From an uncultured Schlesneria sp. (lineage in GTDB: Bacteria > Planctomycetota > Planctomycetia > Planctomycetales > Planctomycetaceae): a stretch of DNA of 64,000 nucleotides. Of this stretch, positions 1-64,000 are shown one piece after another. The stretch is from NCBI GenBank assembly GCA_903834925.1, contig CAILLA010000281.1, positions 1 to 64,000 on the forward strand, given 5' to 3'. The position numbers were made by a program, and so were the translations under genes. How positions within the stretch are numbered: position 1 is the first letter of the stretch; each line of letters begins with the position of its first letter. The notes under the pieces were generated by a model. It did no database searches. It was given only the letters and a program-made list of their open reading frames with translations, and had not been told where the DNA came from.

Positions 1-543
1 GGACGGCCTCCAGAGAAATTCAAATATCCGAGCAATTCTTGTGCTGTCGTCAAATCGGATTGGGAAAGATTCAAAGTCCCGGTCCCCCGGCCATAAATGT
101 CGTCAGCCAACTGTGGCAGTCTTTGCCGAAGAGACAATCTCCTCAAACAAAGGTTCTCAGTTCTTTGCATAGAATACGGGACTTGTCATCCGGTAAGCAA
201 ACCTGTTCGCACGCGATTTGGAGACAATCTGAATTGTGTTGCCAGGACTGAAGGTTTTTGACTCATTCCAGATTCCGGCTATGCCGATTGTTCCGATAAG
301 TCTAATTGCGCTGATTTTGCACCCTTTCTCGGATTTCAATCGTTAAACCGGTTGTTTGGGGGGAATGGGTTGATTGAGGGCGTGTCTAGGCTTGTAAACC
401 GTTATGCAGAAATGATTTCGAGATGAGCCTGGCGTAAGCCTCCGGATCTGTTGCGTGATTGATTGACTTCAGCCCGAAACTTCCGGTCGGCTGACCCGAG
501 CCAACGCGCCTGACTCCTGAAGCAAGAAATACAAGTACCTGCG
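1..543. other. Left-edge region, no recognisable gene
   Basis: I recognise no gene here. Short frames are open from the left edge; one plus-strand frame stops at 94-96 and another at 249-251, so the tail of an upstream coding region cannot be excluded, but no tail has family features. The last 100 bases before the membrane protein at 544 show no clear Shine-Dalgarno sequence. Confidence 0.4.
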
Positions 544-3204
544 ATGAGCGGTCGAACGAAGGAAGCCCATTCTTTTAAAGTCTTTCCGTTCCTTGCCGTG
601 CTGATCTGCACGATGGGGTCGCTGATCTTCTTGTTACTCGTCACGAGTCTGAAAATCCGACAGAAGGAAACCGCGTTCGCTGCTTCGGAACGAGCCTATC
701 GCAATCTCGCAATCGCCGAAGCCGAGAACTCGGCTGAACTTAGCGAGCCTGTTGCAATACCCGATCCAGAACCCGAGCCTCCAAAAGTTGTCACTCGGCC
801 CGTACGCAAGCCGGTTTTCCGGCCGGTTGAGCCCGTTGACGATGGTTACGAGCTTGCTCTTGCAGAACGCAAACGCGAGCTAACGGATTTGAAAACGAAA
901 GCGCGGACGCGTGCGGAACAACTTGCGTCTGAACGTGAGCAACGGCTGCGTGTTCTCGCCTTGCGTCGACAGCAGGTTGAAGGAACGCTCGAAAAAACCG
1001 ACGAACTTCAGTCCGAGATTCAACAACTTGAAAATAATCTAGGCGAAATTGCCGGGGAAGCCGCAGCGACAAATGACCCCACGGAAGACGCCGAGCGCGT
1101 TCTCGTTGAGCAGCAAATCCTTCAAATGAAGAGGCGTCTGCGTGCCGCACAAGTCGCTGATGCGACGGCCCAGAACGATCAATTTCAGGTCGTGCCGTTT
1201 GACCCGCAAACGGGGACAACTCGACGCCCAATCTTCATCGAATGCTCCGCAGCCGGGATTCGTTTTTTGCCTGAAGACATCCTCATTACCGCGAAAGACC
1301 TTGAGGGCTTTACTCCGAAAGCCAATCCCATCGCGGCCGGCACTGGGGCGCTGATCAATTACTGGACGGCCAGAAACATGAAGCAGCAAGACCCCCGGTC
1401 TGAACCCGAGCCCTACGTGCTGATGCTTGTCAGGCCAGAAGGGGTTGTAGCGTATTATGTTGCGTTGCGAATGTTAGAACCGATTCGTACGGCTCAAGGG
1501 TATGAACTGATCGAAGATTCGACTGCCTTAAAACTGCCGGACGTTGACGGTGGTGCAAAAACGGCCTGCCAGTCCGCCGTGAATCGATTAATGACCGAGC
1601 GTGATAAGATTGCTCGCTCGGCCCTGGCGAGTGGATCGGGAAGTAGTGTTTTTGGAGGTGCTCCCGGTCGCAGAGGTTCGGGTGGCGGTCGTCCAGGCGG
1701 TGGTGGTTCAAGAGGTGGCGGCTCAGGCGGGGGAGGCACGGGCGGCGGCAGTTCTGGCTATTCCGGCTCAGTCGGTACCGGCGGAGGGCAAGTGTTCGGT
1801 GGCGGGATTGGTTCCAATTCGTCCGGAACCAATGACCCACTTCAATCGGGCGGAAACAGCTTCACAATGAACGATCTGACGGGTGGTGACAACGATGTTG
1901 GATCTCGAAGCTGGGAACGTGTTGAAAACTTCCAAGGTCGTCCGCGCGGAAAAGCCGGTGGAGACGAAGTTGCAGGCGGGTTCGGTAATCAGGCTGGTGG
2001 ATCATTCGGAAATACGGGTGGATCATTCGGCGGTAATGGATCGGGAATGCGTCGCGGTGCCAATTCCGGAACTGATACCGGATTTAGCGGTGGCCCTGAA
2101 GTGGGGACCGGCGACGGAATTTCCCGCGGATCGTATGCAGGCAATGGGGGTGGAGCGGGCAGCGGCCCAGGCGGGGATCAGGGAGACGGAACGGAGGATG
2201 GGCCGGGTGGTTCCATGGCTGGCGGACCTGGCGGTGGCAATGGCGGTGGACTCAATGCTGGGACAGGCGGTGGGCCCGGTGGTGGAGCGGGTGGTCAAGG
2301 TTCCGCGACGTCGGATCGGGGCAACTCTCGAATGTCTCAAGGTAATGGAAATCGAAGTTCTGGGGGAAGAATTCCAGGGAACTCGAGCGGAACTACGTTC
2401 AATGGTTCTGTATCAGGTGGAGTAGGATCGGGACAATCATCGGACGGTTGGGGCGAGCCAGAGCCTGGGATGCCGATCGGACAACGTCCGAATCGCAAAT
2501 CTTCGAAGTCGAAATCAGGTGGCGACGGAGAATCGTATGGACCTGGGGGAGATTCCGACGGCGACGGCAACTTCGCACAAGGTGAGAGGAGTTCCGGTTC
2601 GCGGTCAGGTGGTCAATCCGGTTCATCCGGCTCGTCCGGTTTATCTGATAGCGGTTCCTCATCGCCCCGCTTCTCTCATACCAAAGGATCTGCGACGAGG
2701 GCTGCTCGCCCCGGCGAGAGACCAAGCAAGAAGAGCAATGATGACGACAAACCCTTGGAACCCGAAATGCTCGCGGGCCGACGCTGGGGATTTTGTGAAC
2801 CAGGAGCGAGTATTGGGTTTGAGAGGGAAGTTCGCGTTGACGTCACGGAAGATAAACTTTTGATCGCCGAAAAGTATGCGATTCCCGTCGGGCAGGGGGA
2901 GTCGAGACAAGAAACGTTGGAATTGTTTGCAACGGCACTCGACAACTATTCTCATGAATGGGGTCGACCGCCGCAGGGATTCTTCTGGGCACCGCGATTG
3001 AAATTTATCGTGAAACCCGAAGGAAATAGTCACTACGAACAGGTCAACGCCATGATGACCCGTGCGGGTTTGGCGACCTCGCATGAATTCTCGAAACTAA
3101 ATGAGACGATCGAATTTGGCCGCGACACGGCGAGTACCACCAAGCCGGCGAAAAAACCTGCGCCAAAGACTGCGGCTTCAACGAAAGCGGGAGCCAACCG
3201 ATGA
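544..3204 (+). CDS. Membrane-anchored MotB/ExbD-like protein with long Gly/Ser-rich linker
   Basis: An 886-residue protein with one membrane segment at about residues 13-36 (FPFLAVLICTMGSLIFLL), a Pro-rich stretch, a charged coiled coil at about 100-215, a globular part with a VRPEG motif near residue 295, a linker of about 350 residues almost entirely Gly, Ser and charged residues (about 362-715), and a C-terminal domain with a related VKPEG motif near 822. A single N-terminal helix followed by a large periplasmic part resembles planctomycete proteins annotated as MotB/TolR/ExbD-like, but I see no complete OmpA peptidoglycan-binding signature. The stop overlaps the next start by 4 bp (ATGA), so the two are probably translated together and may form one complex. 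A matching ExbB/TolQ/MotA channel gene is not in the window. Its role in energy-coupled envelope work is inferred. Confidence 0.7.
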   Translation: MSGRTKEAHSFKVFPFLAVLICTMGSLIFLLLVTSLKIRQKETAFAASERAYRNLAIAEAENSAELSEPVAIPDPEPEPPKVVTRPVRKPVFRPVEPVDDGYELALAERKRELTDLKTKARTRAEQLASEREQRLRVLALRRQQVEGTLEKTDELQSEIQQLENNLGEIAGEAAATNDPTEDAERVLVEQQILQMKRRLRAAQVADATAQNDQFQVVPFDPQTGTTRRPIFIECSAAGIRFLPEDILITAKDLEGFTPKANPIAAGTGALINYWTARNMKQQDPRSEPEPYVLMLVRPEGVVAYYVALRMLEPIRTAQGYELIEDSTALKLPDVDGGAKTACQSAVNRLMTERDKIARSALASGSGSSVFGGAPGRRGSGGGRPGGGGSRGGGSGGGGTGGGSSGYSGSVGTGGGQVFGGGIGSNSSGTNDPLQSGGNSFTMNDLTGGDNDVGSRSWERVENFQGRPRGKAGGDEVAGGFGNQAGGSFGNTGGSFGGNGSGMRRGANSGTDTGFSGGPEVGTGDGISRGSYAGNGGGAGSGPGGDQGDGTEDGPGGSMAGGPGGGNGGGLNAGTGGGPGGGAGGQGSATSDRGNSRMSQGNGNRSSGGRIPGNSSGTTFNGSVSGGVGSGQSSDGWGEPEPGMPIGQRPNRKSSKSKSGGDGESYGPGGDSDGDGNFAQGERSSGSRSGGQSGSSGSSGLSDSGSSSPRFSHTKGSATRAARPGERPSKKSNDDDKPLEPEMLAGRRWGFCEPGASIGFEREVRVDVTEDKLLIAEKYAIPVGQGESRQETLELFATALDNYSHEWGRPPQGFFWAPRLKFIVKPEGNSHYEQVNAMMTRAGLATSHEFSKLNETIEFGRDTASTTKPAKKPAPKTAASTKAGANR

Positions 3205-4385
3205 GTCGTCGTCCGAAGGCAGAACTTCAGTTTGGCTCCGACTCGTTCCTTGATGTCGTGGCAAACATCGTCGGGATCTTGATCATCCTGATTGTGATTG
3301 CGGGTCTGCACGTCAGTAAGATCCCGGTCGTGTATCTTCCGCCGGGTACACCTTTGTCCGATGAACCTCTCTCTGGCCCGGTGGATTATTCTTCCGCGAA
3401 GCAAATTGGGGCGATCGAAGCAGGCAACAAGGAACAGCAGTCTCAAGAGCTGATGACGTTGCAAGAACCTGAAGAAGAACCGGAGCCAGAGCCAGAGCCT
3501 GAACTGCAAGTTAGTCCCGTACGGCCTCCTCTGCCCGAGTTGGTTGTGCCACATGAACTCGTGGAAATGACGAAGGAGCTGGAAACTGAGCTGGCATCAA
3601 TCACAAAAGAAGAGCTGGCGCTTGCTGCTCGCTTTCAGGAATCGAATCAGCGGCAGGTCGAGTTAACCGAACGCCAAAAGGCAGTTCTAGGGATGGTGGC
3701 GCTGTCGGCTGAACAACTCGAAGCGAGCAAAAAGAAGTCAGCAAAAGCAGTCGCTGATCTGGAACTCGCCCGGAAAGACCTGGAACGGCTGACCAGGCAG
3801 GCCGAGGAGATTGAAGACAAGCCTGTGAACGTCCAAATGCTGGAACACAAGATCACGCCGCTCAGCCGCGTCGTCAACGGGAATGAGAAGCATTACCGTC
3901 TGGAACGAAATCGCGTCGCGGAAGTACCGGTCGACGAGCTGGTTTCGCGACTGAAGGACCAGATTCAAAAACGAAAAGACTGGTTGGTGAAAACACGGCA
4001 GCATCAAGGTCAAATCGGGCCAATCGAAGGCTTCAATATGCAGTACCTCGTCCGTGTGGAGTCACTTTCGGGGTTGGAGGAACTGAGAACGGGGCAGGGA
4101 GGGTATCGGATCAGTCTATCCAACTGGCAGATTCATCCCGAACCTGAAACCAGAGGTGAGACTGCTGAAGTCGCTTTGCGTAAAGGCTCGAAGTTCTACC
4201 AATCGATTCTCGGTGCATCACCAGATACAACGCTGACGTTCTGGGTCTATCCCGATAGTTATGCGATCTACCGGAAGCTCCAGAAGTTCACGCACGATCA
4301 TGGATTTTCCGTTGCCGGTCGACCGCTTCCTTCTGGAGTTCCCATCTCGGGCTCGCCAAACGGTTCGAAATCAGCAAGCCAATAA
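3201..4385 (+). CDS. ExbD/MotB-like single-span membrane protein
   Basis: A 394-residue partner of the preceding gene, starting inside it by the ATGA overlap. The N-terminus (DSFLDVVANIVGILIIL) puts an acidic residue, D18, at the head of a membrane helix at about 18-36, as in ExbD/TolR proteins where an Asp in or near the helix takes part in proton flow. Then come a run of Glu-Pro repeats (about 90-105), a coiled coil at about 115-205, and a C-terminal domain with the motif VYPDS near residue 345. That motif matches the VRPEG and VKPEG motifs of the upstream protein, suggesting a shared domain. Expected location is inner membrane with a periplasmic body. The substrate or driven process cannot be told from sequence. 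Confidence 0.7.
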   Translation: MSRRPKAELQFGSDSFLDVVANIVGILIILIVIAGLHVSKIPVVYLPPGTPLSDEPLSGPVDYSSAKQIGAIEAGNKEQQSQELMTLQEPEEEPEPEPEPELQVSPVRPPLPELVVPHELVEMTKELETELASITKEELALAARFQESNQRQVELTERQKAVLGMVALSAEQLEASKKKSAKAVADLELARKDLERLTRQAEEIEDKPVNVQMLEHKITPLSRVVNGNEKHYRLERNRVAEVPVDELVSRLKDQIQKRKDWLVKTRQHQGQIGPIEGFNMQYLVRVESLSGLEELRTGQGGYRISLSNWQIHPEPETRGETAEVALRKGSKFYQSILGASPDTTLTFWVYPDSYAIYRKLQKFTHDHGFSVAGRPLPSGVPISGSPNGSKSASQ

Positions 4386-4814
4386 TTGGCGACGACGTCG
4401 ATTGGAAACCGAAGCCGCATGTCCAATAAATTCACGGCGCGGGCTTCGCCCGCAACCCAATCTGGAGAAGAATTTGAACGACGAAAAACACGAAAAAAGA
4501 ACAGTCGAGGCGAGCCGGGCGACGTAAGTCCCCGGATTCTTTTCTTCAATAGATTCTTCGCGCCCAGCAAAGAAATCAAACGTTAGTAATACCGACTGCA
4601 GAAACGTCGGCAAAGGTCTGATACTTTCGAACTGATGCGGTCAGAATCTTAAAACGTCGCGTGTTGCGACCCTTGTTGACCTCATCACTCATTTAATCCG
4701 TGCAATCGATTTTGATCTACTGATGTGGAAATTGATCTGGTCTGGCGTGCGGTTCGGCGCGCCTTTAGACTTGAGCTGGCTCTTTGCGCTCAAGCATCAG
4801 ACAGGATTTCCTTC
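4386..4814 (+). other. Intergenic region upstream of the LEPR surface protein
   Basis: No convincing gene. It contains a short perfect hairpin at 4439-4453 (GCGGGC, loop TTC, GCCCGC) and a GC-rich stretch near 4505-4540 that resembles dispersed non-coding repeats of planctomycetes (resemblance from memory, not searched). Small open frames here have no family features. Confidence 0.4.
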
Positions 4815-7736
4815 ATGCCAAAAAAATCGTGGCTCACGAATCTTTATCGCCGATTAGCGATTCCATCGGTACGTTCGCGACGAATCCGTCGGCAATCCGG
4901 GGACACGCGTTCGGCGATTGTCGAACACCTCGAATCGCGAAAACTGCTGACAACCGTCGTTGGCCCTGCAGCTCCGACGGTGATTGAAGTCCTTCAAGGA
5001 TCGGGTCCGGTCGTCGTTCATTCGGGAGACCGATTGACTGTGTCGATTCCTTCGTTGTCGGTGGTCTTTTCTGAAAATTTGAATGCCGTTCCCGGTGGGG
5101 CAAACAGTGTAACGAATCGTTCCAATTGGGATCTGACTCGTTACGGAGTCGATATCAGTGATCAGATTTCGGGGATCACGTTCGGTCAAGACCCCCATAC
5201 AAACCAATATGTGGCGCGCGTGTCGTTCGCCCATCCGCTTTCGGAAGGTGGATATCAGCTTGTCGCATTACAAACGATTCAAGATCTTTCTGGCTATCCC
5301 TTGAATGGAGATGGCAATAGCGTAAACGGTGCCGATTTTCACTGCGTCTTTGCGGTTGCTACGACCGTCCCTGCCGGTTCGGAACAAAGAGTGAACACGG
5401 TCACTGGAGGTAATCAGACGCAGCCTGCCGTAGCGATGGATGTCCATGGCGACTATGTTACAGTCTGGTCGAGCTACGGTGAAGATGGCAGTGGCTATGG
5501 CGTTTATGCTCAACGTTACAGTTCCGACGGAAAGGCTCAGGGAGGCGAGTTTCGAGTCAACTCATATACGGCCGGGTATCAAGGGACGGCGGCTGTTGCC
5601 ATGGATGCTGCGGGCGACTTTGTTGTGACATGGGAAAGTTTTGGCCAGAGCGGCCCAGGGAGCGGTATGGGCATTTATGCTCAGCGATATAATGCCGCTG
5701 GAGTCGCTCAAGGGTCTGAATTCCATGTCAATACGTACGGGACATTGGGTCAGGAAAGTCCTTCAGTGGCGATGGATGCGGCAGGTGATTTCGTGATCGC
5801 CTGGTGGAATCGAACTTCGGCTCCAAATGGATATGGGTGTTATGCTCAGCGGTATAACGCAGCGGGAATTGCACAGGGAACCGAAACCAAGGTCAACACA
5901 CCAATCGCTGGCTACTATGACAATTCCTTTTTGCCGAAAGTGGCAATGGATGCTGTTGGTGACTTTGTCGTCACGTGGACTCAGCAACCATTCTCGGGAC
6001 TGTCAAGCACAATTGCACAGCGTTACAACGCTTCTGGAGCACCCCTGGGAAGTGCGTTTGTTGTTTCTCCGCCCGACAGTGGAAGCAATTCACCTGTGAT
6101 CGCGATGGGCGCCGCAGGCGATTTTATCATCGCCTGGGACCATCCAGAGCCCGTCGGTGGTGGCATCAGCATCTACGCTCGACGATACAATTCGTTGGGA
6201 GTTGATCAAGGCCTGTTTCCCGTGACCGATTCGACAACGGTCAATCAAATTACGCCCGCAGTTGCCATGGACGCGGTGGGAAATTTTGTTATCGCCTGGC
6301 GTAGTCTCGGCCCGGGTTATCATTACTATGCAAAGCGATATGACAATACGGGGACCGCTCTCAGCCCTGAATTCCAGGTCAATACAACCTATGCGGGGTA
6401 TGCCTCAACGGATCCTCCAGCTGTTGCCGTCGATAATTCGGGTGATTTGATCGTCGCCTGGCGGGACGACGTGCAGGATGGAAGTGGTTCGGGAATTTAC
6501 TCACAGCATTACCTGGCTGATGTGGCACCTGTGCTCTCTCAAATCGAGTCGATTCCAGTCGTTGACGTTGCACCCTTGGCGGTACCCATCACTTCGTCGC
6601 TGCTAGTTTTCGATTACGACAGCAATAACCTCACGGGGGCGACGATCCAAGTTAGCGGCAACTACCAACCTGATCTCGACCGACTGGTCTTTGCAAACGC
6701 CAGCACACCAAAAATTACGGCCAGTTGGAATGCAGTCACGGGAACGTTGACGTTGTCAGGGCAGGACTCGGTTTCGGACTATCGGACCGCGCTGCGCAAT
6801 ATTTCCTTCCAGAATGTCTATCCCGCTCTCAATACGTCGCTGTCTCGCTCAATCAGTTTTCAAGTGACTGACGGTTTGTTGTCCAGTAATGTGGTCTCGC
6901 GGAATGTGACTATCGTCGTTCCGCCGACGCTTTCCGGAACTGTTGATAAGTTAAGCTACATCGAGAAAGCCGTACCGCTGTTCATCGCACCGAATCTCGT
7001 TGCAAGTGACCCCAACAGCGTGAATTTTGTCAGTGCCGCGATCTCATTCGTGAACTGGCAAGCCGAAGATCGACTGAGTTACACGAACCTATTCGGTCTA
7101 CAGGCGTCATTCAGTCAGGATCTTGTGGCACATACCGCCAGCCTCACAATCACGGGCAACGACACGATCGCTCACTATCAGGCGATGCTGAGATCGATTG
7201 GGTATTACGACATCAGTTCCAATCCAGTTACGACACCTCGATCGGTCAGTATTGCGGCCACTGACGGAGTTTTCACAAGCAACAAGTTGAACGTCAGTGT
7301 TTCCGTAACGAGTGTCAATGATCCACCATTGTTATCAGGTATCGAATCGTCACCACTGATTTACAAGGCGAATGCGGCCCCGCAGTCGATCTCTTCGACG
7401 GTTCAAGTCAGTGACCCTGACAGCAACTATCTGACAAAATTAACCGTCCAAATCACGGCCGGATACCAGAATAACTCCTCTGGCCATGACGTTTTGTCGT
7501 TTAAGAATCAACTCGGCATCACCGGAATATTTGATTCTTCTTCGGGCACTTTGACGCTTTCTGGTTTTAGCAGCCTTTCGAACTATCAAACAGCGCTGCG
7601 TTCGATTCAGTTCAATACATCCGGAAGAACGATCAGCGGAGCGACCCGTACGCTTACGATTGTGGCAACCGATAATTACTTGCCGACACCTGCGACCAGC
7701 CTTCCCATCACTCGCAATATCACAGTCCAGACTTAG
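4815..7736 (+). CDS. LEPR-motif surface protein with propeller-like and cadherin-like repeats
   Basis: A 973-residue exported protein. The start at 4815 is chosen over an upstream in-frame ATG at 4725 because it directly begins a basic leader (MPKKSW) leading to LESRKLL at residues 39-45, the LEPR-type motif found near the N-terminus of large planctomycete surface proteins. Residues about 187-567 hold about eight units of roughly 50 residues with the recurring pattern AMDAxGDFVVxW, then YAQRYN, AAGxAQG and VNT; these look like beta-propeller or integrin-type blades. From about 570 to the end are three cadherin- or Calx-like units carrying the pattern SDPDSxxLT and LSGxxSLSNYQTALR. Adhesive or structural function on the cell surface is inferred. 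No enzyme motif is visible. Confidence 0.8.
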   Translation: MPKKSWLTNLYRRLAIPSVRSRRIRRQSGDTRSAIVEHLESRKLLTTVVGPAAPTVIEVLQGSGPVVVHSGDRLTVSIPSLSVVFSENLNAVPGGANSVTNRSNWDLTRYGVDISDQISGITFGQDPHTNQYVARVSFAHPLSEGGYQLVALQTIQDLSGYPLNGDGNSVNGADFHCVFAVATTVPAGSEQRVNTVTGGNQTQPAVAMDVHGDYVTVWSSYGEDGSGYGVYAQRYSSDGKAQGGEFRVNSYTAGYQGTAAVAMDAAGDFVVTWESFGQSGPGSGMGIYAQRYNAAGVAQGSEFHVNTYGTLGQESPSVAMDAAGDFVIAWWNRTSAPNGYGCYAQRYNAAGIAQGTETKVNTPIAGYYDNSFLPKVAMDAVGDFVVTWTQQPFSGLSSTIAQRYNASGAPLGSAFVVSPPDSGSNSPVIAMGAAGDFIIAWDHPEPVGGGISIYARRYNSLGVDQGLFPVTDSTTVNQITPAVAMDAVGNFVIAWRSLGPGYHYYAKRYDNTGTALSPEFQVNTTYAGYASTDPPAVAVDNSGDLIVAWRDDVQDGSGSGIYSQHYLADVAPVLSQIESIPVVDVAPLAVPITSSLLVFDYDSNNLTGATIQVSGNYQPDLDRLVFANASTPKITASWNAVTGTLTLSGQDSVSDYRTALRNISFQNVYPALNTSLSRSISFQVTDGLLSSNVVSRNVTIVVPPTLSGTVDKLSYIEKAVPLFIAPNLVASDPNSVNFVSAAISFVNWQAEDRLSYTNLFGLQASFSQDLVAHTASLTITGNDTIAHYQAMLRSIGYYDISSNPVTTPRSVSIAATDGVFTSNKLNVSVSVTSVNDPPLLSGIESSPLIYKANAAPQSISSTVQVSDPDSNYLTKLTVQITAGYQNNSSGHDVLSFKNQLGITGIFDSSSGTLTLSGFSSLSNYQTALRSIQFNTSGRTISGATRTLTIVATDNYLPTPATSLPITRNITVQT

Positions 7737-7862
7737 GCATCGACCTGATCGGGTATGATCCGGTTGGTGTGGAGTTGTCGCAAAATCGCGTTGTGGATGA
7801 TTACACTGCCAGGCGAGGCGATCTCGTTTTTCCAAAACGCATATGGTCAAACTGACTTAGAG

Positions 7863-8927
7863 ATGATTCGAGACATTTACCAGGACCAACCACAACCGTT
7901 GCAATTGCAACCGTCGTCCCCTGATATTTTGACTCCGTTGAAGCGGCTGATGATCGGGACAGTCCAAGTCGGCTTCCCGGTCGTCCAGGCGGCACTGAGT
8001 GGTTATAGTGATGGTCCCATGCGGATTGTCGCGAAGCGATTGGGGGCGAGTTACACTCTTGCCGAAGTCATGATTGACCGGTTCGTACTCGATCTCAAAT
8101 CGCGTCATCGCACTCGGCGACATCTTCTGGTCACCGATGAAGAACATCCGGTCGGCGGCCAACTGATGGGTTCAGAACCCGCTGATTTTGGACCCGCCGC
8201 ACAGAAGCTGGTTGGTGCCGGTTTCGATGTCATCGACATCAATTTCGGGTGCCCAGTCAAATCCGCTGCCGGAGCGTGTCGAGGCGGATTCCATCTCAGC
8301 CAACCGGATATCGCCCTGGAAATCGTCAGTCGGACCCGTGACGCCGTTCCTGATCACATTCCTGTGACGCTGAAGATGCGACGCGGTGTGGATGATTCGA
8401 CCGAGAGTCGTGATCGGTTCTTTCAAATCCTTGATGGAGCGTTCGAGCGAGGCGTTTCTGCGATCACGGTCCACGGCCGAACGGTCGAACAGAAATACAT
8501 TGGCCCGAGTAACTGGGATTTTCTTCGCGAAGTGAAACAACACGCGGGATCAAAGACGATCCTCGGTAGCGGCGATCTGTTCACGGCGCAGGCCTGTATC
8601 GACATGTTTCAGAAAACGGGCGTCGATGGCGTATCGGTGGCACGCGGAGCCATCGGCAATCCCTGGATTTTTTCACAGGTCAAGGCGTTGGCGTCAGGTC
8701 TTCCGATGCCGGAACCCGGTTTGATCGAGCAACGTCGGGTGATGGAGCTTCAGTTCGAACTTTGTGTGCAAGTGAGCGATGTTCCGCAGGCACTGACGAC
8801 GATGCGAATGTTCGGGATGAAGTTTGCGCAGTTGCATCCCCAATACGAGGATGTTCGCAATGCCTTTGCAGCTTCAAAAAGTATTGAAGATTGGAATGGT
8901 GTCCTTGATCAGTGGTATCGTCGATAG
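7863..8927 (+). CDS. tRNA-dihydrouridine synthase family protein
   Basis: A flavin-dependent TIM-barrel enzyme that reduces uridines in the tRNA D-loop. Visible family signatures are VIDINFGCPVK, whose Cys (residue 130 from this start) is the catalytic proton donor, ITVHGRTVEQKY, and the phosphate-binding end GVDGVSVARGAIGNPWIF. The start is uncertain. ATG at 7863 gives 354 residues; ATG at 7950 (MIGTVQVGFPVV) would put the catalytic Cys at residue 101, closer to family members, and may be the real one. Between the catalytic Cys and the next conserved Gly the sequence SAAGACRGG differs from the common KV...GxGAALL, so subfamily (A, B or C) is not assigned. It stands alone between the surface protein and a repeat element. 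Confidence 0.85.
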   Translation: MIRDIYQDQPQPLQLQPSSPDILTPLKRLMIGTVQVGFPVVQAALSGYSDGPMRIVAKRLGASYTLAEVMIDRFVLDLKSRHRTRRHLLVTDEEHPVGGQLMGSEPADFGPAAQKLVGAGFDVIDINFGCPVKSAAGACRGGFHLSQPDIALEIVSRTRDAVPDHIPVTLKMRRGVDDSTESRDRFFQILDGAFERGVSAITVHGRTVEQKYIGPSNWDFLREVKQHAGSKTILGSGDLFTAQACIDMFQKTGVDGVSVARGAIGNPWIFSQVKALASGLPMPEPGLIEQRRVMELQFELCVQVSDVPQALTTMRMFGMKFAQLHPQYEDVRNAFAASKSIEDWNGVLDQWYRR

Positions 8928-9083
8928 GCGATCGTGACTTTGAATTGTCAGCCTGGCGCGTTGTCGACTGTCAATATTCGGGTGCCACTGGATGACCGTC
9001 TTCGGTCACCCAGTGTTCTTCGATCGCCTTGTCCAAGAGAAGACACTGCGTCTCCGAAGACTCCAGCGAGGCTTTGCCTCAGA

Positions 9084-9256
9084 CCAAAGTAGCCATCATC
9101 GCTCCGCGTGATGAGCAGTGTTCGAGAACCAGTCGAATACCAAACAGCATTTTTTCAAATCAAGAATTCGAACCAAGTATCTGTCCCGAGGCTAAGGCAA
9201 CGTTTGAATCGTTTCCGACGCATGCTCATCACGCGGAGCGATGATGGCTACTTTGG
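9084..9256. repeat. Palindromic element with perfect 34-bp inverted ends, copy 1
   Basis: The 34 bases at 9084-9117 (beginning CCAAAGTAGCCATCATCG) recur as a perfect inverse at 9223-9256. About 105 bases separate the arms. The same two arms occur at 40373-40546. The bases just left of this copy (GAAGACTCCAGCGAGG and following) match, inverted, the right flank of copy 2, so the copies sit in opposite orientations and the element extends past the palindrome on one side. It lies in the convergent space between the Dus gene and the NagA-like gene, so it could also act as a bidirectional terminator. Confidence 0.85.
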
Positions 9257-9308
9257 AAGAAGTCCGATGCAGTGGCACACGACCCGAACATTAATTCTTG
9301 ACAACGGC

Positions 9309-10550
9309 CTAGCGCGGGACGATTGACCCGAATTTTAATTCGCCACCGGCGATCGTGGCTTCGATATTCAGGCGTAGGCGTTCGTTCGGGGAAGAGATGG
9401 GACTTATAGGACTTATGGGACGTATAGGGCCTATTCGACTTTCAGCAGTAATGTGGAATACCACCAGGTCCGCTAGCGATCCGCGTCGCAATCGGACGAC
9501 TTCCTGCCCGAGTAACTTTGCCGGGTTTTGGCTGGCCATGTCGACCGCCTGTTTCACCGATACACCTGCAAAACTGATCGCGTTTGCGACGCATTCATCG
9601 ATTTCTTGAGCCGAACCTGCCAGCAGTTCCTGTTGCCCGGCGACGACCAGCTTGCCGCTGGGGAGAATCTCGCTGCGGCCCAATTTGTTTTCGTAAACGC
9701 CGGGTGGACAACCTGCCCAACCAGCAGCGTCACAGGTCAGGATTGTTTTTTGTGGGGTCTTTACTCGGATGAATGTTCGGACAAGATTGGGTGGCAGGTG
9801 ATGCCCATCGACAATCAAGCTGGCGCTTAGCCTCGGGTCAGCCAATTGTTCGTAAATCACGTTCCGATGGCGGTGAATCATCGAATGAGCACCGTTACCG
9901 AGATGCGTACTTAATCTTGCACCCGCATCGACACCAGACTGAATCTGCTCGGGAGTGGCCGCTGTATGTCCCAGCGAAACCACAACACCGCTTGCCACAG
10001 CCTTTTGAATGAAATCAATACCGTTTTTTACTTCGGGTGCCACGGTGACCAGCCGGATTCGGCCTCCGGAAATTTCTTGCAGGCGTTGAAATTCATCCCA
10101 GTTGGCCGGCCTGACATGTTGTTTCGGATGTGCCCCTCGCGGTCCGTCTTCGCCTGAAATATAGGGGCCTTCCAGATGGCAGCCACAAACCATTCGATTG
10201 GCCCATGCCGATTGCTCGCAGGCCTCTCGAATTGCGGCAAATCCAGTCGCCAGACCTTCGAACGAATTGGTGATCAGCGTTGGGCACAGGCGTGTTACGC
10301 CGAATCCAAAGTGAGGCGACAAGGCTTTCAGCACCGCTTCGGCGGTCAACGCGTCATCACTGAACCAGGTCCCCCCGTATCCATTGATCTGCAAATCGAG
10401 AAACGCCGGCGAAACAAACGGCCAGTCGTTAAGACTTCCTTGCGGCCATGCCGGCTCGATCCGACGAATCCGATCGCCTTCAATTTCGATGCGAATCGGT
10501 TCGCCGTTCGCGTAGTCACGAGCGAAAAGAGTGACCATAGGTTTTGTCAT
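9309..10550 (-). CDS. nagA: N-acetylglucosamine-6-phosphate deacetylase-like amidohydrolase
   Basis: A 413-residue cytosolic metal-dependent hydrolase of the NagA branch of the amidohydrolases, expected to remove acetate from GlcNAc-6-phosphate in amino-sugar and cell-wall recycling. Signs are [14 protein letters not shown] early on, the metal-site stretch [38 protein letters not shown] (where NagA usually has THLFNAM) and [10 protein letters not shown] with the catalytic Asp. The changed THLGNGA means the exact substrate could differ. Near the C-terminus, residues [16 protein letters not shown] are encoded by a GGGACTTAT-type repeat also seen near 55.65 kb, apparently a tolerated repeat insertion. 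The start overlaps the stop of dapL by 4 bp, so the two are co-translated. Confidence 0.8.
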
Positions 10551-11779
10551 GCCATGATTTTTTGAATTCGAGTGACAGCCTCTTCAATATTGGCTCGGCT
10601 GTTGAAGGCACTCAAGCGGAAGTAGCCTTCGCCGGCGGCACCGAAACCACTGCCCGGTGTTCCGACCAGATTTGCCTGGGACAACAGGTGATCGAAGAAT
10701 TGCCAGCTTGTCATTCCGCCGGGTGTCTTCAGCCAGACGTAAGGAGCATTGGTTCCCCCGTAAACGACAAGTCCTGCTTTTCGCAGTCCGGCACAAAGAA
10801 TCGTGGCATTTTCCAGGTAAAAGTCGATCATGGCTCGAACCTGGGCTTTCCCCTGTTCGCTGTAGACCGCTTCGGCCCCTCGTTGCACGATGTAGCTGAC
10901 ACCGTTGAATTTGGTGGTATGACGTCGGTTCCAAAGCGAGTGAAGCTCAACCGACTCGCCCGTTGATGTTTTGGCCTTCAGACCTTTCGGCACGACGGTA
11001 AATGCACAGCGCGTTCCCGTAAAACCTGCGGTCTTACTGAAGCTGCGGAATTCAATCGCGACGTCTCGGGCACCTTCAATCTCGTAAATCGAATGTGGAA
11101 TTGAAGGGTCGGTAATATAAGCTTCATACGCAGCGTCGAAGAAAATGATCGTGTCGTTGGCTTTGGCGTAGTCGACGAACTTTTTCAAAGTCTCTTTCGA
11201 GGCGACAGTTCCTGTCGGATTGTTGGGGTAGCACAGATACAGCAAATCGACTTTACGATCGGGCAGGGCGGGTGTGAAATTGTTTTCCGCAGTGACCGGA
11301 AGATAGACCAGTCCTGCATATCGACCCGTTTCGTCGGCAGCCCCAGTTCGTCCCGCCATCACATTGGTATCGACGTAAACGGGATAGACGGGGTCCGTCA
11401 CTGCGATCACGTTTCCCGAACCGAAAATATCGAGAATGTTTCCGGTATCACACTTCGAGCCGTCCGAAACGAAGATTTCGTCGGCAGAGACTTGTGCTCC
11501 GCGACCGATGAAATCGTTTTGAGCAATCGCGTTCCTCAAAAAGTCGTAGCCCTGTTCGGGGCCATACCCGCGGAACGTTTCCCGTTTGGCCATTTCGTCC
11601 GTGGCACGGTGCATGGCGTCGATAATCGCTGACGGAAGCGGTTCGGTCACATCCCCAATTCCAAGGCGAATGATCTTTGCGGACGGATTTTCGGCGGCGA
11701 ACTTCGAAACTCGGCGACCGATCTCGGGAAACAGGTAGCCCGCCTTAAGCTTCAGGTAGTTATCGTTGACGAGGGCCAT
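10547..11779 (-). CDS. dapL: LL-diaminopimelate aminotransferase
   Basis: A 410-residue PLP-dependent class I/II aminotransferase that turns tetrahydrodipicolinate directly into LL-diaminopimelate for lysine and peptidoglycan synthesis, bypassing the succinylase steps. Start ATG at 11779 gives [17 protein letters not shown], the usual start of this family, and the usual length of about 410. Visible signatures are [26 protein letters not shown], the YPNNPTGT cofactor-site motif and [13 protein letters not shown] with the PLP-binding Lys. The frame stays open upstream to 11995 but that part is a 36-bp tandem repeat and is not counted as protein. It is followed with a 4-bp overlap by the NagA-like gene, which suggests a cell-wall-precursor operon. 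Confidence 0.92.
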
Positions 11780-11871
11780 TATGAAATTCTCCGGTTGGAC
11801 GAAAGCGGTGTTTTGGATCAATATTTGGATCGAGTTGTAGAACCCCACGCCATTGAATTCAACCTTGCCCC

Positions 11872-11943
11872 CCGGCACAGCCGGTTCATGCGCGTCGAAT
11901 GACGGGTCCGGCACAGCCGGCTTATGCGCGTCACGTGACGGGT
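11872..11943. repeat. Two tandem 36-bp units upstream of dapL
   Basis: Two units, 11872-11907 and 11908-11943, each begin CCGGCACAGCCGG and contain ATGCGCGTC followed by TGACGGGT. They differ at a few positions. The period is a multiple of three, which keeps the frame open upstream of dapL, but nothing suggests it is translated. Confidence 0.8.
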
Positions 11944-12036
11944 TCAGAATAGTCGCACCGTTCACGCGTTGAACGCCCGACCCCAGAACATCCATTGTTA
12001 ACGTCGACGCGCCAGTCAGGTCTGTTCGTTTGTCTT

Positions 12037-12075
12037 CGGGGACACTGCTTTTTTTGCGAAAAAGCAGTGTCCCCG
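12037..12075. repeat. Perfect 17-bp stem hairpin
   Basis: CGGGGACACTGCTTTTT at 12037-12053 pairs with its perfect inverse at 12059-12075 across a 5-base loop. No U-run follows the stem on either strand, so it is not a typical terminator. It sits upstream of dapL and just left of the 10-bp repeat element. Confidence 0.75.
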
Positions 12076-12189
12076 AGGTTTCTCGATTTTCCTATTGACG
12101 AGCGTGTTGTATTGTTGTAGTTTTATGTCGTGGTTTTGTTGTGTTACTAACGGCGGGCGTTTCGTCGTCGTTCATCGCTCCAAATAACT

Positions 12190-12218
12190 CGCTTCTCTTC
12201 GAGGCGCGGTTAAACGAT
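12190..12218. repeat. 29-bp dispersed repeat, copy 1
   Basis: The 29 bases starting CGCTTCTCTTCGAGG are repeated without mismatch, inverted, at 15744-15772. They fall in the part of the 10-bp-array element that is absent from its second copy, so they probably belong to an inserted sequence. Confidence 0.8.
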
Positions 12219-12263
12219 ACGTTTGGACGATGAGTGGGTCCTGACAAAAACGGGGACAAGAAT

Positions 12264-12283
12264 CCCGGGATTAACATCCCGGG
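12264..12283. other. Hairpin A of a covarying pair
   Basis: The stem CCCGGGAT pairs with ATCCCGGG across a TAAC loop. With its flanks (ACAAGAATC before, CTCGC and TTGG after) it is nearly identical to the stretch at 12463-12499; apart from one base in the right flank, they differ only at two stem pairs, both changed on each side so that pairing is kept. Confidence 0.8.
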
Positions 12284-12469
12284 CTCGCTTGGATTATTGG
12301 AAATCACAACCTGACGACGACAATTGATCTTTGAGATCTTGGAATGAAATTTAATCGGGCTGCCCCGGCGTCGACTTGAGGCGCTGCGCGATCCGTGGCG
12401 GTTCGTTGTTTGCCTTGGCGGGCGGAGCGTGGTTGGTAGCGGGCGGCGGTCGGAAAATTCAACAAGAAT

Positions 12470-12489
12470 CCAAGGATTAACATCCTTGG
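12470..12489. other. Hairpin B of a covarying pair
   Basis: The stem CCAAGGAT pairs with ATCCTTGG across the same TAAC loop as hairpin A. The C-G and G-C pairs of A are A-T and A-T here, a double compensatory change. It lies 17 bases before the ATG at 12507 that opens the array frame. Confidence 0.8.
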
Positions 12490-12510
12490 CTCGCCTGGGA
12501 GGAAACATGG

Positions 12511-12610
12511 GATTCGAACTTGATCGAACTCGATCGAACTCGATCGAACTCGATCGAAGTCGAACGAAGTCGAACGAAGTCGAACGAAGTCGAACGAAGT
12601 CGAACGAAGT
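12511..12610. repeat. Ten tandem 10-bp units (TCG-N3-GAA type)
   Basis: Ten uninterrupted 10-bp units, first of the type CGATCGAACT, then CGAACGAAGT repeated five times. Every unit has the same phase. A 45-residue frame (12507-12644) runs through the array and ends in CTATGA. Confidence 0.9.
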
Positions 12611-12690
12611 CGAACACGGCGGAAAAATGGATAAAAGCCTATGAATTATGGGGAATGGTCGAAGTCGGTCGAACTTGATCGAACTTTGAC

Positions 12691-13020
12691 ACCAAATTTC
12701 TCGGAACCATGAATCCAGCAGAATGGAAGAGAAGATTTTGAACAAAAGGAAACGAAGTTAATGAAGTGAAGAGAAAGCAGACACGGAGGATGCCGCCAGA
12801 ACTGTCCGGGAAGCTCGGGGTGGAGGCTTCCTTCCGAATTCCTTTGTTCCCTTCGTTAACTTCTGTTCAATGGTATTTGTATTTCCAGACTTTCTACCCG
12901 TTTCGGCTCGCCGTCCCGATGATAAGGCGACAAAAGATGAAGTTGGCCAACCTCAAACTTTCAAAAAATGCCTATAAAAAAGGAACTTGGCCAACTTTGC
13001 CAACTTGGTCAACTATTTTC
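12691..13020. other. Intergenic repeat mosaic
   Basis: No gene. It holds AACAAAAGGAAACGAAGTTA near 12740 and a partly inverted version near 12840-12868, and TTGGCCAAC near 12945 and again near 12990 followed by TTTGCCAACTTGGTCAAC. These look like decayed dispersed repeats. Confidence 0.5.
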
Positions 13021-13215
13021 GAAGATGCAAATCGAACGAAATCGGCTTTCGGATAGAATTAGAACGGTGAACGATATCGAAGTCGGTTGAAATCTGGTGA
13101 ACTCGCGCGAAGTCTGGTGAACTCGCTCGAACTTGTTTGCGACGAAAATGACGACGAAATCCTATGAAATACGGCAGTTGGTCGAAGTCGCGCGAACTTT
13201 TCAATCAAGTTTCAC
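13021..13215. repeat. Dispersed 10-bp-array element, degraded copy 2
   Basis: From 13061 to 13130 the sequence keeps a strict 10-bp period (units ending in GA: AGTCGGTTGA, AATCTGGTGA, ACTCGCGCGA, AGTCTGGTGA, ACTCGCTCGA). It is followed at 13161 by CCTATGAAATACGG and TGGTCGAAGTCGCGCGAAC, the 3' module of copies 1 and 3. The 5' half is not recognisable. Confidence 0.7.
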
Positions 13216-13365
13216 AGCAGACTTGATCACAGCAAAAATGGCGAAAAGTTTCTTGAATAGAAGTGGTGCGCAAACCTGACATCAGTATGAAGTTGACTGA
13301 CAACCAGGCGTAGCACATCAATCGCTGATGTCGACACTCGTATCAATTAATTTCAAAAGAAATTA

Positions 13366-13470
13366 GCCACAGATCCACACAGATCAAGAGGAATAAATCC
13401 CATGAAAAACACTGGTTTCTGTAAGTTTGTATTTTGCATTTATCCGTGTGGATCTGTGTTCATCTGTGGC
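13366..13470. repeat. Inverted repeat with GCCACAGAT arms
   Basis: GCCACAGATCCACACAGAT at 13366-13384 matches the inverse of 13452-13470 at 17 of 19 positions, about 67 bases apart. Similar 'CACAGAT' repeats are familiar from many bacterial genomes. I see no gene inside. Confidence 0.7.
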
Positions 13471-13736
13471 AAATTCTCTTCGCTTTCGCATTAAGTTCGG
13501 GGAATCGTTGACGGAATTATTCGGTGATGGAAAACGTGGGTAAAGACCAGTGTACGAACATCGGAGAGGCTTGTGGTGCCATTTTGGCAGTTGTGATTCA
13601 GTTCGACTGATGCTGCCGCTCATAAATTTCCGGCATTTTTGACACATGGGACATGGCGCGCCAGTTGCTTTTCATCCTTCCACGCGGTCGATGGACTGCC
13701 TTTCTGTTTCGATGTTGATTGCTTTTGGAGTTCCCC

Positions 13737-15674
13737 GTGTCGCAGCCTCAGGAATTCACGTTTCAGACCGAGATCAAGCAGCTTCTTCATATTCTCTCTC
13801 ATTCGCTGTATCAGAACCGCGAGATTGCCTTGAGAGAGTTGATTTCTAACGCTTCCGATTCTTTGAATAAGCTTCGGCATATTCAATTGAGCGACGAGCA
13901 ATATCGGGATGATTCCCCGTTGGAAATCACACTGGAACCGGACAAGGAAGCCAAGCTGCTTGTGATTCGAGACAATGGCATCGGCCTGACGCATGACGAA
14001 CTGGTTCAGAACCTCGGGACGATTGCTCACAGCGGTTCGAAAGAATTTCTCCGTACTCTTGCCGCGAAGGCAGAGAAGGGGGGGGAGGCTCCTTCCGCAG
14101 ACTTGTCGTTGATCGGTCAATTCGGAGTCGGGTTCTACGCCGCTTTCATGCTGGCCGAGAAAGTGGAAGTCGTCACGCGAAGCTACCGCGAGCAGACAGG
14201 TTGGCGCTGGGAATCTGACGGTTCCGGCCGATTTACGATCACGCCAGTCGAAGGAGACGTTCCGCGAGGAGCCCAAATTCGTCTGCATCTGAAAGACGAC
14301 ATGGATGAATTCACCGACCCCAATCGGTTGAAATTCATTGTTCGTAAGTATTCAACGTTTGTGCCGCATCCGATCAAGCTGGCAACCGATATTCTGAACG
14401 AGCAGAAGCCGATCTGGGTCGAACCCAAGAATCAGGTGACTGAAGAGCAGCACGCTGGTTTTTACCAGTGGCTGACGCATCATACCGACGAAAAACCGTT
14501 GTGGCATTTGCATCTTTCGAGTGATTCACCCATCCAGTTTCATTCGATCCTGTACTGTCCTCCGTCAAATTTCGAGCTGATGGGGTTCGGTCAGATTGAG
14601 CACGGGATCAATCTTTGTGCCAAGCGGATTCTGGTTCAGGACGACTGTCGCGACCTGTTGCCCGAGTATCTGCGGTTTCTGTACGGAGTTGTCGATTCTG
14701 CCGATTTGCCACTCAACGTCTCGCGAGAAACTCTGCAAGACCACAAATTGCTGCCAAAACTGAAGAAGGTTTTGGTCAAGAAGGTTCTGGATTACCTGGC
14801 GAGTTTGGCCGAAGAGCAGCCCGAGACGTTCAAGACGTTCTATCAACAGTTTGGTCCGATTCTTCGAACCGGGATCGGTCAGGATTTTGAGAACCGCGAG
14901 CGGATCGCCAAGTTGATGCGGTTCCATTCGACGCACACAGCGAACGAAGCCACACTGCTTGTGGGTGGCAAAGTCGACAAATCGTTGATCCCGAGTGTTT
15001 CGCTCGACAGCTATTTGCAACGCGCTGTCGAGGGGCAAACCCAGATTTTTTATCTCAGCGGCCCCGATCTCGATGCCTTGTCACGACATCCGTTGCTGGA
15101 AGCCTTCCGCAAGCGAAACCTGGAAGTCCTGTTCCTGGACGACCCGATTGACGAATTTGCGTTGACGCAACTTCATCGCTACGAAGGAAAGGATCTGATT
15201 TCGATCGATTCGGCTGACGTCAAATTCCCGGAATCCACGAATCCTGCCGAGACTGATGAATTAAAAATCAAGCCGAAGAACCTGACACGGATACTGGAAC
15301 TCTTCCGTGGTGCATTGGATGGGAAGGTTGAAGACGTTCGCGAGTCGTCCCGGCTGACGGACAGCAACTGCTGCCTGATTAATCCTCAAGGAACGATGAG
15401 CAATCAACTTCAGAAGGTGCTTAGCCACACGATGAAGGAATACGAAATGCCCAAGCGGATTTTTGAAATCAATCCGCATGCCGGTCTGATTACTCGTTTG
15501 TGCGACCTCAGCAGCAATTCAGACAATGACGACTTTATTCGCGATTGCGGTCGCCAGCTGTACGCCAATTCGCTGATCCTGGACGGATTAATCCCAGATG
15601 TCGAAGAGACGACGACTCGATCACTTCGGTTCATGGAAGAACTAGCGAGAAGCAAATCGTCTATTGTGATATAA
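13737..15674 (+). CDS. htpG: Molecular chaperone Hsp90
   Basis: A 645-residue Hsp90-family chaperone, an ATP-driven cytosolic dimer that remodels client proteins. The N-terminal ATP-binding domain shows LISNASDSLNKLR, DNGIGLTHDEL, LGTIAHSGSKEF and GQFGVGFYAAFM, the four GHKL nucleotide-site stretches. The middle domain carries SADLPLNVSRETLQ, and the C-terminal dimerisation domain ends without the MEEVD tail, as expected for bacteria. The GTG start at 13737 is preferred because GGAG lies 7 bases upstream and MSQPQEFTFQTEIKQL matches family starts; a TTG at 13719 is less likely. A strong rho-independent terminator follows at 15706. It appears to be a single-gene unit; no CIRCE element was noticed upstream. 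Confidence 0.95.
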   Translation: MSQPQEFTFQTEIKQLLHILSHSLYQNREIALRELISNASDSLNKLRHIQLSDEQYRDDSPLEITLEPDKEAKLLVIRDNGIGLTHDELVQNLGTIAHSGSKEFLRTLAAKAEKGGEAPSADLSLIGQFGVGFYAAFMLAEKVEVVTRSYREQTGWRWESDGSGRFTITPVEGDVPRGAQIRLHLKDDMDEFTDPNRLKFIVRKYSTFVPHPIKLATDILNEQKPIWVEPKNQVTEEQHAGFYQWLTHHTDEKPLWHLHLSSDSPIQFHSILYCPPSNFELMGFGQIEHGINLCAKRILVQDDCRDLLPEYLRFLYGVVDSADLPLNVSRETLQDHKLLPKLKKVLVKKVLDYLASLAEEQPETFKTFYQQFGPILRTGIGQDFENRERIAKLMRFHSTHTANEATLLVGGKVDKSLIPSVSLDSYLQRAVEGQTQIFYLSGPDLDALSRHPLLEAFRKRNLEVLFLDDPIDEFALTQLHRYEGKDLISIDSADVKFPESTNPAETDELKIKPKNLTRILELFRGALDGKVEDVRESSRLTDSNCCLINPQGTMSNQLQKVLSHTMKEYEMPKRIFEINPHAGLITRLCDLSSNSDNDDFIRDCGRQLYANSLILDGLIPDVEETTTRSLRFMEELARSKSSIVI

Positions 15675-15705
15675 GCCGTTGAAGAACAGTGTTTTAGGTG
15701 CAATT

Positions 15706-15742
15706 GGGGGCTACTCGATTCGAGGCAGCCCCCGTTTCTTTT
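15706..15742 (+). terminator. Rho-independent terminator of htpG
   Basis: GGGGGCT at 15706-15712 pairs with AGCCCCC at 15727-15733 around an inner CTCGATTCGAG-type palindrome. A T-rich tail (GTTTCTTTT) follows 32 bases after the htpG stop. Confidence 0.85.
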
Positions 15743-16154
15743 GATCGTTTAACCGCGCCTCGAAGAGAAGCGGGAACGGCGCGGCGGTCTTGCCTTCAGC
15801 CGAGGCGTCATTTCGCGTTTGAGCAATGCCGTAAGGTGGGCACGGCAACACTCGAAGAGATCGGCTGAACGCCGACCCGCCTGCGCCGATGGCTACGGGT
15901 TAAACGAAAAGTAACGCCCGACCACAGAGCACGGTGCAAGAATTTTTTGAGGGGTTGGGATAAACTTGGTAAACTCTACGGGCTATAGCGGTCGTTTTAC
16001 ACTGGACGCGGAAAACGCCGTCTGATCCCGTTAATTCTTACGATCGTTGTAACCGATACCTCAGGAGGAAGCGTTTTATTCAGTCGCATGGCGAGGTTTG
16101 CGAGCATTGACGTTCGCGTCGTTCTCTCCTCCACGCGGTTCACAAGGTTGTGAC
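15743..16154. other. Intergenic repeat region before the HEAT lipoprotein
   Basis: No gene. The 29 bases at 15744-15772 repeat 12190-12218 exactly in inverse orientation. Material to about 15920 is GC-rich and repeat-like. From about 15960 the sequence is more A/T-rich, as expected of a promoter region, but no clear -35/-10 pair stands out. Confidence 0.5.
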
Positions 16155-17720
16155 ATGAACAAGTGGTATCGCCCTTTCGGTTTGGTGTTGCTGGCCGCCA
16201 TGGCTGGTAATCTTTCTGGTTGCGCTCAAACGAGCGGATGGCTCGCCAAGAAGCCGCCTAAAAAGGGGACCGAAGAAAAGCTGGCTGATTCGAAGGATTC
16301 GAAGAAGAAAGCTCGCGATAAGGACAGCAAGGGGAAGAATTCGAAAGAACTCGCCGACTTGAAGTCCGATGAATCGAAGAGTGCTTTAGGTGGTTCAAAA
16401 GACGCCAAGACGAAGGGGAAATTGGCCAAGGCCGACGACTCCAGGGTCGTTGCTGCGTCAAAAACGGAAGCTCCCAAGAAAGTCAAACCGCGAGTCGATC
16501 CGCTTGCGGAACAAGACGCAACAGATACCCTTGCCAGTACAACGCCAATCAAGGCCAAACCAAAGGCTGCAGCTCGACGATCTGACGATGATCTCGACAC
16601 GTTCTTGTCATCAATCGAGAACCCACCAGGCAAAGTTGGAAAAGATAAAGGTGCGGTCAAAGAACCAGCATCGGACGAATTCGATAAACCACCTGTCAGT
16701 GACGCTCGGAAGAATGTCGTACAGGTGAAGAAGGAAGTCGAGACCAGTGCTGGAGGGTTTGACGGAGATATCGCGGATTGGGCCGAAGAGAAATCCAGCC
16801 CCGCTGAAAGCCCCGTCAAAACAGCTCAGTCATCGACCGTTGCTTCGTCATTCGATAATGAGCCGATTAGCACAACTGGTACAAATGGTGACAGTGTTGA
16901 ATCACCAACCAGCGACGAAACATTCGCTTCGACTCAGGAATCGCAAGAACCAACCGTCGAGACTTCCCGGAAGCATATTGCCAGAAAGGGAACAGGACGG
17001 GGTATGCAGGACCTGTGTCCGAACGCGAACGGCGATTTGGCAGACCTCTTGAAAGAACTCGATCCAACGGACGCCGAGTCGCTCAAGCGGGGTTTGCATC
17101 AGATCGGGCAGATGGGTGACAAGGGTGTCGCTGCGGCACCGTTGTTGCAGAAGATGTTGAGGCACGATGAACAGGTCGTTCGGGCACATGCCGCTTTGGC
17201 GATGGCTCGTCTTAAAATGACGAACTCCGAATCGATCAAAGTCATAACCGAGTCATTGAAATCGCGTGATGCCAGTTTGCGATCGTTCGCATCGGCTGTG
17301 CTCGGTGAAATGGGGCCTCAGTCGAACAAGGTGCTGACATCACTAGCTGAAAGCCTGAATGACAAGGATGGCCAGGTTCGACTTCGTTCGGCAGAGGTAT
17401 TGATCCGGCACGACGGGTTTGCCTACCCGGCACTGCAATCGTTACTGTCGAGTCTGGCCGACAAGGACGAGAGCGTTCGCTGGCTGACGACCTATTCGCT
17501 GGCAGAATTGGCCCCCGAATCGCCAGAAGCGGTGCAGGCCCTGGTGAAAGCTTCGCATGACCCGGTCTTGAAAGTTCAAGTCGGAGCGGTCTATGCACTG
17601 GGTGAGATCGGGCCTTATGCCAAACGAGCCACCGGTGATTTGCGAAAACTGTTTAAGAGCACTGACGATGAAGAGCTGAAGTCGGCGATCGTTTACACGC
17701 TCGAACAAATCGAAAAGTGA
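16155..17720 (+). CDS. HEAT-repeat lipoprotein
   Basis: A 521-residue protein. The start at 16155 is chosen because it begins a lipoprotein signal (MNKWYRPFGLVLLAAMAGNLSGC) with the lipobox Cys at residue 23 and an AAGG Shine-Dalgarno 9 bases upstream; the in-frame ATG at 16098 has neither. Residues about 30-280 are Lys/Ser/Asp-rich and probably disordered. Residues about 300-520 are six or so HEAT/PBS-lyase-type helical repeats, shown by recurring AxxALxxL, EVVRAHAALAMARL, VRLRSAEVLI, VRWLTTYSLAEL and VQVGAVYALGEIG. HEAT repeats form a superhelix for protein binding. It is expected to be tethered to the membrane facing the periplasm. No catalytic motif is seen. Confidence 0.8.
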   Translation: MNKWYRPFGLVLLAAMAGNLSGCAQTSGWLAKKPPKKGTEEKLADSKDSKKKARDKDSKGKNSKELADLKSDESKSALGGSKDAKTKGKLAKADDSRVVAASKTEAPKKVKPRVDPLAEQDATDTLASTTPIKAKPKAAARRSDDDLDTFLSSIENPPGKVGKDKGAVKEPASDEFDKPPVSDARKNVVQVKKEVETSAGGFDGDIADWAEEKSSPAESPVKTAQSSTVASSFDNEPISTTGTNGDSVESPTSDETFASTQESQEPTVETSRKHIARKGTGRGMQDLCPNANGDLADLLKELDPTDAESLKRGLHQIGQMGDKGVAAAPLLQKMLRHDEQVVRAHAALAMARLKMTNSESIKVITESLKSRDASLRSFASAVLGEMGPQSNKVLTSLAESLNDKDGQVRLRSAEVLIRHDGFAYPALQSLLSSLADKDESVRWLTTYSLAELAPESPEAVQALVKASHDPVLKVQVGAVYALGEIGPYAKRATGDLRKLFKSTDDEELKSAIVYTLEQIEK

Positions 17721-17856
17721 TCATTAGAATAAGTGATATTTGGAAGTCAATGATCCATCAATGACTTGATCGAGTTGCACGGGCTAAAGCCCATGCTACG
17801 GGGAAGGGCGACCTTCATTTTTCACGATCGATTAAGTTCTCAGGCTGAGTACCACG

Positions 17857-18168
17857 ATGATTCACGTTCTTGCGTTGGTGGAATTGATCCCTGGTCATCG
17901 CGATGACTTCCTGCGTGAGTTCGCTCAAGTGGCGATTCCTGTTCGCCAGGAAGTCGGCTGTATCGAGTATGGTGCCGCCGTTGACGCGACCACCGACTTG
18001 GTACAGCAACAGCGTCTTGGCGATGATTTCGTACTGATTGTTGAGAAATGGGAAAGTCTAGCCCATCTCAAGGCTCATCTGGTCGCGCCTCACATGACCG
18101 ACTATCGAATTCGGGTCAAACCATTCGTTAAGTCGACCCGATTGCAGGTTCTTGACCCAAAGGTCTGA
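17857..18168 (+). CDS. Antibiotic-biosynthesis-monooxygenase (ABM) fold protein
   Basis: A 103-residue protein of the dimeric ferredoxin-like ABM/YgiN family, which includes small cofactor-free quinol oxygenases. Typical marks are the first strand VLALVELIPGHRDDFLREF, the turn VRQEVGCIEYGAAVD, the strand FVLIVEKWESLAHLKAHL, and the ending HMTDYRIRVKPFV. Length matches the family (about 95-105). A hairpin with the arms GGGCT/AGCCC lies about 70 bases upstream. The substrate is unknown, and many members have no assigned reaction. Confidence 0.8.
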   Translation: MIHVLALVELIPGHRDDFLREFAQVAIPVRQEVGCIEYGAAVDATTDLVQQQRLGDDFVLIVEKWESLAHLKAHLVAPHMTDYRIRVKPFVKSTRLQVLDPKV

Positions 18169-18354
18169 TTCTGGAATCGCGATATCGCTGGGACTACCGC
18201 AACTTCATATGCAGTAATCCTTCTGTGAGTTGACACACGCCGGGTTGCCGTCTCTAATTCTCAACGGTTGTAGGGCTTGTTGGATGGCCGAAGGGTTGCA
18301 CGACTTTGGGCTCTATTTTCACGAAATTCTCTAAACACGGTGAGGAGTAAGTTC

Positions 18355-18705
18355 ATGCGGAAGAGTTTGACTTGGATTGCGTGCTGCGCAGTGGTTGCGG
18401 CGTTCGTTGGGGGCCCAGAAGCACAGGCTCGCCCTGACTATTTGAAGGCATTCAATGCCGCGTATCCCGCCCTGAAGACCGAAGCCGAAGCTGCAAAGTG
18501 CGGAATCTGTCATCCCGAAGAAAAGAAGTCCGTTCGTAGTGATTACGGCAAGGCATTTGGCACGGCTCTGGGCGAAAAGAACGTAAAGTTCGCCACCGAC
18601 GAAAAGAAGCTCACTGATGCCCTGAAGAAGGCTGAAGCCGAAAAGAGCCCGACCGCAGGCAAGACCTACGGTGAGCAGATCAAGGATGGAAAACTTCCTA
18701 AATAA
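18355..18705 (+). CDS. Small exported CxxCH protein
   Basis: A 116-residue protein. The start at 18355 has AGGAG 8 bases upstream and opens a signal peptide (KSLTWIACCAVVAAFVGG, cleavage after AQA near residue 25). The mature part has a single CGICH heme-binding motif at residues 49-53, so a covalently attached c-type heme in the periplasm is likely, although no clear axial Met motif is seen and the rest is Lys/Glu-rich. The distal pattern RSDYGKAFGTALGEKNV recalls planctomycete small cytochrome-like proteins. A hairpin at 18748-18776 follows. Confidence 0.7.
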   Translation: MRKSLTWIACCAVVAAFVGGPEAQARPDYLKAFNAAYPALKTEAEAAKCGICHPEEKKSVRSDYGKAFGTALGEKNVKFATDEKKLTDALKKAEAEKSPTAGKTYGEQIKDGKLPK

Positions 18706-18747
18706 ATCGGATGACGTTTAATCGTCATCGATTTTGCATGGACCAGA

Positions 18748-18776
18748 TGAAGCCCGATTCTTCGAGTCGGGCTTCA
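18748..18776 (+). terminator. Hairpin downstream of the CxxCH protein
   Basis: TGAAGCCCGA pairs with TCGGGCTTCA across a short loop (18758-18766), about 40 bases after the stop. A T-run is missing, so termination strength is doubtful. Confidence 0.55.
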
Positions 18777-18826
18777 CTCATTAACGCGGACGCCATTTTC
18801 GTTCGCAATACAAATGACTGCTTATC

Positions 18827-19141
18827 ATGGTCACCGATAATTCACACGGGAAATCCGACAGCGAGCCAAAACCGGTTTCGCTTGAGAAAAATCCAATCTC
18901 CAAACGAAGTTCGAAACGCACATGGAGCGGCTTCGTCCGCGATCTCTTTATCTATTTTACGGTGTACCTTGTCGTCTCCGGTGTCACGATCGGCCCATTT
19001 TTCTGGAAATGGTACGGAGCCGTTCATGCAGATGGATCCAAGTGGATTGCCAGTTTTTACCAACCTCTGGCTTTCCTCTGCGAGATCTGTCCACCATTGA
19101 GCCGGCTAATTAATGCCTGGATCAACTGGTGGATACTCTGA
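18827..19141 (+). CDS. Small membrane protein of unknown function
   Basis: A 104-residue protein with a charged, Ser/Lys-rich cytoplasmic start (about residues 1-33), a hydrophobic helix at about 38-60 (DLFIYFTVYLVVSGVTIGPF), and a second hydrophobic stretch near 76-104 rich in Trp and Ile. I do not recognise a family. No strong Shine-Dalgarno precedes the ATG, and the gene stands alone, so the call rests on the plausible membrane topology and lack of an overlapping better frame. Confidence 0.5.
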   Translation: MVTDNSHGKSDSEPKPVSLEKNPISKRSSKRTWSGFVRDLFIYFTVYLVVSGVTIGPFFWKWYGAVHADGSKWIASFYQPLAFLCEICPPLSRLINAWINWWIL

Positions 19142-19410
19142 TTGGATGCATTGATCTGGCCGGATGCGTCGCGCAATCCGTTGATGGTCTATGTAATTCA
19201 CGCATAAATCGCTCGGATTCGATTCGCTTTGTTCGTTTTTTCTGCTTCTTCGGATTCACACATTCAATGTGAAATTATGGTGAATCAGTTTGCTCAGATG
19301 AACCGAAGGTCTATACTCGTTTAGAGTGCCTTAAGTCTGATTGGGATCGCGGTCCGTTCTCAATGTCATAAAAAAACAAAAATCGCTTTCAACGTAGAAA
19401 TTTCATACAG

Positions 19411-20820
19411 ATGCAAAGCCGTCCAACGAATCTTGACGATTTGCAAAAGAGTGGATGGGTTTCCAAATCCGTCAAAGCAGAGCTTCGCGACAATTTTCTA
19501 GCGGCTCTTTCCTCGGGGGCGCCGTTATTTCCCGGTATCATCGGATACGATGATACAGTCATACCAGAGATCAATATTGCGTTGATTGCTGGACACGATA
19601 TGTTGTTCCTTGGTGAAAAGGGGCAGGGGAAAAGTCGCCTAATGCGTTCCCTTTCGCGATTTCTTGACGAAGCAATCCCCTTTATCGCGCATCCTGAAGC
19701 TCCATTGCACGACGATCCGTACCACCCAATTACCCGCGTTTGCAAAGAGCTGGTGGCGCAAGTTCCGGCGAAAGATGTGCCGATTGGCTGGTGGCCGCGT
19801 GAAGAGCGATATGTTGAGCGGCTCGCGCCAGGTACGAAGTTTGCCGACATTATCGGTGAAATCGATCCTGCAAAACTGGCTGGGGGCACCAGCATGTCCG
19901 CCGAAGCAGCACTTCATTTCGGACTGATTCCGCGTATGCATCGCGGCATCTTTGCGATGAACGAACTACCTGAATTGGATGAACTCGTGCAGGTGGGAAT
20001 GTTTAATATTCTCGAAGAGCGGGACGTGCAAATCCGCGGATTCCCTGTCCGATTCGACATCGACGCATTGATCCTCTTCTCTGCAAACCCTTCGACGTAT
20101 AATCGAAGCGGAAAGGTCATACCTCAACTCAAGGACCGTATCGGTTCGGTCATCCATACTCACTATCCCACGGACCGCGATCAGGGAATCGAGATTATGG
20201 AACAAGAGACCGGAATCGACCTGGATGGTCCGTTCCCAGTCATTGTTCCAAGATTTATGAAAGAAATCATCGAAGAACTGAGTATTGCCGCTCGCAAGTC
20301 AAAGTACATTGATCATCAGTCCGGCGTCAGTGCCCGATTTAGTATTGCGAATTACGGAACGATGATTGCCAGCGCCCGCCAGCGCGGTGCTCGACTGGGT
20401 GAACGTCCGGCCGTACCGAGGATCAGTGATCTGGGGCATTTATATTCTTCGTCGCTCGGCAAGCTGGAACTCGATCTGATGGGGAGTCATCAGATGAGTG
20501 AACGCCAGATTCTTGATTCGTTGGTCGCAGATGCGATTCGCACGGTATTCAAAGAATACGTGGATGAACACGGGATGGACGAGATCTCGCAAATCTTTAG
20601 CAAAGGTGTCAAGATCGAAGTGGGTGATATGCTTCCTTCTTCGCATTACGCCGAACGATTGAAGCGTGTACCGCCGGCCTGGGAAAAGGCCTTTGAAGTG
20701 AATGCATCCGCTGATAGCGCTGTGCGCGCCTCATGCGTGGAATTTGTCCTGGCTGGTTTGTATGCGACAGAAAAAATCTCTCGCAGCCAGTCCCGAGGGG
20801 AAATTCGTTATGAAGTCTGA
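19411..20820 (+). CDS. MoxR-type AAA+ ATPase
   Basis: A 469-residue AAA+ protein of the MoxR / magnesium-chelatase-I group. Walker A is GEKGQGKS (residues 68-75), the Walker B stretch is [13 protein letters not shown], and the sensor region is [14 protein letters not shown] followed by an arginine-finger-type LKDRIGSVI. The insert [15 protein letters not shown] fits the helix-2-insert clade. Members act as ATP-driven chaperone-like machines that work with a VWA protein to mature or insert cofactors in target complexes. The next gene is such a VWA protein, and its start lies 11 bases inside this gene, so coupling is likely. The target is not evident from the neighbourhood. Confidence 0.88.
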
Positions 20821-22519
20821 CGAAGCAAGCACTGCGCAACTTGGCGGGGTTATTCATACTTATCAGAATTACGATCCGGCAAATATTCCCAGCCCGTCAG
20901 GTCCGCCACCCGATCTGGTATCGCCCGCGTTTGAGCACATGCTCGAATTCGGCAATATGCGTGAATTGACCGACGAAGAGTTAGCACGCGCGATTAAGCT
21001 CGATATTCGGCAGATTTCAGGTCTTGGGCCGAGTCTCGAATCGCTTCGAAAGATGCTGCTCGAACGGATTCAGAAAATCCTTGGCACTTACGAGACGAAA
21101 AAGGTTGTTGAAGAGGCGAAACGTGCATTCACGAAGTTGGCCCACAATACCCATCCGCCTGATGAATTGAAGGCCGCTTTTCAAAAGGGGGTTGCCGAAG
21201 AACAGATTCACGACCTCGAACGCCTCTGGTATCAGGCGGGTGGCGAAAAATCCCGGTTTGCGCGGCAGCTTGTCCAATTGGTTGATCGACTGGGGGACAA
21301 ATACCAGATTGACGAATTGGCCTCGAAATACACGTTCACTGGCCGCAAGCCTTTGACAATCGACGGCGCTCTCGCCGTGAAAGAGGAACTCGAGAAAATC
21401 GAACGGCTGTTAAAACAGCTTGAAGAGGCTGCAAAGACGGCTCAGATTGCCGTCATCGATTTGTCCGAATTGAGTCAATATGCGGATGACGAGCAGCTCG
21501 ACGCTTTAGCAGAGATGCAGCGTCAGGTCGAAGAAATGGTCCGTCAGCTTGCAGAACAGCAGGGGTTGGAGAAGACAAAGAAGGGCTATCAGCTCAGCCC
21601 CAAGGCCTATCGTCTTTTCCAAGGCCGATTGCTCGAACAGATCTTCAGCCAGTTGCAGGAATCGCGAACAGGACGTCATCAGGGACCGATCCAGGGTGAA
21701 GGGGCGGTTGAGATGCCCGTCACCAAGGAATACGAATTTGGAGACTCGGTCTCGCAAATGGATATTCCCCAGTCTTTGATCAATGCAATGGTTCGCAACC
21801 CGACAGGGCCATTGCAGATGCGGTCTGAAGACATTGTCATTCATCGCACGCGCAACAATCCGAAATGCGCAACAACCGTCCTGATGGACATGAGCGGTTC
21901 GATGCGACAGGGTGGTCAGTACATGAACGTCAAACGGATGGCGTTAGCCCTCGACGGTCTAATTCGTCGCGAATACCCAGGTGACTTTTTGCAATTCATC
22001 GAGATGGCAACGTTTGCCAAGCCGCGTCACTGCAGTGAAGTCGCCGCATTGATGCCGAAGACGGTTACGATTTTTGATCCAGTCGTCCGCCTGCGAGCCG
22101 ACATGAGTCGCGAAGATATCAGCGAGTCGGATATTCCGCCGCACTTCACAAATATCCAGCACGCCATGCAATTGGGCCGACAATTTCTTTCAGCGCAAGA
22201 CACCCCCAACCGCCAGTTGATCCTGATTACTGATGGCCTTCCAACGGCTCACTTCGAAGGGTCGCATTTGTATTTGCTTTACCCGTCCGACCCGGCAACG
22301 GAAGAAGCCACGATGCGGGAAGCATTGCTATGTGAGCGAGAAGGAATCGTGATCAATATCTTCCTGTTGCCAAGCTGGTCACAAACTCGCGAGGATATCC
22401 GGTTCGCTCACCGCCTGGCGGAAACCACGAAGGGCCGGGTGTTCTTCACGGCAGGCAACGATCTTGATCGTTTCGTCGTCTGGGACTACGTGAATCGCCG
22501 GAAGTCGATTGTTGGGTAA
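20810..22519 (+). CDS. VWA-domain protein, partner of the MoxR ATPase
   Basis: A 569-residue protein starting at ATG 20810 ([10 protein letters not shown]) with GAGGGG upstream; an earlier in-frame codon at 20702 is buried in the ATPase gene. The N-terminal two thirds are helical and charged, with coiled-coil character around residues 190-260. The C-terminal von Willebrand A domain starts near residue 350 and contains the metal-site motif DMSGSM (DxSxS) in [11 protein letters not shown], and later [12 protein letters not shown]. No signal peptide or membrane helix is seen, so it should act in the cytosol beside the ATPase, as in MoxR-VWA pairs generally, with the VWA protein recruiting the substrate. 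Confidence 0.88.
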
Positions 22520-22634
22520 GCAACCCGGCCGACACGTAGATATCGAAAAGATCTCGACCGATTTCTCCGTTATGGATATCAATCGCACCTGATTCGACGT
22601 CTGTGATCACGCGATACAATAGGTGCGAGCTGAA

Positions 22635-23870
22635 ATGGATTGCAAATTTTCCTTCCGTGGCAAGCGTTTTACGCTCCGATTCTTGCAGATTTTGGCATTG
22701 GTAGGATCACTCGTCTCGTTGCGATGCAATTTATTCGGCGACGAACAACCTTCAGGGACGGCAAGTGAAAAATTCCCTTTCACTCCCGGTCTACCAATTT
22801 CGGTCCCGGTAGAGATCTTCGGACAGATTCAACATCTCTACGTATCGACTGGTGTTGGAGTCACGTTTCTTGATGATTCGTATCGAGAGAAACTACGTCG
22901 CCTTCCAATTCCTGGCACTCTGAAGTTTCCTCCTACAACCGAAGGGTTTGAGTTCTATCCTTTTCCAGAAATAAAAGTCGCAAAAGTGAATCCGGATCAT
23001 TTTTGTGGAATGGGACCCATCGGTGTCTTTTTAAAAATGCGAGACTTTTTACCCGAATATGGAAGTGAGGGGACTGGGTTTCTTGGGATGGACTATTTAC
23101 AAACGAAAGTACTTCGAATCTGTCCTGACGAGGGGTTTGCCCAAATCGATTCTGTCGCCACAATGCAATCGGAAAATGCCGAACGAATCACACTTCGTGC
23201 GAATGCCACGAATATGCTGATCAAACTTCCGTCGGGGTTTCAAGGTTCCACGGTCTCGACAGTCGCTACGGATTCGGTTGTCTTGACGCCGGCCATCTTC
23301 AATAACCTGCTCGCCAAACGGCAGATCGTGTTAACTCAACCCCGAAGTGACATGCTTAAATCGCAATCACGTAGTGAGGGGATCATGCAATGGTTGGAGA
23401 TTGGTCCGTACCGAATGCATAACATACTGGTCCACGAGGGACAGACTGTGAGCATCGGTCCCATGGTCTTGGCGAGATTTGAGATGGAATTCGATTTTCC
23501 CAATCGAATTGCGTACTTCAAGCCGAGCAAACGATTTTACTTGGCCGAACTGCGTTCTCGTTCGGGTTTCGGGACCAGCCGGTACGAGGGGCGGACATTT
23601 ATTCGCGGCGTTAATCCAGCGAGTGTCGCTGCCAACTTAGATATCTGTAACGGGGATCGGTTGCTCAAAATCAACGGGGCTGATGCGGATCAATTGTCAA
23701 TTTTCAAGATTCGTGAAATGCATTCTCAGCCGGGGGTTGAACTGACTTTGACGATTGAACGAGACGGTGAAACCCGTGATGTCGTATTGCAAACAACAAA
23801 TGAACCCGACCCGTTTCCAGCCAGTCCCGAACAAACAGCCGAAGTACCGAGTTTTGATTTTGATAAATGA
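22635..23870 (+). CDS. Exported PDZ protein with degenerate retropepsin-like domain
   Basis: A 411-residue protein beginning with a signal peptide (residues about 10-34). The middle resembles the aspartyl-protease (retropepsin-like) domain often joined to PDZ in planctomycetes: strand VPVEIFGQIQHLYV then STGVGVTFL, where active members have DTGA. A second half-site region lies near TVATDSVVL. The PDZ domain, about residues 325-395, shows FIRGVNPASVAANLDICNGDRL and LLKINGADADQL. The missing Asp at residue 71 (Ser) argues against normal protease activity. The start could also be GTG at 22623. Its 3' end meets the TolC gene with only 4 bases between stops, a convergent pair. Confidence 0.7.
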   Translation: MDCKFSFRGKRFTLRFLQILALVGSLVSLRCNLFGDEQPSGTASEKFPFTPGLPISVPVEIFGQIQHLYVSTGVGVTFLDDSYREKLRRLPIPGTLKFPPTTEGFEFYPFPEIKVAKVNPDHFCGMGPIGVFLKMRDFLPEYGSEGTGFLGMDYLQTKVLRICPDEGFAQIDSVATMQSENAERITLRANATNMLIKLPSGFQGSTVSTVATDSVVLTPAIFNNLLAKRQIVLTQPRSDMLKSQSRSEGIMQWLEIGPYRMHNILVHEGQTVSIGPMVLARFEMEFDFPNRIAYFKPSKRFYLAELRSRSGFGTSRYEGRTFIRGVNPASVAANLDICNGDRLLKINGADADQLSIFKIREMHSQPGVELTLTIERDGETRDVVLQTTNEPDPFPASPEQTAEVPSFDFDK

Positions 23871-23874
23871 TCCG

Positions 23875-26757
23875 TCAGTTTCCAACCGACGAACTCAACG
23901 AAGTTGGGTTGGTTCCTAATGCAACGAGTAACCGCAACTGGGCTCGGTTGTATTCGATCACCGCCGTCAGCAACTGCTGCCTTGCGCTGGCCAGCCGCGT
24001 CATACTGTTCAATGCTTCTAATGGCAGTGATTCGCCAGACCGGGTCAGTAGCAAGTCTTCTTGAGCGCCTCGTTCGGCTGCCGATAACTGTGTCCAGGTG
24101 ACTGCGATCGTTCGACGTCGGGTGCGAACCTGCATCTGGCGTTCTGCCACTTCCCGGCGAATCTGAGCCAGAGAAATCGCCCGTCGAAAAATCGCCTGAT
24201 CTCGCTCAGCCTTTCGCATCCCCTGCCAACCGTGATTTCCTGCTCCAAGATTCTGCACGGTCCAAATGGCCCACAGATCCAGATCGGTTCGGCCCTGGGT
24301 ATTCGTGTAGAAGCCCGGAACTCCCAGGTCCTGACGATTGCTTCCTCCACCGAATGCACCGCCGCTGAATCCCAGCGAAATCAAAGGAAGCCACGGCCGC
24401 ATCTTTTCGTCTCGCAATCGATATTCGGCGGCTCCAATGTCTGCCGACCGGGACACGACTTCGGGACGATGATGGTGTGCTTGAGCGACCAGTCCTTCAA
24501 CATCCGCAGAATCATCGACAAGATTCAACATTTCAATCGGCCCCGATGGAGTCACGAGTCGAACGCTCGGATCAAGGTGCAGCAATCGACTTAATTCTGC
24601 TGCTGCAACGGCGGCTTCTTCCTGGGCTTGCTCTTCTTCCAGTCTCATCAATAATAAATCGGCGCGAGCGCGATGTGCATCGGCATCGCGTCCTTGGCCG
24701 ACACGGGCGAAATCATTCTGAGCCTTCTCGATCTCTCCGATTTCTTTCAATGAGACGAGCAGGGCTTCACGACGGGCTTCGGCAGCGACGAGAGTCAGAT
24801 AACTGTCTGCAACATCGAGAAGGGTCGAATTGTCGACCGCATGAGATTCATAGGCGCGGGCTGTTACCGTCTGTCCGGCGGCGAGTGGAAGATAGTAGGC
24901 GTCGCCCACATGAGCAAAGATCCTCACAGCGGGAATCCCGATCGTCTGGCTACCGACGGTTTGTGTCCCTCCACCAAAGTAAAGCGATTGGGAATTCACA
25001 TTCCGGATTTGACCGAACGATGTTTGTAAAACGCCTGAATGCCGATGATAGTCGGTTCCTGCAGTCAATGTCGGCAAGAGTAACGCGCTCGATTCTTTGT
25101 GTTGTGCGATCGCCTCGTTCACAACTTCTCGCGCCAGTGCGATACGTGGGTTCTGCGATTCGGCCAGACGAAGTGCCGTCCCCAGATCGATCATCATTTC
25201 GCAGGCAGGTACAGGGGTGATATCGACATGTTTCGGTTCTGGAACCACTTCGTCATCCGGTTCAACGTCCTCCGCATTTCGCACAAGCAGTTCTGACTGA
25301 GGCTGCCCCAGAGCCTGATAGAGTTCAAACTGAGCGATATTGTAATTGATGATCGTATTCAGGAGCGCGAGTCGAGATCTGACGAGCAGTCGCTGACTGT
25401 TAAGAACTTCAATCGGCAGACCATCGTTACCACGAATGCGTTTCAGGTCCTCTCGCCAGGAAAGCTCTGATTCTCGAATTGCCTCTTCAGCCGTCGACAA
25501 CTGGTGATACCGGGCGTGAACGCGCACGTACGCCGTGGCAACTTCGGCTCTGACACGGTCCAGAACAATCAGTTGCTGCCATTCTGATTGTCGAACTCGA
25601 CTTTGAGATGCTGCGATCTGAGCTTTATTTCCGACTCCCAGATTTCGCAATGACCAATAGACAATCGCATCCAGATCCGCGCGTGACTGAAAGTTACCGA
25701 ATCGTTCCTGGCCGCTCGCGTTGGGATCTGATCCAAACGGTGCCGCGGCAATATTACTTCCCCCGCCGAACGCACCCGAACTGAAACCAAGAAAGACAGT
25801 CGGCGAGAATGGAAGCATTTTTGCCGCGTCGAGTGCCAGCAATGTCTGAGTGAATTCCGCTCTTTGCTCGGCCAATTCCGGCCGCCTCAACGCAGCAATT
25901 GTCAGAAGTTCGGGTAAGGAAATCGGCTCTGGAACAATCGAATGCGGAACCGCCCAGCGATCACCAGGAACCAGACGAACAGCCGTATCGAGACCAACCA
26001 GCGACCCAAGACGGGCCGAAGCACTGAGCATTTTCCCTTCCGCTTCGATGACATCACTGTCTCGGCGAAGGAGTTCTACTGTTGCGCGATTTTCATCCGC
26101 CGGACGGCCTTCGCCGGCTCGCGCGAAGGCTTTCGTGATGCGGGCGACTTCGGCGAAATCCTGACGAGCCTGCCACGAAATGCTGCGAGTTCCTTCCGCA
26201 CGTACAAGTTCCAGGTAAGCCGTGGCAACACGCAGTTGAATGTCATTATTGACGGTCAACGTATGCGCCACTTTCGAAGTCTGTACCTGGCGACTGATCA
26301 GGTATCGATAATAGCTGTCGGAGACGTTGAGGTTCCAGACAACGCCAGGGACGTTGACCGTTCCCGCACCGATTGCACTAGCACCAGCACCGACGAATAA
26401 TGCCTGACGGCTGACAGTCAGCATATTGCCGGTCGGCTGCTGAAGCGTACCTGTATGGCTGTTGAAGTTCGTTCCCAGGTTGATAGTTGGTAGCAATTGG
26501 ACTGCGGCAAGCTGCCTGAGAGCAGCCGCTTCCAGAACACGCTGTTGGGCCACAAGGAATTCTGGATTCTGGACGCCAATTAATGAGAAGACACCGGCCA
26601 TATCGATCGGCGTGGTTTCTAACGGCTGTGACTGCAACATGGACTTCGGGGCGGCGAAATCCTGATTCATGGATTTCGCATCAGCTTCGTCTGCCTGGCA
26701 ATCGTTGCAGGTGATTAAGGCAACGACGATCAGTAAAACTAATGAGAGACTCATCAA
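23875..26757 (-). CDS. Double-length TolC-family outer-membrane efflux protein (two fused protomers)
   Basis: A 960-residue protein, about twice a normal TolC/OMF protomer. After a short signal-like start, residues about 50-510 form one complete OMF unit (NPEFLVAQQRVLEAAALRQ, LLPTINLGTNFNSHTG, SGAFGGGSN, and helical hairpins with AxAYVRV), and residues about 521-955 a second one (NPRIALAREVVNEAIAQ, LLPTLTAGTDYHRHSG, SGGAFGGGSN). Each OMF unit is itself an ancient duplication, so this chain has four repeat halves. OMF proteins are trimeric barrel-tunnel channels in the outer membrane. How a fused dimer would assemble is unclear. It starts 4 bp inside the other TolC gene and shares its transcript; the adaptor and pump genes diverge on the other side. 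Confidence 0.85.
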   Translation of the reverse strand: MMSLSLVLLIVVALITCNDCQADEADAKSMNQDFAAPKSMLQSQPLETTPIDMAGVFSLIGVQNPEFLVAQQRVLEAAALRQLAAVQLLPTINLGTNFNSHTGTLQQPTGNMLTVSRQALFVGAGASAIGAGTVNVPGVVWNLNVSDSYYRYLISRQVQTSKVAHTLTVNNDIQLRVATAYLELVRAEGTRSISWQARQDFAEVARITKAFARAGEGRPADENRATVELLRRDSDVIEAEGKMLSASARLGSLVGLDTAVRLVPGDRWAVPHSIVPEPISLPELLTIAALRRPELAEQRAEFTQTLLALDAAKMLPFSPTVFLGFSSGAFGGGSNIAAAPFGSDPNASGQERFGNFQSRADLDAIVYWSLRNLGVGNKAQIAASQSRVRQSEWQQLIVLDRVRAEVATAYVRVHARYHQLSTAEEAIRESELSWREDLKRIRGNDGLPIEVLNSQRLLVRSRLALLNTIINYNIAQFELYQALGQPQSELLVRNAEDVEPDDEVVPEPKHVDITPVPACEMMIDLGTALRLAESQNPRIALAREVVNEAIAQHKESSALLLPTLTAGTDYHRHSGVLQTSFGQIRNVNSQSLYFGGGTQTVGSQTIGIPAVRIFAHVGDAYYLPLAAGQTVTARAYESHAVDNSTLLDVADSYLTLVAAEARREALLVSLKEIGEIEKAQNDFARVGQGRDADAHRARADLLLMRLEEEQAQEEAAVAAAELSRLLHLDPSVRLVTPSGPIEMLNLVDDSADVEGLVAQAHHHRPEVVSRSADIGAAEYRLRDEKMRPWLPLISLGFSGGAFGGGSNRQDLGVPGFYTNTQGRTDLDLWAIWTVQNLGAGNHGWQGMRKAERDQAIFRRAISLAQIRREVAERQMQVRTRRRTIAVTWTQLSAAERGAQEDLLLTRSGESLPLEALNSMTRLASARQQLLTAVIEYNRAQLRLLVALGTNPTSLSSSVGN

Positions 26758-28538
26758 TTCGACTCCGCGACGGGGGCTGGCGGAATCGTCGGGGGAGCCG
26801 AATGGATCAAGAGATCAGCAGGGGGCTGACCGATTGCCACATAAAGTTCGTATTGGGCCTGGTTATAACTCACGATGGTATCGAGATAGTCTTGCTGGGC
26901 GATGGCTCGCAGTCTCAGGTTATCCAGTACTTCGATCGGACGTCCTTCGCCAGCGTAGGCACGTTTCAAGTCTTGTTGAAATCCAAGTTCACTGGCTGTG
27001 ACAGCGCGTTCCCTCAGGTCGAGCTGAGCTGCGCGCGCCTGTGTTCTCGCATAGGCGTCAGCGACTTCCGCGCGGATTTCGTTGAACCGCTTTGTACGCT
27101 CCCAATCGGCTGCTGCCAGCCGTGCTGTCGCAGTTTTTATGAGCGCTCGATTGGCAAGTCCCATGTTTCGGATCGACCAATACAGGACAATGTCGACGTC
27201 AGTTCGGTCACCGAAATCGCCGAACCGAGGTCTTCCGGTATTGTTCGAGTTGATATTGCCCCCTCCGCCGAATACTCCATCACTGAAACCAGCGATGAAC
27301 TGCGGGGAAAACAACAGAAGTTTCGCACCGTCCAATTCCAGCATCGCCGCATGCACTTCCGCACGACGTTCGGCAACTTCGGGTCGTTGGTAAAGCGCGA
27401 TCGCAATCAATTCTGGCAGTGGAATCGGATCGGGAACGATCGAGCGTGGCACAACCCAGTTTTCTTTCGATTGCAAACGGACCGACGATTCCAAATTCAG
27501 GATCTGTCCCAATCGAGCGGACGCTTCGACAATCGCGGCATCAGCAGAAAGAATGTCAGCTTCACGACGGCCCACTTCTGTTTTGGCTCGTTCGGCATCG
27601 GATTGGCGACCTAGTCCGGCTTTGGCAAATGTCGCGGTTATTCTGGCCACTTCCAGTGCCTCGTCACGAACTTTGACTGCGATCGCTCGTGTCCCTTGTT
27701 CTCGCACGAGTTGGCAGAAAGCCACTGCAACCTGTAGCAGGATATTATTCCGCGCGGCTGCCGCACCCGCCTGTGCCCGTTCTGATAGCTGGCGACTGAC
27801 AAGATACCCAAAGTAGGCTTCGTTAACGTTCATGTTATATTGCAGACCAGGAATATTGACCGTTCCTGATCCGACGGCATTCCCGCCCGCTCCGACGTAC
27901 AGCGAACTTCGCTCAACGTTAAGAATCTGACCGCTCGACGCCTGGACGGCACCGGTATGCGAGTAGAAAGTTGTTCCGAGATTGAGGTTCGGCAGCGCCT
28001 GTGCTGCCGCCAACTGTTGTCGGGCTGTCACAGCAAGAACGCGTTGTTGGGCCAAAAGCACTTCTGGTGAAGTCATACCGGCGAGTTGCAGTGCCGCAGG
28101 CAGGTCAATCGGAGTGACAGGTTCTTCAAATTCCAGTGAGAATTCACTAGCGGGACCCGTCGACGCGGGATCAAGCTTTGGCCGGTCTGGGAATCGCCTT
28201 AAGCCCGCCACTTCGTTTCGGTTATTGGAATTCGTAGCCGTGACCAGTTGAACAGATTCTTTCTGAAAGCTGTCTGTCGCGGCTGATCGTCTGGTTTCGG
28301 GGGGTGAAGCGGGCGAATTCGTTGGTTCGACTTTTTGCTGAGATTTACCGCTGGCACGAAAGCCAAGACGATTCAATAGACTTGGGCGGTCCGCCGATCT
28401 CACCACATCATTCCGGGCAAACCAGATGACAATCAGCACCAGACCGAAACTCGTCCTACGAAAAAATCCTGGCGAACGACGGAACTGTCTTCGCGAATTC
28501 TTTCCGCGGATTGTGAGCGTCCCGTCCATGGGATTCAA
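26754..28538 (-). CDS. TolC-family outer-membrane efflux protein
   Basis: A 594-residue single OMF protomer. It has a basic start with a hydrophobic stretch (FGLVLIVIWF, about residues 31-40), an unusual Ser/Pro/Thr-rich spacer to about residue 140, then the channel unit: PEVLLAQQRVLAVTARQQ, ALPNLNLGTTFYSHTG, SDGVFGGGGN, and the closing YNQAQYELYVAIGQPP. It is closely similar in wording to the first half of the downstream 960-residue protein, which looks like the product of duplication and fusion. It lies upstream of the fused gene with an ATGA overlap. It probably supplies the outer-membrane exit for the divergently encoded RND pump. A start 9 bases downstream is also possible. Confidence 0.85.
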   Translation of the reverse strand: MNPMDGTLTIRGKNSRRQFRRSPGFFRRTSFGLVLIVIWFARNDVVRSADRPSLLNRLGFRASGKSQQKVEPTNSPASPPETRRSAATDSFQKESVQLVTATNSNNRNEVAGLRRFPDRPKLDPASTGPASEFSLEFEEPVTPIDLPAALQLAGMTSPEVLLAQQRVLAVTARQQLAAAQALPNLNLGTTFYSHTGAVQASSGQILNVERSSLYVGAGGNAVGSGTVNIPGLQYNMNVNEAYFGYLVSRQLSERAQAGAAAARNNILLQVAVAFCQLVREQGTRAIAVKVRDEALEVARITATFAKAGLGRQSDAERAKTEVGRREADILSADAAIVEASARLGQILNLESSVRLQSKENWVVPRSIVPDPIPLPELIAIALYQRPEVAERRAEVHAAMLELDGAKLLLFSPQFIAGFSDGVFGGGGNINSNNTGRPRFGDFGDRTDVDIVLYWSIRNMGLANRALIKTATARLAAADWERTKRFNEIRAEVADAYARTQARAAQLDLRERAVTASELGFQQDLKRAYAGEGRPIEVLDNLRLRAIAQQDYLDTIVSYNQAQYELYVAIGQPPADLLIHSAPPTIPPAPVAESN

Positions 28539-29147
28539 TTCTTTTCAATTGCGATTCCAATCTTGAGATTGATCGCAGTCTGAGGCGTCTTCCTGACATC
28601 CCCTTGATTTCGTCACCTGACTTTGCCGATTTCAGCTTTGCAAGTCGATCAGCAAAATCCGCCGATTTTTCCTCCCCGTCGGATTACTATGCAATTATCG
28701 TTATCAATCGGTATCGCCCATTGTCTGTAAGTTCCGCACTCAAAAAACGACGGAATCGTGAAGGGTACAAAATGAGCAGGTTAAACCTTGCCAGAGCGTT
28801 TTTTTCGGCATTGCTTATCCCGTTCACCACGGTAAGTCATTCCATCACGGGTTCGACGTCATCTTGATTTCTGCGGGAAAAGGTTTTCCTATGGCTAAAA
28901 GTTTTTGTCAGTTGATTTGCCGTAGCTTCGTTTGATTTCAATAAATCACATCAAATCGGGCAACAAGCTGACAGTTTCGGTATACTGATCACGCTATGAG
29001 GCGAGATTGGCGACGTGGCATAGGCATTGCGACACAGCATCAAGTGGTACGAAGTCGTGCATATCAGCATTGCTGATTCGCGATTGACGAACCAGTCAAC
29101 TGAGGTAGAGCGAGATCATCCTATCAGCGTTTAACGAGAAATCATCA
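28539..29147. other. Divergent promoter region between TolC and RND genes
   Basis: 609 bases between two divergent transcripts, so both promoters should be here. An A/T-rich block at 28692-28706 (CAATTATCGTTATCA) partly resembles a Fur-type 7-1-7 palindrome, but only one half is good. The open frame at 28604-28867 on the plus strand has no family features and is not called. No other structure stands out. Confidence 0.45.
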
Positions 29148-30548
29148 ATGGCTCGAATTCGTTTCGGACGTTTTTTCGTAGTATCAACAATGATCATGAT
29201 CGGAGGGCTGATTGCGTTCGCATTGCTGCATCGTTCGCATTCTCCTTCGCTGTCAAATAACGCGTTTGCGGCAGGGAATGGGCGTCATCCGGTGTCGCCA
29301 ACGGACTCGCTCGTCAAAGTTGACGTCGTTAAGCCACATGAAGGAGGAATGGAGCGAACCTGTATTTTGCCGGGTTCGATTCACGCCTACGAAGCGGCCG
29401 AGTTGTTCGCGAAAGTCCCCGGTTATCTCAAAATACAAAATGTCGATATTGGTGATCGAGTGACAGCTGGTCAGTTGCTGGCACAACTCGATTCTCCCGA
29501 ACTTCAGCGTGATGTGGATCGGGGCAAAGCCGCCGTTGAACGAACTGAAGCTCAAGTTGGGCAGATGAAGGCCCGTATTCTTGCCGCCGAAGCCGATTTG
29601 AATGCCGCCAAAACGGGAATTGCGAGGGCTGAAGCAAACGTCAAACGGGACATCGCAGCGTTTGATTTCCGCGACAAACAGTTTCGGCGTTTTCAGGAAC
29701 TGGTGAATGCAAAATCAGTCGATGAACGGTTGGTTGACGAGAAGGAAGATCAGCGATTGGCCGCACAGGCGGCCGTTGATGCCTCTCAGGCGAATCTTGC
29801 GGAATCGAAGGCCTTAGTCGCCTCAGCAGCGGCCAAAGTCGATCAAGCCAAAGCCGACCTTGTTGATGCCGAGGCGGAAGTTGATGTGGCGAAAGCAAAC
29901 CTGTCCAAGGCCGAGGTCTTTGTGGAGTACACTCGCGTGACGGCTCCTTATGACGGAGTGGTTACGTCACGCGCATTCCATCGCGGCGATTTCATTCGCG
30001 GTGCCGATCAGAGTGCCGCTTTACCAATGTTAACCGTCGAGCGAACGGACATCGTCCGACTGGTCTTGTACGTACCGGACGGTGACGTTCCGTTTACCGA
30101 TCCTGGAGATGAGACAGTCACCGACATTGATGCTCTTCCCGGTCATAAGTTTGCAGGGAAGATTTCGCGAATCGCGTTTTCTGAAGACAAAAAAACGAAA
30201 ACAATGCGAACGGAGGTTGATCTGCCTAATGATCGAGGATTGTTAAGAAATGGGATGTATGGTCGGACAAAGATCATGCTTCAGGCGGGTAACCCAGAGG
30301 CTTTTACCGTTCCTTCATCGGCACTGAGCGGGACAACAAAGGGAGGCAAGGGGACCTTGTTTGTTGTACGCAACGGCATTGCCCGCAAAACGTCTATTGA
30401 GATTGGCGTTGATAATGGGGTTCAAGCCGAAATTACGAAAGGGATCACGTCGAACGACCTGGTGATCGTCGGGAACATTAATACGATTAAGGACGGGCAG
30501 CATGTGGAAGTCCATGAACTGAATTTTTCGGCGCCGAATAAACGGTGA
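29148..30548 (+). CDS. RND/HlyD-family periplasmic adaptor (membrane fusion protein)
   Basis: A 466-residue adaptor that bridges an inner-membrane RND pump and an outer-membrane TolC channel. It has an N-terminal anchor at about residues 8-27, a lipoyl half-domain (GYLKIQNVDIGDRVTAGQLL), a long Ala-rich coiled-coil hairpin (about residues 118-260), the returning lipoyl strand with TRVTAPYDGVVTSRAF, a beta-barrel domain, and a membrane-proximal end (FTVPSSALSGT, LVIVGNINTIKDGQHVEV). Only 149 bases separate it from the pump gene, and the two TolC genes lie divergently upstream, so a complete tripartite system is encoded within 10 kb. The substrate cannot be inferred. Confidence 0.9.
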   Translation: MARIRFGRFFVVSTMIMIGGLIAFALLHRSHSPSLSNNAFAAGNGRHPVSPTDSLVKVDVVKPHEGGMERTCILPGSIHAYEAAELFAKVPGYLKIQNVDIGDRVTAGQLLAQLDSPELQRDVDRGKAAVERTEAQVGQMKARILAAEADLNAAKTGIARAEANVKRDIAAFDFRDKQFRRFQELVNAKSVDERLVDEKEDQRLAAQAAVDASQANLAESKALVASAAAKVDQAKADLVDAEAEVDVAKANLSKAEVFVEYTRVTAPYDGVVTSRAFHRGDFIRGADQSAALPMLTVERTDIVRLVLYVPDGDVPFTDPGDETVTDIDALPGHKFAGKISRIAFSEDKKTKTMRTEVDLPNDRGLLRNGMYGRTKIMLQAGNPEAFTVPSSALSGTTKGGKGTLFVVRNGIARKTSIEIGVDNGVQAEITKGITSNDLVIVGNINTIKDGQHVEVHELNFSAPNKR

Positions 30549-30697
30549 TGAGATTCCATAGATCAGAAGCGGGAAGATCAGTCGAATATTTGTGACGACC
30601 GTAACTGCTCTGTTCTTCCGCAATCCACCCAACACTCTAAAACGTGCTGTTCCGACAGGTTTATCTTCACGACATCCTCTGATTGGTATCCCGCTTC

Positions 30698-33600
30698 ATG
30701 AACGGCCTGATTCGAGCCTCGCTGAAAAACCCATATGCCGTCACGGTGATGTGTTTGTCTGTGCTCTTGATTGGTGTGATTACACTGACGCGAATTCCGA
30801 TCGATATTCTTCCCGTCTTTCGTTCTCCAGCAGTTCAGGTGTTAACCTTCTACGGAGGGATGCCGGCCGAAGGGATTGAGAAAGACATCACAGGACGCAT
30901 CGAACGCTGGACAAATCAGGCGAACGGGATAGCGAGACAAGAATCCCGTTCTTTGATCGGAGCAAGCATTGTCCGAAACTATTTTCAGGGTGATGCCGAT
31001 CCGAACGGGGCACTGACGCAAGTCAATTCCCTGGCATTGGCAGCGATGCCGACGATGCCTCCAGGGACGTTACCCCCGATCGTGCTGCCGTATGATCCAA
31101 CAAGTTCAACACCGATTTCGATCGTCGCAGTCAGTGGTAGTTCCCATTCTGAGGCGACGCTATATGACACGGGGCGCTATGAAGTCCGCCCGATGATCAT
31201 GAATAATCCAGGGGCAATCACCCCGATTGTCTACGGCGGAAAGGTTCGGGCGGTAATGCTGTATCTCGATCGGATACGTATGGAAGCCCGAGGGTTGGCG
31301 CCAGTTGATGTCATGAAAGCAATGGACCAGTTCAACATCTTCCTGCCAACGGGCAGCGTCAAAGTTGGTGAAACAGATTATGCCATCGATTCCAATTCGA
31401 TGATTGAGATCGTTGATCGGATGGGGGCGATGCCTCTCAAAGCCGAATCGGGAAACGTCAGTTACATTCGGGATGTCGCGACCCCTAAGGATTCGTCATT
31501 CGTCCAGACGAACGTCGTTCGCGTGGACGGCAATCGCCAGGTCTATATTCCCGTCTTTCGCCAGACAGGGGCCAGTACGTTGACGGTTGTTGACACGCTG
31601 AAGAAGTCGCTCAAGTCGATGCAGGATCGATTGTCGCGGCCTGGTATTGATTTGAAGCTGGTGATGGATCAGTCCGTTTACGTACGCAGTTCAATCGCTG
31701 CGCTGGTGCAGGAAGGTCTGTTGGGAGCCATTCTCTGTTCGCTGGTCATCCTGCTTTTTCTCGGACAGTGGAGAATGACCTTAATCGCCATACTGACATT
31801 GCCACTGTCAGTTCTGGGTGCGATTGTTTGCCTGTATGTCACCGGCAACACCGTGAATGTGATGACGCTGGCAGGCTTGGCACTGGCAATCGGTCCGATG
31901 GTCGATAGTGCCATTATTTGTTTGGAAAATACGCATCGACATCTGGGGCTGGGGGTCGATCCCGAGGAAGCGGCCTACCTGGGTGCCAGCGAAGTGGCGC
32001 TTCCCGAACTTGTTTCAACCTTGTGTACGTTTCTGGTTCTAGCGCCGCTTGCATTGATGCCGGGTATGGGAGTGTTTCTCTTTCGCCCGATGGCCTTAGC
32101 TGTCGCGTTCGCCATGATCAGTGCCTACCTGCTGTCGAGAACTCTCGTCCCTTCATTCAGTGCATTATTGTTGCAGCCTCATGTTGCGCACAACGATCAT
32201 CAGAAGCCTAAAGGATGGCTCAGCCGGATCTTTCAGCGTTGGGAAGCACTGATTGATCAATCGATTGTCTTGTATCTTCGTGGACTCGACTTCGTCCTTC
32301 GTTATCGAATTACAACGATCGCCTTGGGAGCCGCACTGTTCTGCATCGTTCTCCTGTCTTATGGATCGATCTTGAGGAAGGAGTTTTTTCCGGAAGTCGA
32401 TTCTGGCGCATTTGAAATGGTGATGCGCGGTCCCAGTGGCCTGCGAATTGAGAAGACGGAAGAGTACGTCGCTCAAGCGGAAAGTTTGGTTCGTGAAACT
32501 ATCGGCAAACACGATTTGCAAATGATTATTTCCGAGATTGGAGTCGTCCCCGACTGGTCTGCTGCGTTTACCCCCAACGCAGGGCCGATGGACACGATTC
32601 TTAGAGTGCAGCTCAGTCCACATCGAAAGTATAGCGCAGAACATCATATCGCGAAGATTCGTGCGGAAGTCGCCAAAGAAGAGTGGTTTTCGCAATTTGA
32701 GTTTGGCTTTGATTCGGGAGGCATGATTCGCAGCGCACTGAACGAAGGAAAATCAAACCCCATTCGAATTCGCGTAGTCGGCAAGCAGCAGAAGCTGGCT
32801 CACGAAATTGCGTCGTCGATTAAACAAGAGATTGCCAGGATCGACGGCGTTGTCGATGCTCGAATTCTACAAAGGCTGAACTATCCACAATTCGTGATAA
32901 CGGTCGACCGTCAAAAGTCCGCCGATCTGGGACTGACGCAAGAGGACGTCATGCGGAATGTTGTGGCGGCTGCCAACAGCAGTATTTCTTTCAACAAGAA
33001 AAACTTCTGGATTGATCCGGTCAGTTACAACCAGTACTTCGTCGGTGTGATGTATCCGGAACAAGATTTTCAATCGATGGAAGATTTGCTGGATATTCCT
33101 CTGACAGGTGCAGGTCAGCAGACGCCAATCCTGTTGCGTTCGCTGGCGACGATCGCTCGCGCCTCGGTGCCGACGGAAGCGACACACGTCAATCTACAGC
33201 CTTCGATTGACCTGGTGATGTCGGTCGCTGGCCGCGATCTGGGGCATGTGGCCGCCGACGTACATCGAGTCCTGGAAAAATATGGCCGGGCTGATGGCAA
33301 TGATTCGTGGATTCCGTTTGATCCGAACTCCACTGATCAAACGGTTTTGAAGGGTTTTAAGATTGTCCTCAGTGGCGAATACTCGCGAATGCAAGACACC
33401 TTTACCAATCTGTTCAATGGCCTGCTGCTGGCAATTCTGCTGATGTACTTTCTCATGGTGGCGCTGGATAAATCCTGGGTCGTTCCTCTGACAGTGATGC
33501 TGACGGTCCCACTGGCTCTGATCGGGATCTTTCCGTTTCTTTACCACACTGGTACCGCACTCAATGTTCAAAGTCTGCTGGGAATAATCTTCATTGTCGG

Positions 33601-33946
33601 AATCAAAGTCGCGAATACCGTCTTGTTGACCGACTACGCTCAGGAACTTCGTCGCCACGAAGGGCTGTCTCCATCCGAGGCAATTCGCAAAGCGGCATCG
33701 GTTCGAGTCCGACCAGTAACAATGACGGCTCTCGCCGCATTCTTCGCGATGATTCCGGCAGCGTTGGCTCTTGAGCATGGCAGCGAAGCCAACGCGCCGC
33801 TGGCACGAGCGATTCTGGGTGGGTTGATTGCAGGTGAACCAGCGACGTTATTTGTGCTTCCTTGCTTGTATTCTCTTCTGGTCAGAGAGCGTCGCTTGCC
33901 GAATGTTGACATAAATCATAAGTCCGTCGATTCTGCGTCAGCGTGA
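30698..33946 (+). CDS. RND-family efflux permease
   Basis: An approximately 1082-residue inner-membrane pump with the RND layout: TM1 at about 15-30, a periplasmic domain, TM2-6, a second periplasmic domain and TM7-12. ATG at 30698 is chosen over TTG at 30683 by comparison with family starts (MNGLIRASLKNPYAV), though no good Shine-Dalgarno is present. TM4 reads AIGPMVDSAIICLENTHRH, so the first Asp of the AcrB proton-relay pair is kept (residue 403) and the second is Ser (404). In the distal relay helix the sequence is GIKVANTVLLTDYA, where AcrB has Lys before Asn; here it is Ala (972). This pattern is found in divergent RND groups rather than AcrB proper. The substrate is unknown. Confidence 0.9.
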   Translation: MNGLIRASLKNPYAVTVMCLSVLLIGVITLTRIPIDILPVFRSPAVQVLTFYGGMPAEGIEKDITGRIERWTNQANGIARQESRSLIGASIVRNYFQGDADPNGALTQVNSLALAAMPTMPPGTLPPIVLPYDPTSSTPISIVAVSGSSHSEATLYDTGRYEVRPMIMNNPGAITPIVYGGKVRAVMLYLDRIRMEARGLAPVDVMKAMDQFNIFLPTGSVKVGETDYAIDSNSMIEIVDRMGAMPLKAESGNVSYIRDVATPKDSSFVQTNVVRVDGNRQVYIPVFRQTGASTLTVVDTLKKSLKSMQDRLSRPGIDLKLVMDQSVYVRSSIAALVQEGLLGAILCSLVILLFLGQWRMTLIAILTLPLSVLGAIVCLYVTGNTVNVMTLAGLALAIGPMVDSAIICLENTHRHLGLGVDPEEAAYLGASEVALPELVSTLCTFLVLAPLALMPGMGVFLFRPMALAVAFAMISAYLLSRTLVPSFSALLLQPHVAHNDHQKPKGWLSRIFQRWEALIDQSIVLYLRGLDFVLRYRITTIALGAALFCIVLLSYGSILRKEFFPEVDSGAFEMVMRGPSGLRIEKTEEYVAQAESLVRETIGKHDLQMIISEIGVVPDWSAAFTPNAGPMDTILRVQLSPHRKYSAEHHIAKIRAEVAKEEWFSQFEFGFDSGGMIRSALNEGKSNPIRIRVVGKQQKLAHEIASSIKQEIARIDGVVDARILQRLNYPQFVITVDRQKSADLGLTQEDVMRNVVAAANSSISFNKKNFWIDPVSYNQYFVGVMYPEQDFQSMEDLLDIPLTGAGQQTPILLRSLATIARASVPTEATHVNLQPSIDLVMSVAGRDLGHVAADVHRVLEKYGRADGNDSWIPFDPNSTDQTVLKGFKIVLSGEYSRMQDTFTNLFNGLLLAILLMYFLMVALDKSWVVPLTVMLTVPLALIGIFPFLYHTGTALNVQSLLGIIFIVGIKVANTVLLTDYAQELRRHEGLSPSEAIRKAASVRVRPVTMTALAAFFAMIPAALALEHGSEANAPLARAILGGLIAGEPATLFVLPCLYSLLVRERRLPNVDINHKSVDSASA

Positions 33947-34402
33947 ATTACCAAGGAGTTTCCGACAAGCCCTTCTTAAACATTAGTGCAGATTCTCCTT
34001 TCGGAAATCGAGCCATCGTGCCGAAAAAATTCCGACTTTCGAGTGCGCCTTCGAATTTCGGACGTGCTTTGCCCACGAGTTGTATTGAGCAAATAATCCA
34101 TTCGCTCAATTGAGTCTTCGCGAATGTGAAAGCGACATAAATGTCTGCTAACAAAGGCTGTCGGACTTGTCGTGGTTGCGTTGTGAGTCGCCGCTCGCTC
34201 TTCTTTAAGGTTTGCCCCCGGCATATTCGCATTTCGACTTGAGCGATTTATTTCGTTCGCAGAATTGTGTTAACTTGTTTTGAAAGCATTGTCAGCTCAA
34301 TTCCTATCCGTGGCACAACCGATAAAGTTGACAGAGTTTGCTCGGAATCGAGCAACGCTTCTTTGCTCAGCGTACTCGATCGGATATGGATTCTACATTG
34401 AA
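33947..34402. other. Intergenic region between pump and porin
   Basis: Nothing recognisable. Small frames on either strand lack family features. The stretch should contain the porin promoter, but no confident -35/-10 pair is visible. Confidence 0.35.
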
Positions 34403-36241
34403 ATGAAGTGGTCACTACGGGAAATCCTGCGACGTGATTGTGTTGCGCGGTTCGCAAGTCATTGCCCGGAGACTTCGGAAGTTGTGCATCCAAGGCTGTT
34501 TTTCAATAACCGGACAGAATCGTTACCGGTTAAGCAATTTCGATGGCTCAGCGTTCGTGACGTCATTCTCACCGTTGTTGTTACCGCAACTTTCGTCACA
34601 TTCAGCAACAATGTGTTCGGCCAGGACGGACTTATCCCGTTACGCTTGTTAACTGATAGTGAATCGTCTTCGGCTCAACCAACTTCTCTTGCGGCGGAAT
34701 TCGCTGATCGCTTGGAAAAGAATCAAATCAAAGCTGAGCACGAGAAGTCGAAAAGCAAGGGTAAGGACGAATCGAAGCCGGGTGAGATCGAATTATTGGG
34801 TTACATGACGGCTGATTCGAATGAGACAAAAATTTCTGCAGAAGCTGAGAACGCGTCCACAAGTTTGGCTGCCGAATTTGCGAAACGATTGTCCGATGTT
34901 GAGAAGCAATTAAAGAAGCGTGACGAAGCAGACGCCAAAAAAGCAAATACCTACCCAACGCATAAGATCACCGGGTTCCTGCAGGTCGATACGGCGTTCT
35001 ATTCACAGACGCCTCGAAACATCGCGACCGTTGGTGATGCTCAAGATGGAACCGGGTTTCGGCGTGCCCGATTTGCTGTTAACGGCAAAGTGGCCCAATT
35101 CACGAATTATCAATTGGAAGTCGATTTTGCCGCAGCAGGGCGGCCCAGCTTTTTTGATAATTATGTCGAGCAAGGGAACCTGCCGATTCTCGGGGATCTC
35201 CGCGTCGGTCAGTTCCTTCAGCCGTTCAGCGTTGATGCGATGAGCGGTTTTCGAAATCTTGCGTTTCTGGAACGATCGTTGCCTTTCCTGGCCTTCGTCC
35301 CTTTCCGGCGCGTCGGCATCATGTCGTCGAACGCCACGGACGATGACATGACACACTGGGCCTACAGCGTGTTTCGCACGGGCGGTTTCAATAACGCCCC
35401 CCTGGGGGATTCTCGCTTTGCAACCGATTTCGGCAATGTGGGAGGTTATTCGTTTTCTACGCGTCTCACGCATCTGCTTTATTACGATGAGTGTGAAAAA
35501 GACCGTCATTTATGGCACGTGGGTTTCTCGTACAACTTCAGTGAATTAGGTGCAGACGATGCGACGGGGGCCGGCGTAAATGGCAATGCCGGTACTCCGA
35601 AGCCGTTCTATCAGTCTCGTACGACGCCTGAGTTTTTTCTCGGCTATCCTGAGAACAGCACAACCTTCGACACCGCTGTGAACGGGACGCCCATCTTTGT
35701 GGATACCGGTAAGTATCAGGCGAAGAACTTTAATCTCATGGGATTAGAAACGGTTTATCAGGACGGTCCGCTGAGTCTTCAGTCTGAATACATGGCGACT
35801 GTCGTGGAAAGCGTTGTTGGCCCTGTCTTTTACCAGGGTGCGTACGGAGAAGTGATGTACCGCCTGACGGGCGAACATCGGGGATACGACAAAAAACTTG
35901 CGTCGTTCAAGAATCCGGTCCCGTATGCGGATTTTCTCCCTCTGAAATGGGATGGCGTTCGTGGTTGGGGGGCCTGGGGTCTTGCCGCTCGGTGGTCGGT
36001 TGTTGACCTAACAAACCCCTCAAAACTCGACGGACATTACTACAACAGTAATACCAACTCGTTTAATACGACGAGCAAGGCTGGCAACGGAGTACTCAAC
36101 GATTTCACGTTTGGTGTGAACTGGTACTTGAACCAGCACACGAAACTCCAGTTCAACTGGATTCATGCCATGCTGGATAATACGAAAAAAGGTAACAGCA
36201 CCGCAGAACTGTTTGTCACTCGTATGCAAGTCGACTTCTGA
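34403..36241 (+). CDS. OprO/OprP-type outer-membrane porin
   Basis: About 612 residues from ATG 34403. The start is uncertain because the likely signal helix (VRDVILTVVVTATFVTF) begins only about residue 49; a GTG at 34481 would shorten the leader. After the signal come two short repeats of SLAAEFADRLEK / SLAAEFAKRLSDVEKQ (predicted coiled coil), then a barrel beginning KITGFLQVDTAFYSQTP and GFRRARFAVNGKVAQFTNYQLEVDFA, wording typical of phosphate-selective-porin-like proteins, and ending in the C-terminal strand ELFVTRMQVDF with terminal Phe, the outer-membrane insertion signal. The coiled coil before the barrel resembles the trimerisation segments of planctomycete and cyanobacterial-style porins. 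The solute is not known. It is convergent with the next gene, with no gap. Confidence 0.85.
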   Translation: MKWSLREILRRDCVARFASHCPETSEVVHPRLFFNNRTESLPVKQFRWLSVRDVILTVVVTATFVTFSNNVFGQDGLIPLRLLTDSESSSAQPTSLAAEFADRLEKNQIKAEHEKSKSKGKDESKPGEIELLGYMTADSNETKISAEAENASTSLAAEFAKRLSDVEKQLKKRDEADAKKANTYPTHKITGFLQVDTAFYSQTPRNIATVGDAQDGTGFRRARFAVNGKVAQFTNYQLEVDFAAAGRPSFFDNYVEQGNLPILGDLRVGQFLQPFSVDAMSGFRNLAFLERSLPFLAFVPFRRVGIMSSNATDDDMTHWAYSVFRTGGFNNAPLGDSRFATDFGNVGGYSFSTRLTHLLYYDECEKDRHLWHVGFSYNFSELGADDATGAGVNGNAGTPKPFYQSRTTPEFFLGYPENSTTFDTAVNGTPIFVDTGKYQAKNFNLMGLETVYQDGPLSLQSEYMATVVESVVGPVFYQGAYGEVMYRLTGEHRGYDKKLASFKNPVPYADFLPLKWDGVRGWGAWGLAARWSVVDLTNPSKLDGHYYNSNTNSFNTTSKAGNGVLNDFTFGVNWYLNQHTKLQFNWIHAMLDNTKKGNSTAELFVTRMQVDF

Positions 36242-36550
36242 TCACTCCGCCGGTTTTTCGACCTTCTTCTCCGGCTTGGGGCGAATCTTGCCCGACTGGA
36301 TATCTTTGACGACTTCGGCCACTTGTGCCGGATCGGCGGTCTTCATCACGTGTTCAACACGTGAGACAGGAGTTCCCAGTCGTTCCATCAGTTCTTTCGC
36401 CGATTCCCATAGTTTGGGCTTTTTCTTGTCGCTGGCGAGGTACAGTTCTGTCGCCAGTTCCGCCAAGCGCTGCTCGTCGAGTGCCGGTCGATTGTCGTAA
36501 TAGCGCTGAATAACTTTTTTCTGATATCTCGAAAAATCCTGGTCAGCCAT
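36242..36550 (-). CDS. Small conserved-looking protein of unknown function
   Basis: A 102-residue soluble protein starting at 36550 (MADQDFSRYQKKVIQRYYDN), with GGAGGG 8 to 13 bases upstream; the frame continues upstream but the Shine-Dalgarno decides this start. It is mostly helical and charged, ending in a Lys/Pro/Glu tail (KIRPKPEKKVEKPAE). The phrase RYYDNRPALDEQRLAELATELYLA suggests a helical bundle; I do not recognise a named domain. The stop adjoins the porin stop, so the two genes converge. Confidence 0.65.
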   Translation of the reverse strand: MADQDFSRYQKKVIQRYYDNRPALDEQRLAELATELYLASDKKKPKLWESAKELMERLGTPVSRVEHVMKTADPAQVAEVVKDIQSGKIRPKPEKKVEKPAE

Positions 36551-36771
36551 GATCGAGTCCCTCCGAAAGAATGATGCGACGTGCCAACTGGTTCCCAACG
36601 CCATCGTTAGGGAGGAAATCTCATTTCGCCGACCGTCGCCGCGAGTATATCGTACGGCGCGACGGTCTGACATTGGTAAAAATGCGGGTCGGCCGCGCAA
36701 GGTGGCTTAGACGAATCTCATGATTGTTGAGTTTCTGTTTCAATTCAAACCATCCCGTGAGTACTAATTTT

Positions 36772-39700
36772 TCATTCGCTGATCAAACGAACTCCGCCCC
36801 AATATCCAAATTCGTACGACCAGCCTGTCGCGACATTCATCAGTTCCAGGCGAATTTCTTTGCCCGCAAATTTGCTCAAGTCGACTTTAAATGTTGCCCA
36901 CCCGCCTGTGCACGTTTTTGGACTGACGTCTTCTTTCAGCACCTGCTCTCCGTTGGCCTTGATCATAAGTTGCCAATCACCTCGCTGGTCGTGGCTGACA
37001 TCCACAACCAGCGTTGTCTTCTTGCCAGCGGGGATTGCAAAAGCTCCAGACAAGACACTTGGCTTTTCCGCTGACAGCGGGTGAGTGCGAAGCACGCCCG
37101 ATCGACCAAAGTGTTCCTTCAAAATCCCGACGCCGTTTTCGCTTGACGTCGCGGACTTGAATCCCGGCAGGACTTCATTGGTCGCCGACCCAAAGTCTTC
37201 TGGCTTGGGGACTTCTCTGGGAACAACTTCGCCCGCGCCTGCCAGTAGTCGTGCCGTCTTGTCCGAAGGATGCTTATCCAAAGAAATGAACGCAAACAGG
37301 TCGATGATTTCTTGAGGCGTCAGTTGTTTTTCTAACTGCTCGGGCATCAGCGAGATTTCATTGACCTTGAACTCGTCAATATCTGACCGGGGAATCACTT
37401 CCTGCTTGCCTCCCTGGACTTTCAATACAACCCGTTGAGGACTGTCTTCGGCGAGCAGACCATTCAACACTCGACCGCCGTTTGTGACGACCGTGTAAGA
37501 TCGGTAACCAGCACCAATCACCAGGCTGGGGTCAAATACATTGGACAGCAATTGATTAAAATCATTGCGGCCATTCAAGGTGATGTCAGGCCCGACTTCG
37601 GCTCCTTCGCCGTAGATTTTATGACACTGAGCACAGACCTTTTTGAACGCCTTTTCCCCTTCGAAGGGATCACCGGGGGACTTGCGGATTAGCTGTCGCA
37701 TGTCGGCGATATATTTTTCTCGGTTGGGATCTCGTCCCTCGCGGACTTGTCCCCAATGGGTCGCCAACAGCTTTGTCAATTCTTCATCTTTGAGATCTTT
37801 CAATCGCCTGGCCTGATTCAGATTGATCGCTGTGGCTGCAATTTGTTTATCGCCGATCGCAGCCAGTAAACTCTTGGCCCAACGAGCACGTTGAGTCAGC
37901 AATTCGATCGCACGCGGCTGAATATCGGGTTCGAGCTGTGTATAACGCGCCAGGATCACGTCGGCGACCTTGGGTTCATCCAACTTGCTGAGCGAGGCAA
38001 GGATCTGTGATTTAAAACTTGAAGGCGTCGAAGCCGTGTCGAGCGTTACGGCAACCGAATCAATCAGTCCATTATCCTTCGCGGTGATCAATGCATTCAG
38101 TGCAAGCAGTCGTTGCTCCTGCATCGCCTTGTCTGACGTAAAGATTGATCGGACGGCTTTGATCCCCTGTGAATTGCTCCAGCTTGTCGCGAGAAATGCG
38201 GCGGGTAGATACATCGGTGAATCGATACGACCGTCGAGAAGTTTTCTGAGATGTGGCTCCATCTCAAGTTTCATTGCCTCGCTTTGATCGGCGGACAGTT
38301 CACGATTCTGCACTTTTGTCGAGACTTGCCCCAGTCCAAGCGCGGCAATCTCTGGCTGAAAGTACGTCATCAGCGAAATCACTTTGGCAACGGGCTTCGG
38401 ATCGAAGTTTTTACGCCCAAGAAGTCGTTCGATAACTCTTGGCATCATCGCCAATAGCGCGGCGTTGTCTTTGGTCTGCGGGTCTTGAAGCAAATTCACG
38501 AAGGGATCGGAATGTGACTCCAGAAATGGATGCAGATTCTGCCAGACAACTCGCGGAATAACAGGATCATCATCTGCTTCTCTCAGCGCCCCGATCAGGA
38601 ACTGGAAATAAGTTGAAATCTCATCAGTTACGTTGCGGCCATCATTTGCTCGTATCAGTTTTGATGCTGCGATGACAACCTGGAGTCGCTCGCGTGCGTT
38701 TTTTGGTTCGAAGGGAAGTCCAGCTAACCGATAAACATTTCGACCCTCAATTGGATGTTCTCCCATAAAGCGAACTCGCCAACTTCTCAGGACCAGATCT
38801 GAGTCAAGAACAGTATTGTAAATTCGTTCGGACTGGGAGACGGACATACTTCCCAGCGTGATATACATTCGGCGGCGATGTTCAACGGTAAATTTATCGT
38901 GCCCAAGTCCAAAAAGGTTGTTATAAAGCAACTGGCCGACCGATTCCGTATTACGCTCCTGCAATAGACGCCGAGCGGTGTCGCGGACGAAATCATTCTT
39001 CGATCCGAGTCGCTCGATCAGCTTCTCGTCAGTCTCCTTTGCGAGATCGAATTCCCGCGCGGTTCTTGGAGTGTCCTTGTAGCGGACTCGATAGAGTCGT
39101 CCCTTCAGACGGTCGATTCCGGCAGGGTCTCGATTGGCATCCTGATAACAGTGATATCGATCGTACCAGTCGAGAACGTACAGGCTGCCATCCGGACCGG
39201 TTTTCTGCACGACTGGCATGAACCACGCATCATTGGCGGTCAAGAAGTCGGGTTCACCAAAGCCTTGATAGGTTGAGCCTTTCGATTCAACGCGGTCGAC
39301 ATTGATGCAGCCGCCGTGGATGTTTCCCATGTAAAGCTTGCGTCGATACTTTTCGGGGTAGGCGTCACTGTCGAAGAAGTGGATGCCGCAGTACGCCGCC
39401 TTCTGGTGTTTGTGTTTGACGATCGAATCGATCTTCCACGTGAAGGGAGGGTAGGGGCCACCTTGCCGATGGTAATAACCCGTTTCCACCAGATGCCACA
39501 GGTGATCGATCACACAGGCGGAGACGAACGCTTCACCTTCGTCGTTAAACGCGATCCCCCAGGGGTTGCTCGTTCCTTCGCAGAAGACCTGGAATTCGCG
39601 GGTCCGGGGATGAATCCGATACATGGCACAGGTGAGTGGCCAACCGGGATGCTTTTCGTCGTAGTTCGGGTTCGTCTTCGCATATTTGACATGCGAGTGA

Positions 39701-40287
39701 TTAAAGACGCCGTTCAATCCATACAGCCATCCATCCGGTCCCCAAGTCAGGCTGTTTGGTAACTCGTGAGTGTCTGTTCGACCAAAGCCCGTAACAACGA
39801 CTTCTTGTTTGTCGGCTTTGCCGTCGCCGTCTGTATCCTGCACAAACAGGATATCGGGTGAATTGGCGATCCAGACACCACCGTGTCCGACGGCGATCCC
39901 GCTGGGGATATTTAGTCCTTCCATAAAGACCGTGAACTTGTCCGCTTTGCCGTCGCCGTCCGTATCTTCCAGTATTTTGACCCGGTCTTTACCCGGTCCC
40001 GGTTCACGACGGGGATATTCAAGGGATTCGGTAATCCAGAATCGGCCTCGTTCATCGATCGTCATGGCAACCGGATTGACGATATCGGGTTCAGCCGCCA
40101 CGACCTCAACCGTAAACCCTTCGGGAACGGTCATCATTTTCGCCGCCGTGATCGGATCACGCGGATCGTTCGGCGGCTTGTCTTGTGCATGAGGAATCAG
40201 CGGCTGCTTCACCTGTTGTGCGAACAAAACCGAACTGCAACACGCCATCAAGCCAATCACGATGCCAAATCGAAACGCTTTGCACAT
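36772..40287 (-). CDS. PVC-type heme-binding dehydrogenase-like protein
   Basis: A 1171-residue exported protein with the domain order typical of this planctomycete/verrucomicrobial family: signal peptide (residues 1-23); a glucose/sorbosone-dehydrogenase-like beta-propeller (about 45-400) with PEGFTVEVVAAEPDIVNPVAM and Ca-binding-style DTDGDGKAD loops; a helical HEAT-like middle; a cytochrome c domain with VCAQCHKIYGEGAEVGPDI, the CxxCH at about 882; and a beta-sandwich at the C-terminus (about 1040-1171) ending GVRLISE. It is expected in the periplasm with one covalent heme, passing electrons from an unidentified, perhaps carbohydrate, substrate. AGGA precedes the ATG. It is transcribed alone; a palindromic element lies just upstream. 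Confidence 0.92.
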   Translation of the reverse strand: MCKAFRFGIVIGLMACCSSVLFAQQVKQPLIPHAQDKPPNDPRDPITAAKMMTVPEGFTVEVVAAEPDIVNPVAMTIDERGRFWITESLEYPRREPGPGKDRVKILEDTDGDGKADKFTVFMEGLNIPSGIAVGHGGVWIANSPDILFVQDTDGDGKADKQEVVVTGFGRTDTHELPNSLTWGPDGWLYGLNGVFNHSHVKYAKTNPNYDEKHPGWPLTCAMYRIHPRTREFQVFCEGTSNPWGIAFNDEGEAFVSACVIDHLWHLVETGYYHRQGGPYPPFTWKIDSIVKHKHQKAAYCGIHFFDSDAYPEKYRRKLYMGNIHGGCINVDRVESKGSTYQGFGEPDFLTANDAWFMPVVQKTGPDGSLYVLDWYDRYHCYQDANRDPAGIDRLKGRLYRVRYKDTPRTAREFDLAKETDEKLIERLGSKNDFVRDTARRLLQERNTESVGQLLYNNLFGLGHDKFTVEHRRRMYITLGSMSVSQSERIYNTVLDSDLVLRSWRVRFMGEHPIEGRNVYRLAGLPFEPKNARERLQVVIAASKLIRANDGRNVTDEISTYFQFLIGALREADDDPVIPRVVWQNLHPFLESHSDPFVNLLQDPQTKDNAALLAMMPRVIERLLGRKNFDPKPVAKVISLMTYFQPEIAALGLGQVSTKVQNRELSADQSEAMKLEMEPHLRKLLDGRIDSPMYLPAAFLATSWSNSQGIKAVRSIFTSDKAMQEQRLLALNALITAKDNGLIDSVAVTLDTASTPSSFKSQILASLSKLDEPKVADVILARYTQLEPDIQPRAIELLTQRARWAKSLLAAIGDKQIAATAINLNQARRLKDLKDEELTKLLATHWGQVREGRDPNREKYIADMRQLIRKSPGDPFEGEKAFKKVCAQCHKIYGEGAEVGPDITLNGRNDFNQLLSNVFDPSLVIGAGYRSYTVVTNGGRVLNGLLAEDSPQRVVLKVQGGKQEVIPRSDIDEFKVNEISLMPEQLEKQLTPQEIIDLFAFISLDKHPSDKTARLLAGAGEVVPREVPKPEDFGSATNEVLPGFKSATSSENGVGILKEHFGRSGVLRTHPLSAEKPSVLSGAFAIPAGKKTTLVVDVSHDQRGDWQLMIKANGEQVLKEDVSPKTCTGGWATFKVDLSKFAGKEIRLELMNVATGWSYEFGYWGGVRLISE

Positions 40288-40372
40288 GGATGCAGAATCC
40301 TAGAAGCCGAAGTCTGAAAAGGAATTTGCATATGTTAAAGGAGAGCGGGCGAAGTTGCACTTCTGATTGGGA

Positions 40373-40546
40373 CCAAAGTAGCCATCATCGCTCCGCGTGA
40401 TGAGCATTTCACGGATAACTCACAATCACGCTGCGCTCTGCTTTTTTGTTTGAATTCATTGCTTACCAAATTGAGCCGAAGCTGCGGCAATGATTGACGC
40501 ATTCTCGAGAGATGCTCATCACGCGGAGCGATGATGGCTACTTTGG
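40373..40546. repeat. Palindromic element with perfect 34-bp inverted ends, copy 2
   Basis: Both 34-bp arms (40373-40406 and 40513-40546) are identical to those of the element at 9084-9256. The interior is diverged but aligns best when inverted. The outer right flank (GAGGTGAAACCTCGCCAGAG, then TCTTCTCCGAAG) matches copy 1's left flank in reverse, which fixes the opposite orientation. It lies between the terminator of the EF-hand operon and the start of the heme-binding protein. Confidence 0.85.
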
Positions 40547-40636
40547 TTGAGGTGAAACCTCGCCAGAGTCTTCTCCGAAGCAGTATTCCAGCGTTGCTGA
40601 CGGGTCGCAAATTCGCAAAGTTAACAAAGAAATAAA

Positions 40637-40670
40637 AAGTGCTGGAGACCTCCTCAGGTCTCCAGCACTT
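40637..40670 (-). terminator. Rho-independent terminator of the YHYH-PQQ-EF-hand operon
   Basis: A 15-bp perfect stem (40637-40651 with 40656-40670) around a 4-base loop. On the minus strand it is followed by TTTATTTCTTTG. It lies 21 bases past the stop of the EF-hand gene. Confidence 0.9.
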
Positions 40671-40690
40671 CGTTTGAGCATCAATAACAA

Positions 40691-41461
40691 TCAGTCTGGC
40701 CGTCGAGGCCGTTCGGGACGATCACCACCGCCACCACCAGGTCGACCACCACCAGGCCCGCCGGGAGGTCCGCCCGCGCCGCCACGTGGTCCGCGACCGC
40801 CGCCGGGACCTTCGCCACCACCCGGACCGCCTGGGCCGCCAGGTCCTTCAGGACCGCCATGCAGCTGAACAAAGTCATCAATGAATTTTTTCAGTTCATC
40901 TTTGCTGAGCTTGCCATCTTTGTCAGCATCAAACTCCATTGCGTGAGTCAGCATTCGTTCCGGGTCAGGACCAGGCCGTCCTCCACCGGGTGGACCTCCT
41001 TCTGGACCACCACGACCAGGACCACCGGGGCCGCCACCAGGTGGGCCACCCTCGGGGCCACGACCGCGACCACCACCGGGCGGTCCGCCAGGTCCTTCGC
41101 CACCAGGTCCTCCGCGTCCCCCGCCAGCACGTTCACCAGGAGGTCCATCGCCGCCGGGACCACCGCGTCCGCCAGGTCCACCTTGCCCGCCTGCTGGCCG
41201 ATATTCGTCCTCGGTCAGTTTTCCGTCCTTGTTCTTATCCAGCGTCAACAAAGCGGCTGTCGCGTTTTTCAATTCTTCGGCCGAGATCACTCCATCATGA
41301 TCGGCGTCCAAAGCTTCAATGACTGGCATCGGTCGTCGGCCGCCAGGACCTCCCGGGCCACCTGGTCCGCCGGGGCCTCCCGGACCGCCTGGTGGTTGAG
41401 CAATCGCAAATGTTGCACCAGCGGCAACGATGGCACCGAGCGTCCACATCCAACGTTTCAT
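40691..41461 (-). CDS. Exported Gly/Pro-rich EF-hand protein
   Basis: A 256-residue protein with a signal peptide ([21 protein letters not shown]) and GAGGAG upstream of the ATG. Three EF-hand calcium loops are visible: [24 protein letters not shown] (a pair at about residues 53-90) and [12 protein letters not shown] (about 178-189). Between and after them run long GGPGGP repeats with interspersed charged residues. The Gly/Pro-rich parts are likely extended, so the protein may be a calcium-responsive spacer or matrix component outside the inner membrane. It is the last gene of a three-gene leftward operon (63 bases after the PQQ protein) and is followed by a strong terminator. Large antisense frames here are shadows of the low-complexity DNA. 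Confidence 0.85.
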
Positions 41462-41524
41462 GGCAGTCTCCTCAATTTATAGGGTTCAACTAAAATGCAT
41501 CGATTCAATCGTCGTCCAGATCAA

Positions 41525-42832
41525 TTATTTTTTCTGCGTCGCCACGCAATACAAGAAGCGGTTTGATCTCAAGAACAGTTCGTTCTCGCTGATCGCTGGG
41601 GTCGCGTTGAAATCACTTTCGTCGCTGAATTTATTCTGAGCCAGAATCTTGTATTGAGGTTTCGCAGGAAGCACCAGGACTCCGTTCCATCGACTTGGGA
41701 CATAAATGTTTCCCTTGGCAAGGACTGGCGAGGCATAGACAGGTCGACCGCCCGCTTCGAGTTCAGAAACTCGCTCGCGATAAACCATCTCTCCGGTTTT
41801 CGCATTTACGCAATAAGCCTGACCACGATCGTCAATCCAATACAAATGCCCTTCGTAAAACACGGGCGTGGAAACGTACGAACTGGTTTTGCTTGTCCAA
41901 AGAACCTTTGGTTTAGGCGAGGTTTTCTCTCCACTGATCTGCAAAGCCAGACTCCCCGCCGAACGGAAACCACCGAATACGAAAACCGTCTCTTTGTCCG
42001 CAACGATACTGGGGCAGATATTGCCTGTCAGTTGATGTTCTTCGAACCAGCGAATCTTTCCCGTATCAGGATTAATTCCCCAGATCTCACCGGGAACCGC
42101 GACGACGAGATCGGTCCGCCCCTCGTTTAATGTGATGAGCGATGGGGTTCCGTAAGCAAGTTCCAGAGCGGCCCCTGTCGCTTTCCAGATCTCTTTGCCG
42201 GTCTTTTTGTCCAAGGCCCGTATCGACTGACTTTCTTCGGAAGCGTTCACAATCACAAAGTCTTTGTAAAGAATCAAACTCGCCGCTGAACCCCAGCGAC
42301 GATTACTTGATTCCTTTCCGACATCCGCTTGCCACAGCTGTTTTCCATCAAGATCGAATCCGAAAACGCCACTCTTGCCGAAGAAGCAATAAACCCGTTC
42401 ACCGTCGGTGACCGGAGTATTGCTGGCGTATCCATGTTCGGAGATGTATCCCTGATAATTGTCTTCTGGCAGAAGGCCGGGCACGGTTTTCGTCCAGAGA
42501 ATTTTGCCGTCGGCACGTGAGACGCATGTGAGGTGACGTTGGAGTGACTTCACGTCTCCGCCGTTCTCCTTGGGGACGCCATAACCGGAATAACTTGTCA
42601 CAAAGATCCGATTGCCAAGAACAATCGGACTCGACGAACCGGCACCGGGCAATTCCGCTTTCCAACTCAGGTTTTCCTTGTCGCTCCACGTTAACGGAAG
42701 GCTCGAGTCGGCACTGATACCGGCACCGTCCGAGCCACGGAATTGAGTCCAATCCGCAGCCGGGCAACATTGCGTCATCAAGACGAGCGCAACGAGAGAA
42801 AACAGATTTCGAGTCATCGTGAGAAGCTGCAT
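41525..42832 (-). CDS. Exported PQQ-type beta-propeller protein
   Basis: A 435-residue protein with a signal peptide (about residues 6-25, ending CCPAA) and a seven- or eight-bladed propeller of PQQ/BamB-like blades: WTQFRGSDGAGIS at the start, then blades ending in DGKILWT, GKQLWQADVG, GKEIWKATGA, TGKIRWFEEHQ and TGEMVYRERV. Such proteins are common in planctomycetes and are usually annotated PQQ-binding-like; the residues seen do not prove that cofactor is bound, and a structural or scaffold role is equally possible. It begins 8 bases after the YHYH gene and belongs to the same operon. An alternative start five codons downstream exists. Confidence 0.85.
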   Translation of the reverse strand: MQLLTMTRNLFSLVALVLMTQCCPAADWTQFRGSDGAGISADSSLPLTWSDKENLSWKAELPGAGSSSPIVLGNRIFVTSYSGYGVPKENGGDVKSLQRHLTCVSRADGKILWTKTVPGLLPEDNYQGYISEHGYASNTPVTDGERVYCFFGKSGVFGFDLDGKQLWQADVGKESSNRRWGSAASLILYKDFVIVNASEESQSIRALDKKTGKEIWKATGAALELAYGTPSLITLNEGRTDLVVAVPGEIWGINPDTGKIRWFEEHQLTGNICPSIVADKETVFVFGGFRSAGSLALQISGEKTSPKPKVLWTSKTSSYVSTPVFYEGHLYWIDDRGQAYCVNAKTGEMVYRERVSELEAGGRPVYASPVLAKGNIYVPSRWNGVLVLPAKPQYKILAQNKFSDESDFNATPAISENELFLRSNRFLYCVATQKK

Positions 42833-42840
42833 AAAAATTT

Positions 42841-44475
42841 CTATTTCTTTCGTTCGTATTGGAAATCCAAGGTTCCTTCGGCGATCTTGATATCTTTGAT
42901 CGCCGACAACAAATTGGCACGAGTCGCCTGGTCCGCCGAAAGTTTTGGTTCGGCGGAGAGTGCATAGATAGTGATATGATACGTCTTAACTCCCGGGCCT
43001 TTTGAGCACATTGGGTCATACGCCGCTCGCCGTTTATCATTCAGTCCGATCGTTCCCGTCGACTTCGCATCTTTTGCGATTTTTGTGACATCCGCCGGAA
43101 TGCCATAAACGACCCAATAGGATTTTTCCATATCAGGAGCGGTATGCCACAGGCTGAGTGCAAAACATTTTGTTTCGGGAGGAGCACCAGTCCATTCGAC
43201 AGGAGGTGACGCGCTCGCTCCGTCGCAGGTGAATTCGGCTGCAATATTCCCTTTGGCATCCAGGGCAGAACTGCTGATTGTCAACTGCGGAAGATTGCTG
43301 CGAGGCTTGGCAGCATTGATGGGCAGTGCATTTCCGGGGCGTTGCTCGTTGTCACGTGGAGGGCCGGGCTTTTCGCCTCTTGGCGGTGGGCCATCGGCAC
43401 GGGGAGGAGGTGGGGGCGGCCGTCGGTCATTGCCGCCGGGCCCACGTCGTCTTGGACTGTATGTTTCGTCCTTCGTCCCGCCGGCCGGATCGACGAACGT
43501 AAATTTGGCAGATCCGTCAGCCGCGATAACGTAGCTCACCGATCCGCGTTTCCCCCGTACTTCGTACGTCAGCTTGTAGCTGCCGGGTTTGGTTTCGACA
43601 AAGTCTGTGATTTTGGCATCACGAAGAGGCTTGCCATCGGGACGAATCGGTTCGGCTCGCGGTTGTGGATCGACCTGGCCACCCCGCTCGGTCACCTCAC
43701 CGTGGAAACCTCCGTTGAGATACGGATAAGTCTTGGTGGCGTGATAATGGTAATTCCCTTTTGCGTCCTTATGGCCATTGAAGGGGTCGAGTCCCATAAC
43801 CTTGGACCCATCTGGTTCCTCATATCCATAAATCGGATAACCATCGAGTGCATAGGCAATGGGCAATCCCTTACCGATCGTTTTCTCAAGATGAACAGGT
43901 GCAATGTGATAGTGGTAATCATCGGCTCGACCGCAGTGCCCGCCGAATTCGTCGAGTTCCCCGATCATGTAGGCGTCCTCACCCCGATTATTCAGCGGGT
44001 TGAAAATCGGGATGCCGTTGGCGGCCAAAGCGATGGCACCACGTAGAAAGTGGTTCTTGGCTGAAAGGGGATTCTTGGCCGGAACCGGACGAAGTGGAAT
44101 GCGCCAGGCATTTTCACCGGAATACGTCTGGGGCAGGGGGACCTGCTGCTGCCAGGCGGTAATGCCGACCATCATGGGATGTGCGGGAATTCCGTTCGAT
44201 TCCACATAGAAAAAATTTTCGTCCCAGCGAGTACGAATGGCTTTTGTTTTCAAAAACGCATCAAACGCCTTGGCGATGTCAGGTCGTTTTTCGTCGACTT
44301 GAGGCTGATCGTCGGGCGTTAACAGGGCCAGCAAGATTGGCAACTTTCTGGCAGCGATCTCATCAAGCATTTGCTCATCATTCTCATCATGCGAATGGCC
44401 AGGATGTGCGGTCGCAATCGATACCGCACAAAACAAGGCGAGCGACGCGACGATTGTAATCAGGCCTCTGAGCAT
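42841..44475 (-). CDS. Exported YHYH-domain protein fused to a PEBP domain
   Basis: A 544-residue protein beginning with a signal peptide (ending ATA near residue 23) followed by a His-rich start HPGHSHDEND. The first part is a YHYH domain with both signature motifs, DDYHYH at 185-190 and NYHYHATK at 241-248, a likely metal site. A low-complexity linker (about 343-390) of Pro, Arg and Gly joins it to a YbhB/YbcL-type phosphatidylethanolamine-binding-like domain (about 395-542) with EFTCDGASASPPVEWTGAP, FALSLWHTAPDMEKSYWVVYGIP and KTYHITIYALS. AGGAG precedes the start. It is the first gene of the operon continuing with the PQQ-propeller and EF-hand genes. A periplasmic or surface role is inferred. 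Confidence 0.85.
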   Translation of the reverse strand: MLRGLITIVASLALFCAVSIATAHPGHSHDENDEQMLDEIAARKLPILLALLTPDDQPQVDEKRPDIAKAFDAFLKTKAIRTRWDENFFYVESNGIPAHPMMVGITAWQQQVPLPQTYSGENAWRIPLRPVPAKNPLSAKNHFLRGAIALAANGIPIFNPLNNRGEDAYMIGELDEFGGHCGRADDYHYHIAPVHLEKTIGKGLPIAYALDGYPIYGYEEPDGSKVMGLDPFNGHKDAKGNYHYHATKTYPYLNGGFHGEVTERGGQVDPQPRAEPIRPDGKPLRDAKITDFVETKPGSYKLTYEVRGKRGSVSYVIAADGSAKFTFVDPAGGTKDETYSPRRRGPGGNDRRPPPPPPRADGPPPRGEKPGPPRDNEQRPGNALPINAAKPRSNLPQLTISSSALDAKGNIAAEFTCDGASASPPVEWTGAPPETKCFALSLWHTAPDMEKSYWVVYGIPADVTKIAKDAKSTGTIGLNDKRRAAYDPMCSKGPGVKTYHITIYALSAEPKLSADQATRANLLSAIKDIKIAEGTLDFQYERKK

Positions 44476-45181
44476 CAGGATCTCCTGAAACCGGTTATTA
44501 CGATCTTTGGGTTGATTATCAAGTATTCATTTTCCAAGGGTGATGCAAAGGCGAAGAGATCCTGAGGAATCGGTGACTTAAACAAGAGTCACGAACGAAC
44601 AGGCAAAACCGCCGAACGTGGAAATGATTTTCGAAATTTTGCTCAGAATTCTCATTGCATTCAATTTCTTCTAATTTCTTATTCGTGCGATTCGTCAGAT
44701 TCGTGGTCAAAAATCTTTTGCATTATTCCAAATTGTTCTGCATACAACTCAAAGTCCTGATTCGCGTATCGGATTTTGGCAACACATTTCCCACTTTCCC
44801 TCAATTAACACTGGGGACCACGAATCGGATCGATGATTTCGACGCGTCAAACAGCTTTTTCCAGAAACGAAAATCTTCAAATTTCCTTCGACCGGGAAGA
44901 CGATTGTGACGCGATTGACCCAGAGAAGTTCCATTTTTCAACGTCGCAAAAGGAGGGTGCCACGATTATGGAGTCTTCGACATGGTCGTGCGAAATGGAC
45001 GAGACTGCATTCGATCGCACGGCCTTGTCGAAGACTCCAAAACCGTGGCACCCCAGTTCGAAACCATTATCCATCCTGGAGATTTACGTAAATATTCGCG
45101 CTTTGACGCATTGATTGTGGTAGGATCACGGCTGGGATGGAAGCGCCGTTCCATACCCTGCCGTCTTAGATCGGAATCAGT
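44476..45181. other. Intergenic region with a long hairpin
   Basis: 706 bases with no gene I can support. Small frames are repeat-derived. The stretch near 44640-44710 is A/T-rich with decayed repeat wording. The main structure is the hairpin at 44955-45053. Confidence 0.4.
44955..45053. repeat. Long near-perfect palindrome
   Basis: The arms 44955-44993 and 45015-45053 match inversely at 35 of 39 positions, with a 21-base loop. The arm begins GGGTGCCACG and contains GGAGTCTTCGACA. One of the four differences is a G-T wobble. It has the layout of a miniature palindromic transposable element or a structured transcript. Confidence 0.8.
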
Positions 45182-46051
45182 ATGTTGATCAGAGTCGGTT
45201 ATGAAATTGCCTTCGAATCACCCGAACCTGCGGCCATGATTTTGATGCTTTACACGCATCCACTTCGCTCCCCAACCATCCGGAAGCCCGAGCACCTGCA
45301 GATCGAACCGTTTGTCCCTGTCACAGATTTTATTGATGCTTATGGCAACCGGTGTGCTCGAGTCTTCGTTCCGTCAGGACGAATTGTCTTTCGCAACGAT
45401 GCGGTCGTAACGGATTCCGGGCTACCTGATTTGCGAGTCCCCAATGCGTCGCAGCAAGCGGTTCAAGACTTGCCCTGCGAAGTTCTGCAATATTTGTTGG
45501 CCAGCCGCTACTGTGAAGTCGACAGCGAACTGAAGGATGTGGCTTGGACGTTGTTTGGTAGAAGTCAACCAGGCTGGCCGCGAGTCCAGGCCATTTGCGA
45601 CTTCGTTCACCAGCACATTCGCTTTGATTATATGAAGGCCCGAGCCAATCGAACGGCTCTGGAAGTCTACCGCGAGCGACACGGAGTCTGCCGCGACTTC
45701 ATGCATCTGGCGATCACGTTTTGCCGGAACTGCAATATCCCGGCACGTTACTGCACGGGATACCTGGGCGATATTGGTGTCCCCCCTGTGGCCGCAGCAA
45801 TGGATTTCAGCGCTTGGTTTGAGGCGTATCTCGGCGGACAATGGTACGCGTTCGACGCTCGAAACAATGTTCCTCGGATTGGCCGAGTACTCATGGCACG
45901 TGGGCGCGATGCGGCGGATGTGGCTCTGACAACGACGTTTGGGGCAAACACGCTGAAGTCATTCAAAGTCTGGACGTATGAAGTCCCCGACGGCAGTGTG
46001 GATTTCGGAAACCTTGGTTCTTTGGCAGGCACTACAAACGCGAGTCAGTAA
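45182..46051 (+). CDS. Transglutaminase-like protein
   Basis: A 289-residue cytosolic protein of the bacterial transglutaminase-like superfamily, a papain-type fold. The N-terminal beta domain begins MLIRVGYEIAFESPEPAAM; the catalytic core holds ERHGVCRDFMHLAITFCR with the nucleophile Cys170, then MDFSAWFEAYLGGQWYAFDARNN with the Asp at 225. The position usually occupied by catalytic His (before AWFEAY) is Ser210. Either His is supplied elsewhere or this is a variant subgroup; I cannot tell which. No signal peptide. It stands alone between two palindromic regions. Confidence 0.82.
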   Translation: MLIRVGYEIAFESPEPAAMILMLYTHPLRSPTIRKPEHLQIEPFVPVTDFIDAYGNRCARVFVPSGRIVFRNDAVVTDSGLPDLRVPNASQQAVQDLPCEVLQYLLASRYCEVDSELKDVAWTLFGRSQPGWPRVQAICDFVHQHIRFDYMKARANRTALEVYRERHGVCRDFMHLAITFCRNCNIPARYCTGYLGDIGVPPVAAAMDFSAWFEAYLGGQWYAFDARNNVPRIGRVLMARGRDAADVALTTTFGANTLKSFKVWTYEVPDGSVDFGNLGSLAGTTNASQ

Positions 46052-46130
46052 TGAAGGTGAGTTTTTCCAGGCGGAGCCAAAGGTTCAAACAGCCGAGCCC
46101 GACGGGAGAAGAATCGTCTTCTGGTCTTCC

Positions 46131-46389
46131 GGCCTGAAGGGCCGACAGTTCAAATAGCCCAGCCCATCGGGCTGGGAAATCACGAATGAAATTCCGCAAA
46201 AGGCCTGAAGGGCCGACAGTTCGCTGGATTCCATGGGCGGGTTATGCAAAAACTTTTTGTGGTGTCGATTGATCATAATTAGAATCAACGATCGAGACGA
46301 TTGTGACTAACGTCGAACGGTTGGCGCTTCATGCCTTTTAGGTTTTCTAATTGTCGCTTACCCAGCCCGTTAGGCTGGGCTATTTGAAC
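46131..46389. repeat. Composite palindromic element with 29-bp inverted ends
   Basis: GTTCAAATAGCCCAGCC and following (46148-46176) matches inversely at 46361-46389, differing at four central bases. Inside and left of it GGCCTGAAGGGCCGACAGTT occurs at 46131-46150 and 46202-46221, and a diverged third end lies near 46083. The inner part has no open frame of note. The right arm abuts the GGCT-like gene. Confidence 0.8.
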
Positions 46390-46517
46390 GAATGGACCTT
46401 TGGTCCGGAAGACAGAACATCATCGCCAACTCGTGGAGTCTATCCGTTACAGAGAAACAGCCAACAACCTTGAAATCCGCCTCCGAAAACGACTTCCCAA
46501 AAAGGAATCGAAATCAA

Positions 46518-46973
46518 TTGACGATTTACTACTTCGCATATGGCAGCAATCTTTGGATCGAACAGATGGTCCGACGCATCGGCCCGGTTGATCGGAGCGA
46601 CGGCTGGCCGCGACGTGTTTCATTGGCTGGCTATCGTCTGGTGTTCGACATGCAGGGCGAAGATGGCAACGTTTATGCCAATATTGAGCCGAAGACCGAG
46701 TCAAACGTTTTGGGTGTCGTCTATCGCTGCACCCCAGAAGCATTGCAGATCATGGATCAGTACGAATCGGGCTACGAACGGAGACAGGTGTCTGTCATCA
46801 GCGAAAATGGCGAACGACTTGATGTCACGACTTACGTTGCCCTGACAGATCACGTAACTTCGGTCGGGAATCTTCCAACCAACGAATATCTGAAAAGGAT
46901 CGTCACGGGAGCAACCGAGCAGGGACTGCCCGAGGCATATATCCGCGAAATCGAACGACAACTGCATAAGTGA
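46518..46973 (+). CDS. Gamma-glutamylcyclotransferase-like (AIG2 fold) protein
   Basis: A 151-residue protein with the fold's opening strand IYYFAYGSNLWIEQM, in which YGSN forms the substrate loop, followed by SLAGYRLVFDM, ANIEPKTESNVLGVVYRC and the acidic MDQYESGYERR where the catalytic Glu is expected. Members act on gamma-glutamyl amines or glutathione-derived peptides; the precise substrate is unknown. The frame is open to an ATG at 46392, but that ATG lies in the repeat; TTG at 46518, with AAGGA 11 bases upstream, starts right before the conserved first strand and is preferred. Its stop is convergent with the FRG gene. Confidence 0.75.
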   Translation: MTIYYFAYGSNLWIEQMVRRIGPVDRSDGWPRRVSLAGYRLVFDMQGEDGNVYANIEPKTESNVLGVVYRCTPEALQIMDQYESGYERRQVSVISENGERLDVTTYVALTDHVTSVGNLPTNEYLKRIVTGATEQGLPEAYIREIERQLHK

Positions 46974-47104
46974 TTGAAAAACATTGAGTAATTTTCCGCG
47001 ACAAATTGGGCGAGTTCAACTGGCCAGATGCATACCGAATTCGTCAGTTTTGTTGTCACATTTCGCCCCGAAGAAATCAAAAACCGGTGATCGCGGAGCC
47101 TCTT

Positions 47105-48133
47105 TTACAGGTAAGCATTCCGAGCCTCATCCATCACCGCTCTTGCTGCACCCCCGAAGCCTGGAAAAAGCCTACCCGCATCATATCCTCGCGACTGAAG
47201 CATATTAAAAAGCTTTGGCGCTTCTGAAATTGGAAGCGTGTGTTTGATGAAGAATTCTGTTTCAGCGCCGACCTCGCAATAAAAATGGTGCAACATATCT
47301 TTTTTTTCGCCATTTGCGCCTTGGAGTATTTCGGACACAAATTCGTTTAGCGGTCGTCGGTCAATCTGTTGGCTTCCGTTTTGATGATCAGAATATTGAC
47401 GGCACAAGGTGAAAAAACCTTTTTGTGCAGCAAGGTTTGGGTTGTCTGAACGTGGCGGATGTATAACGTAGGGCCCCGTACCGGCAACGCTTAATCCTTT
47501 GCAAAAATCAAGATGTTGGAATGTTGTGGACCAAATAGCAATGTGCGATGCACGGCTTGATCCGTCCCGTTCCAGTTGACGGATACCGCCGTCGGCGGCA
47601 AAATACATTGCCACCAATGGATCAGCTGTCCAATCGAGCAGCCGTGTGGGAAGTCCGTAATGCTGGGCAATCCCCATCAACATTTCAAGCGACGTCGGCG
47701 GCCATTGTCTTAGATCGGGACCTTTGCGGTCTCCGTCGGGAAGCGAAGGGTCACCGATGATATGGCGATGTAATTCGTCCGGTAATTTTGGAAGCGGCAA
47801 GGCATTTCGATTTGCGAACAAATAATATCGGCGGATGACGTCCCACTCAGCAACGTGCTGAATCGCAGGATGATTGAGCGTTACGTCCCGGCATAGAGAA
47901 ATCATCTTGAAGCGTGCATGCGACTCATCATCTGGCCGGAGCGAACTCGGAATCAATTGATGGCGGGCATCGCTAACGCCACGATACAAAATAGAATCGA
48001 ACGAGTCATTCAAGAAACGACTTTCGGGCTGTTCCAAGAACAAATGTGCAAGCATATCTTTAGCGGTATGGACTTCAATGAGGGTTGTTGCTGGAATTAA
48101 TGAACAATCTGGGACGTAACTCATCTGGCTCAA
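47105..48133 (-). CDS. FRG-domain protein
   Basis: A 342-residue protein with the FRG domain: SILYRGVSDARHQLIPSSLR at about 48-66, then MGIAQHYGLPTRLLDWTADP with Gln157, His158, Arg164 and Asp167, followed by VAMYFA. FRG domains are found in proteins linked to phage defence, toxins and mobile DNA; the biochemical activity has not been settled generally. No signal peptide or membrane helix. The start given is the first in frame (MSQMSY); a later ATG is not better supported. It is divergent from a trypsin-like gene with 255 bases between, suggesting a shared regulatory region. Confidence 0.85.
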   Translation of the reverse strand: MSQMSYVPDCSLIPATTLIEVHTAKDMLAHLFLEQPESRFLNDSFDSILYRGVSDARHQLIPSSLRPDDESHARFKMISLCRDVTLNHPAIQHVAEWDVIRRYYLFANRNALPLPKLPDELHRHIIGDPSLPDGDRKGPDLRQWPPTSLEMLMGIAQHYGLPTRLLDWTADPLVAMYFAADGGIRQLERDGSSRASHIAIWSTTFQHLDFCKGLSVAGTGPYVIHPPRSDNPNLAAQKGFFTLCRQYSDHQNGSQQIDRRPLNEFVSEILQGANGEKKDMLHHFYCEVGAETEFFIKHTLPISEAPKLFNMLQSRGYDAGRLFPGFGGAARAVMDEARNAYL

Positions 48134-48388
48134 CCTTGTGGAAAGTGCCGCTTTCGAGATCTGGATAAACGATACGTTCTGCTATTTTGCGAGAGATTAT
48201 TCGTAACGCGGGGATATTCAGCGTGTCATACTCGCCGGTATCGCAGGATTTCGCCAGTATTCACGGAAGCGGCGTGTTCCTCCGTCGCGCAACTTGCCCA
48301 TTGAAAAGCGTCGTCGCCGACGTTGTTCCGAGAACTTGCCTCATTTACGCTTGAAATTATTGACATTTTATGACTGGAGTCGGGTGAA

Positions 48389-49204
48389 ATGATCACAAGT
48401 GCGGAACAGGCCATAACGTACCTGCATAACCTGTTTAGTCATCATCTCGTAGCTGTTGTGTGCGTTCACAGGCTGGTTGCGGAACATGGCGCTGCCAAGA
48501 GCTTGTGGCACAACTTTTTGTGTTCGGGATTTATTCTCTGCAACGGTGACAATTGGTACTTCGCCACAGCAGGCCATTGTCTTAAAGATCTTCAAAAGCT
48601 TCGCCAAAGAAAAGATATTGAATGTGACCTTCCGTTTTTCTTGGACAGTATCGCTCCAAATTCAAAACCCCATCCCGTCCTTCAATTCAACATCGACGAC
48701 CGCGACGTCGAATTCATCGACGACGATGCAATGGGGATCGACTTGGGTCTAATGCGACTGAATTACCTTGAAGTCCTCGCGTTCAAACAGAGCAATCGCA
48801 TTCCGCTGACGGAGGACAAATGGATGGCGAAGCCATCGAATGAAATCCCTAGCTACTTCATTGCCGGCGCGACTAACGAAGGGTCATTTGTCAGTGAGAT
48901 CAACGGGCAGCCCGTCGTGGACATCGTTACGAAAACGTTCCGCATTAATCCGATTGACGCGGAACCGACCATTGTCCCAGAGATTCCTTGGACTTCATTC
49001 AAAATTCCCGACAATTCTCTGTCGGATATTTCGGGCATGAGCGGCGGACCGATCTTTGCCGTCCAGCAAGATGGAACTCAGGTCAAATACTGGGTGATTG
49101 CACTTCAGAGCCAATGGAATGCTCCGAAGAGGATTGCATTCACGTGCAGGCTTCCGGAGTTCTCACGGATCTTTGAAGAGATTGAACGCAAGCGACATCA
49201 TTAA
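48389..49204 (+). CDS. Cytosolic trypsin-like serine peptidase
   Basis: A 271-residue protein with a complete chymotrypsin-fold catalytic triad in the expected order: His63 in FATAGHC, Asp118 in GIDLGLMRL, and Ser218 in ISGMSGGP. There is no signal peptide: the start (MITSAEQAITYLHNLF) is an ordinary soluble helix, which is unusual for a trypsin fold and suggests an intracellular role. GGAG lies about 11 bases before the ATG. Intracellular trypsin-like peptidases occur as effectors or accessories in bacterial immune gene sets; nearby FRG, Rpn and REase/HEPN genes make that reading possible here, though it is only inferred. Confidence 0.85.
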   Translation: MITSAEQAITYLHNLFSHHLVAVVCVHRLVAEHGAAKSLWHNFLCSGFILCNGDNWYFATAGHCLKDLQKLRQRKDIECDLPFFLDSIAPNSKPHPVLQFNIDDRDVEFIDDDAMGIDLGLMRLNYLEVLAFKQSNRIPLTEDKWMAKPSNEIPSYFIAGATNEGSFVSEINGQPVVDIVTKTFRINPIDAEPTIVPEIPWTSFKIPDNSLSDISGMSGGPIFAVQQDGTQVKYWVIALQSQWNAPKRIAFTCRLPEFSRIFEEIERKRHH

Positions 49205-49337
49205 AATTGAGTCTGCATCTCCGTCCTGTGTTGTCGCCCCAACTCGGTGTTCACATTTTAGCCCTGTATACTGTCATTCTCTGCAAGTCGCAGTACGGAG
49301 CCTGTCGCAATGATTGCTCGTTCGAGGAATTGAAAAC

Positions 49338-50291
49338 ATGCCAATTGGAATTAGTCCGCTCGTCGATTTTGCGTTTAAGATGATGCTGGCCAGTCCAGGG
49401 CACGAGCGGGTGACGATCCATTTCTTAAATGCGATTCTCGGCGAAAAAGCAAAGATCGCGAGCATCGAAATTGAGAACCCGTATGTTGGCCCCACGTTTG
49501 AGGGCGATAAGTGGGTTGTTCTCGACATCCTGGCCACAGATGAACGAGGGCGGAAATTCAACATTGAAATGCAAACGTCAATTCCCCCTGGATTACGTCA
49601 GCGACTCGCGTTCTACGACGCTCGACTCTATGTTGAACAGATGCGGCAAGGAGATCAGTATCAAGAACTCCGGCCGGCCATCGTGATTTGTGTGTTGGAC
49701 AAACCGTTGCTGAAAAGCTGCGAAAGCCTGCATACGGATTTTCGGCTTCGAGATGAATTCGGTCGGGTTTTTACTGATGATTTGCAGATTCATGTGTTGG
49801 AATTGACGAAGCTGACAATGACACGCGAGAATCTAAAATCGGCGACGGCTGCGGAACGATGGGCATATTTTTTGTTGAACGCAGAAAACCTGACGGTGGC
49901 TGAGATTAGGGAACTGTTTCCCGAACCGGAATTCGCGGAAGCGGCAGGAGTTTTGGAAATGATCAAAGACAACCCCGACCAAATGAGCGATTACATTTCG
50001 CGACTGAAATACAAATTGGATGAAGATTGGAGAATTGAAAGCACTCGTGCCGAGGCGCTGAGGGAAGGCCGTCAGGAAGGCCGTCAGGAAGGTCGAGAGG
50101 AAGGCCTGAAGGAGGGAGAATTGAAGGGAGCTTTGAGGGGCGAACTGATCGGCCAGATCGTCATACTTCAAGAGCTTCTCGAAATGACAGAGCCGGGCCG
50201 CGAAGATTTGTCGAATTATGACGAGCTTCAACTTCAAAACCTGTGTTCACAACTCCGTCTCCAGTTGCGATCTCGGCAGGCCAATCGATAG
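49338..50291 (+). CDS. Rpn-family PD-(D/E)XK nuclease / transposase-like protein
   Basis: A 317-residue protein. ATG at 49338 is chosen because AGGA lies 10 bases upstream and MPIGISPLVDFAFKMML matches Rpn starts. The PD-(D/E)XK core is visible as VVLDILATDERGRKFNIEMQ, with the Asp and the ExQ pair of this family. The middle is helical; the end has a characteristic Glu/Gly/Arg-rich repeat (EGRQEGRQEGREEG) before a short C-terminal helix, common in this family. Rpn proteins promote RecA-independent recombination and have been proposed as phage-defence toxins. It follows the trypsin-like gene by 133 bases in the same direction. Confidence 0.88.
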   Translation: MPIGISPLVDFAFKMMLASPGHERVTIHFLNAILGEKAKIASIEIENPYVGPTFEGDKWVVLDILATDERGRKFNIEMQTSIPPGLRQRLAFYDARLYVEQMRQGDQYQELRPAIVICVLDKPLLKSCESLHTDFRLRDEFGRVFTDDLQIHVLELTKLTMTRENLKSATAAERWAYFLLNAENLTVAEIRELFPEPEFAEAAGVLEMIKDNPDQMSDYISRLKYKLDEDWRIESTRAEALREGRQEGRQEGREEGLKEGELKGALRGELIGQIVILQELLEMTEPGREDLSNYDELQLQNLCSQLRLQLRSRQANR

Positions 50292-50333
50292 CTGTTCCGA
50301 TTATTGAATTTCCTTGGCGTCGTGTTCGCCGAA

Positions 50334-51008
50334 TCAGGTAGAAGCCTTGGAGCCAGACCACTCTATAAAAAGTTCGCTTACCAACGTTGCGAGTTGATGA
50401 GTCGATTTGGGCAGGTCGCCGGCCGGGAAGCCGTGAACGAGACGATTTCGTGCGTTTTGACATTCCAACGCGACGTCGAACTGTTCGATGCTGAGTTCGC
50501 CCAGAGAGTACAACTGGCGAATCATGATCGAAGGCGAAAGGCGATCGACGGGAATTGCGACTTGCCTTGCGTGGAGACGCAGAAGCTGTTCGAGGGAAAT
50601 CCAGAGGATAAGAAACGCGGCCTCGCTGTCACCGTTATCTTCCAACCGCCTTGCCTGATTAATCCGGTTTGATATGCCGTCCCATGAAACGGACTCATCA
50701 TTCTTTCCAGGCAACTCCGCAGACGCGACATCTTGACCCGTCACCAACAGGAATCGCCATCCAGGGTGCTTCTTCACTTCATCCGCCACCGAACTCAGTT
50801 GGTCCACAGAAAGACGGCCTGCTCTGGATCTTACCGCAATGACAAATCCGCCTTGTTCTTTTTGCACAAGGAGGTCAGGTTGATAGCGACCAAGTTCGAA
50901 AGGCAAGTCATTTGCACTTGGGTGTACGATCACGTTGTAGCCTTCTCGCCGATACTGTTCCGCGAGCTCATCAACGTGGTCTTTTTCGGTTTTCGGGATA
51001 GTTGTCAT
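50334..51008 (-). CDS. REase-like plus HEPN-like protein
   Basis: A 224-residue protein. Residues about 1-95 look like a restriction-endonuclease-like fold with EQYRREGYNVIVHP, RYQPDLLVQK (Pro44-Asp45) and GGFVIAVRSRAG, where active members have an E-x-K pair; here these positions are Ala58 and Arg60, so the nuclease site is probably dead or altered. Residues about 120-215 are helical and contain NARNRLVHG, an R-x4-H motif (Arg187 to His192) as in HEPN ribonuclease domains. This reads as a sensor-plus-RNase layout; the domain assignments are by motif only. It overlaps the preceding RusA-like remnant by 4 bp (ATGA), so it was or is co-translated with it. Confidence 0.65.
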   Translation of the reverse strand: MTTIPKTEKDHVDELAEQYRREGYNVIVHPSANDLPFELGRYQPDLLVQKEQGGFVIAVRSRAGRLSVDQLSSVADEVKKHPGWRFLLVTGQDVASAELPGKNDESVSWDGISNRINQARRLEDNGDSEAAFLILWISLEQLLRLHARQVAIPVDRLSPSIMIRQLYSLGELSIEQFDVALECQNARNRLVHGFPAGDLPKSTHQLATLVSELFIEWSGSKAST

Positions 51009-51270
51009 AGATATTCACCCAAGGGTCGCGAGCGACTGATTTTCACGTAAACGCACCCTTCCTGTGCGGCGATTCCCGCCAGCACGAGCGGAGGGAGTCG
51101 AGTCACGTCGAATGTCGAGTTAAGGAATCGGCGGTGACTTTCCACATCCGCAATCAGTGAATCGTCCGCGAATACCACTCCCACGAGCGCATCTTGAATC
51201 GGCTTCACGATATCGTCCATTGGAAGCACCTGTTGAACCCTCCTGGCGAGTTGATTGAAGAAATAAATCT
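51005..51270 (-). pseudogene. N-terminally truncated RusA-like resolvase
   Basis: The minus-strand frame from 51270 to 51005 ends with wording of the RusA crossover-junction endonuclease C-terminal half: MDDIVKPIQDALVG (compare D-x-D-N-x-x-K-P-I-x-D-A-L), VVFADDSLIADVESHRR, and VYVKIS. The N-terminal half is absent; upstream is a stop at 51271-51273 and then a 23-24 bp tandem repeat. The motif's first Asp is lost and Asn has become Asp. It is most simply a decayed gene, though the last 70 residues could still be made from GTG 51229 or ATG 51220. It overlaps the REase/HEPN-like gene start. Confidence 0.6.
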
Positions 51271-51305
51271 TCAGTCAACCAACCAGCAGAGTATTTTGCA
51301 TCAGG

Positions 51306-51373
51306 TGGTTCCCTTTTCGATTGCCGACTGGTTCCCTTTTCGGCTGCCGAAGTGGTTCCCTTTTCAATTGCCG
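51306..51373. repeat. Three tandem 21-24 bp units upstream of the RusA remnant
   Basis: Units at 51306-51328, 51329-51352 and 51353-51373 each begin TGGTTCCCTTTTC and end in TGCCG with up to three more bases. They sit where the missing N-terminal half of the RusA-like gene would be, so repeat expansion or replacement may have caused the truncation. Confidence 0.85.
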
Positions 51374-51470
51374 TTTCCAACTCTTGAAGCGGATCAACAT
51401 CACATCGGGTAGAATATCGCATTTTCGGGTGAATGAGGGCTCTCAGTTTCGGCAAAACCGCAGATTCATT

Positions 51471-52304
51471 TTACGGGTAGCCTGCGGTTGATGCCACGAC
51501 AATTCGAGTCATCCCGTTTAAGCGAATCACGCCATTTCTGCGAAGCCCTTCGGCTTCGATGAGCATTTGCGCTTCCCATGCCTGCTGAATCTCTTCGGGA
51601 AGGTCTTTGAGTAGCCGCGATAGACCAAAGATGCGAGTCCATTCAATCAGTTTGTCTGCGGAATCGGCTTCCATGACGTCGACCTCCATCTCCTCGATTT
51701 GCCGAATGGCAAAACCAGCGGTCGCAAAATCGTGCTGCAGGTGACGGACGTCTGAGTAACGAAATGTCCCTGGACGCTCCATGTCGATTGGTGGCAGCGA
51801 CGCCATTCTGCCGAGTACGAGTCTTGGCAGAGTGAAGTACTGAACGCGTTCTGGCTCCCCCCAAACTGCCGCTACAAATACACCACCCGGTAACAGCGTG
51901 CGACGAACGGCGGAGAGAGCCGCAACCGGTGAATCGAGGTACATCAATCCCCAACGCATGAGAGCCGCGTGGAAATGCCCAATCGGGATTCCGTCGAGCA
52001 ATTCAACGTTCATCGCGCGAAGTTTAAGGTTCGAAATCCCTTCAAGTGTTTCCCGCTCGCGAGCCATCTGGAGCATGCTCTCAGAAAGATCCACTCCAAA
52101 GACCGAGCCGGTTTTTCCCACGCGGTGGGCGGCGCGAATGGCAGGCTCACCACGCCCGGTTGCGAGATCGAGCACACGCATTCCGGTCGCGATTCCAGCG
52201 AGGTCCAGCATCCGTTCGCTCAAGGGAGCGGTCAATCGCGCCTCCATCCTGTCATATCGGCGCCAGACTTCTTCGGCGGAGAGAACAGGTGGCTGGTTTG
52301 TCAC
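51471..52304 (-). CDS. Class I SAM-dependent methyltransferase
   Basis: A 277-residue Rossmann-fold methyltransferase. Motif I is VLDLATGRGEPAIRAA, followed by GKTGSVFGVDLSESMLQMA (the acidic end of beta-2), AMNVELLDGIPIGHFHAALMRW with a UbiE-like order, and ALSAVRRTLLPGGVFVAAVWG (the LLPGG turn). Fold and spacing match the UbiE/Methyltransf_11 group; substrate unknown. No target-recognition domain is present, so DNA methylation is unlikely. It stands by itself beside a palindromic element. Confidence 0.88.
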   Translation of the reverse strand: MTNQPPVLSAEEVWRRYDRMEARLTAPLSERMLDLAGIATGMRVLDLATGRGEPAIRAAHRVGKTGSVFGVDLSESMLQMARERETLEGISNLKLRAMNVELLDGIPIGHFHAALMRWGLMYLDSPVAALSAVRRTLLPGGVFVAAVWGEPERVQYFTLPRLVLGRMASLPPIDMERPGTFRYSDVRHLQHDFATAGFAIRQIEEMEVDVMEADSADKLIEWTRIFGLSRLLKDLPEEIQQAWEAQMLIEAEGLRRNGVIRLNGMTRIVVASTAGYP

Positions 52305-52340
52305 GGTTCGAATCCCTCGAGAATGTTATTGCTTCGGCTC

Positions 52341-52603
52341 GTTGTGCGCGGGTCTCCGTTGTGCGAGGGTCTCCCGACCCTGCACGAGCGACCGACCGAA
52401 GGTCTTCTCTTTATTTCTACGCGTTTTTTTCCAGCAAGCCGCCTTCCTTACGTAATCATTGCAGATTTTCAAAAGGGAAAACATGATCCGTGGTGTCGCA
52501 AATCACGTTCACAAGCAAATAAGGCGAAGAAGAGACCTTCGGTCGGTCGCTCGTGCGGGGTGGGGAGACCCTCGCACTACGCGTCAGGAGACCCTCGCAC
52601 AAC
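52341..52603. repeat. MITE-like element with long terminal inverted repeats
   Basis: The left arm 52341-52411 and right arm 52530-52603 are inverse versions of about 70 bases with small gaps. Each arm carries a doubled unit of the type GTTGTGCGAGGGTCTCC, then GCACGAGCGACCGACCGAAG and GTCT. The central 115 bases are A/T-richer and have no recognisable gene. It is non-autonomous in appearance. A related palindromic scrap with GGGGAC/GTCCCC arms follows at 52617-52670. Confidence 0.85.
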
Positions 52604-52718
52604 GCGTTCGAGAAACGGGGACTGTGCAACGGCATGCCCCGGACCGCATGAAAATGCGATGTCCCCGGAGTTCCCTCAAATTATTCGATGTTCATAAGTC
52701 AGTTTTGGAGTGGGCAAA

Positions 52719-53108
52719 GTGATTAAAGAAGGGCCGATAGAACCTGAGCTGATTATCGATCCTGAAAAGCATCGAAAAATTGAACAATTACGGAGCATCG
52801 CCGAGTTGCTCGACGGTCAGTTTCGCGTTCCCGGAACAGATATCGAGTTTGGTCTGGATGCGATCATCGGTCTGCTACCTGGAATTGGCGATCTTATCTG
52901 CGGCGGGATTTCCATCTGGCTGATACGCGAAGCACGACGGCTTGGGGCGCCTCGCTGGTTGATTGCTCGGATGATCTGGAACGTTGCGGTTGACGTGGGT
53001 GTTGGAGTCGTTCCCGTTGTCGGAGATCTACTTGACGTCGCCTGGAAAGCGAACCGAATGAATATGGAATTGCTCAGCCAGCATTTCAGAACGTCGGCAC
53101 GTCGGTGA
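52719..53108 (+). CDS. DUF4112 membrane protein
   Basis: A 129-residue protein whose body matches the DUF4112 pattern: LLDGQFRVPGTDIEFGLDAIIGLLPGIGD, LICGGISIWLIREARRLGAP, and VGVGVVPVVGDLLDVAWKANRMN. Two or three hydrophobic helices with Pro-Gly-(Ile/Val)-Gly-Asp turns indicate an integral membrane protein of unknown function. GTG at 52719 is preferred because GGAG lies 8 bases upstream; an earlier GTG at 52710 overlaps that Shine-Dalgarno. It lies beside the RNA phosphotransferase gene in the same direction, 118 bases apart. Confidence 0.85.
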   Translation: MIKEGPIEPELIIDPEKHRKIEQLRSIAELLDGQFRVPGTDIEFGLDAIIGLLPGIGDLICGGISIWLIREARRLGAPRWLIARMIWNVAVDVGVGVVPVVGDLLDVAWKANRMNMELLSQHFRTSARR

Positions 53109-53226
53109 TAGAATTGACTTTATTTGATCAAATGGACTGCAATAAAAATCGGAAATCATGCCGAGTACCAACAGCCTGTCCAGTTTGATTGCGTGATTTC
53201 AGGCTTCTTTTTGATTTGAGAGCAAC

Positions 53227-53775
53227 ATGAGTAAACGGATCGTCACGATCAGCAAATTCATGAGCAAGTATCTTCGGCATGAACCAGAGGCACTTGGTTT
53301 GAATTTGGAACCGGGTGGCTGGGTGTTGATCGCTGACTTGTTGGAAAGTGCCGGGAAACACGGATTCACAATCACCAATGAAGAACTTCTTCAAGTCGTC
53401 GCTGAAAATGACAAGAAACGATTTGCTCTCGATGAAACAGCAACAAAAATCCGCGCGAACCAAGGGCATTCGACTTCTGTTGATTTGCAGCTTGCTGAAG
53501 CGGAACCGCCGCCTCAACTTTTTCACGGCACTGTCAGCAAGTTTCTCGACGCGATTCTGGTCGAGGGATTGAAGAAAATGGACCGTCACGACGTACATTT
53601 GTCGAAGGACGTCTTGACGGCGGCCAAAGTCGGTGAGCGACGCGGGAAACCGGTGATCCTGGTTGTCGATTCGGGGGCGATGGCATCAGACGGCTACAAG
53701 TTCCGGCTCTCTGAGAACGGAGTCTGGCTGACAGATCATGTTCCGCCAAAGTACATCCGGTTAATGGATACGTAG
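53227..53775 (+). CDS. kptA: RNA 2'-phosphotransferase
   Basis: A 182-residue KptA/Tpt1 protein, which uses NAD+ to remove an internal RNA 2'-phosphate and releases ADP-ribose 1'',2''-cyclic phosphate. The N-terminal winged helix has SKYLRHEPEALGL (Arg17-His18) and EPGGWVLIADLL; then KIRANQGHST with the conserved Arg and His; the ADP-ribosyltransferase half has LFHGTVSKFLDAILVEGL, VHLSKD, and ends with ENGVWLTDHVPPKYI. Length fits the family (about 180). The bacterial role is still unclear, as most bacteria lack tRNA splicing of the eukaryotic type. GAGAGCAAC precedes the start. Confidence 0.93.
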   Translation: MSKRIVTISKFMSKYLRHEPEALGLNLEPGGWVLIADLLESAGKHGFTITNEELLQVVAENDKKRFALDETATKIRANQGHSTSVDLQLAEAEPPPQLFHGTVSKFLDAILVEGLKKMDRHDVHLSKDVLTAAKVGERRGKPVILVVDSGAMASDGYKFRLSENGVWLTDHVPPKYIRLMDT

Positions 53776-53857
53776 GGGCCAAAGGCTCAAATGATCACAA
53801 AACCACACATTTCATGAGCACCTTCCAAACATTACGACGAATTTCGCGTATTGTCTA

Positions 53858-53887
53858 TTGACAATATTTAAAGATATTTTGTAAATA
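53858..53887 (+). promoter_or_regulatory. Candidate sigma70-type promoter at the head of element copy 3
   Basis: TTGACA at 53858-53863, an 18-base very A/T-rich spacer, then TAAATA at 53882-53887. It points into the repeat element and toward the 45-residue frame at 54193. The -35 is a perfect consensus; the -10 is weak. No other sequence supports it. Confidence 0.35.
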
Positions 53888-54200
53888 ATATGGCGCGTGT
53901 TGTGTTCTTGTCTTGGCGGGAATGAAGAATCCGTCTAATGAGTCTCAGGATTAGCATCCCGGACTTACCTGGATTTCGCAAAAAAATAAGAACTGACGAC
54001 GAACTTGATCTTTGAAAAATTGGAACGAATTGAATACGGAACGCTCCTGCAGCCGTCAACAGCAGCGGGCTTGTCCGTGCGGTTTCGTTGTTTGTCTTGA
54101 GGAGGGCGCCGAAACGGCGAGAGAGTCGTTCTGAGAAAGTCTTGAGTAGACAGTTCAGGAAGGGACACCGCCAGGCTCACCAAGGAGCAATGATGGGATT

Positions 54201-54290
54201 CGAACTTGATCGAACTGCGTCGAACTCGATCGAACTCGATCGAACTCGATCGAACTCGATCGAACTTGGTCGAACTTGGTCGAACTCGAA
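54201..54290. repeat. Nine tandem 10-bp units (TCG-N3-GAA type)
   Basis: Units CGAACTTGAT, CGAACTGCGT, four copies of CGAACTCGAT, two of CGAACTTGGT, and CGAACTCGAA, with no phase break. A 45-residue frame (54193-54330) crosses the array and ends CTATGA, the same length as the frame in copy 1. Confidence 0.9.
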
Positions 54291-54443
54291 CACCCCAAAA
54301 AACGTAGAAATGATTGCCAAAACCCTATGAATTACAGGGAATGGTCGAAGTCGCGCGAACTCGCTCGAACTTTTCGATCAGATTTGTTGGCGTGTGACGG
54401 AGCGTGGGGAGTCACGCATCACGAAGATCGTCAACAAGGTTCC

Positions 54444-55262
54444 TCATCGACCGGTGACTTTGCGAGCCCCGCTAAACGCATCCAGGCTTCGGTTGGCGGG
54501 TTGAGCGTATGTTGGCCCGCCGTACGTCGCGGCAACACCACCTCCTTCTCGTTCGTGAATATCGTCGTGAAGGGAGCGAAGTTCTTCCGTTGACCAGTTT
54601 TCGATAGTCCCGTAGGCCAAAGACGAATTTCCGTGGATGCCACGCAGGTGTTTTAAGACGACTTCCTTGCTGGGGTTTGGATCACCTTCCACGGTCCAGT
54701 GATTGCCTCGCAGTCGGTAATTTCCCGTTGATTCTACTCGTGCCGCTTCAGAAATGGCCGTTTTTGGGCGTTCATTTTCCCCTTTTATCAGCCATCCGAA
54801 TGTCCATACGTCGAGAGGAGTCGTGCAACCGTCCTTGAAAGAACGAACAATTTCGCCATCGACAATGCAGGCGACGGTCGGAAATTCTGTCACTTTCAAT
54901 AACTTCATTAATTCAGGAATATCTGCGTAGTCAATGATCTGAATGTGGTTGTTCGGGCCAACGCCGATCCTCCAGCCTGTTGACTGAAGTTTTTCGAAGT
55001 CGCCCCCCGGTGCGCGCAGGCGACTCAATTCACTCTGGCAACGCTCACAGCCTTCTTTGGTAATAAAGAGGACCCGCGTACGGAGTCCTTTTGACTCACG
55101 ATTTGGTTGTTTTGGGATCGCTATCGGATTGAGATCCGCTTCCGTGACAATCTTGCGGGCGTTGATTTCAATCGGATCTCGCCCCTGATCTTCCGCAAAA
55201 ATCGTGATTCCAGCCACGACTGTGAGCAGCATAGCTGCATAAGCAGGCGATCTCTTCGACAT
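54444..55262 (-). CDS. Exported thioredoxin-like protein
   Basis: A 272-residue protein with a signal-like N-terminus (AYAAMLLTVVAGITIFAED, about residues 7-25) and a thioredoxin-type domain: strand TRVLFITKEGCERCQ with CxxC at Cys72 and Cys75, and the cis-Pro loop VTEFPTVACIVDGEIV about 70 residues on. The C-terminal third holds LRGNHWTVEGDPNPSKEVVLKHLRGIHG and an ending likely to be disordered. It is expected in the periplasm; whether it is an oxidase, a reductase or only a fold relative cannot be told. Its 3' end lies 68 bases from the end of the 10-bp-array element, with the two reading toward each other. Confidence 0.75.
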   Translation of the reverse strand: MSKRSPAYAAMLLTVVAGITIFAEDQGRDPIEINARKIVTEADLNPIAIPKQPNRESKGLRTRVLFITKEGCERCQSELSRLRAPGGDFEKLQSTGWRIGVGPNNHIQIIDYADIPELMKLLKVTEFPTVACIVDGEIVRSFKDGCTTPLDVWTFGWLIKGENERPKTAISEAARVESTGNYRLRGNHWTVEGDPNPSKEVVLKHLRGIHGNSSLAYGTIENWSTEELRSLHDDIHEREGGGVAATYGGPTYAQPANRSLDAFSGARKVTGR

Positions 55263-55909
55263 TCGATAAAGCCTCTATCAATGCGAGTTGGAAAATAAAT
55301 TCAGCAGGATTTTTGGCCTGAGAATACGAATTTAGACAGGCCAAGGCGGCAACGATCCATGCCGAAATCACGAGGTTCGGCGAGGGTCACATGCTTGATC
55401 CCACTCGCATGGTGTTGGTAGAGGCATACCGCATACCACGCGTTTCGGCAGAATCTGCGCCTTAAATATATTCGGCCTAATTCTGATCGTTGCTTTGACG
55501 TTGGCGACGCGGTTGATCGGTTTTCTTCAAATCGGATATTGTCATCCGGTATAATCCGCATGGCCGGTTTGTGTGTTGGCGCTGGGTAGAAGTTTTAGGG
55601 GGCATTTTCGAAAAAAAGAGGTGGCTGAACAGGCAGAAAGGATGGGGCTGATGGGACTTATGCGACATATGGGACGAGTGACGCTTGATGGGCAAATTCA
55701 TTTCATGGGTCCCATTTCGTCCCATGCGTCTCAACAGTCCCATTCTTCATTCGCCGCGAACGACCGAAACCGAAACTTTCCCTTCGGAAAAAACGGCCCA
55801 GTGATTGCAAATCGTGTTTGACCAATCAAGCAGCAGTCGATTAATATCAACAGTGGCCGATGCGTCGGTCACCTGCCGGAATTTCCTGCCTGACCCGAAA
55901 GGCCCGCCC
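55263..55909. other. Intergenic region upstream of the DUF1501 gene
   Basis: No gene supported. Near 55641-55740 there are repeated ATGGGAC and inverted TCCCAT words, similar to the repeat inside the 3' end of the NagA-like gene at 9400-9440. The last 100 bases before 55910 belong to an open frame upstream of the real start. Confidence 0.45.
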
Positions 55910-57289
55910 ATGTTTCGAATCGATGTTGGATCGACCCGCCGTTATTGCGATGGGATGTCTCGTCGAAGTTTTGTTCAACTCGGTGTGGCGGGGATGGCAT
56001 CGGCGGGGATTCCGCAGATTTTGCGAGCCAAAGAGGCCTCTGTTGAATGGGGGCATTCGAGCAAAAAGACGAGTGTCATTTTGCTTTGGCTGGATGGCGG
56101 TCCAAGTCATCTCGATTTGTACGACCTGAAACCTCAGGCACCGGCCGAGTATCGCGGGATCTGGAATCCGATCAGAACGAACGTCGATGGGTTTGAGATC
56201 GGCGAACTTTTTCCGTTACAGGCGAAGTGTGCCGATAAATTCTCGATCGTTCGTTCTCTCCATCACGGCTCAGGGGACCACTTTACGGGTGGCCACTTTA
56301 TGTTAACGGGGCGGGGCGGAGTCAGCGGTGCTGCCACACAGGGGAAATCACCGTTTGTCGGGTCAATCGCCACAAAAATGACCGGTGCTCGGCAACCGGG
56401 GATGCCACCGTACGTCGCAGTCCCTTATGGAATGAGTATCGGGCTACGACCGGGGTATTTTGGTGCAAATTATATTGGGGCTTCGCACAACCCGTTTGAA
56501 ACGGAAGGTGATCCGAACTCAGCTGGGTTTAAAGTTCAGAACATTCAAATGGCTTCAGGCATGACGGTTGATCGGTTGGATGACCGCGCGGCACTTGCAA
56601 AACATGTTGACCGGCTGCGGCGCGATGTCGAGACAAAAGGAATGCTCGACTCGATGGATCGATTCGATCGTCAGGCGTTGGACTTGGTAACAGGTCAGGC
56701 TGCCCGAGCCGCGTTCGATTTGGGGTTAGAGGATCCCCGGATTCGTGATCGTTACGGCCGCCACAGTTGGGGGCAAAGCACGTTATTGGCTCGGCGCTTG
56801 GTGGAAGCGGGGACGACGTTTGTCACAGTTCATTTCGGGGGCTGGGATCATCACTGGGACTTGAAATCCGGGATGGAACGGTATCTTCCGATCGTAGATG
56901 CCGCCGTTTCGTCGCTGTTTGAAGACTTATCGCAGCGCGGGATGCTCGACGACGTGTTAGTGGTGCTCTGTGGCGAGTTCAGTCGAACGCCTCGAATGAA
57001 TAACGGAGGCAACGGCGGTCCGCCGCTCAGTATGGGGACGCCTGGTCGTGATCATTGGGGGAACGCGATGTTCTGTCTGATGGGTGGTGGTGGCGTGAAA
57101 GGGGGACGTATTGTTGGCTCTACAAACAGGTTAGGTGAAGTTCCTCAAGATCGTCCTGTCACTCCTGCTGATATCCATCACACAATGTTCCACGTGCTTG
57201 GGGTTGATCCGCAAATCAGCTTCCTTAATCACAGTGGTCGGCCGACTTCGGCTTTGGAGCCAGGTTCAGTCATCCAGGAATTGCTCTAA
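55910..57289 (+). CDS. Tat-exported DUF1501 protein
   Basis: A 459-residue protein of the planctomycete DUF1501 family, distantly related to alkaline-phosphatase/sulfatase-type enzymes. ATG at 55910 (MFRIDVGSTRRYCDGMSRRSF) is preferred over the longer frame from 55805 because it gives a normal leader with the twin-arginine motif SRRSFVQLG near residue 17. Further signatures: ILLWLDGGPSHLDLYDLKP, SIVRSLHHGSGDHFTGGHFM, FGGWDHHWDL, VVLCGEFSRTPRMN and RDHWGNAMFCLMGGGGVKGG. A metal site using the Asp/His residues is likely, but no substrate is known. It is expected in the periplasm. The L32-plsX cluster starts 137 bases downstream. Confidence 0.9.
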   Translation: MFRIDVGSTRRYCDGMSRRSFVQLGVAGMASAGIPQILRAKEASVEWGHSSKKTSVILLWLDGGPSHLDLYDLKPQAPAEYRGIWNPIRTNVDGFEIGELFPLQAKCADKFSIVRSLHHGSGDHFTGGHFMLTGRGGVSGAATQGKSPFVGSIATKMTGARQPGMPPYVAVPYGMSIGLRPGYFGANYIGASHNPFETEGDPNSAGFKVQNIQMASGMTVDRLDDRAALAKHVDRLRRDVETKGMLDSMDRFDRQALDLVTGQAARAAFDLGLEDPRIRDRYGRHSWGQSTLLARRLVEAGTTFVTVHFGGWDHHWDLKSGMERYLPIVDAAVSSLFEDLSQRGMLDDVLVVLCGEFSRTPRMNNGGNGGPPLSMGTPGRDHWGNAMFCLMGGGGVKGGRIVGSTNRLGEVPQDRPVTPADIHHTMFHVLGVDPQISFLNHSGRPTSALEPGSVIQELL

Positions 57290-57426
57290 AGCAGGTTCCT
57301 TGACCGTCATTTCCTGTTCAAGTAGTATGTCATGCTTCACTCGGGGGACAGTCCCGCCAAATTTTTTGGCAATCTGGGCTGTTTTCTCGTTCATCCATTG
57401 CCTCGATAGGTTGGGAACAACTCAAC

Positions 57427-57606
57427 ATGGCCGCACCTAAGCGTCGTCAGTCCAAAGGTCGTTCACGCCGTCGTCGAAGTCACGACGCGTTAACGCCAGT
57501 TCAGCTTCACAATTGTCCGAAATGTCAGACAAAGATTCCTTCGCACGTCGTCTGCCCGACGTGCGGCGATTACATGGGGCGGACACTCGTCGAAATCGAG
57601 GAATAG
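57427..57606 (+). CDS. rpmF: 50S ribosomal protein L32
   Basis: A 59-residue protein beginning MAAPKRRQSKGRSRRRRSHD and carrying a zinc-ribbon with two CxxC pairs (NCPKCQ and VCPTCGDY), the standard L32 layout. L32 is part of the large ribosomal subunit near the peptidyl transferase region. It heads the rpmF-plsX-fab cluster, a conserved link between ribosome and fatty-acid synthesis genes; plsX follows 6 bases later. Having four Cys means the zinc-binding (C+) form is encoded here. Confidence 0.96.
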   Translation: MAAPKRRQSKGRSRRRRSHDALTPVQLHNCPKCQTKIPSHVVCPTCGDYMGRTLVEIEE

Positions 57607-57612
57607 TCCTCT

Positions 57613-58620
57613 ATGCGGATTGCACTGGACGCAATGGGCGGGGATTTTGGTATCCAGCCTAATTTTGACGGAGCGATTGCGGCCCTCAAAGAGAATCCGG
57701 AACTGCAGGTGACTCTCGTTGGCGATGCGTCGTTGCTAGAGCCGTTGGTTTCGCGTTCTGGGTTTGGCGTCGATCGTTTAGTTCTTAAGCCAGCCGATGG
57801 TTGGGTTGAGATGAGCGAAAAGCCGGTTGAAGCGTTGCGCAGAAAGCCAAATTGCTCGATCGTCGTTTGCTGGCAGTTGATGGCAACTCAACAGGTGGAC
57901 GCCGTGGTCAGCGCTGGTCACACTGGTGCCGTTGTTGCGGCAGGTTTGCGCACGCGCCTTTTTCTTAAAGGTGTTAAGAGGCCGGGGATTGCGGTCGCTT
58001 TGCCAACCACCAAGGGAAAGACGGTTCTGATGGATGTTGGGGCAAATCCCGGTGCTCGTCCAGAACACTTGGTTCAATACGGGACCATGGGCTCGATTTA
58101 CGCCCGTGAAATGCTCGGGATCGAACGGCCAACCGTTGGTATCATGAATATTGGCAGTGAGGACGGCAAGGGGACCGATGACTTGCGCGAGTCGTTATCG
58201 CTTTTCGCTAATAGTCCCTTTCGAGATCGTTTTATCGGTAACGTCGAAGGTCGGGATCTGTATACCGGCGGTGCTGATGTTGTTATCTGCGAAGGCTTTG
58301 TCGGTAACGTGCTTTTGAAGGCGGCCGAAGGGATGGTCGACATGTTGATGAAGTCTGTCTCTGCCGAAGTTCTGAGTGTCCTTGATAAAGAAAAGCCTCA
58401 GGCGATTGACGCTTTTCATAATCTGGGGAAGAAATTTGAATATCACGAGGCGGGTGGTGCGCCGTTGATCGGTGTCGATGGGGTTGCCATTATCTGTCAC
58501 GGTTCAAGCAATTCTCGATCAATATTCAATGCACTGCGTGTTGCGACAACACTGAAAAATCGACGCATCAATGAGCAGATCGTTGACGAGCTTTTGCTGG
58601 CAGCCAACGCTGCGGGTTAA
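57613..58620 (+). CDS. plsX: Phosphate acyltransferase PlsX
   Basis: A 335-residue peripheral membrane enzyme that converts acyl-ACP and phosphate to acyl-phosphate, the first step of phospholipid synthesis through PlsY. Family signatures are MRIALDAMGGDFGI at the start, VSAGHTGAVVAAG, VLMDVGANPGARPEHLVQY, IGSEDGKGTDDLRES, GNVEGRDLYTGGADVVICEG and GAPLIGVDGVAIICHG. Length matches the family (330-345). Only 6 bases separate it from rpmF. Confidence 0.95.
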   Translation: MRIALDAMGGDFGIQPNFDGAIAALKENPELQVTLVGDASLLEPLVSRSGFGVDRLVLKPADGWVEMSEKPVEALRRKPNCSIVVCWQLMATQQVDAVVSAGHTGAVVAAGLRTRLFLKGVKRPGIAVALPTTKGKTVLMDVGANPGARPEHLVQYGTMGSIYAREMLGIERPTVGIMNIGSEDGKGTDDLRESLSLFANSPFRDRFIGNVEGRDLYTGGADVVICEGFVGNVLLKAAEGMVDMLMKSVSAEVLSVLDKEKPQAIDAFHNLGKKFEYHEAGGAPLIGVDGVAIICHGSSNSRSIFNALRVATTLKNRRINEQIVDELLLAANAAG

Positions 58621-58747
58621 TGAGTCGCTCCGTTTGGAGTTGGGGTCTGGACGTCAGGCAGTCAGGCGGATCAATAAAAAGCCGAAGTGAACCTCATGGT
58701 TTGAATGAGCTGGTTTTTCAATCGGTGAGAAAAGTTGGGAACGGTAC

Positions 58748-59656
58748 GTGGGAAAGATTGCATTTCTATTTCCGGGGCAGGGTGCTCAGCATGTCGGAAT
58801 GGGAAAATCCATTTCTGAACGTTTTCCCGCTGCAAAAGCGTTGTTCGACCAGGCTCGCGAAATCCTGGGATTCGATCTTGCCTCGATTTGTTTTGACGGC
58901 CCAGCCGAACGACTCGATACGACGATCATCAGTCAGCCCGCGTTGTTTGTGAGCAGTCTTGCGTCGTTGGAAATGCTGCGGGCCGAGCATCCCGAAGTTG
59001 TCGACAGCTGTGCAATGGCTGCGGGTTTGAGTCTTGGTGAGTATACGGCCCTCGTTTTCGCGGGAGTCATGTCGTTCGAGGATGGTTTGCGAGTCGTGCA
59101 GCGGCGCGGCGAGGCAATGCAGCAGGCTGCCGACGCAAATCCCTCGGGAATGATTAGCGCCTTATTGCTGAATCGAGAACAGGTTGCCGAGGTGCAAAAC
59201 GAAGCCGCTGCAGCAGGTCGAATCTGGATAGCGAATTATCTTTGCCCTGGAAACACCGTGTTGTCAGGGGAAAAGCCTGCGTGTGTTCGAGCAGCAGAGC
59301 TTATTGAAAAACTTGGCGGGAGTGCCAGGACGCTGGCAGTTGCCGGTGCCTTTCACACGCCACTCATGGGTTCCGCATGCGGTCAGCTCGAAGAAATTCT
59401 GCAAAAAGTTCAGATTCGCATGGGCCGTATTCCTGTCGTATCAAATGTTGATGCAAACACTCATTCGGACGCAAATGATTTGCGACAAATTCTGGTAAGC
59501 CAGGTGACTCAGCCAGTATTGTGGGAAGATTGTGTCCGAAAGTTATTGGCCGAAGGTTGCGATCAATTTTATGAAATTGGTCCTGGCAAGGTGTTAAAAT
59601 CGCTACTAAAACGAATTGATCGAAAGGTGGATTGCCAGTCAGTCAACGATGATTGA
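58748..59656 (+). CDS. fabD: Malonyl-CoA:ACP transacylase
   Basis: A 302-residue FabD that moves malonyl from CoA to acyl carrier protein. GTG at 58748 starts MGKIAFLFPGQGAQHVGMG, the family's opening, with GGGA shortly upstream. The nucleophile Ser95 lies in GLSLGEY; most homologues read GHSLGEY, so the His next to the catalytic Ser is Leu here. The catalytic His203 is in AFHTPLM, and the ending YEIGPGKVLKSLLKR is typical. In the classical cluster fabH precedes fabD; here fabD follows plsX directly, with 127 bases between. Confidence 0.94.
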   Translation: MGKIAFLFPGQGAQHVGMGKSISERFPAAKALFDQAREILGFDLASICFDGPAERLDTTIISQPALFVSSLASLEMLRAEHPEVVDSCAMAAGLSLGEYTALVFAGVMSFEDGLRVVQRRGEAMQQAADANPSGMISALLLNREQVAEVQNEAAAAGRIWIANYLCPGNTVLSGEKPACVRAAELIEKLGGSARTLAVAGAFHTPLMGSACGQLEEILQKVQIRMGRIPVVSNVDANTHSDANDLRQILVSQVTQPVLWEDCVRKLLAEGCDQFYEIGPGKVLKSLLKRIDRKVDCQSVNDD

Positions 59657-59921
59657 CTGGTGTTTTTTGTTGGAACGGGCTGAAAAGCCATGTCTGGGTG
59701 TGATGAATTCTTGCTTTCCAGGCTGTGTTTTTTCTGCTGACGGCAATGGTTTGGAACGTCGATATTTTCATTGCCGTTTACACGACTCTCAAAACCCTGT
59801 ATACCCTCGCGGAACCGGTTACGAGGTCTGTATTCATCGACTGATTGACACTGAAATTTCCATCACGAATGCCGTGATGATCAGTACTAGTTTTAAGGAT
59901 TCGGCTCCGAAGGAGTTTGGC

Positions 59922-60155
59922 GTGGCGTCGATTGAAGAAAAAGTTATTGGAATTGTCAGTGAGCAACTGAATGTTGCCAAAGAAGATATTAAGGCTGGAA
60001 GCGACTTTGTTGCGGACTTAAAAGCAGATTCGCTCGATCTGGTGGAATTAGTCATGGAGTTTGAAGACGAGTTTGGGGTGCAAATACCCGAAGCTGATCA
60101 ATCGAAAATCAAGACTGTAGGTGACGCAGTCAAGTACATCACGGAGAAACAGTGA
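59922..60155 (+). CDS. acpP: Acyl carrier protein
   Basis: A 77-residue ACP. GTG at 59922 has a perfect AGGAG at 59911-59915, 6 bases before, and gives MASIEEKVIGIVSEQLNV, the usual start; the frame's longer extension to 59616 overlaps fabD and is rejected. The phosphopantetheine site is LKADSLDLVELVMEFE, with the modified Ser in DSLD. The protein is strongly acidic, as expected. The stop is 3 bases before fabF. The 265 bases between fabD and acpP have no other gene and may hold an extra promoter. Confidence 0.96.
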   Translation: MASIEEKVIGIVSEQLNVAKEDIKAGSDFVADLKADSLDLVELVMEFEDEFGVQIPEADQSKIKTVGDAVKYITEKQ

Positions 60156-60158
60156 CGG

Positions 60159-61400
60159 ATGTCCAAACGCGTGGTAGTGACAGGGATGTCGGTCATCACT
60201 GCTCTTGGCTCAGAAATCAATGATTTCTGGGATCGCCTGTGCGCAGGTAAAAGTGGTGTCGGCCGACTAGGGCGATTTGATTGCTCTGACTTTAAAGTGA
60301 ACTTTGGAGGCGAAGTCAAAGACTTTCGTCCTGAGGAACATTTTGACTCGAAGGAAGCGAAACGACTGGATCGTTTCAGTCAGTTTGCGCTTGCGGCAGC
60401 CCAGAAAGCAATCCAGCAATCCGGTATTGATTTCAAGGCGGTTGATGATCCATACCGTTGCGGCGTCATTATTGGAAGTGGTATTGGTGGATTGAACGAG
60501 ATCGAAGAACAACATGCGAAGCTGTTCGATCGCGGTCCGTCGCGGGTCTCACCGTTCATGATTCCAAAACTGATGGTGAACGCAGCGAGTGGAAACATTT
60601 CGGTGCAGTTTGGTCTAAAGGGTCCGAGCAGCGCTGTCGCAACGGCATGTGCTTCGGCAAGCAATGCAATCGGCGATGCGTTCCGCCTGATCCAACATGA
60701 TGTCGCGGACATTCTGGTCGCAGGGGGAAGTGAAGCTGCAATCACCCCAATGGGTTTGTCGGGCTTTGCGCGAATGGGCGCCTTATCGACGCGAAACGAC
60801 TGTCCTGAGTCAGCAAGTCGACCTTTCGATCGAGATCGAGATGGTTTTGTACTGGCAGAGGGTGCTGGTGTGGTTGTGCTCGAAGAATTTGAGCACGCAA
60901 AAAAACGCGGTGCCCAAATTTTTGGAGAAGTCCTTGGCTACGGTATGTCGTCAGATGGTTCTCATATGACGGCACCAGATCCCGAGGGGGCAGGGGCCGC
61001 TCGAGCGATGAGTTTATCTCTGAAAGATGCCAAGCTTGCTGTGGCACAGATCGACTATATCAACGCCCACGGGACGAGCACTCCGCTGGGTGACAAAGCA
61101 GAAACAAATGCCATAAAACGAGTATTTGAAGCCGAGGCCAAACGAGTTTGTGTCTCAAGTACAAAAAGTCAATTGGGTCACTTGCTGGGGGCTTCCGGTG
61201 GCGTCGAATTCGTCGTTGCTGTGTTGTCCCTTTTGCACCAGATTATTCCACCGACGATCAATCTTGAGAATCCAGATCCTGATTGCGATCTGGATTATGT
61301 TCCTAATAAATCGCGTGAAGTTCGCATCAATCGGGTGATGTCGAACAGTTTCGGGTTCGGTGGTCACAACGCCTGTTTGGTTGTTGGGCGAGTGAACTGA
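60159..61400 (+). CDS. fabF: 3-oxoacyl-ACP synthase II
   Basis: A 413-residue ketosynthase that condenses malonyl-ACP with a growing acyl chain. The full catalytic set is visible: Cys164 in TACASASNA, His304 in NAHGTSTPLGD, Lys336 and His341 in TKSQLGHLLGASGG. It also has the closing NSFGFGGHNACLV. Start MSKRVVVTGMSVITALG is 3 bases after acpP stops, so the two are tightly coupled. It is followed by a second, catalytically altered ketosynthase 109 bases downstream. Confidence 0.96.
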   Translation: MSKRVVVTGMSVITALGSEINDFWDRLCAGKSGVGRLGRFDCSDFKVNFGGEVKDFRPEEHFDSKEAKRLDRFSQFALAAAQKAIQQSGIDFKAVDDPYRCGVIIGSGIGGLNEIEEQHAKLFDRGPSRVSPFMIPKLMVNAASGNISVQFGLKGPSSAVATACASASNAIGDAFRLIQHDVADILVAGGSEAAITPMGLSGFARMGALSTRNDCPESASRPFDRDRDGFVLAEGAGVVVLEEFEHAKKRGAQIFGEVLGYGMSSDGSHMTAPDPEGAGAARAMSLSLKDAKLAVAQIDYINAHGTSTPLGDKAETNAIKRVFEAEAKRVCVSSTKSQLGHLLGASGGVEFVVAVLSLLHQIIPPTINLENPDPDCDLDYVPNKSREVRINRVMSNSFGFGGHNACLVVGRVN

Positions 61401-61509
61401 CGGAAGTTTTAACGTAAGTTTTGATTGGTTTCTGCGTTATCGCAAGGCGTTTGGTTCGACATATGCGACCCGTTGACGCAGAGACCTGGCCGCCAATGAG
61501 CACCAAATC

Positions 61510-62826
61510 GTGACCAGATCCTCAGAGACTCGGCAAGTTGTTATCACCGGCGTTGGGATTGTCAGCCCGATCGGTATCGGCGTTGATGCGTTTTGGGATA
61601 GCCTTTCTGCGGGCCGTTCCGGCGTAAGGCACGGTGAACTGTTTCCTGGATTTGCAGCTCCCGACGGGGTTGGAGCTGAAGTTCTCGATTTCACTGATGA
61701 GTCGGCTCGCAAAGTCTACCTGAAAGAGCAACGCAAGAATCTCAAGGCAATGTGTCGGGAAATTCAACTCGGCGTTGCCTCCGCACTCTTGGCTTTGCAG
61801 GATTCGGCGATTGATCTCAGCAAGATCGATCACGAACGTCTGGGGGTCGAATTCGGTGCGAATTTAATGCTCAGCCCTCCAGAAGTTTTGCTGGAAGGTT
61901 GTGTCGCGTGCTGCGAAGAAGGGACAACTCGCTTTCAGCCGTCGCAGTGGGGCCAAATGGGGCTGACAAAGCTCGAACCACTGTGGCTATTAAGATATCT
62001 TCCGAATATGCCGGCCTGTCACATCAGTATCTCGGCCGATGCCCGCGGGCCGAGTAATTCGTTGACGCTGGATGATGCGTCGGGCAATACCGTGATTGGC
62101 GAGGCGATGCGTATCATCCTTCGTGGTTCGGCAGATATGATGATCGTCGGGGTGACAGGAACCACTCTGCACCCAATCAAGACCTTGCATCAGGCGTTAT
62201 GGGACGACTTGGCACGAACGCCAGAAGCACCTGATCAGCGAGCGCGTCCATTTGATCTCAATCGATCCGGTCGAGTCGTCGGCGAGGGTTCTTGTTCATT
62301 TATTCTAGAAGATTATGAGCATGCCAAGAATCGCGGCGCAAAGATCTGGGGACGGGTTCTGGGGACGGGTTCATCATGCGTGACTGGTTCGGACCAGCGG
62401 GCCAATTATCGCCTGGCACTGGCCAATGCGATGCGTGGTGCATTACGCAGCGCCGGGTTGCAGGTTGACCAGATTGGACATATCAATGCGCATGGCTTGG
62501 GGACTGTCGATGTTGATATCGCAGAATCACAAGCGATTCTGGACGTTTTCGGAGACGACTTAGGCCGTCGCATCCCCGTAACAGCTGCCAAAAGTTTCCT
62601 TGGAAATTCCGGTGCGGGATCTGGGTTGCTGGAATTGGCTGCATCCGTGATCGCTCTTTCCCATGGTGTGATTCCCTATACGTTGAACTACGACACGCCC
62701 GATCCAGCATGCCCCTTAAACATCGTCGCCGGACAGCCGCTGGCAACGACTAATCGAGTTGTTCTCAGTATCAACGTCACTCGGATTGGCCAGGCCGCAG
62801 CTTCGATTGTTGAAGTCAGTACGTGA
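61510..62826 (+). CDS. Ketosynthase-like protein lacking catalytic Cys and His
   Basis: A 438-residue thiolase-fold protein of the FabF type. It keeps the opening VVITGVGIVSPIGIGVDAFW and HINAHGLGTVD (His328), but the Cys position aligns with Asp189 in LTLDDASGN, and the second His with Asn366 in AKSFLGNSGAG, while the Lys (361) is kept. Without Cys it cannot form the acyl thioester, so it cannot be a normal condensing enzyme. In type II polyketide systems similar Cys-less partners (chain-length factors) pair with an active ketosynthase; the active fabF next door makes a heterodimer plausible. GTG at 61510 is used as start. Nothing else in the window suggests a polyketide cluster. Confidence 0.85.
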   Translation: MTRSSETRQVVITGVGIVSPIGIGVDAFWDSLSAGRSGVRHGELFPGFAAPDGVGAEVLDFTDESARKVYLKEQRKNLKAMCREIQLGVASALLALQDSAIDLSKIDHERLGVEFGANLMLSPPEVLLEGCVACCEEGTTRFQPSQWGQMGLTKLEPLWLLRYLPNMPACHISISADARGPSNSLTLDDASGNTVIGEAMRIILRGSADMMIVGVTGTTLHPIKTLHQALWDDLARTPEAPDQRARPFDLNRSGRVVGEGSCSFILEDYEHAKNRGAKIWGRVLGTGSSCVTGSDQRANYRLALANAMRGALRSAGLQVDQIGHINAHGLGTVDVDIAESQAILDVFGDDLGRRIPVTAAKSFLGNSGAGSGLLELAASVIALSHGVIPYTLNYDTPDPACPLNIVAGQPLATTNRVVLSINVTRIGQAAASIVEVST

Positions 62827-62869
62827 GCCGTCTTACAATCGGTTCATTGTCACTCAACGTTCATGGAGT

Positions 62870-64000
62870 ATGGCCTTGCGCTGGATTCGTCTCGCACCTG
62901 TGACCGCCGAGTCGCTCATTATTTGCTTGGCGGTTTATTTCGGGTGCGTGTTTCAGTCATTCGCAGATCATGAGCCCTTTAGCGAGGCCCAGCGCGGTTG
63001 GGGGCCAATCTGTTCCCTGCACCTCCCAGCGATTCATGACGGTGTTCGACGTTCGACGGATTCCGAACTTTATGGCCCATTCGATGTCTGGTCGGGAGAA
63101 TGGTGGCGGATACCGATAACAGCCTTTCATCATTCCAATTTCATTCATCTTGCATTGAACCTTGCAGCGGCATGGTACCTTGGGCACCGTCTTGAGCAGC
63201 GATGGGGCAGCTTCGCCATGGCCCTCTTTCTCATTCCGGCGTTGTGTATTCCGGTCATGTCTGAGCTTTGTTTCGGTAATGCCGTTTTGGGTTTTTCTGG
63301 GGCCATCTGTGCTATGCTCGGGGCCCTTAATGTGTTAAGGCCGTTTGATGACGAATTGGCCAGGTCATTTCCGTCTGAAGCGTCCGAGTTTGGTATGATA
63401 ATGATTGTACTGGGGTGTTTGGCGACCGCTTTTGACCTGTACCCTTGCGCGAACATCGCTCATTTGACAGGATTCTGTTACGGCTCGTTGATCGCATTTA
63501 TGATAGGGGGGCCGTTTCAACGCGTTTTTTTACTTCGAATCAGCGTCATCCTGGCCCACGTTTGGCTTTTGCCTGCTCTCCTGCTCGTGGTACATCCCTA
63601 CTGGATTGGCCGGTACCACTGGTATCAAGCAACGTGCGAGAAAAGTCCTCAGCGTGCCGAAAAGATTTTAGAACGCGCCGTCAAATGTGACTCGTCTCTC
63701 GCCGGAGCGTGGCTACTGTGGTCTCAGTTCGCTGAACGAAGAAATGATTTGTCCGAGGCTTGGCGGCGATTAGTCGAGGGAATGTCAAACAGTCCTTCAA
63801 GTCCACCTCTGATGGACAGCACGCGTCGGCTGTGGCGACATCTTGACTCTCGCCAACGTCGAGATGCGGAACTTGCCCTGGGACGTGTTTTTGGTCGGCG
63901 CTCTGCGGCCTGGTTAGCCCAAATACGCAGGCAAGCATCCGTTGAGCGGATTGAATCTGAGGAGGAATCGTTAATTTCCCCTGCTAAAGTCGACTTGTCA
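62870..64000 (+). CDS. Rhomboid-family intramembrane protease, 3' end beyond window
   Basis: An open frame of 377 codons from ATG 62870 to the right edge without a stop. It has the rhomboid core: membrane helices including FHHSNFIHLALNLAAAWYLG (the His and Asn of the TM2 motif, His88, His93 and Asn97), the catalytic Ser143 in GFSGA, and the catalytic His198 in NIAHLTGF. Rhomboids cut membrane proteins within the bilayer. After about residue 235 comes a soluble tail with a TPR-like helical stretch (QRAEKILERAVKCDSSLAGAW). GGAG lies very close to the ATG, so the start may be slightly different. It follows the ketosynthase-like gene by 43 bases. Confidence 0.85.
   Translation, partial: MALRWIRLAPVTAESLIICLAVYFGCVFQSFADHEPFSEAQRGWGPICSLHLPAIHDGVRRSTDSELYGPFDVWSGEWWRIPITAFHHSNFIHLALNLAAAWYLGHRLEQRWGSFAMALFLIPALCIPVMSELCFGNAVLGFSGAICAMLGALNVLRPFDDELARSFPSEASEFGMIMIVLGCLATAFDLYPCANIAHLTGFCYGSLIAFMIGGPFQRVFLLRISVILAHVWLLPALLLVVHPYWIGRYHWYQATCEKSPQRAEKILERAVKCDSSLAGAWLLWSQFAERRNDLSEAWRRLVEGMSNSPSSPPLMDSTRRLWRHLDSRQRRDAELALGRVFGRRSAAWLAQIRRQASVERIESEEESLISPAKVDLS

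Follow-up and report, generated by a model that had tools for sequence, protein, structure and literature searches.

The 10-bp repeat arrays described here appear, on balance, to be internal cassettes of a larger non-autonomous element, about 0.6-2 kb long, which is dispersed between genes, has its own promoter and, judged from its sequence, would most likely encode a structured noncoding RNA. The initial annotation of the window, by which we mean the whole 64,000-nucleotide stretch of uncultured Schlesneria DNA that was analyzed, listed three loci (12092-12690, 13021-13215, and 53855-54376) with shared arrays of 10-bp units. All three arrays were confirmed in the sequence, with exact 10-bp chains of 10, 4, and 9 units, respectively. 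The three loci amount to two units, as the first two form one transcription-unit-like island in which the second locus is a second cassette, and the third belongs to a second unit. The element reaches far 5′ of the array, where it takes in a structured domain and a promoter, and the window holds two such larger, one-strand intergenic units at about 12090-13220 and 53810-54390 (Table 1). A gene for a KptA/Tpt1-type RNA 2′-phosphotransferase (PF01885; window 53227-53775) ends just 5′ of unit 2.

The repeat first written as TCG-N3-GAA(C/G) is real, but its better consensus is Y-G-A-A-S-T-Y-R-N-N; the 10-bp unit can be read as an imperfectly self-complementary octamer, TYRNNYGA, followed by A(C/G). 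A 3′ module, CCTATGAAWTA...TGGTCGAAGTCG, was found at 3/3 window loci. This module had been described as continuing the phase of the array. Its phase is indeed constant, with 55, 55, and 65 bp from the last array unit to the first module unit in the three window copies, but it is offset by half a unit, and the array phase is therefore not simply continued.

Table 1. Parts of the two units in the window.
Feature	Position	Strand	Basis
Unit 1 promoter: -35 TTGACG, 17-bp spacer, -10-like TAGTTT	12095..12123	+	Read against 78-leader consensus
D1 structured domain, unit 1: UUGAUCUUUGA...GGAAU, hairpin, GGCGGUUCGUUGUUUG	12320..12412	+	Covariance model, 93.6 bits; stem pairs counted
Array of ten 10-bp units (copy 1)	12514..12613	+	Sequence, unit chain count
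Core CCTATGAATTA and 3′ module (three-unit hairpin), copy 1	12630..12699	+	Module scan, folding
GAA module (GAACAAAAGGAAACGAAGTTAATGAAG)	12739..12768	+	Pattern in order across many islands
9-bp-unit sister element: AAGTTGGCC arms flanking core GCCTATAAAAAAGGAA, T-rich 3′ end	12940..13019	+	
Unit 1 second cassette (copy 2): subtype B array, core, 3′ module	13078..13215	+	
L1 leader box of unit 2, TTTCATGAGCACCTTCCAAACATTACGAC	53810..53838	+	
Unit 2 promoter: TTGACA, 18-bp spacer, TAAATA	53858..53887	+	Read against leader consensus
D1 structured domain, unit 2	54001..54094	+	Covariance-model match, 79.3 bits
Array of nine 10-bp units (copy 3)	54200..54289	+	Unit chain count
Core and 3′ module of copy 3	54316..54385	+	Module scan, folding

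A search of the genome and its relatives, as the initial annotation had suggested, returned many intergenic copies with a conserved module and a variable number of units. Within 3 mismatches, the 3′ module occurs at 53 places in the window's own genome (G000; 9.0 Mb in 307 contigs), far above chance, as the reversed-pattern control gave 0. Three sister Schlesneria genomes carry 53-99 module copies each, and 191 distinct copies were gathered from the four related genomes, all counts coming from fragmented MAGs in which repeats fall at contig ends. Other members of the genus have 0-1 places in the same scan, and at most one or two copies in all, and an exact-pattern scan of GTDB contigs gave matches only in MAGs labelled as uncultured Schlesneria. 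In the four genomes the L1 leader was counted 55, 39, 53, and 69 times; elsewhere in the genus there are 0-3 chance-like matches, G006 being the exception with one unit built in the same way.

When about 70 islands were oriented by the module, their parts lay on a single strand in the same fixed order, which begins with the L1 leader and D1 (L2-L3), passes through optional hairpin modules to the core cassettes, and closes with GAA, a 9-bp-unit TTGGCC hairpin, and END. The core cassettes number one to four per island, usually at distances of 220-300 bp, and END, a GTAG-tagged REP hairpin, is often present at the 3′ side of the unit. Units with context sit between long ORFs, and the units have no long conserved ORF themselves. 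A coding role for the arrays was rejected, as every 10-bp unit moves the reading frame and the ORFs that span units show no conservation.

Other repeats were noted alongside the units. Further dispersed families of short-unit hairpins (CACGAAAAC..., ACACAGAG..., CCTATAAGTCC..., and GAGTAGTGAGTAGA...), seen at window positions 12040-12075 and 13360-13475 and at many other loci, partly serve as modules inside units. A MITE-like dispersed element with the ends CGTTTAACC/GGTTAAAC (L131 about 6775-6810 and 8240-8295; L168) often lies directly 3′ of the unit promoter. Finally, about 20-bp arrays of GAGCACCTTCGTGTTGGTT (or CTCAAGCCTGACGAAGGTG) were found at L156 1800-2040, L307 4340-4480, and L035 1685-1779, and their start resembles the L1 box.

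The 5′ end of the units combines an upstream box with a predicted sigma-70-type promoter at a fixed spacing. The distance from the start of the L1 match, which contains the box TTCCAAACGTTAAGAA, to the TTGAC downstream of it is exactly 39 bases in 78 of 107 leaders, and the consensus of these 78 aligned leaders has a conserved -35 and a conserved, TA(T/A/G)TTT-like -10, between which the 17-base spacer is mostly free. This upstream L1 box is absent from window unit 1. A generic consensus promoter scan of the window listed neither unit promoter, and the argument for a promoter therefore rests on conservation across copies. An operator dyad within the promoter was ruled out, as GCGACA and TGTCG do not covary, and the protein genes 3′ of a few L1-only matches looked unrelated or chance.

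Upstream, on the same strand, 6 of 113 leaders have an integron integrase gene or a remnant of one. Two are complete, scoring 432-433 bits against a cut-off of 265; the distance to L1 is about 200 bp for G000:C151 and about 610 bp for G001:C182. One is cut by a contig end (G000:C296), and C-terminal remnants precede units at G005:C141, G000:C160, and G000:C293. The two complete proteins (G000:C151:60-1007 at L117 and G001:C182:728-1675 at L338) share 95.9% identity across two species. In the window's own genome, 4 of the 5 integron-type integrase loci are linked to a unit, the fifth (C276) being without one, and L1 has a conserved GTTAAGAA adjoining intI.

The units might be sought among decayed integrons, as remnants of same-strand chromosomal platforms (intI, attI, promoter, cassettes) that have multiplied across the chromosome and whose array cassettes are ORF-less and moved by IntI. 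The six integrases or remnants directly upstream, their tie to units in most own-genome loci, and the serial, co-oriented cassettes would all fit such an origin, and same-strand integrons have been described for Treponema (PMC3607928). We nevertheless consider it unlikely, given that 107 of 113 leaders show no integrase trace, that the cassettes are without ORFs, that inspection of cassette ends by eye for RYYYAAC...GTTRRRY gave no convincing attC, and that other genus members with an integron integrase are without the family. As an integrase is absent from most units and an attC was not recognized, we treat the integron link as a lead and not as an identification; the units are possibly integron-linked, as putative transcribed, non-autonomous mobile elements.

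The reading of the units as templates for a structured RNA draws on two of their domains. In D1, 89.8% of the cells of the outer stem are paired, compared with 25-49% when the stem is slid, and 0 of 500 shuffles reach this value; compensatory changes are present, and at the column pair 44-84, AU, GU, CG, and UA all occur. A covariance model of D1 gave at least 40 matches in each of the four genomes and, among 93 other genomes of the order, nothing beyond 3 marginal ones. The 3′ module, when compared with shuffles, folds with a mean z of -1.35 on the + strand and -0.22 on the - strand, its variable dinucleotides are paired at 0.788 versus 0.498 in shuffled sequence, and among the dinucleotide pairs GT occurs 20 times and AC never. 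The module thus folds on the + strand only and admits G-U pairs yet no A-C, an indication of RNA. Part of this covariation is confounded by a split of the module into subtype A (AT) and subtype B (CG), which the 5′ array within each copy shares; the 5′ array itself folds about as well on one strand as on the other. RNAalifold on MAFFT alignments returned no consensus structure, so model R1 is sequence-only and pairs were counted directly instead. E-values throughout are rough, as the calibration was short. Searched against Rfam at E up to 1, four island loci gave only weak sub-threshold matches, and the whole window gave none at gathering scores. Two sub-threshold matches to Acido-Lenti-1 RNA were seen at L106 14578-14638 and 15024-15084.

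The initial annotation had proposed, as one reading, that the arrays act at the DNA level, with a protein on every 10-bp unit on one face of the helix and cooperative binding or bending as the function. Their regularity is compatible with this: over 191 distinct copies, array size runs from 1 to 14 units in strict 10-bp steps, 708 unit-to-unit spacings are exactly 10 bp, and the spacing from array to module is quantized (55, 65, 76, 86), in phase 5-6 in 134 of 151 copies, and tighter than the next spacer downstream. However, the same units contain a sister array family that has a nearly identical 20-nt core (AAAAGCCTATGAAATACGGAA) but is built of 9-bp units, and the spacer in that family changes in steps of 9 (43, 52), albeit in a small sample of about 26-27 spacers. 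That spacers step by each family's own unit length argues for gain and loss of units over helical phase, and the strand-specific folding and G-U tolerance favor RNA over a protein-binding DNA array. Helical phasing as the organizing rule is thus not supported, and we regard a helically phased array as improbable.

Comparison of occupied and empty sites bears on how the units came to be dispersed. In G001, G002, and G005, the sites that correspond to those of the two window islands lack them, and the flanks there are about 79-90% identical. The L131 site is likewise empty in three relatives. At L114 a unit is present in G001 and G002 but not in G005, and at L116, of the three relatives, only G005 has one. 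The absence of the window units from three relatives, together with the mixed pattern at other sites, therefore indicates that units spread by insertion. In the shared L116 unit, identity is 81% over core and module, 77% over the following 3′ modules, and 86% in the flanking coding DNA, and the 5′ modules differ; at 81%, orthologous copies are no closer than random pairs (median 79%). We found no target-site duplication or fixed 3′ end, and neither terminal inverted repeats nor a target-site duplication was visible at the window and L131 junctions, where divergence of the flanks keeps the ends from being placed. As protein partners, a four-helix-bundle protein (PF05635) was rejected because its loci are without the modules, and reverse transcriptases because they are present in 15/15 genomes of the genus and so do not track the family.

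The same data bear on a multi-copy regulatory RNA, in which the units would be host genes under selection whose RNA titrates a protein or regulates in some other way, and their spread only a side effect. Promoter and D1 are conserved in all copies, and an orthologous unit can be aligned across species where the surrounding spacers cannot, both as this explanation would have it. Yet sites are polymorphic, the whole family is missing in close relatives, and a conserved target or partner gene was not found; we think it quite improbable. Simple slippage, which would make the arrays unstable tandem repeats without function, remains valid for the variation in unit number (1 to 14) and fits the likeness of adjacent units within one copy, but it is refuted as a full account, with hardly any probability left to it, since dispersal, fixed part order, the conserved promoter, and hairpin covariation are left unexplained.

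The proposed promoter-bearing RNA element can be compared with known systems. As the initial annotation had surmised, the family is undescribed as far as Rfam and the literature searched extend: no family in either resembles these units, and no phage or plasmid matched them, an origin from either being rejected. With 191 copies and no Rfam match, the family is neither confined to the window nor one that Rfam names. REP or GTAG-tagged palindromes are high-copy, intergenic, associated with RAYT transposases, and reported in planctomycetes (PMC3733652). The units share with them the high-copy intergenic palindromes, and the END module, which bears the GTAG tag and has CTAC directly after its stem in 32 of 58 copies, is itself a GTAG-type REP. 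Unlike these units, however, REPs are 20-40 bp long and have no promoter or variable array. The core and D1 hairpins have no consistent GTAG/CGTC tag, none standing beside the palindrome of the core/3′ module in 157 of 191 copies, and a Y1 transposase (RAYT) was rejected as a partner because its loci are not beside units: among 10 matches in the own genome, just one, a weak match on C84, lies close to a unit.

Chromosomal integrons and CALIN resemble the units in the same-strand upstream integrase at some units and in their serial, co-oriented cassettes. The units differ in having no cassette ORFs, no recognized attC, mostly no integrase, and 50 or more separate loci per genome. MITEs are likewise short, noncoding, dispersed, intergenic, and present or absent between relatives, but in the units no terminal inverted repeats or target duplication were found, and there is an internal promoter and a structured RNA domain. 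The short tandemly repeated repetitive (STRR) sequences of filamentous cyanobacteria, with 7-bp units, are also dispersed arrays of very short units in variable number. We know of no conserved 3′ module, promoter, or hairpin domain in STRR units, which are set apart here by description only.

For the element as we read it, the imperfect self-complementarity of the octamer, together with A(C/G), would allow an array of any length to fold on itself. Slippage would change the number of units, tandem duplication would multiply the cassettes, and an enzyme supplied in trans would spread the whole unit. The best candidate for this enzyme may be the integron integrase found upstream of some units, in which case the L1 box could, as a conjecture, serve as an attI-like site. 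Taken this far, the units would constitute a new class of mobile element, namely a promoter-driven noncoding RNA unit with exchangeable tandem hairpin cassettes built of short self-complementary arrays, spread genome-wide when an integron integrase acts on the leader. We put this forward tentatively, as something that is possible but that we would not ourselves bet on.

The core common to the 9-bp and 10-bp families offers a starting point for understanding how arrays of this kind originate and change, and the host planctomycete genomes are full of unnamed short-array repeats. In these genomes a clade-restricted, noncoding element with a putative promoter of its own reaches dozens of copies, and, if the integrase link is true, integrons could scatter noncoding units over a chromosome.

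Follow-up and report, generated by a model that had tools for sequence, protein, structure and literature searches.

Two hairpins at 12264-12283 and 12470-12489 of a 64,000-nt stretch from an uncultured Schlesneria sp. (the window) are members of an interspersed palindrome family, AAGAATCC-NN-GGAT-TNAC-ATCC-NN-GGCTCGCCTGG and variants, and probably represent a mobile palindromic DNA repeat of REP/BIME-like type. Over many copies, covariation is far stronger at stem pairs of this family than at non-stem pairs, so the fold either matters or is being actively maintained; it is more likely to be DNA than RNA.

Both hairpins lie on the forward strand inside element copy 1 and have an 8-bp stem closed by a TAAC loop: 12264-12271/12276-12283 in hairpin 1 (CCCGGGAT-TAAC-ATCCCGGG) and 12470-12477/12482-12489 in hairpin 2 (CCAAGGAT-TAAC-ATCCTTGG). 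With conserved flanks the whole units span 12250-12297 and 12456-12503 (57.1 and 67.9 bits, respectively, with covariance model R1, derived from a flank-anchored alignment of 33 copies). Fold z-scores are -3.28 (RNA) and -3.36 (DNA) for hairpin 1, and -1.90 (RNA) and -2.96 (DNA) for hairpin 2. As noted in the preliminary description, the 37-mers at 12257-12293 and 12463-12499 differ by two compensating stem pairs (positions 10, 11, 24 and 25), C-G and G-C of hairpin 1 both being A-T in hairpin 2 with the loop unchanged, but two flank bases (33 and 37) also differ, not one. The equivalent hairpin of copy 3 (about 53936-53972, forward strand) does have the partly broken stem ascribed to it, with weaker fold z-scores (-1.47 RNA, -0.98 DNA) than hairpins 1 and 2, and was not reported by R1 at E<=0.001. 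A third family member in the window, at 4501-4549 on the reverse strand (R1 37.0 bits, E 3e-6), belongs to a bulged subtype, CCGGG-GAC-TTAC-GTC-G-CCCGG, with identical or near-identical copies elsewhere.

Hairpins 1 and 2 are separated by a conserved core (12298-12455, forward strand; CTGACGACGACAATTGATCTTTGA... to ...GGAAAATTCAA), which is recovered beside hairpins of other copies, and a 10-bp TCGAAC array (12514-12613, forward strand) lies downstream of hairpin 2. The ATG of the array frame is at 12507, indeed 17 bases past the end of hairpin 2. This frame was rejected as a protein: it spans anything from 8 to 72 codons in the different element copies (a few rows of the comparison being chance matches), with no shared end. 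An outer helix formed by the flanks appears in folds of hairpin 1 and was likewise rejected, with no flank pair at E<0.05 among 96 flank-aligned hairpins.

The genome contains 16 exact occurrences of the core GGATTAACATCC and none of the reversed control, so the family is not a product of chance; a two-mismatch search of the window alone gave no significant excess (7 seen, 4.4 expected, 15/100 shuffles as high). A DNA search with 12200-12720 returned 78 matches in the same genome, spread over many contigs, and the covariance model identified at least 115 hairpins at E<=0.01 in its 9.0 Mb, a lower bound since 150 of 3609 first-look candidates were scored. Under stricter filters, family matches were present in 13 of 59 genomes searched: this one, 6 of 14 congeners, five from other genera of the family and one from another family. 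An exact pattern search of named genomes matched seven stretches, all from uncultured Schlesneria MAGs. The pair of hairpins had been described as a feature of element copy 1; it is present there but not special to it, as other copies carry a hairpin at the same two places with different stems, the two alleles being two of several that mix among copies. Family hairpins are also found singly, in inverted and direct pairs (dimers) and in unrelated mosaics. At five loci (L041, L131, L146, L164 and L194) their neighbours on one or both sides are DUF1553- and DUF1501-type genes, as named by reading the sequence. No description of this family was found in open-licence papers on such elements in Planctomycetes.

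A covariation test over many copies had been called for in the preliminary description, and its outcome upholds the claim of compensatory change. Pairing is retained in 95.1% of the pair cells of the 33-sequence set, and four of the eight pairs include double changes; these amount to 19 cells, compared with 3.9 +/- 1.6 after shuffling (0/500 as high). In a larger set of 172 unique hairpins from this genome and relatives (183 hits, four low-scoring ones dropped and identical rows merged), the top five of 780 column pairs are all stem pairs (207, 170, 158, 83 and 44; best other pair 32). Against a tree-based null, the tree itself being weak with sequences this short, three of eight stem pairs and none of 772 other pairs reached the floor (E<=0.025). 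As the 172-sequence alignment had been fitted to the fold, a second alignment was made from the flanks only, with unique hairpins from 48-nt hits with recognisable flanks (n=96 from 183 hits in total; 61 49-nt forms, mostly bulged, and odd lengths were excluded). In this ungapped set four stem pairs rank above all 772 non-stem pairs and the best has E<0.001; the next is at 0.068, so that one of eight stem pairs and none of the 772 others passes 0.05. One of eight also passes in the part from the same genome (n=58).

Compensating changes of this kind would also arise if there were no selection on the fold, with palindromes maintaining themselves by template switching or gene conversion from arm to arm and spreading by ordinary repeat recombination. 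Quasipalindrome correction is the mechanism behind this explanation, which agrees with the excess of double changes over one-sided wobbles in the 33-sequence set (19 versus 3 cells). It also agrees with the orthologous hairpins of sister species: of four groups, two keep the stem and two have compensating differences at the same place, in the two best-aligned pairs (L041/L194 and L148/L229, the latter ambiguous, as two hairpins stand there in the relative). However, conservation in the T-N-A-C loop and in the unpaired AAGAAT and CTCGCC flanks equals that of the stem, which arm correction leaves unexplained, and some mobility would still be needed for the scattered copies and the empty site described below. 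We consider it rather unlikely as a full account.

Selection on the folded form, as either RNA or cruciform DNA, had been proposed for these hairpins; the fold is borne out, and the choice between the two now leans towards DNA on the strength of strand-symmetric wobbles, random gene orientation, mobility and frequent association with other repeats. A single RNA strand is expected to tolerate G-U pairs but not A-C. In the flank-aligned set G-T (16) and A-C (15) are about equally frequent among 768 cells, so neither strand is favoured and the strand-specific pairing signal of a structured RNA is not seen. Hairpins are co-directional with the upstream gene in 18 of 43 cases and with the downstream gene in 21 of 43, i.e. 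randomly oriented (43 of 112 hits in the same genome were counted, excluding 24 inside ORFs of >=150 codons, some of them spurious, and the rest for want of a gene call on one side). GTNA, the form taken by TNAC on the other strand, is a stable class of DNA loop. UNAC and UMAC RNA loops are GNRA-like according to an excerpt of the relevant source (PMC12550061). Since TNAC fits the UNAC RNA tetraloop and the GTNA DNA loop alike, the loop does not decide between them.

It is thus distinctly improbable that the hairpin works as a cis-acting or small RNA with a UNAC tetraloop and pairs kept by selection on that RNA, even though TNAC with a free N in 164 of 172 unique hairpins, the compensating stem changes and the position of hairpin 2 shortly before an ATG would all suit such a role. 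In addition to the wobble and orientation counts, no Rfam match was obtained within the window at gathering scores, the frame downstream of hairpin 2 is not conserved and many copies lie within mosaics or genes. Intrinsic terminators or attenuators drifting by compensating changes are hardly credible despite the stable, G+C-rich and intergenic stem and are rejected because the T run is missing (CTCGCC follows the stem); moreover, the 3′ side of genes is not preferred (nearer gene upstream in 20/43) and copies occur inside ORFs.

Lineage-specific presence is seen for the composite as a whole. A 1708-bp block (11868-13575) in the intergenic space between a dapL-like gene and htpG holds both hairpins, two palindrome B units and several arrays, and is absent in three sister species (G001, G002 and G005), in which the same spacer is about 50 bp long between flanks of 86-90% identity. 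Elsewhere in G005 there is a piece carrying both of these hairpin alleles (94% identity over 338 bp). For single hairpins no clean empty site and no target duplication was obtained in three sister genomes; at the site read in detail (L148, near 6945) there is no clean boundary because a different repeat fills the spacer in each species. A dedicated RAYT was not found: family hairpins are near none of 10 Y1_Tnp matches in the same genome or 27 further loci of the genus (R1 gave E 0.35 at best), and a survey reaching up to 1.5 kb from 183 hairpins revealed no transposase-like ORF that recurs. The ORFs that do recur there were discarded as candidates, being the repeats themselves, DUF1501/DUF1553-type neighbours or orthologous loci. 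Three RAYT-like Y1 transposase genes of the genome (L047, L048 and L050) are flanked by their own, different hairpin repeats.

The reading as a REP/BIME-like mobile repeat is supported by high copy number, conserved fold, compensating changes and lineage-specific presence, as well as by the occurrence of single copies, pairs and mosaics and the lack of strand or orientation preference. Counting against it are the lack of a dedicated transposase, of a GTAG or CGTC foot tag and of a clean single-hairpin empty site or target duplication, and the rarity of one-sided wobbles, which purely mutational correction of palindromes would also give. Copying of the unit, probably in trans by an IS200/IS605-type (Y1 HUH) enzyme, may depend on recognition of its hairpin in single-stranded DNA. 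Further spread would be limited to units that retain the TNAC loop (GTNA in the complement) together with an intact stem, so that stem sequence would drift while pairing is kept; arm-to-arm correction during replication may contribute to this. Where units land in genes, in-frame, stop-free copies would persist as additional stretches of protein where loops tolerate them.

Copies of this last kind appear to be present in Schlesneria: it is quite probable that a composite of mobile palindromes, A (the hairpin described here) and B, was spliced in frame into unrelated working genes, among them lpxK and three linkers of Cas4-Cas1, adding ~50-63 residues each time and representing protein-coding palindromes outside Rickettsiales. 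The LpxK is encoded by a 428-codon ORF on contig C270 (L335:1098-2381, forward strand; Pfam E 1.6e-75 in two stretches) and has 76 residues where a solved LpxK has 17, i.e. it is about 59 longer at that loop. The DNA of the insert holds hairpin A between two B units (B-A-B), in frame and stop-free. Cas4-Cas1 is encoded on contig C118, within a type I-G CRISPR-Cas locus (L144; Cas4g/Cas1g, Csb2, Cas7g, Cas8g1, Cas3g and a WYL/WCX-domain regulator). Its 780 residues form four aligned blocks with the 559-residue Cas4/Cas1 fusion of known structure (7mi4), separated by gaps in which query residues 102-165, 313-375 and 519-582 stand against 12, 0 and 4 residues, and each of these contains hairpin A plus palindrome B in frame (e.g. 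KNPGIDIPGSPGQ, ILNPS.DA..PA). In comparisons with Cas4-Cas1 of nine relatives (G113 was uninformative, giving a wrong-frame ORF) mostly the same gaps were seen; G003 and G007 have unrelated extra residues at the third site. The WYL regulator ORF has one in-frame copy. The first 17 kb of this contig (G000, C118, 1-17000) carry at least 11 family hairpins, four of them in frame, in cas4-cas1 and the WYL regulator gene.

Palindrome B is found without A in two ORFs, near the start of a DUF1501-like one (C20) and in an SPFH-like one (C49), both named by reading the sequence and not by profile search. The A/B peptide has 73 matches in the genome, most of them in short frames, so intergenic copies prevail. 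Of the genes concerned, lpxK is a lipid A synthesis gene and Cas4-Cas1 a CRISPR integrase fusion, and both proteins have assayable activity. If the above reading is true, one DNA hairpin family would be both a selfish repeat and a source of new protein segments.

In the window, palindrome B is present as two tandem units at 11872-11943 on the reverse strand (CCCGTC..GACGCGCAT.AACCGGCTGTGCCGG). Its stem, CCGGC-TGT-GCCGG, has compensating versions elsewhere (CCGCC/GGCGG and CCCGC/GCGGG), with 41 distinct units in the loci read. A constant CCTATGAAATACGG-like core is found between arrays at 12634-12675, 13157-13198, 54320-54361 and about 12940-13016; the short unit of these arrays varies between families (TCGAACTTGA, TTGGCCAAC) and is identical on both sides of the core. 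Periodic repeats with inverted halves (CACAGATC...ATCTGTGG, ATGGGAC...GTCCCAT) occur at 13368-13470 and 55640-55760 and in two other loci (L286 and L290), and the CACAGATC...ATCTGTGG kind also fills a spacer in sister species. A further repeat family, at L148:2703-2893, has dozens of copies in G005.

Among known palindromic repeats, REP/BIME elements are described, in excerpts of two papers (PMC3733652, PMC6006769), as palindromes of 20-65 nt with a conserved unpaired foot and high copy number, with stem subfamilies of alternative complementary residues, 1-nt bulges, dimers and mosaics. As far as those excerpts go, the Schlesneria repeat resembles REP/BIME elements with a RAYT (TnpAREP) in its palindrome with unpaired foot, many interspersed copies, bulges and alternative complementary stem residues, and its occurrence in pairs and in mosaics with other repeated motifs is as in BIMEs. 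REP superfamilies, as the same excerpts present them, are defined by GTAG or CGTC tags and a linked transposase (PMC3733652, PMC6006769). The foot here is GAAT or GAGT (CGAG on the other strand), unlike the GTAG/GTGG of GTAG-type REPs, and no RAYT gene flanked by the same hairpin was found at the 10 own and 27 other genus loci mentioned above. CGTC-tagged REPs, including RPE-4 and RPE-6, have an 8-9 bp stem, a 4-5 nt loop, no dedicated transposase and intragenic units in the excerpted account (PMC3733652). On that account they are similar in stem and loop size, in intragenic units and in that no dedicated transposase was found here; the Schlesneria family differs in having neither CGTC tag nor CCA tail, and the likeness is one of description; CGTC-tagged families are predominantly alpha-proteobacterial. 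The present family adds a tag class to palindromic repeats (GAAT foot, TNAC loop, no known transposase) and provides a well-populated natural set of hairpin alleles for testing, apart from RNA function, whether a DNA fold is under selection.

Rickettsia palindromic elements are, in the excerpt drawn on (PMC10969869), palindromic repeats that interrupt unrelated protein genes without breaking the reading frame and are translated as additional segments. The Schlesneria family belongs to another phylum, has another sequence and is likened to them by description; unlike them, most of the copies found are intergenic, the inserts are composites of palindromes A and B, and translation is inferred. 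The shared feature is the presence of hairpin A in frame inside conserved genes: lpxK, cas4-cas1 (three sites) and the WYL regulator. If these copies are translated, the idea drawn from Rickettsia that selfish palindromes make protein segments would extend to another phylum.
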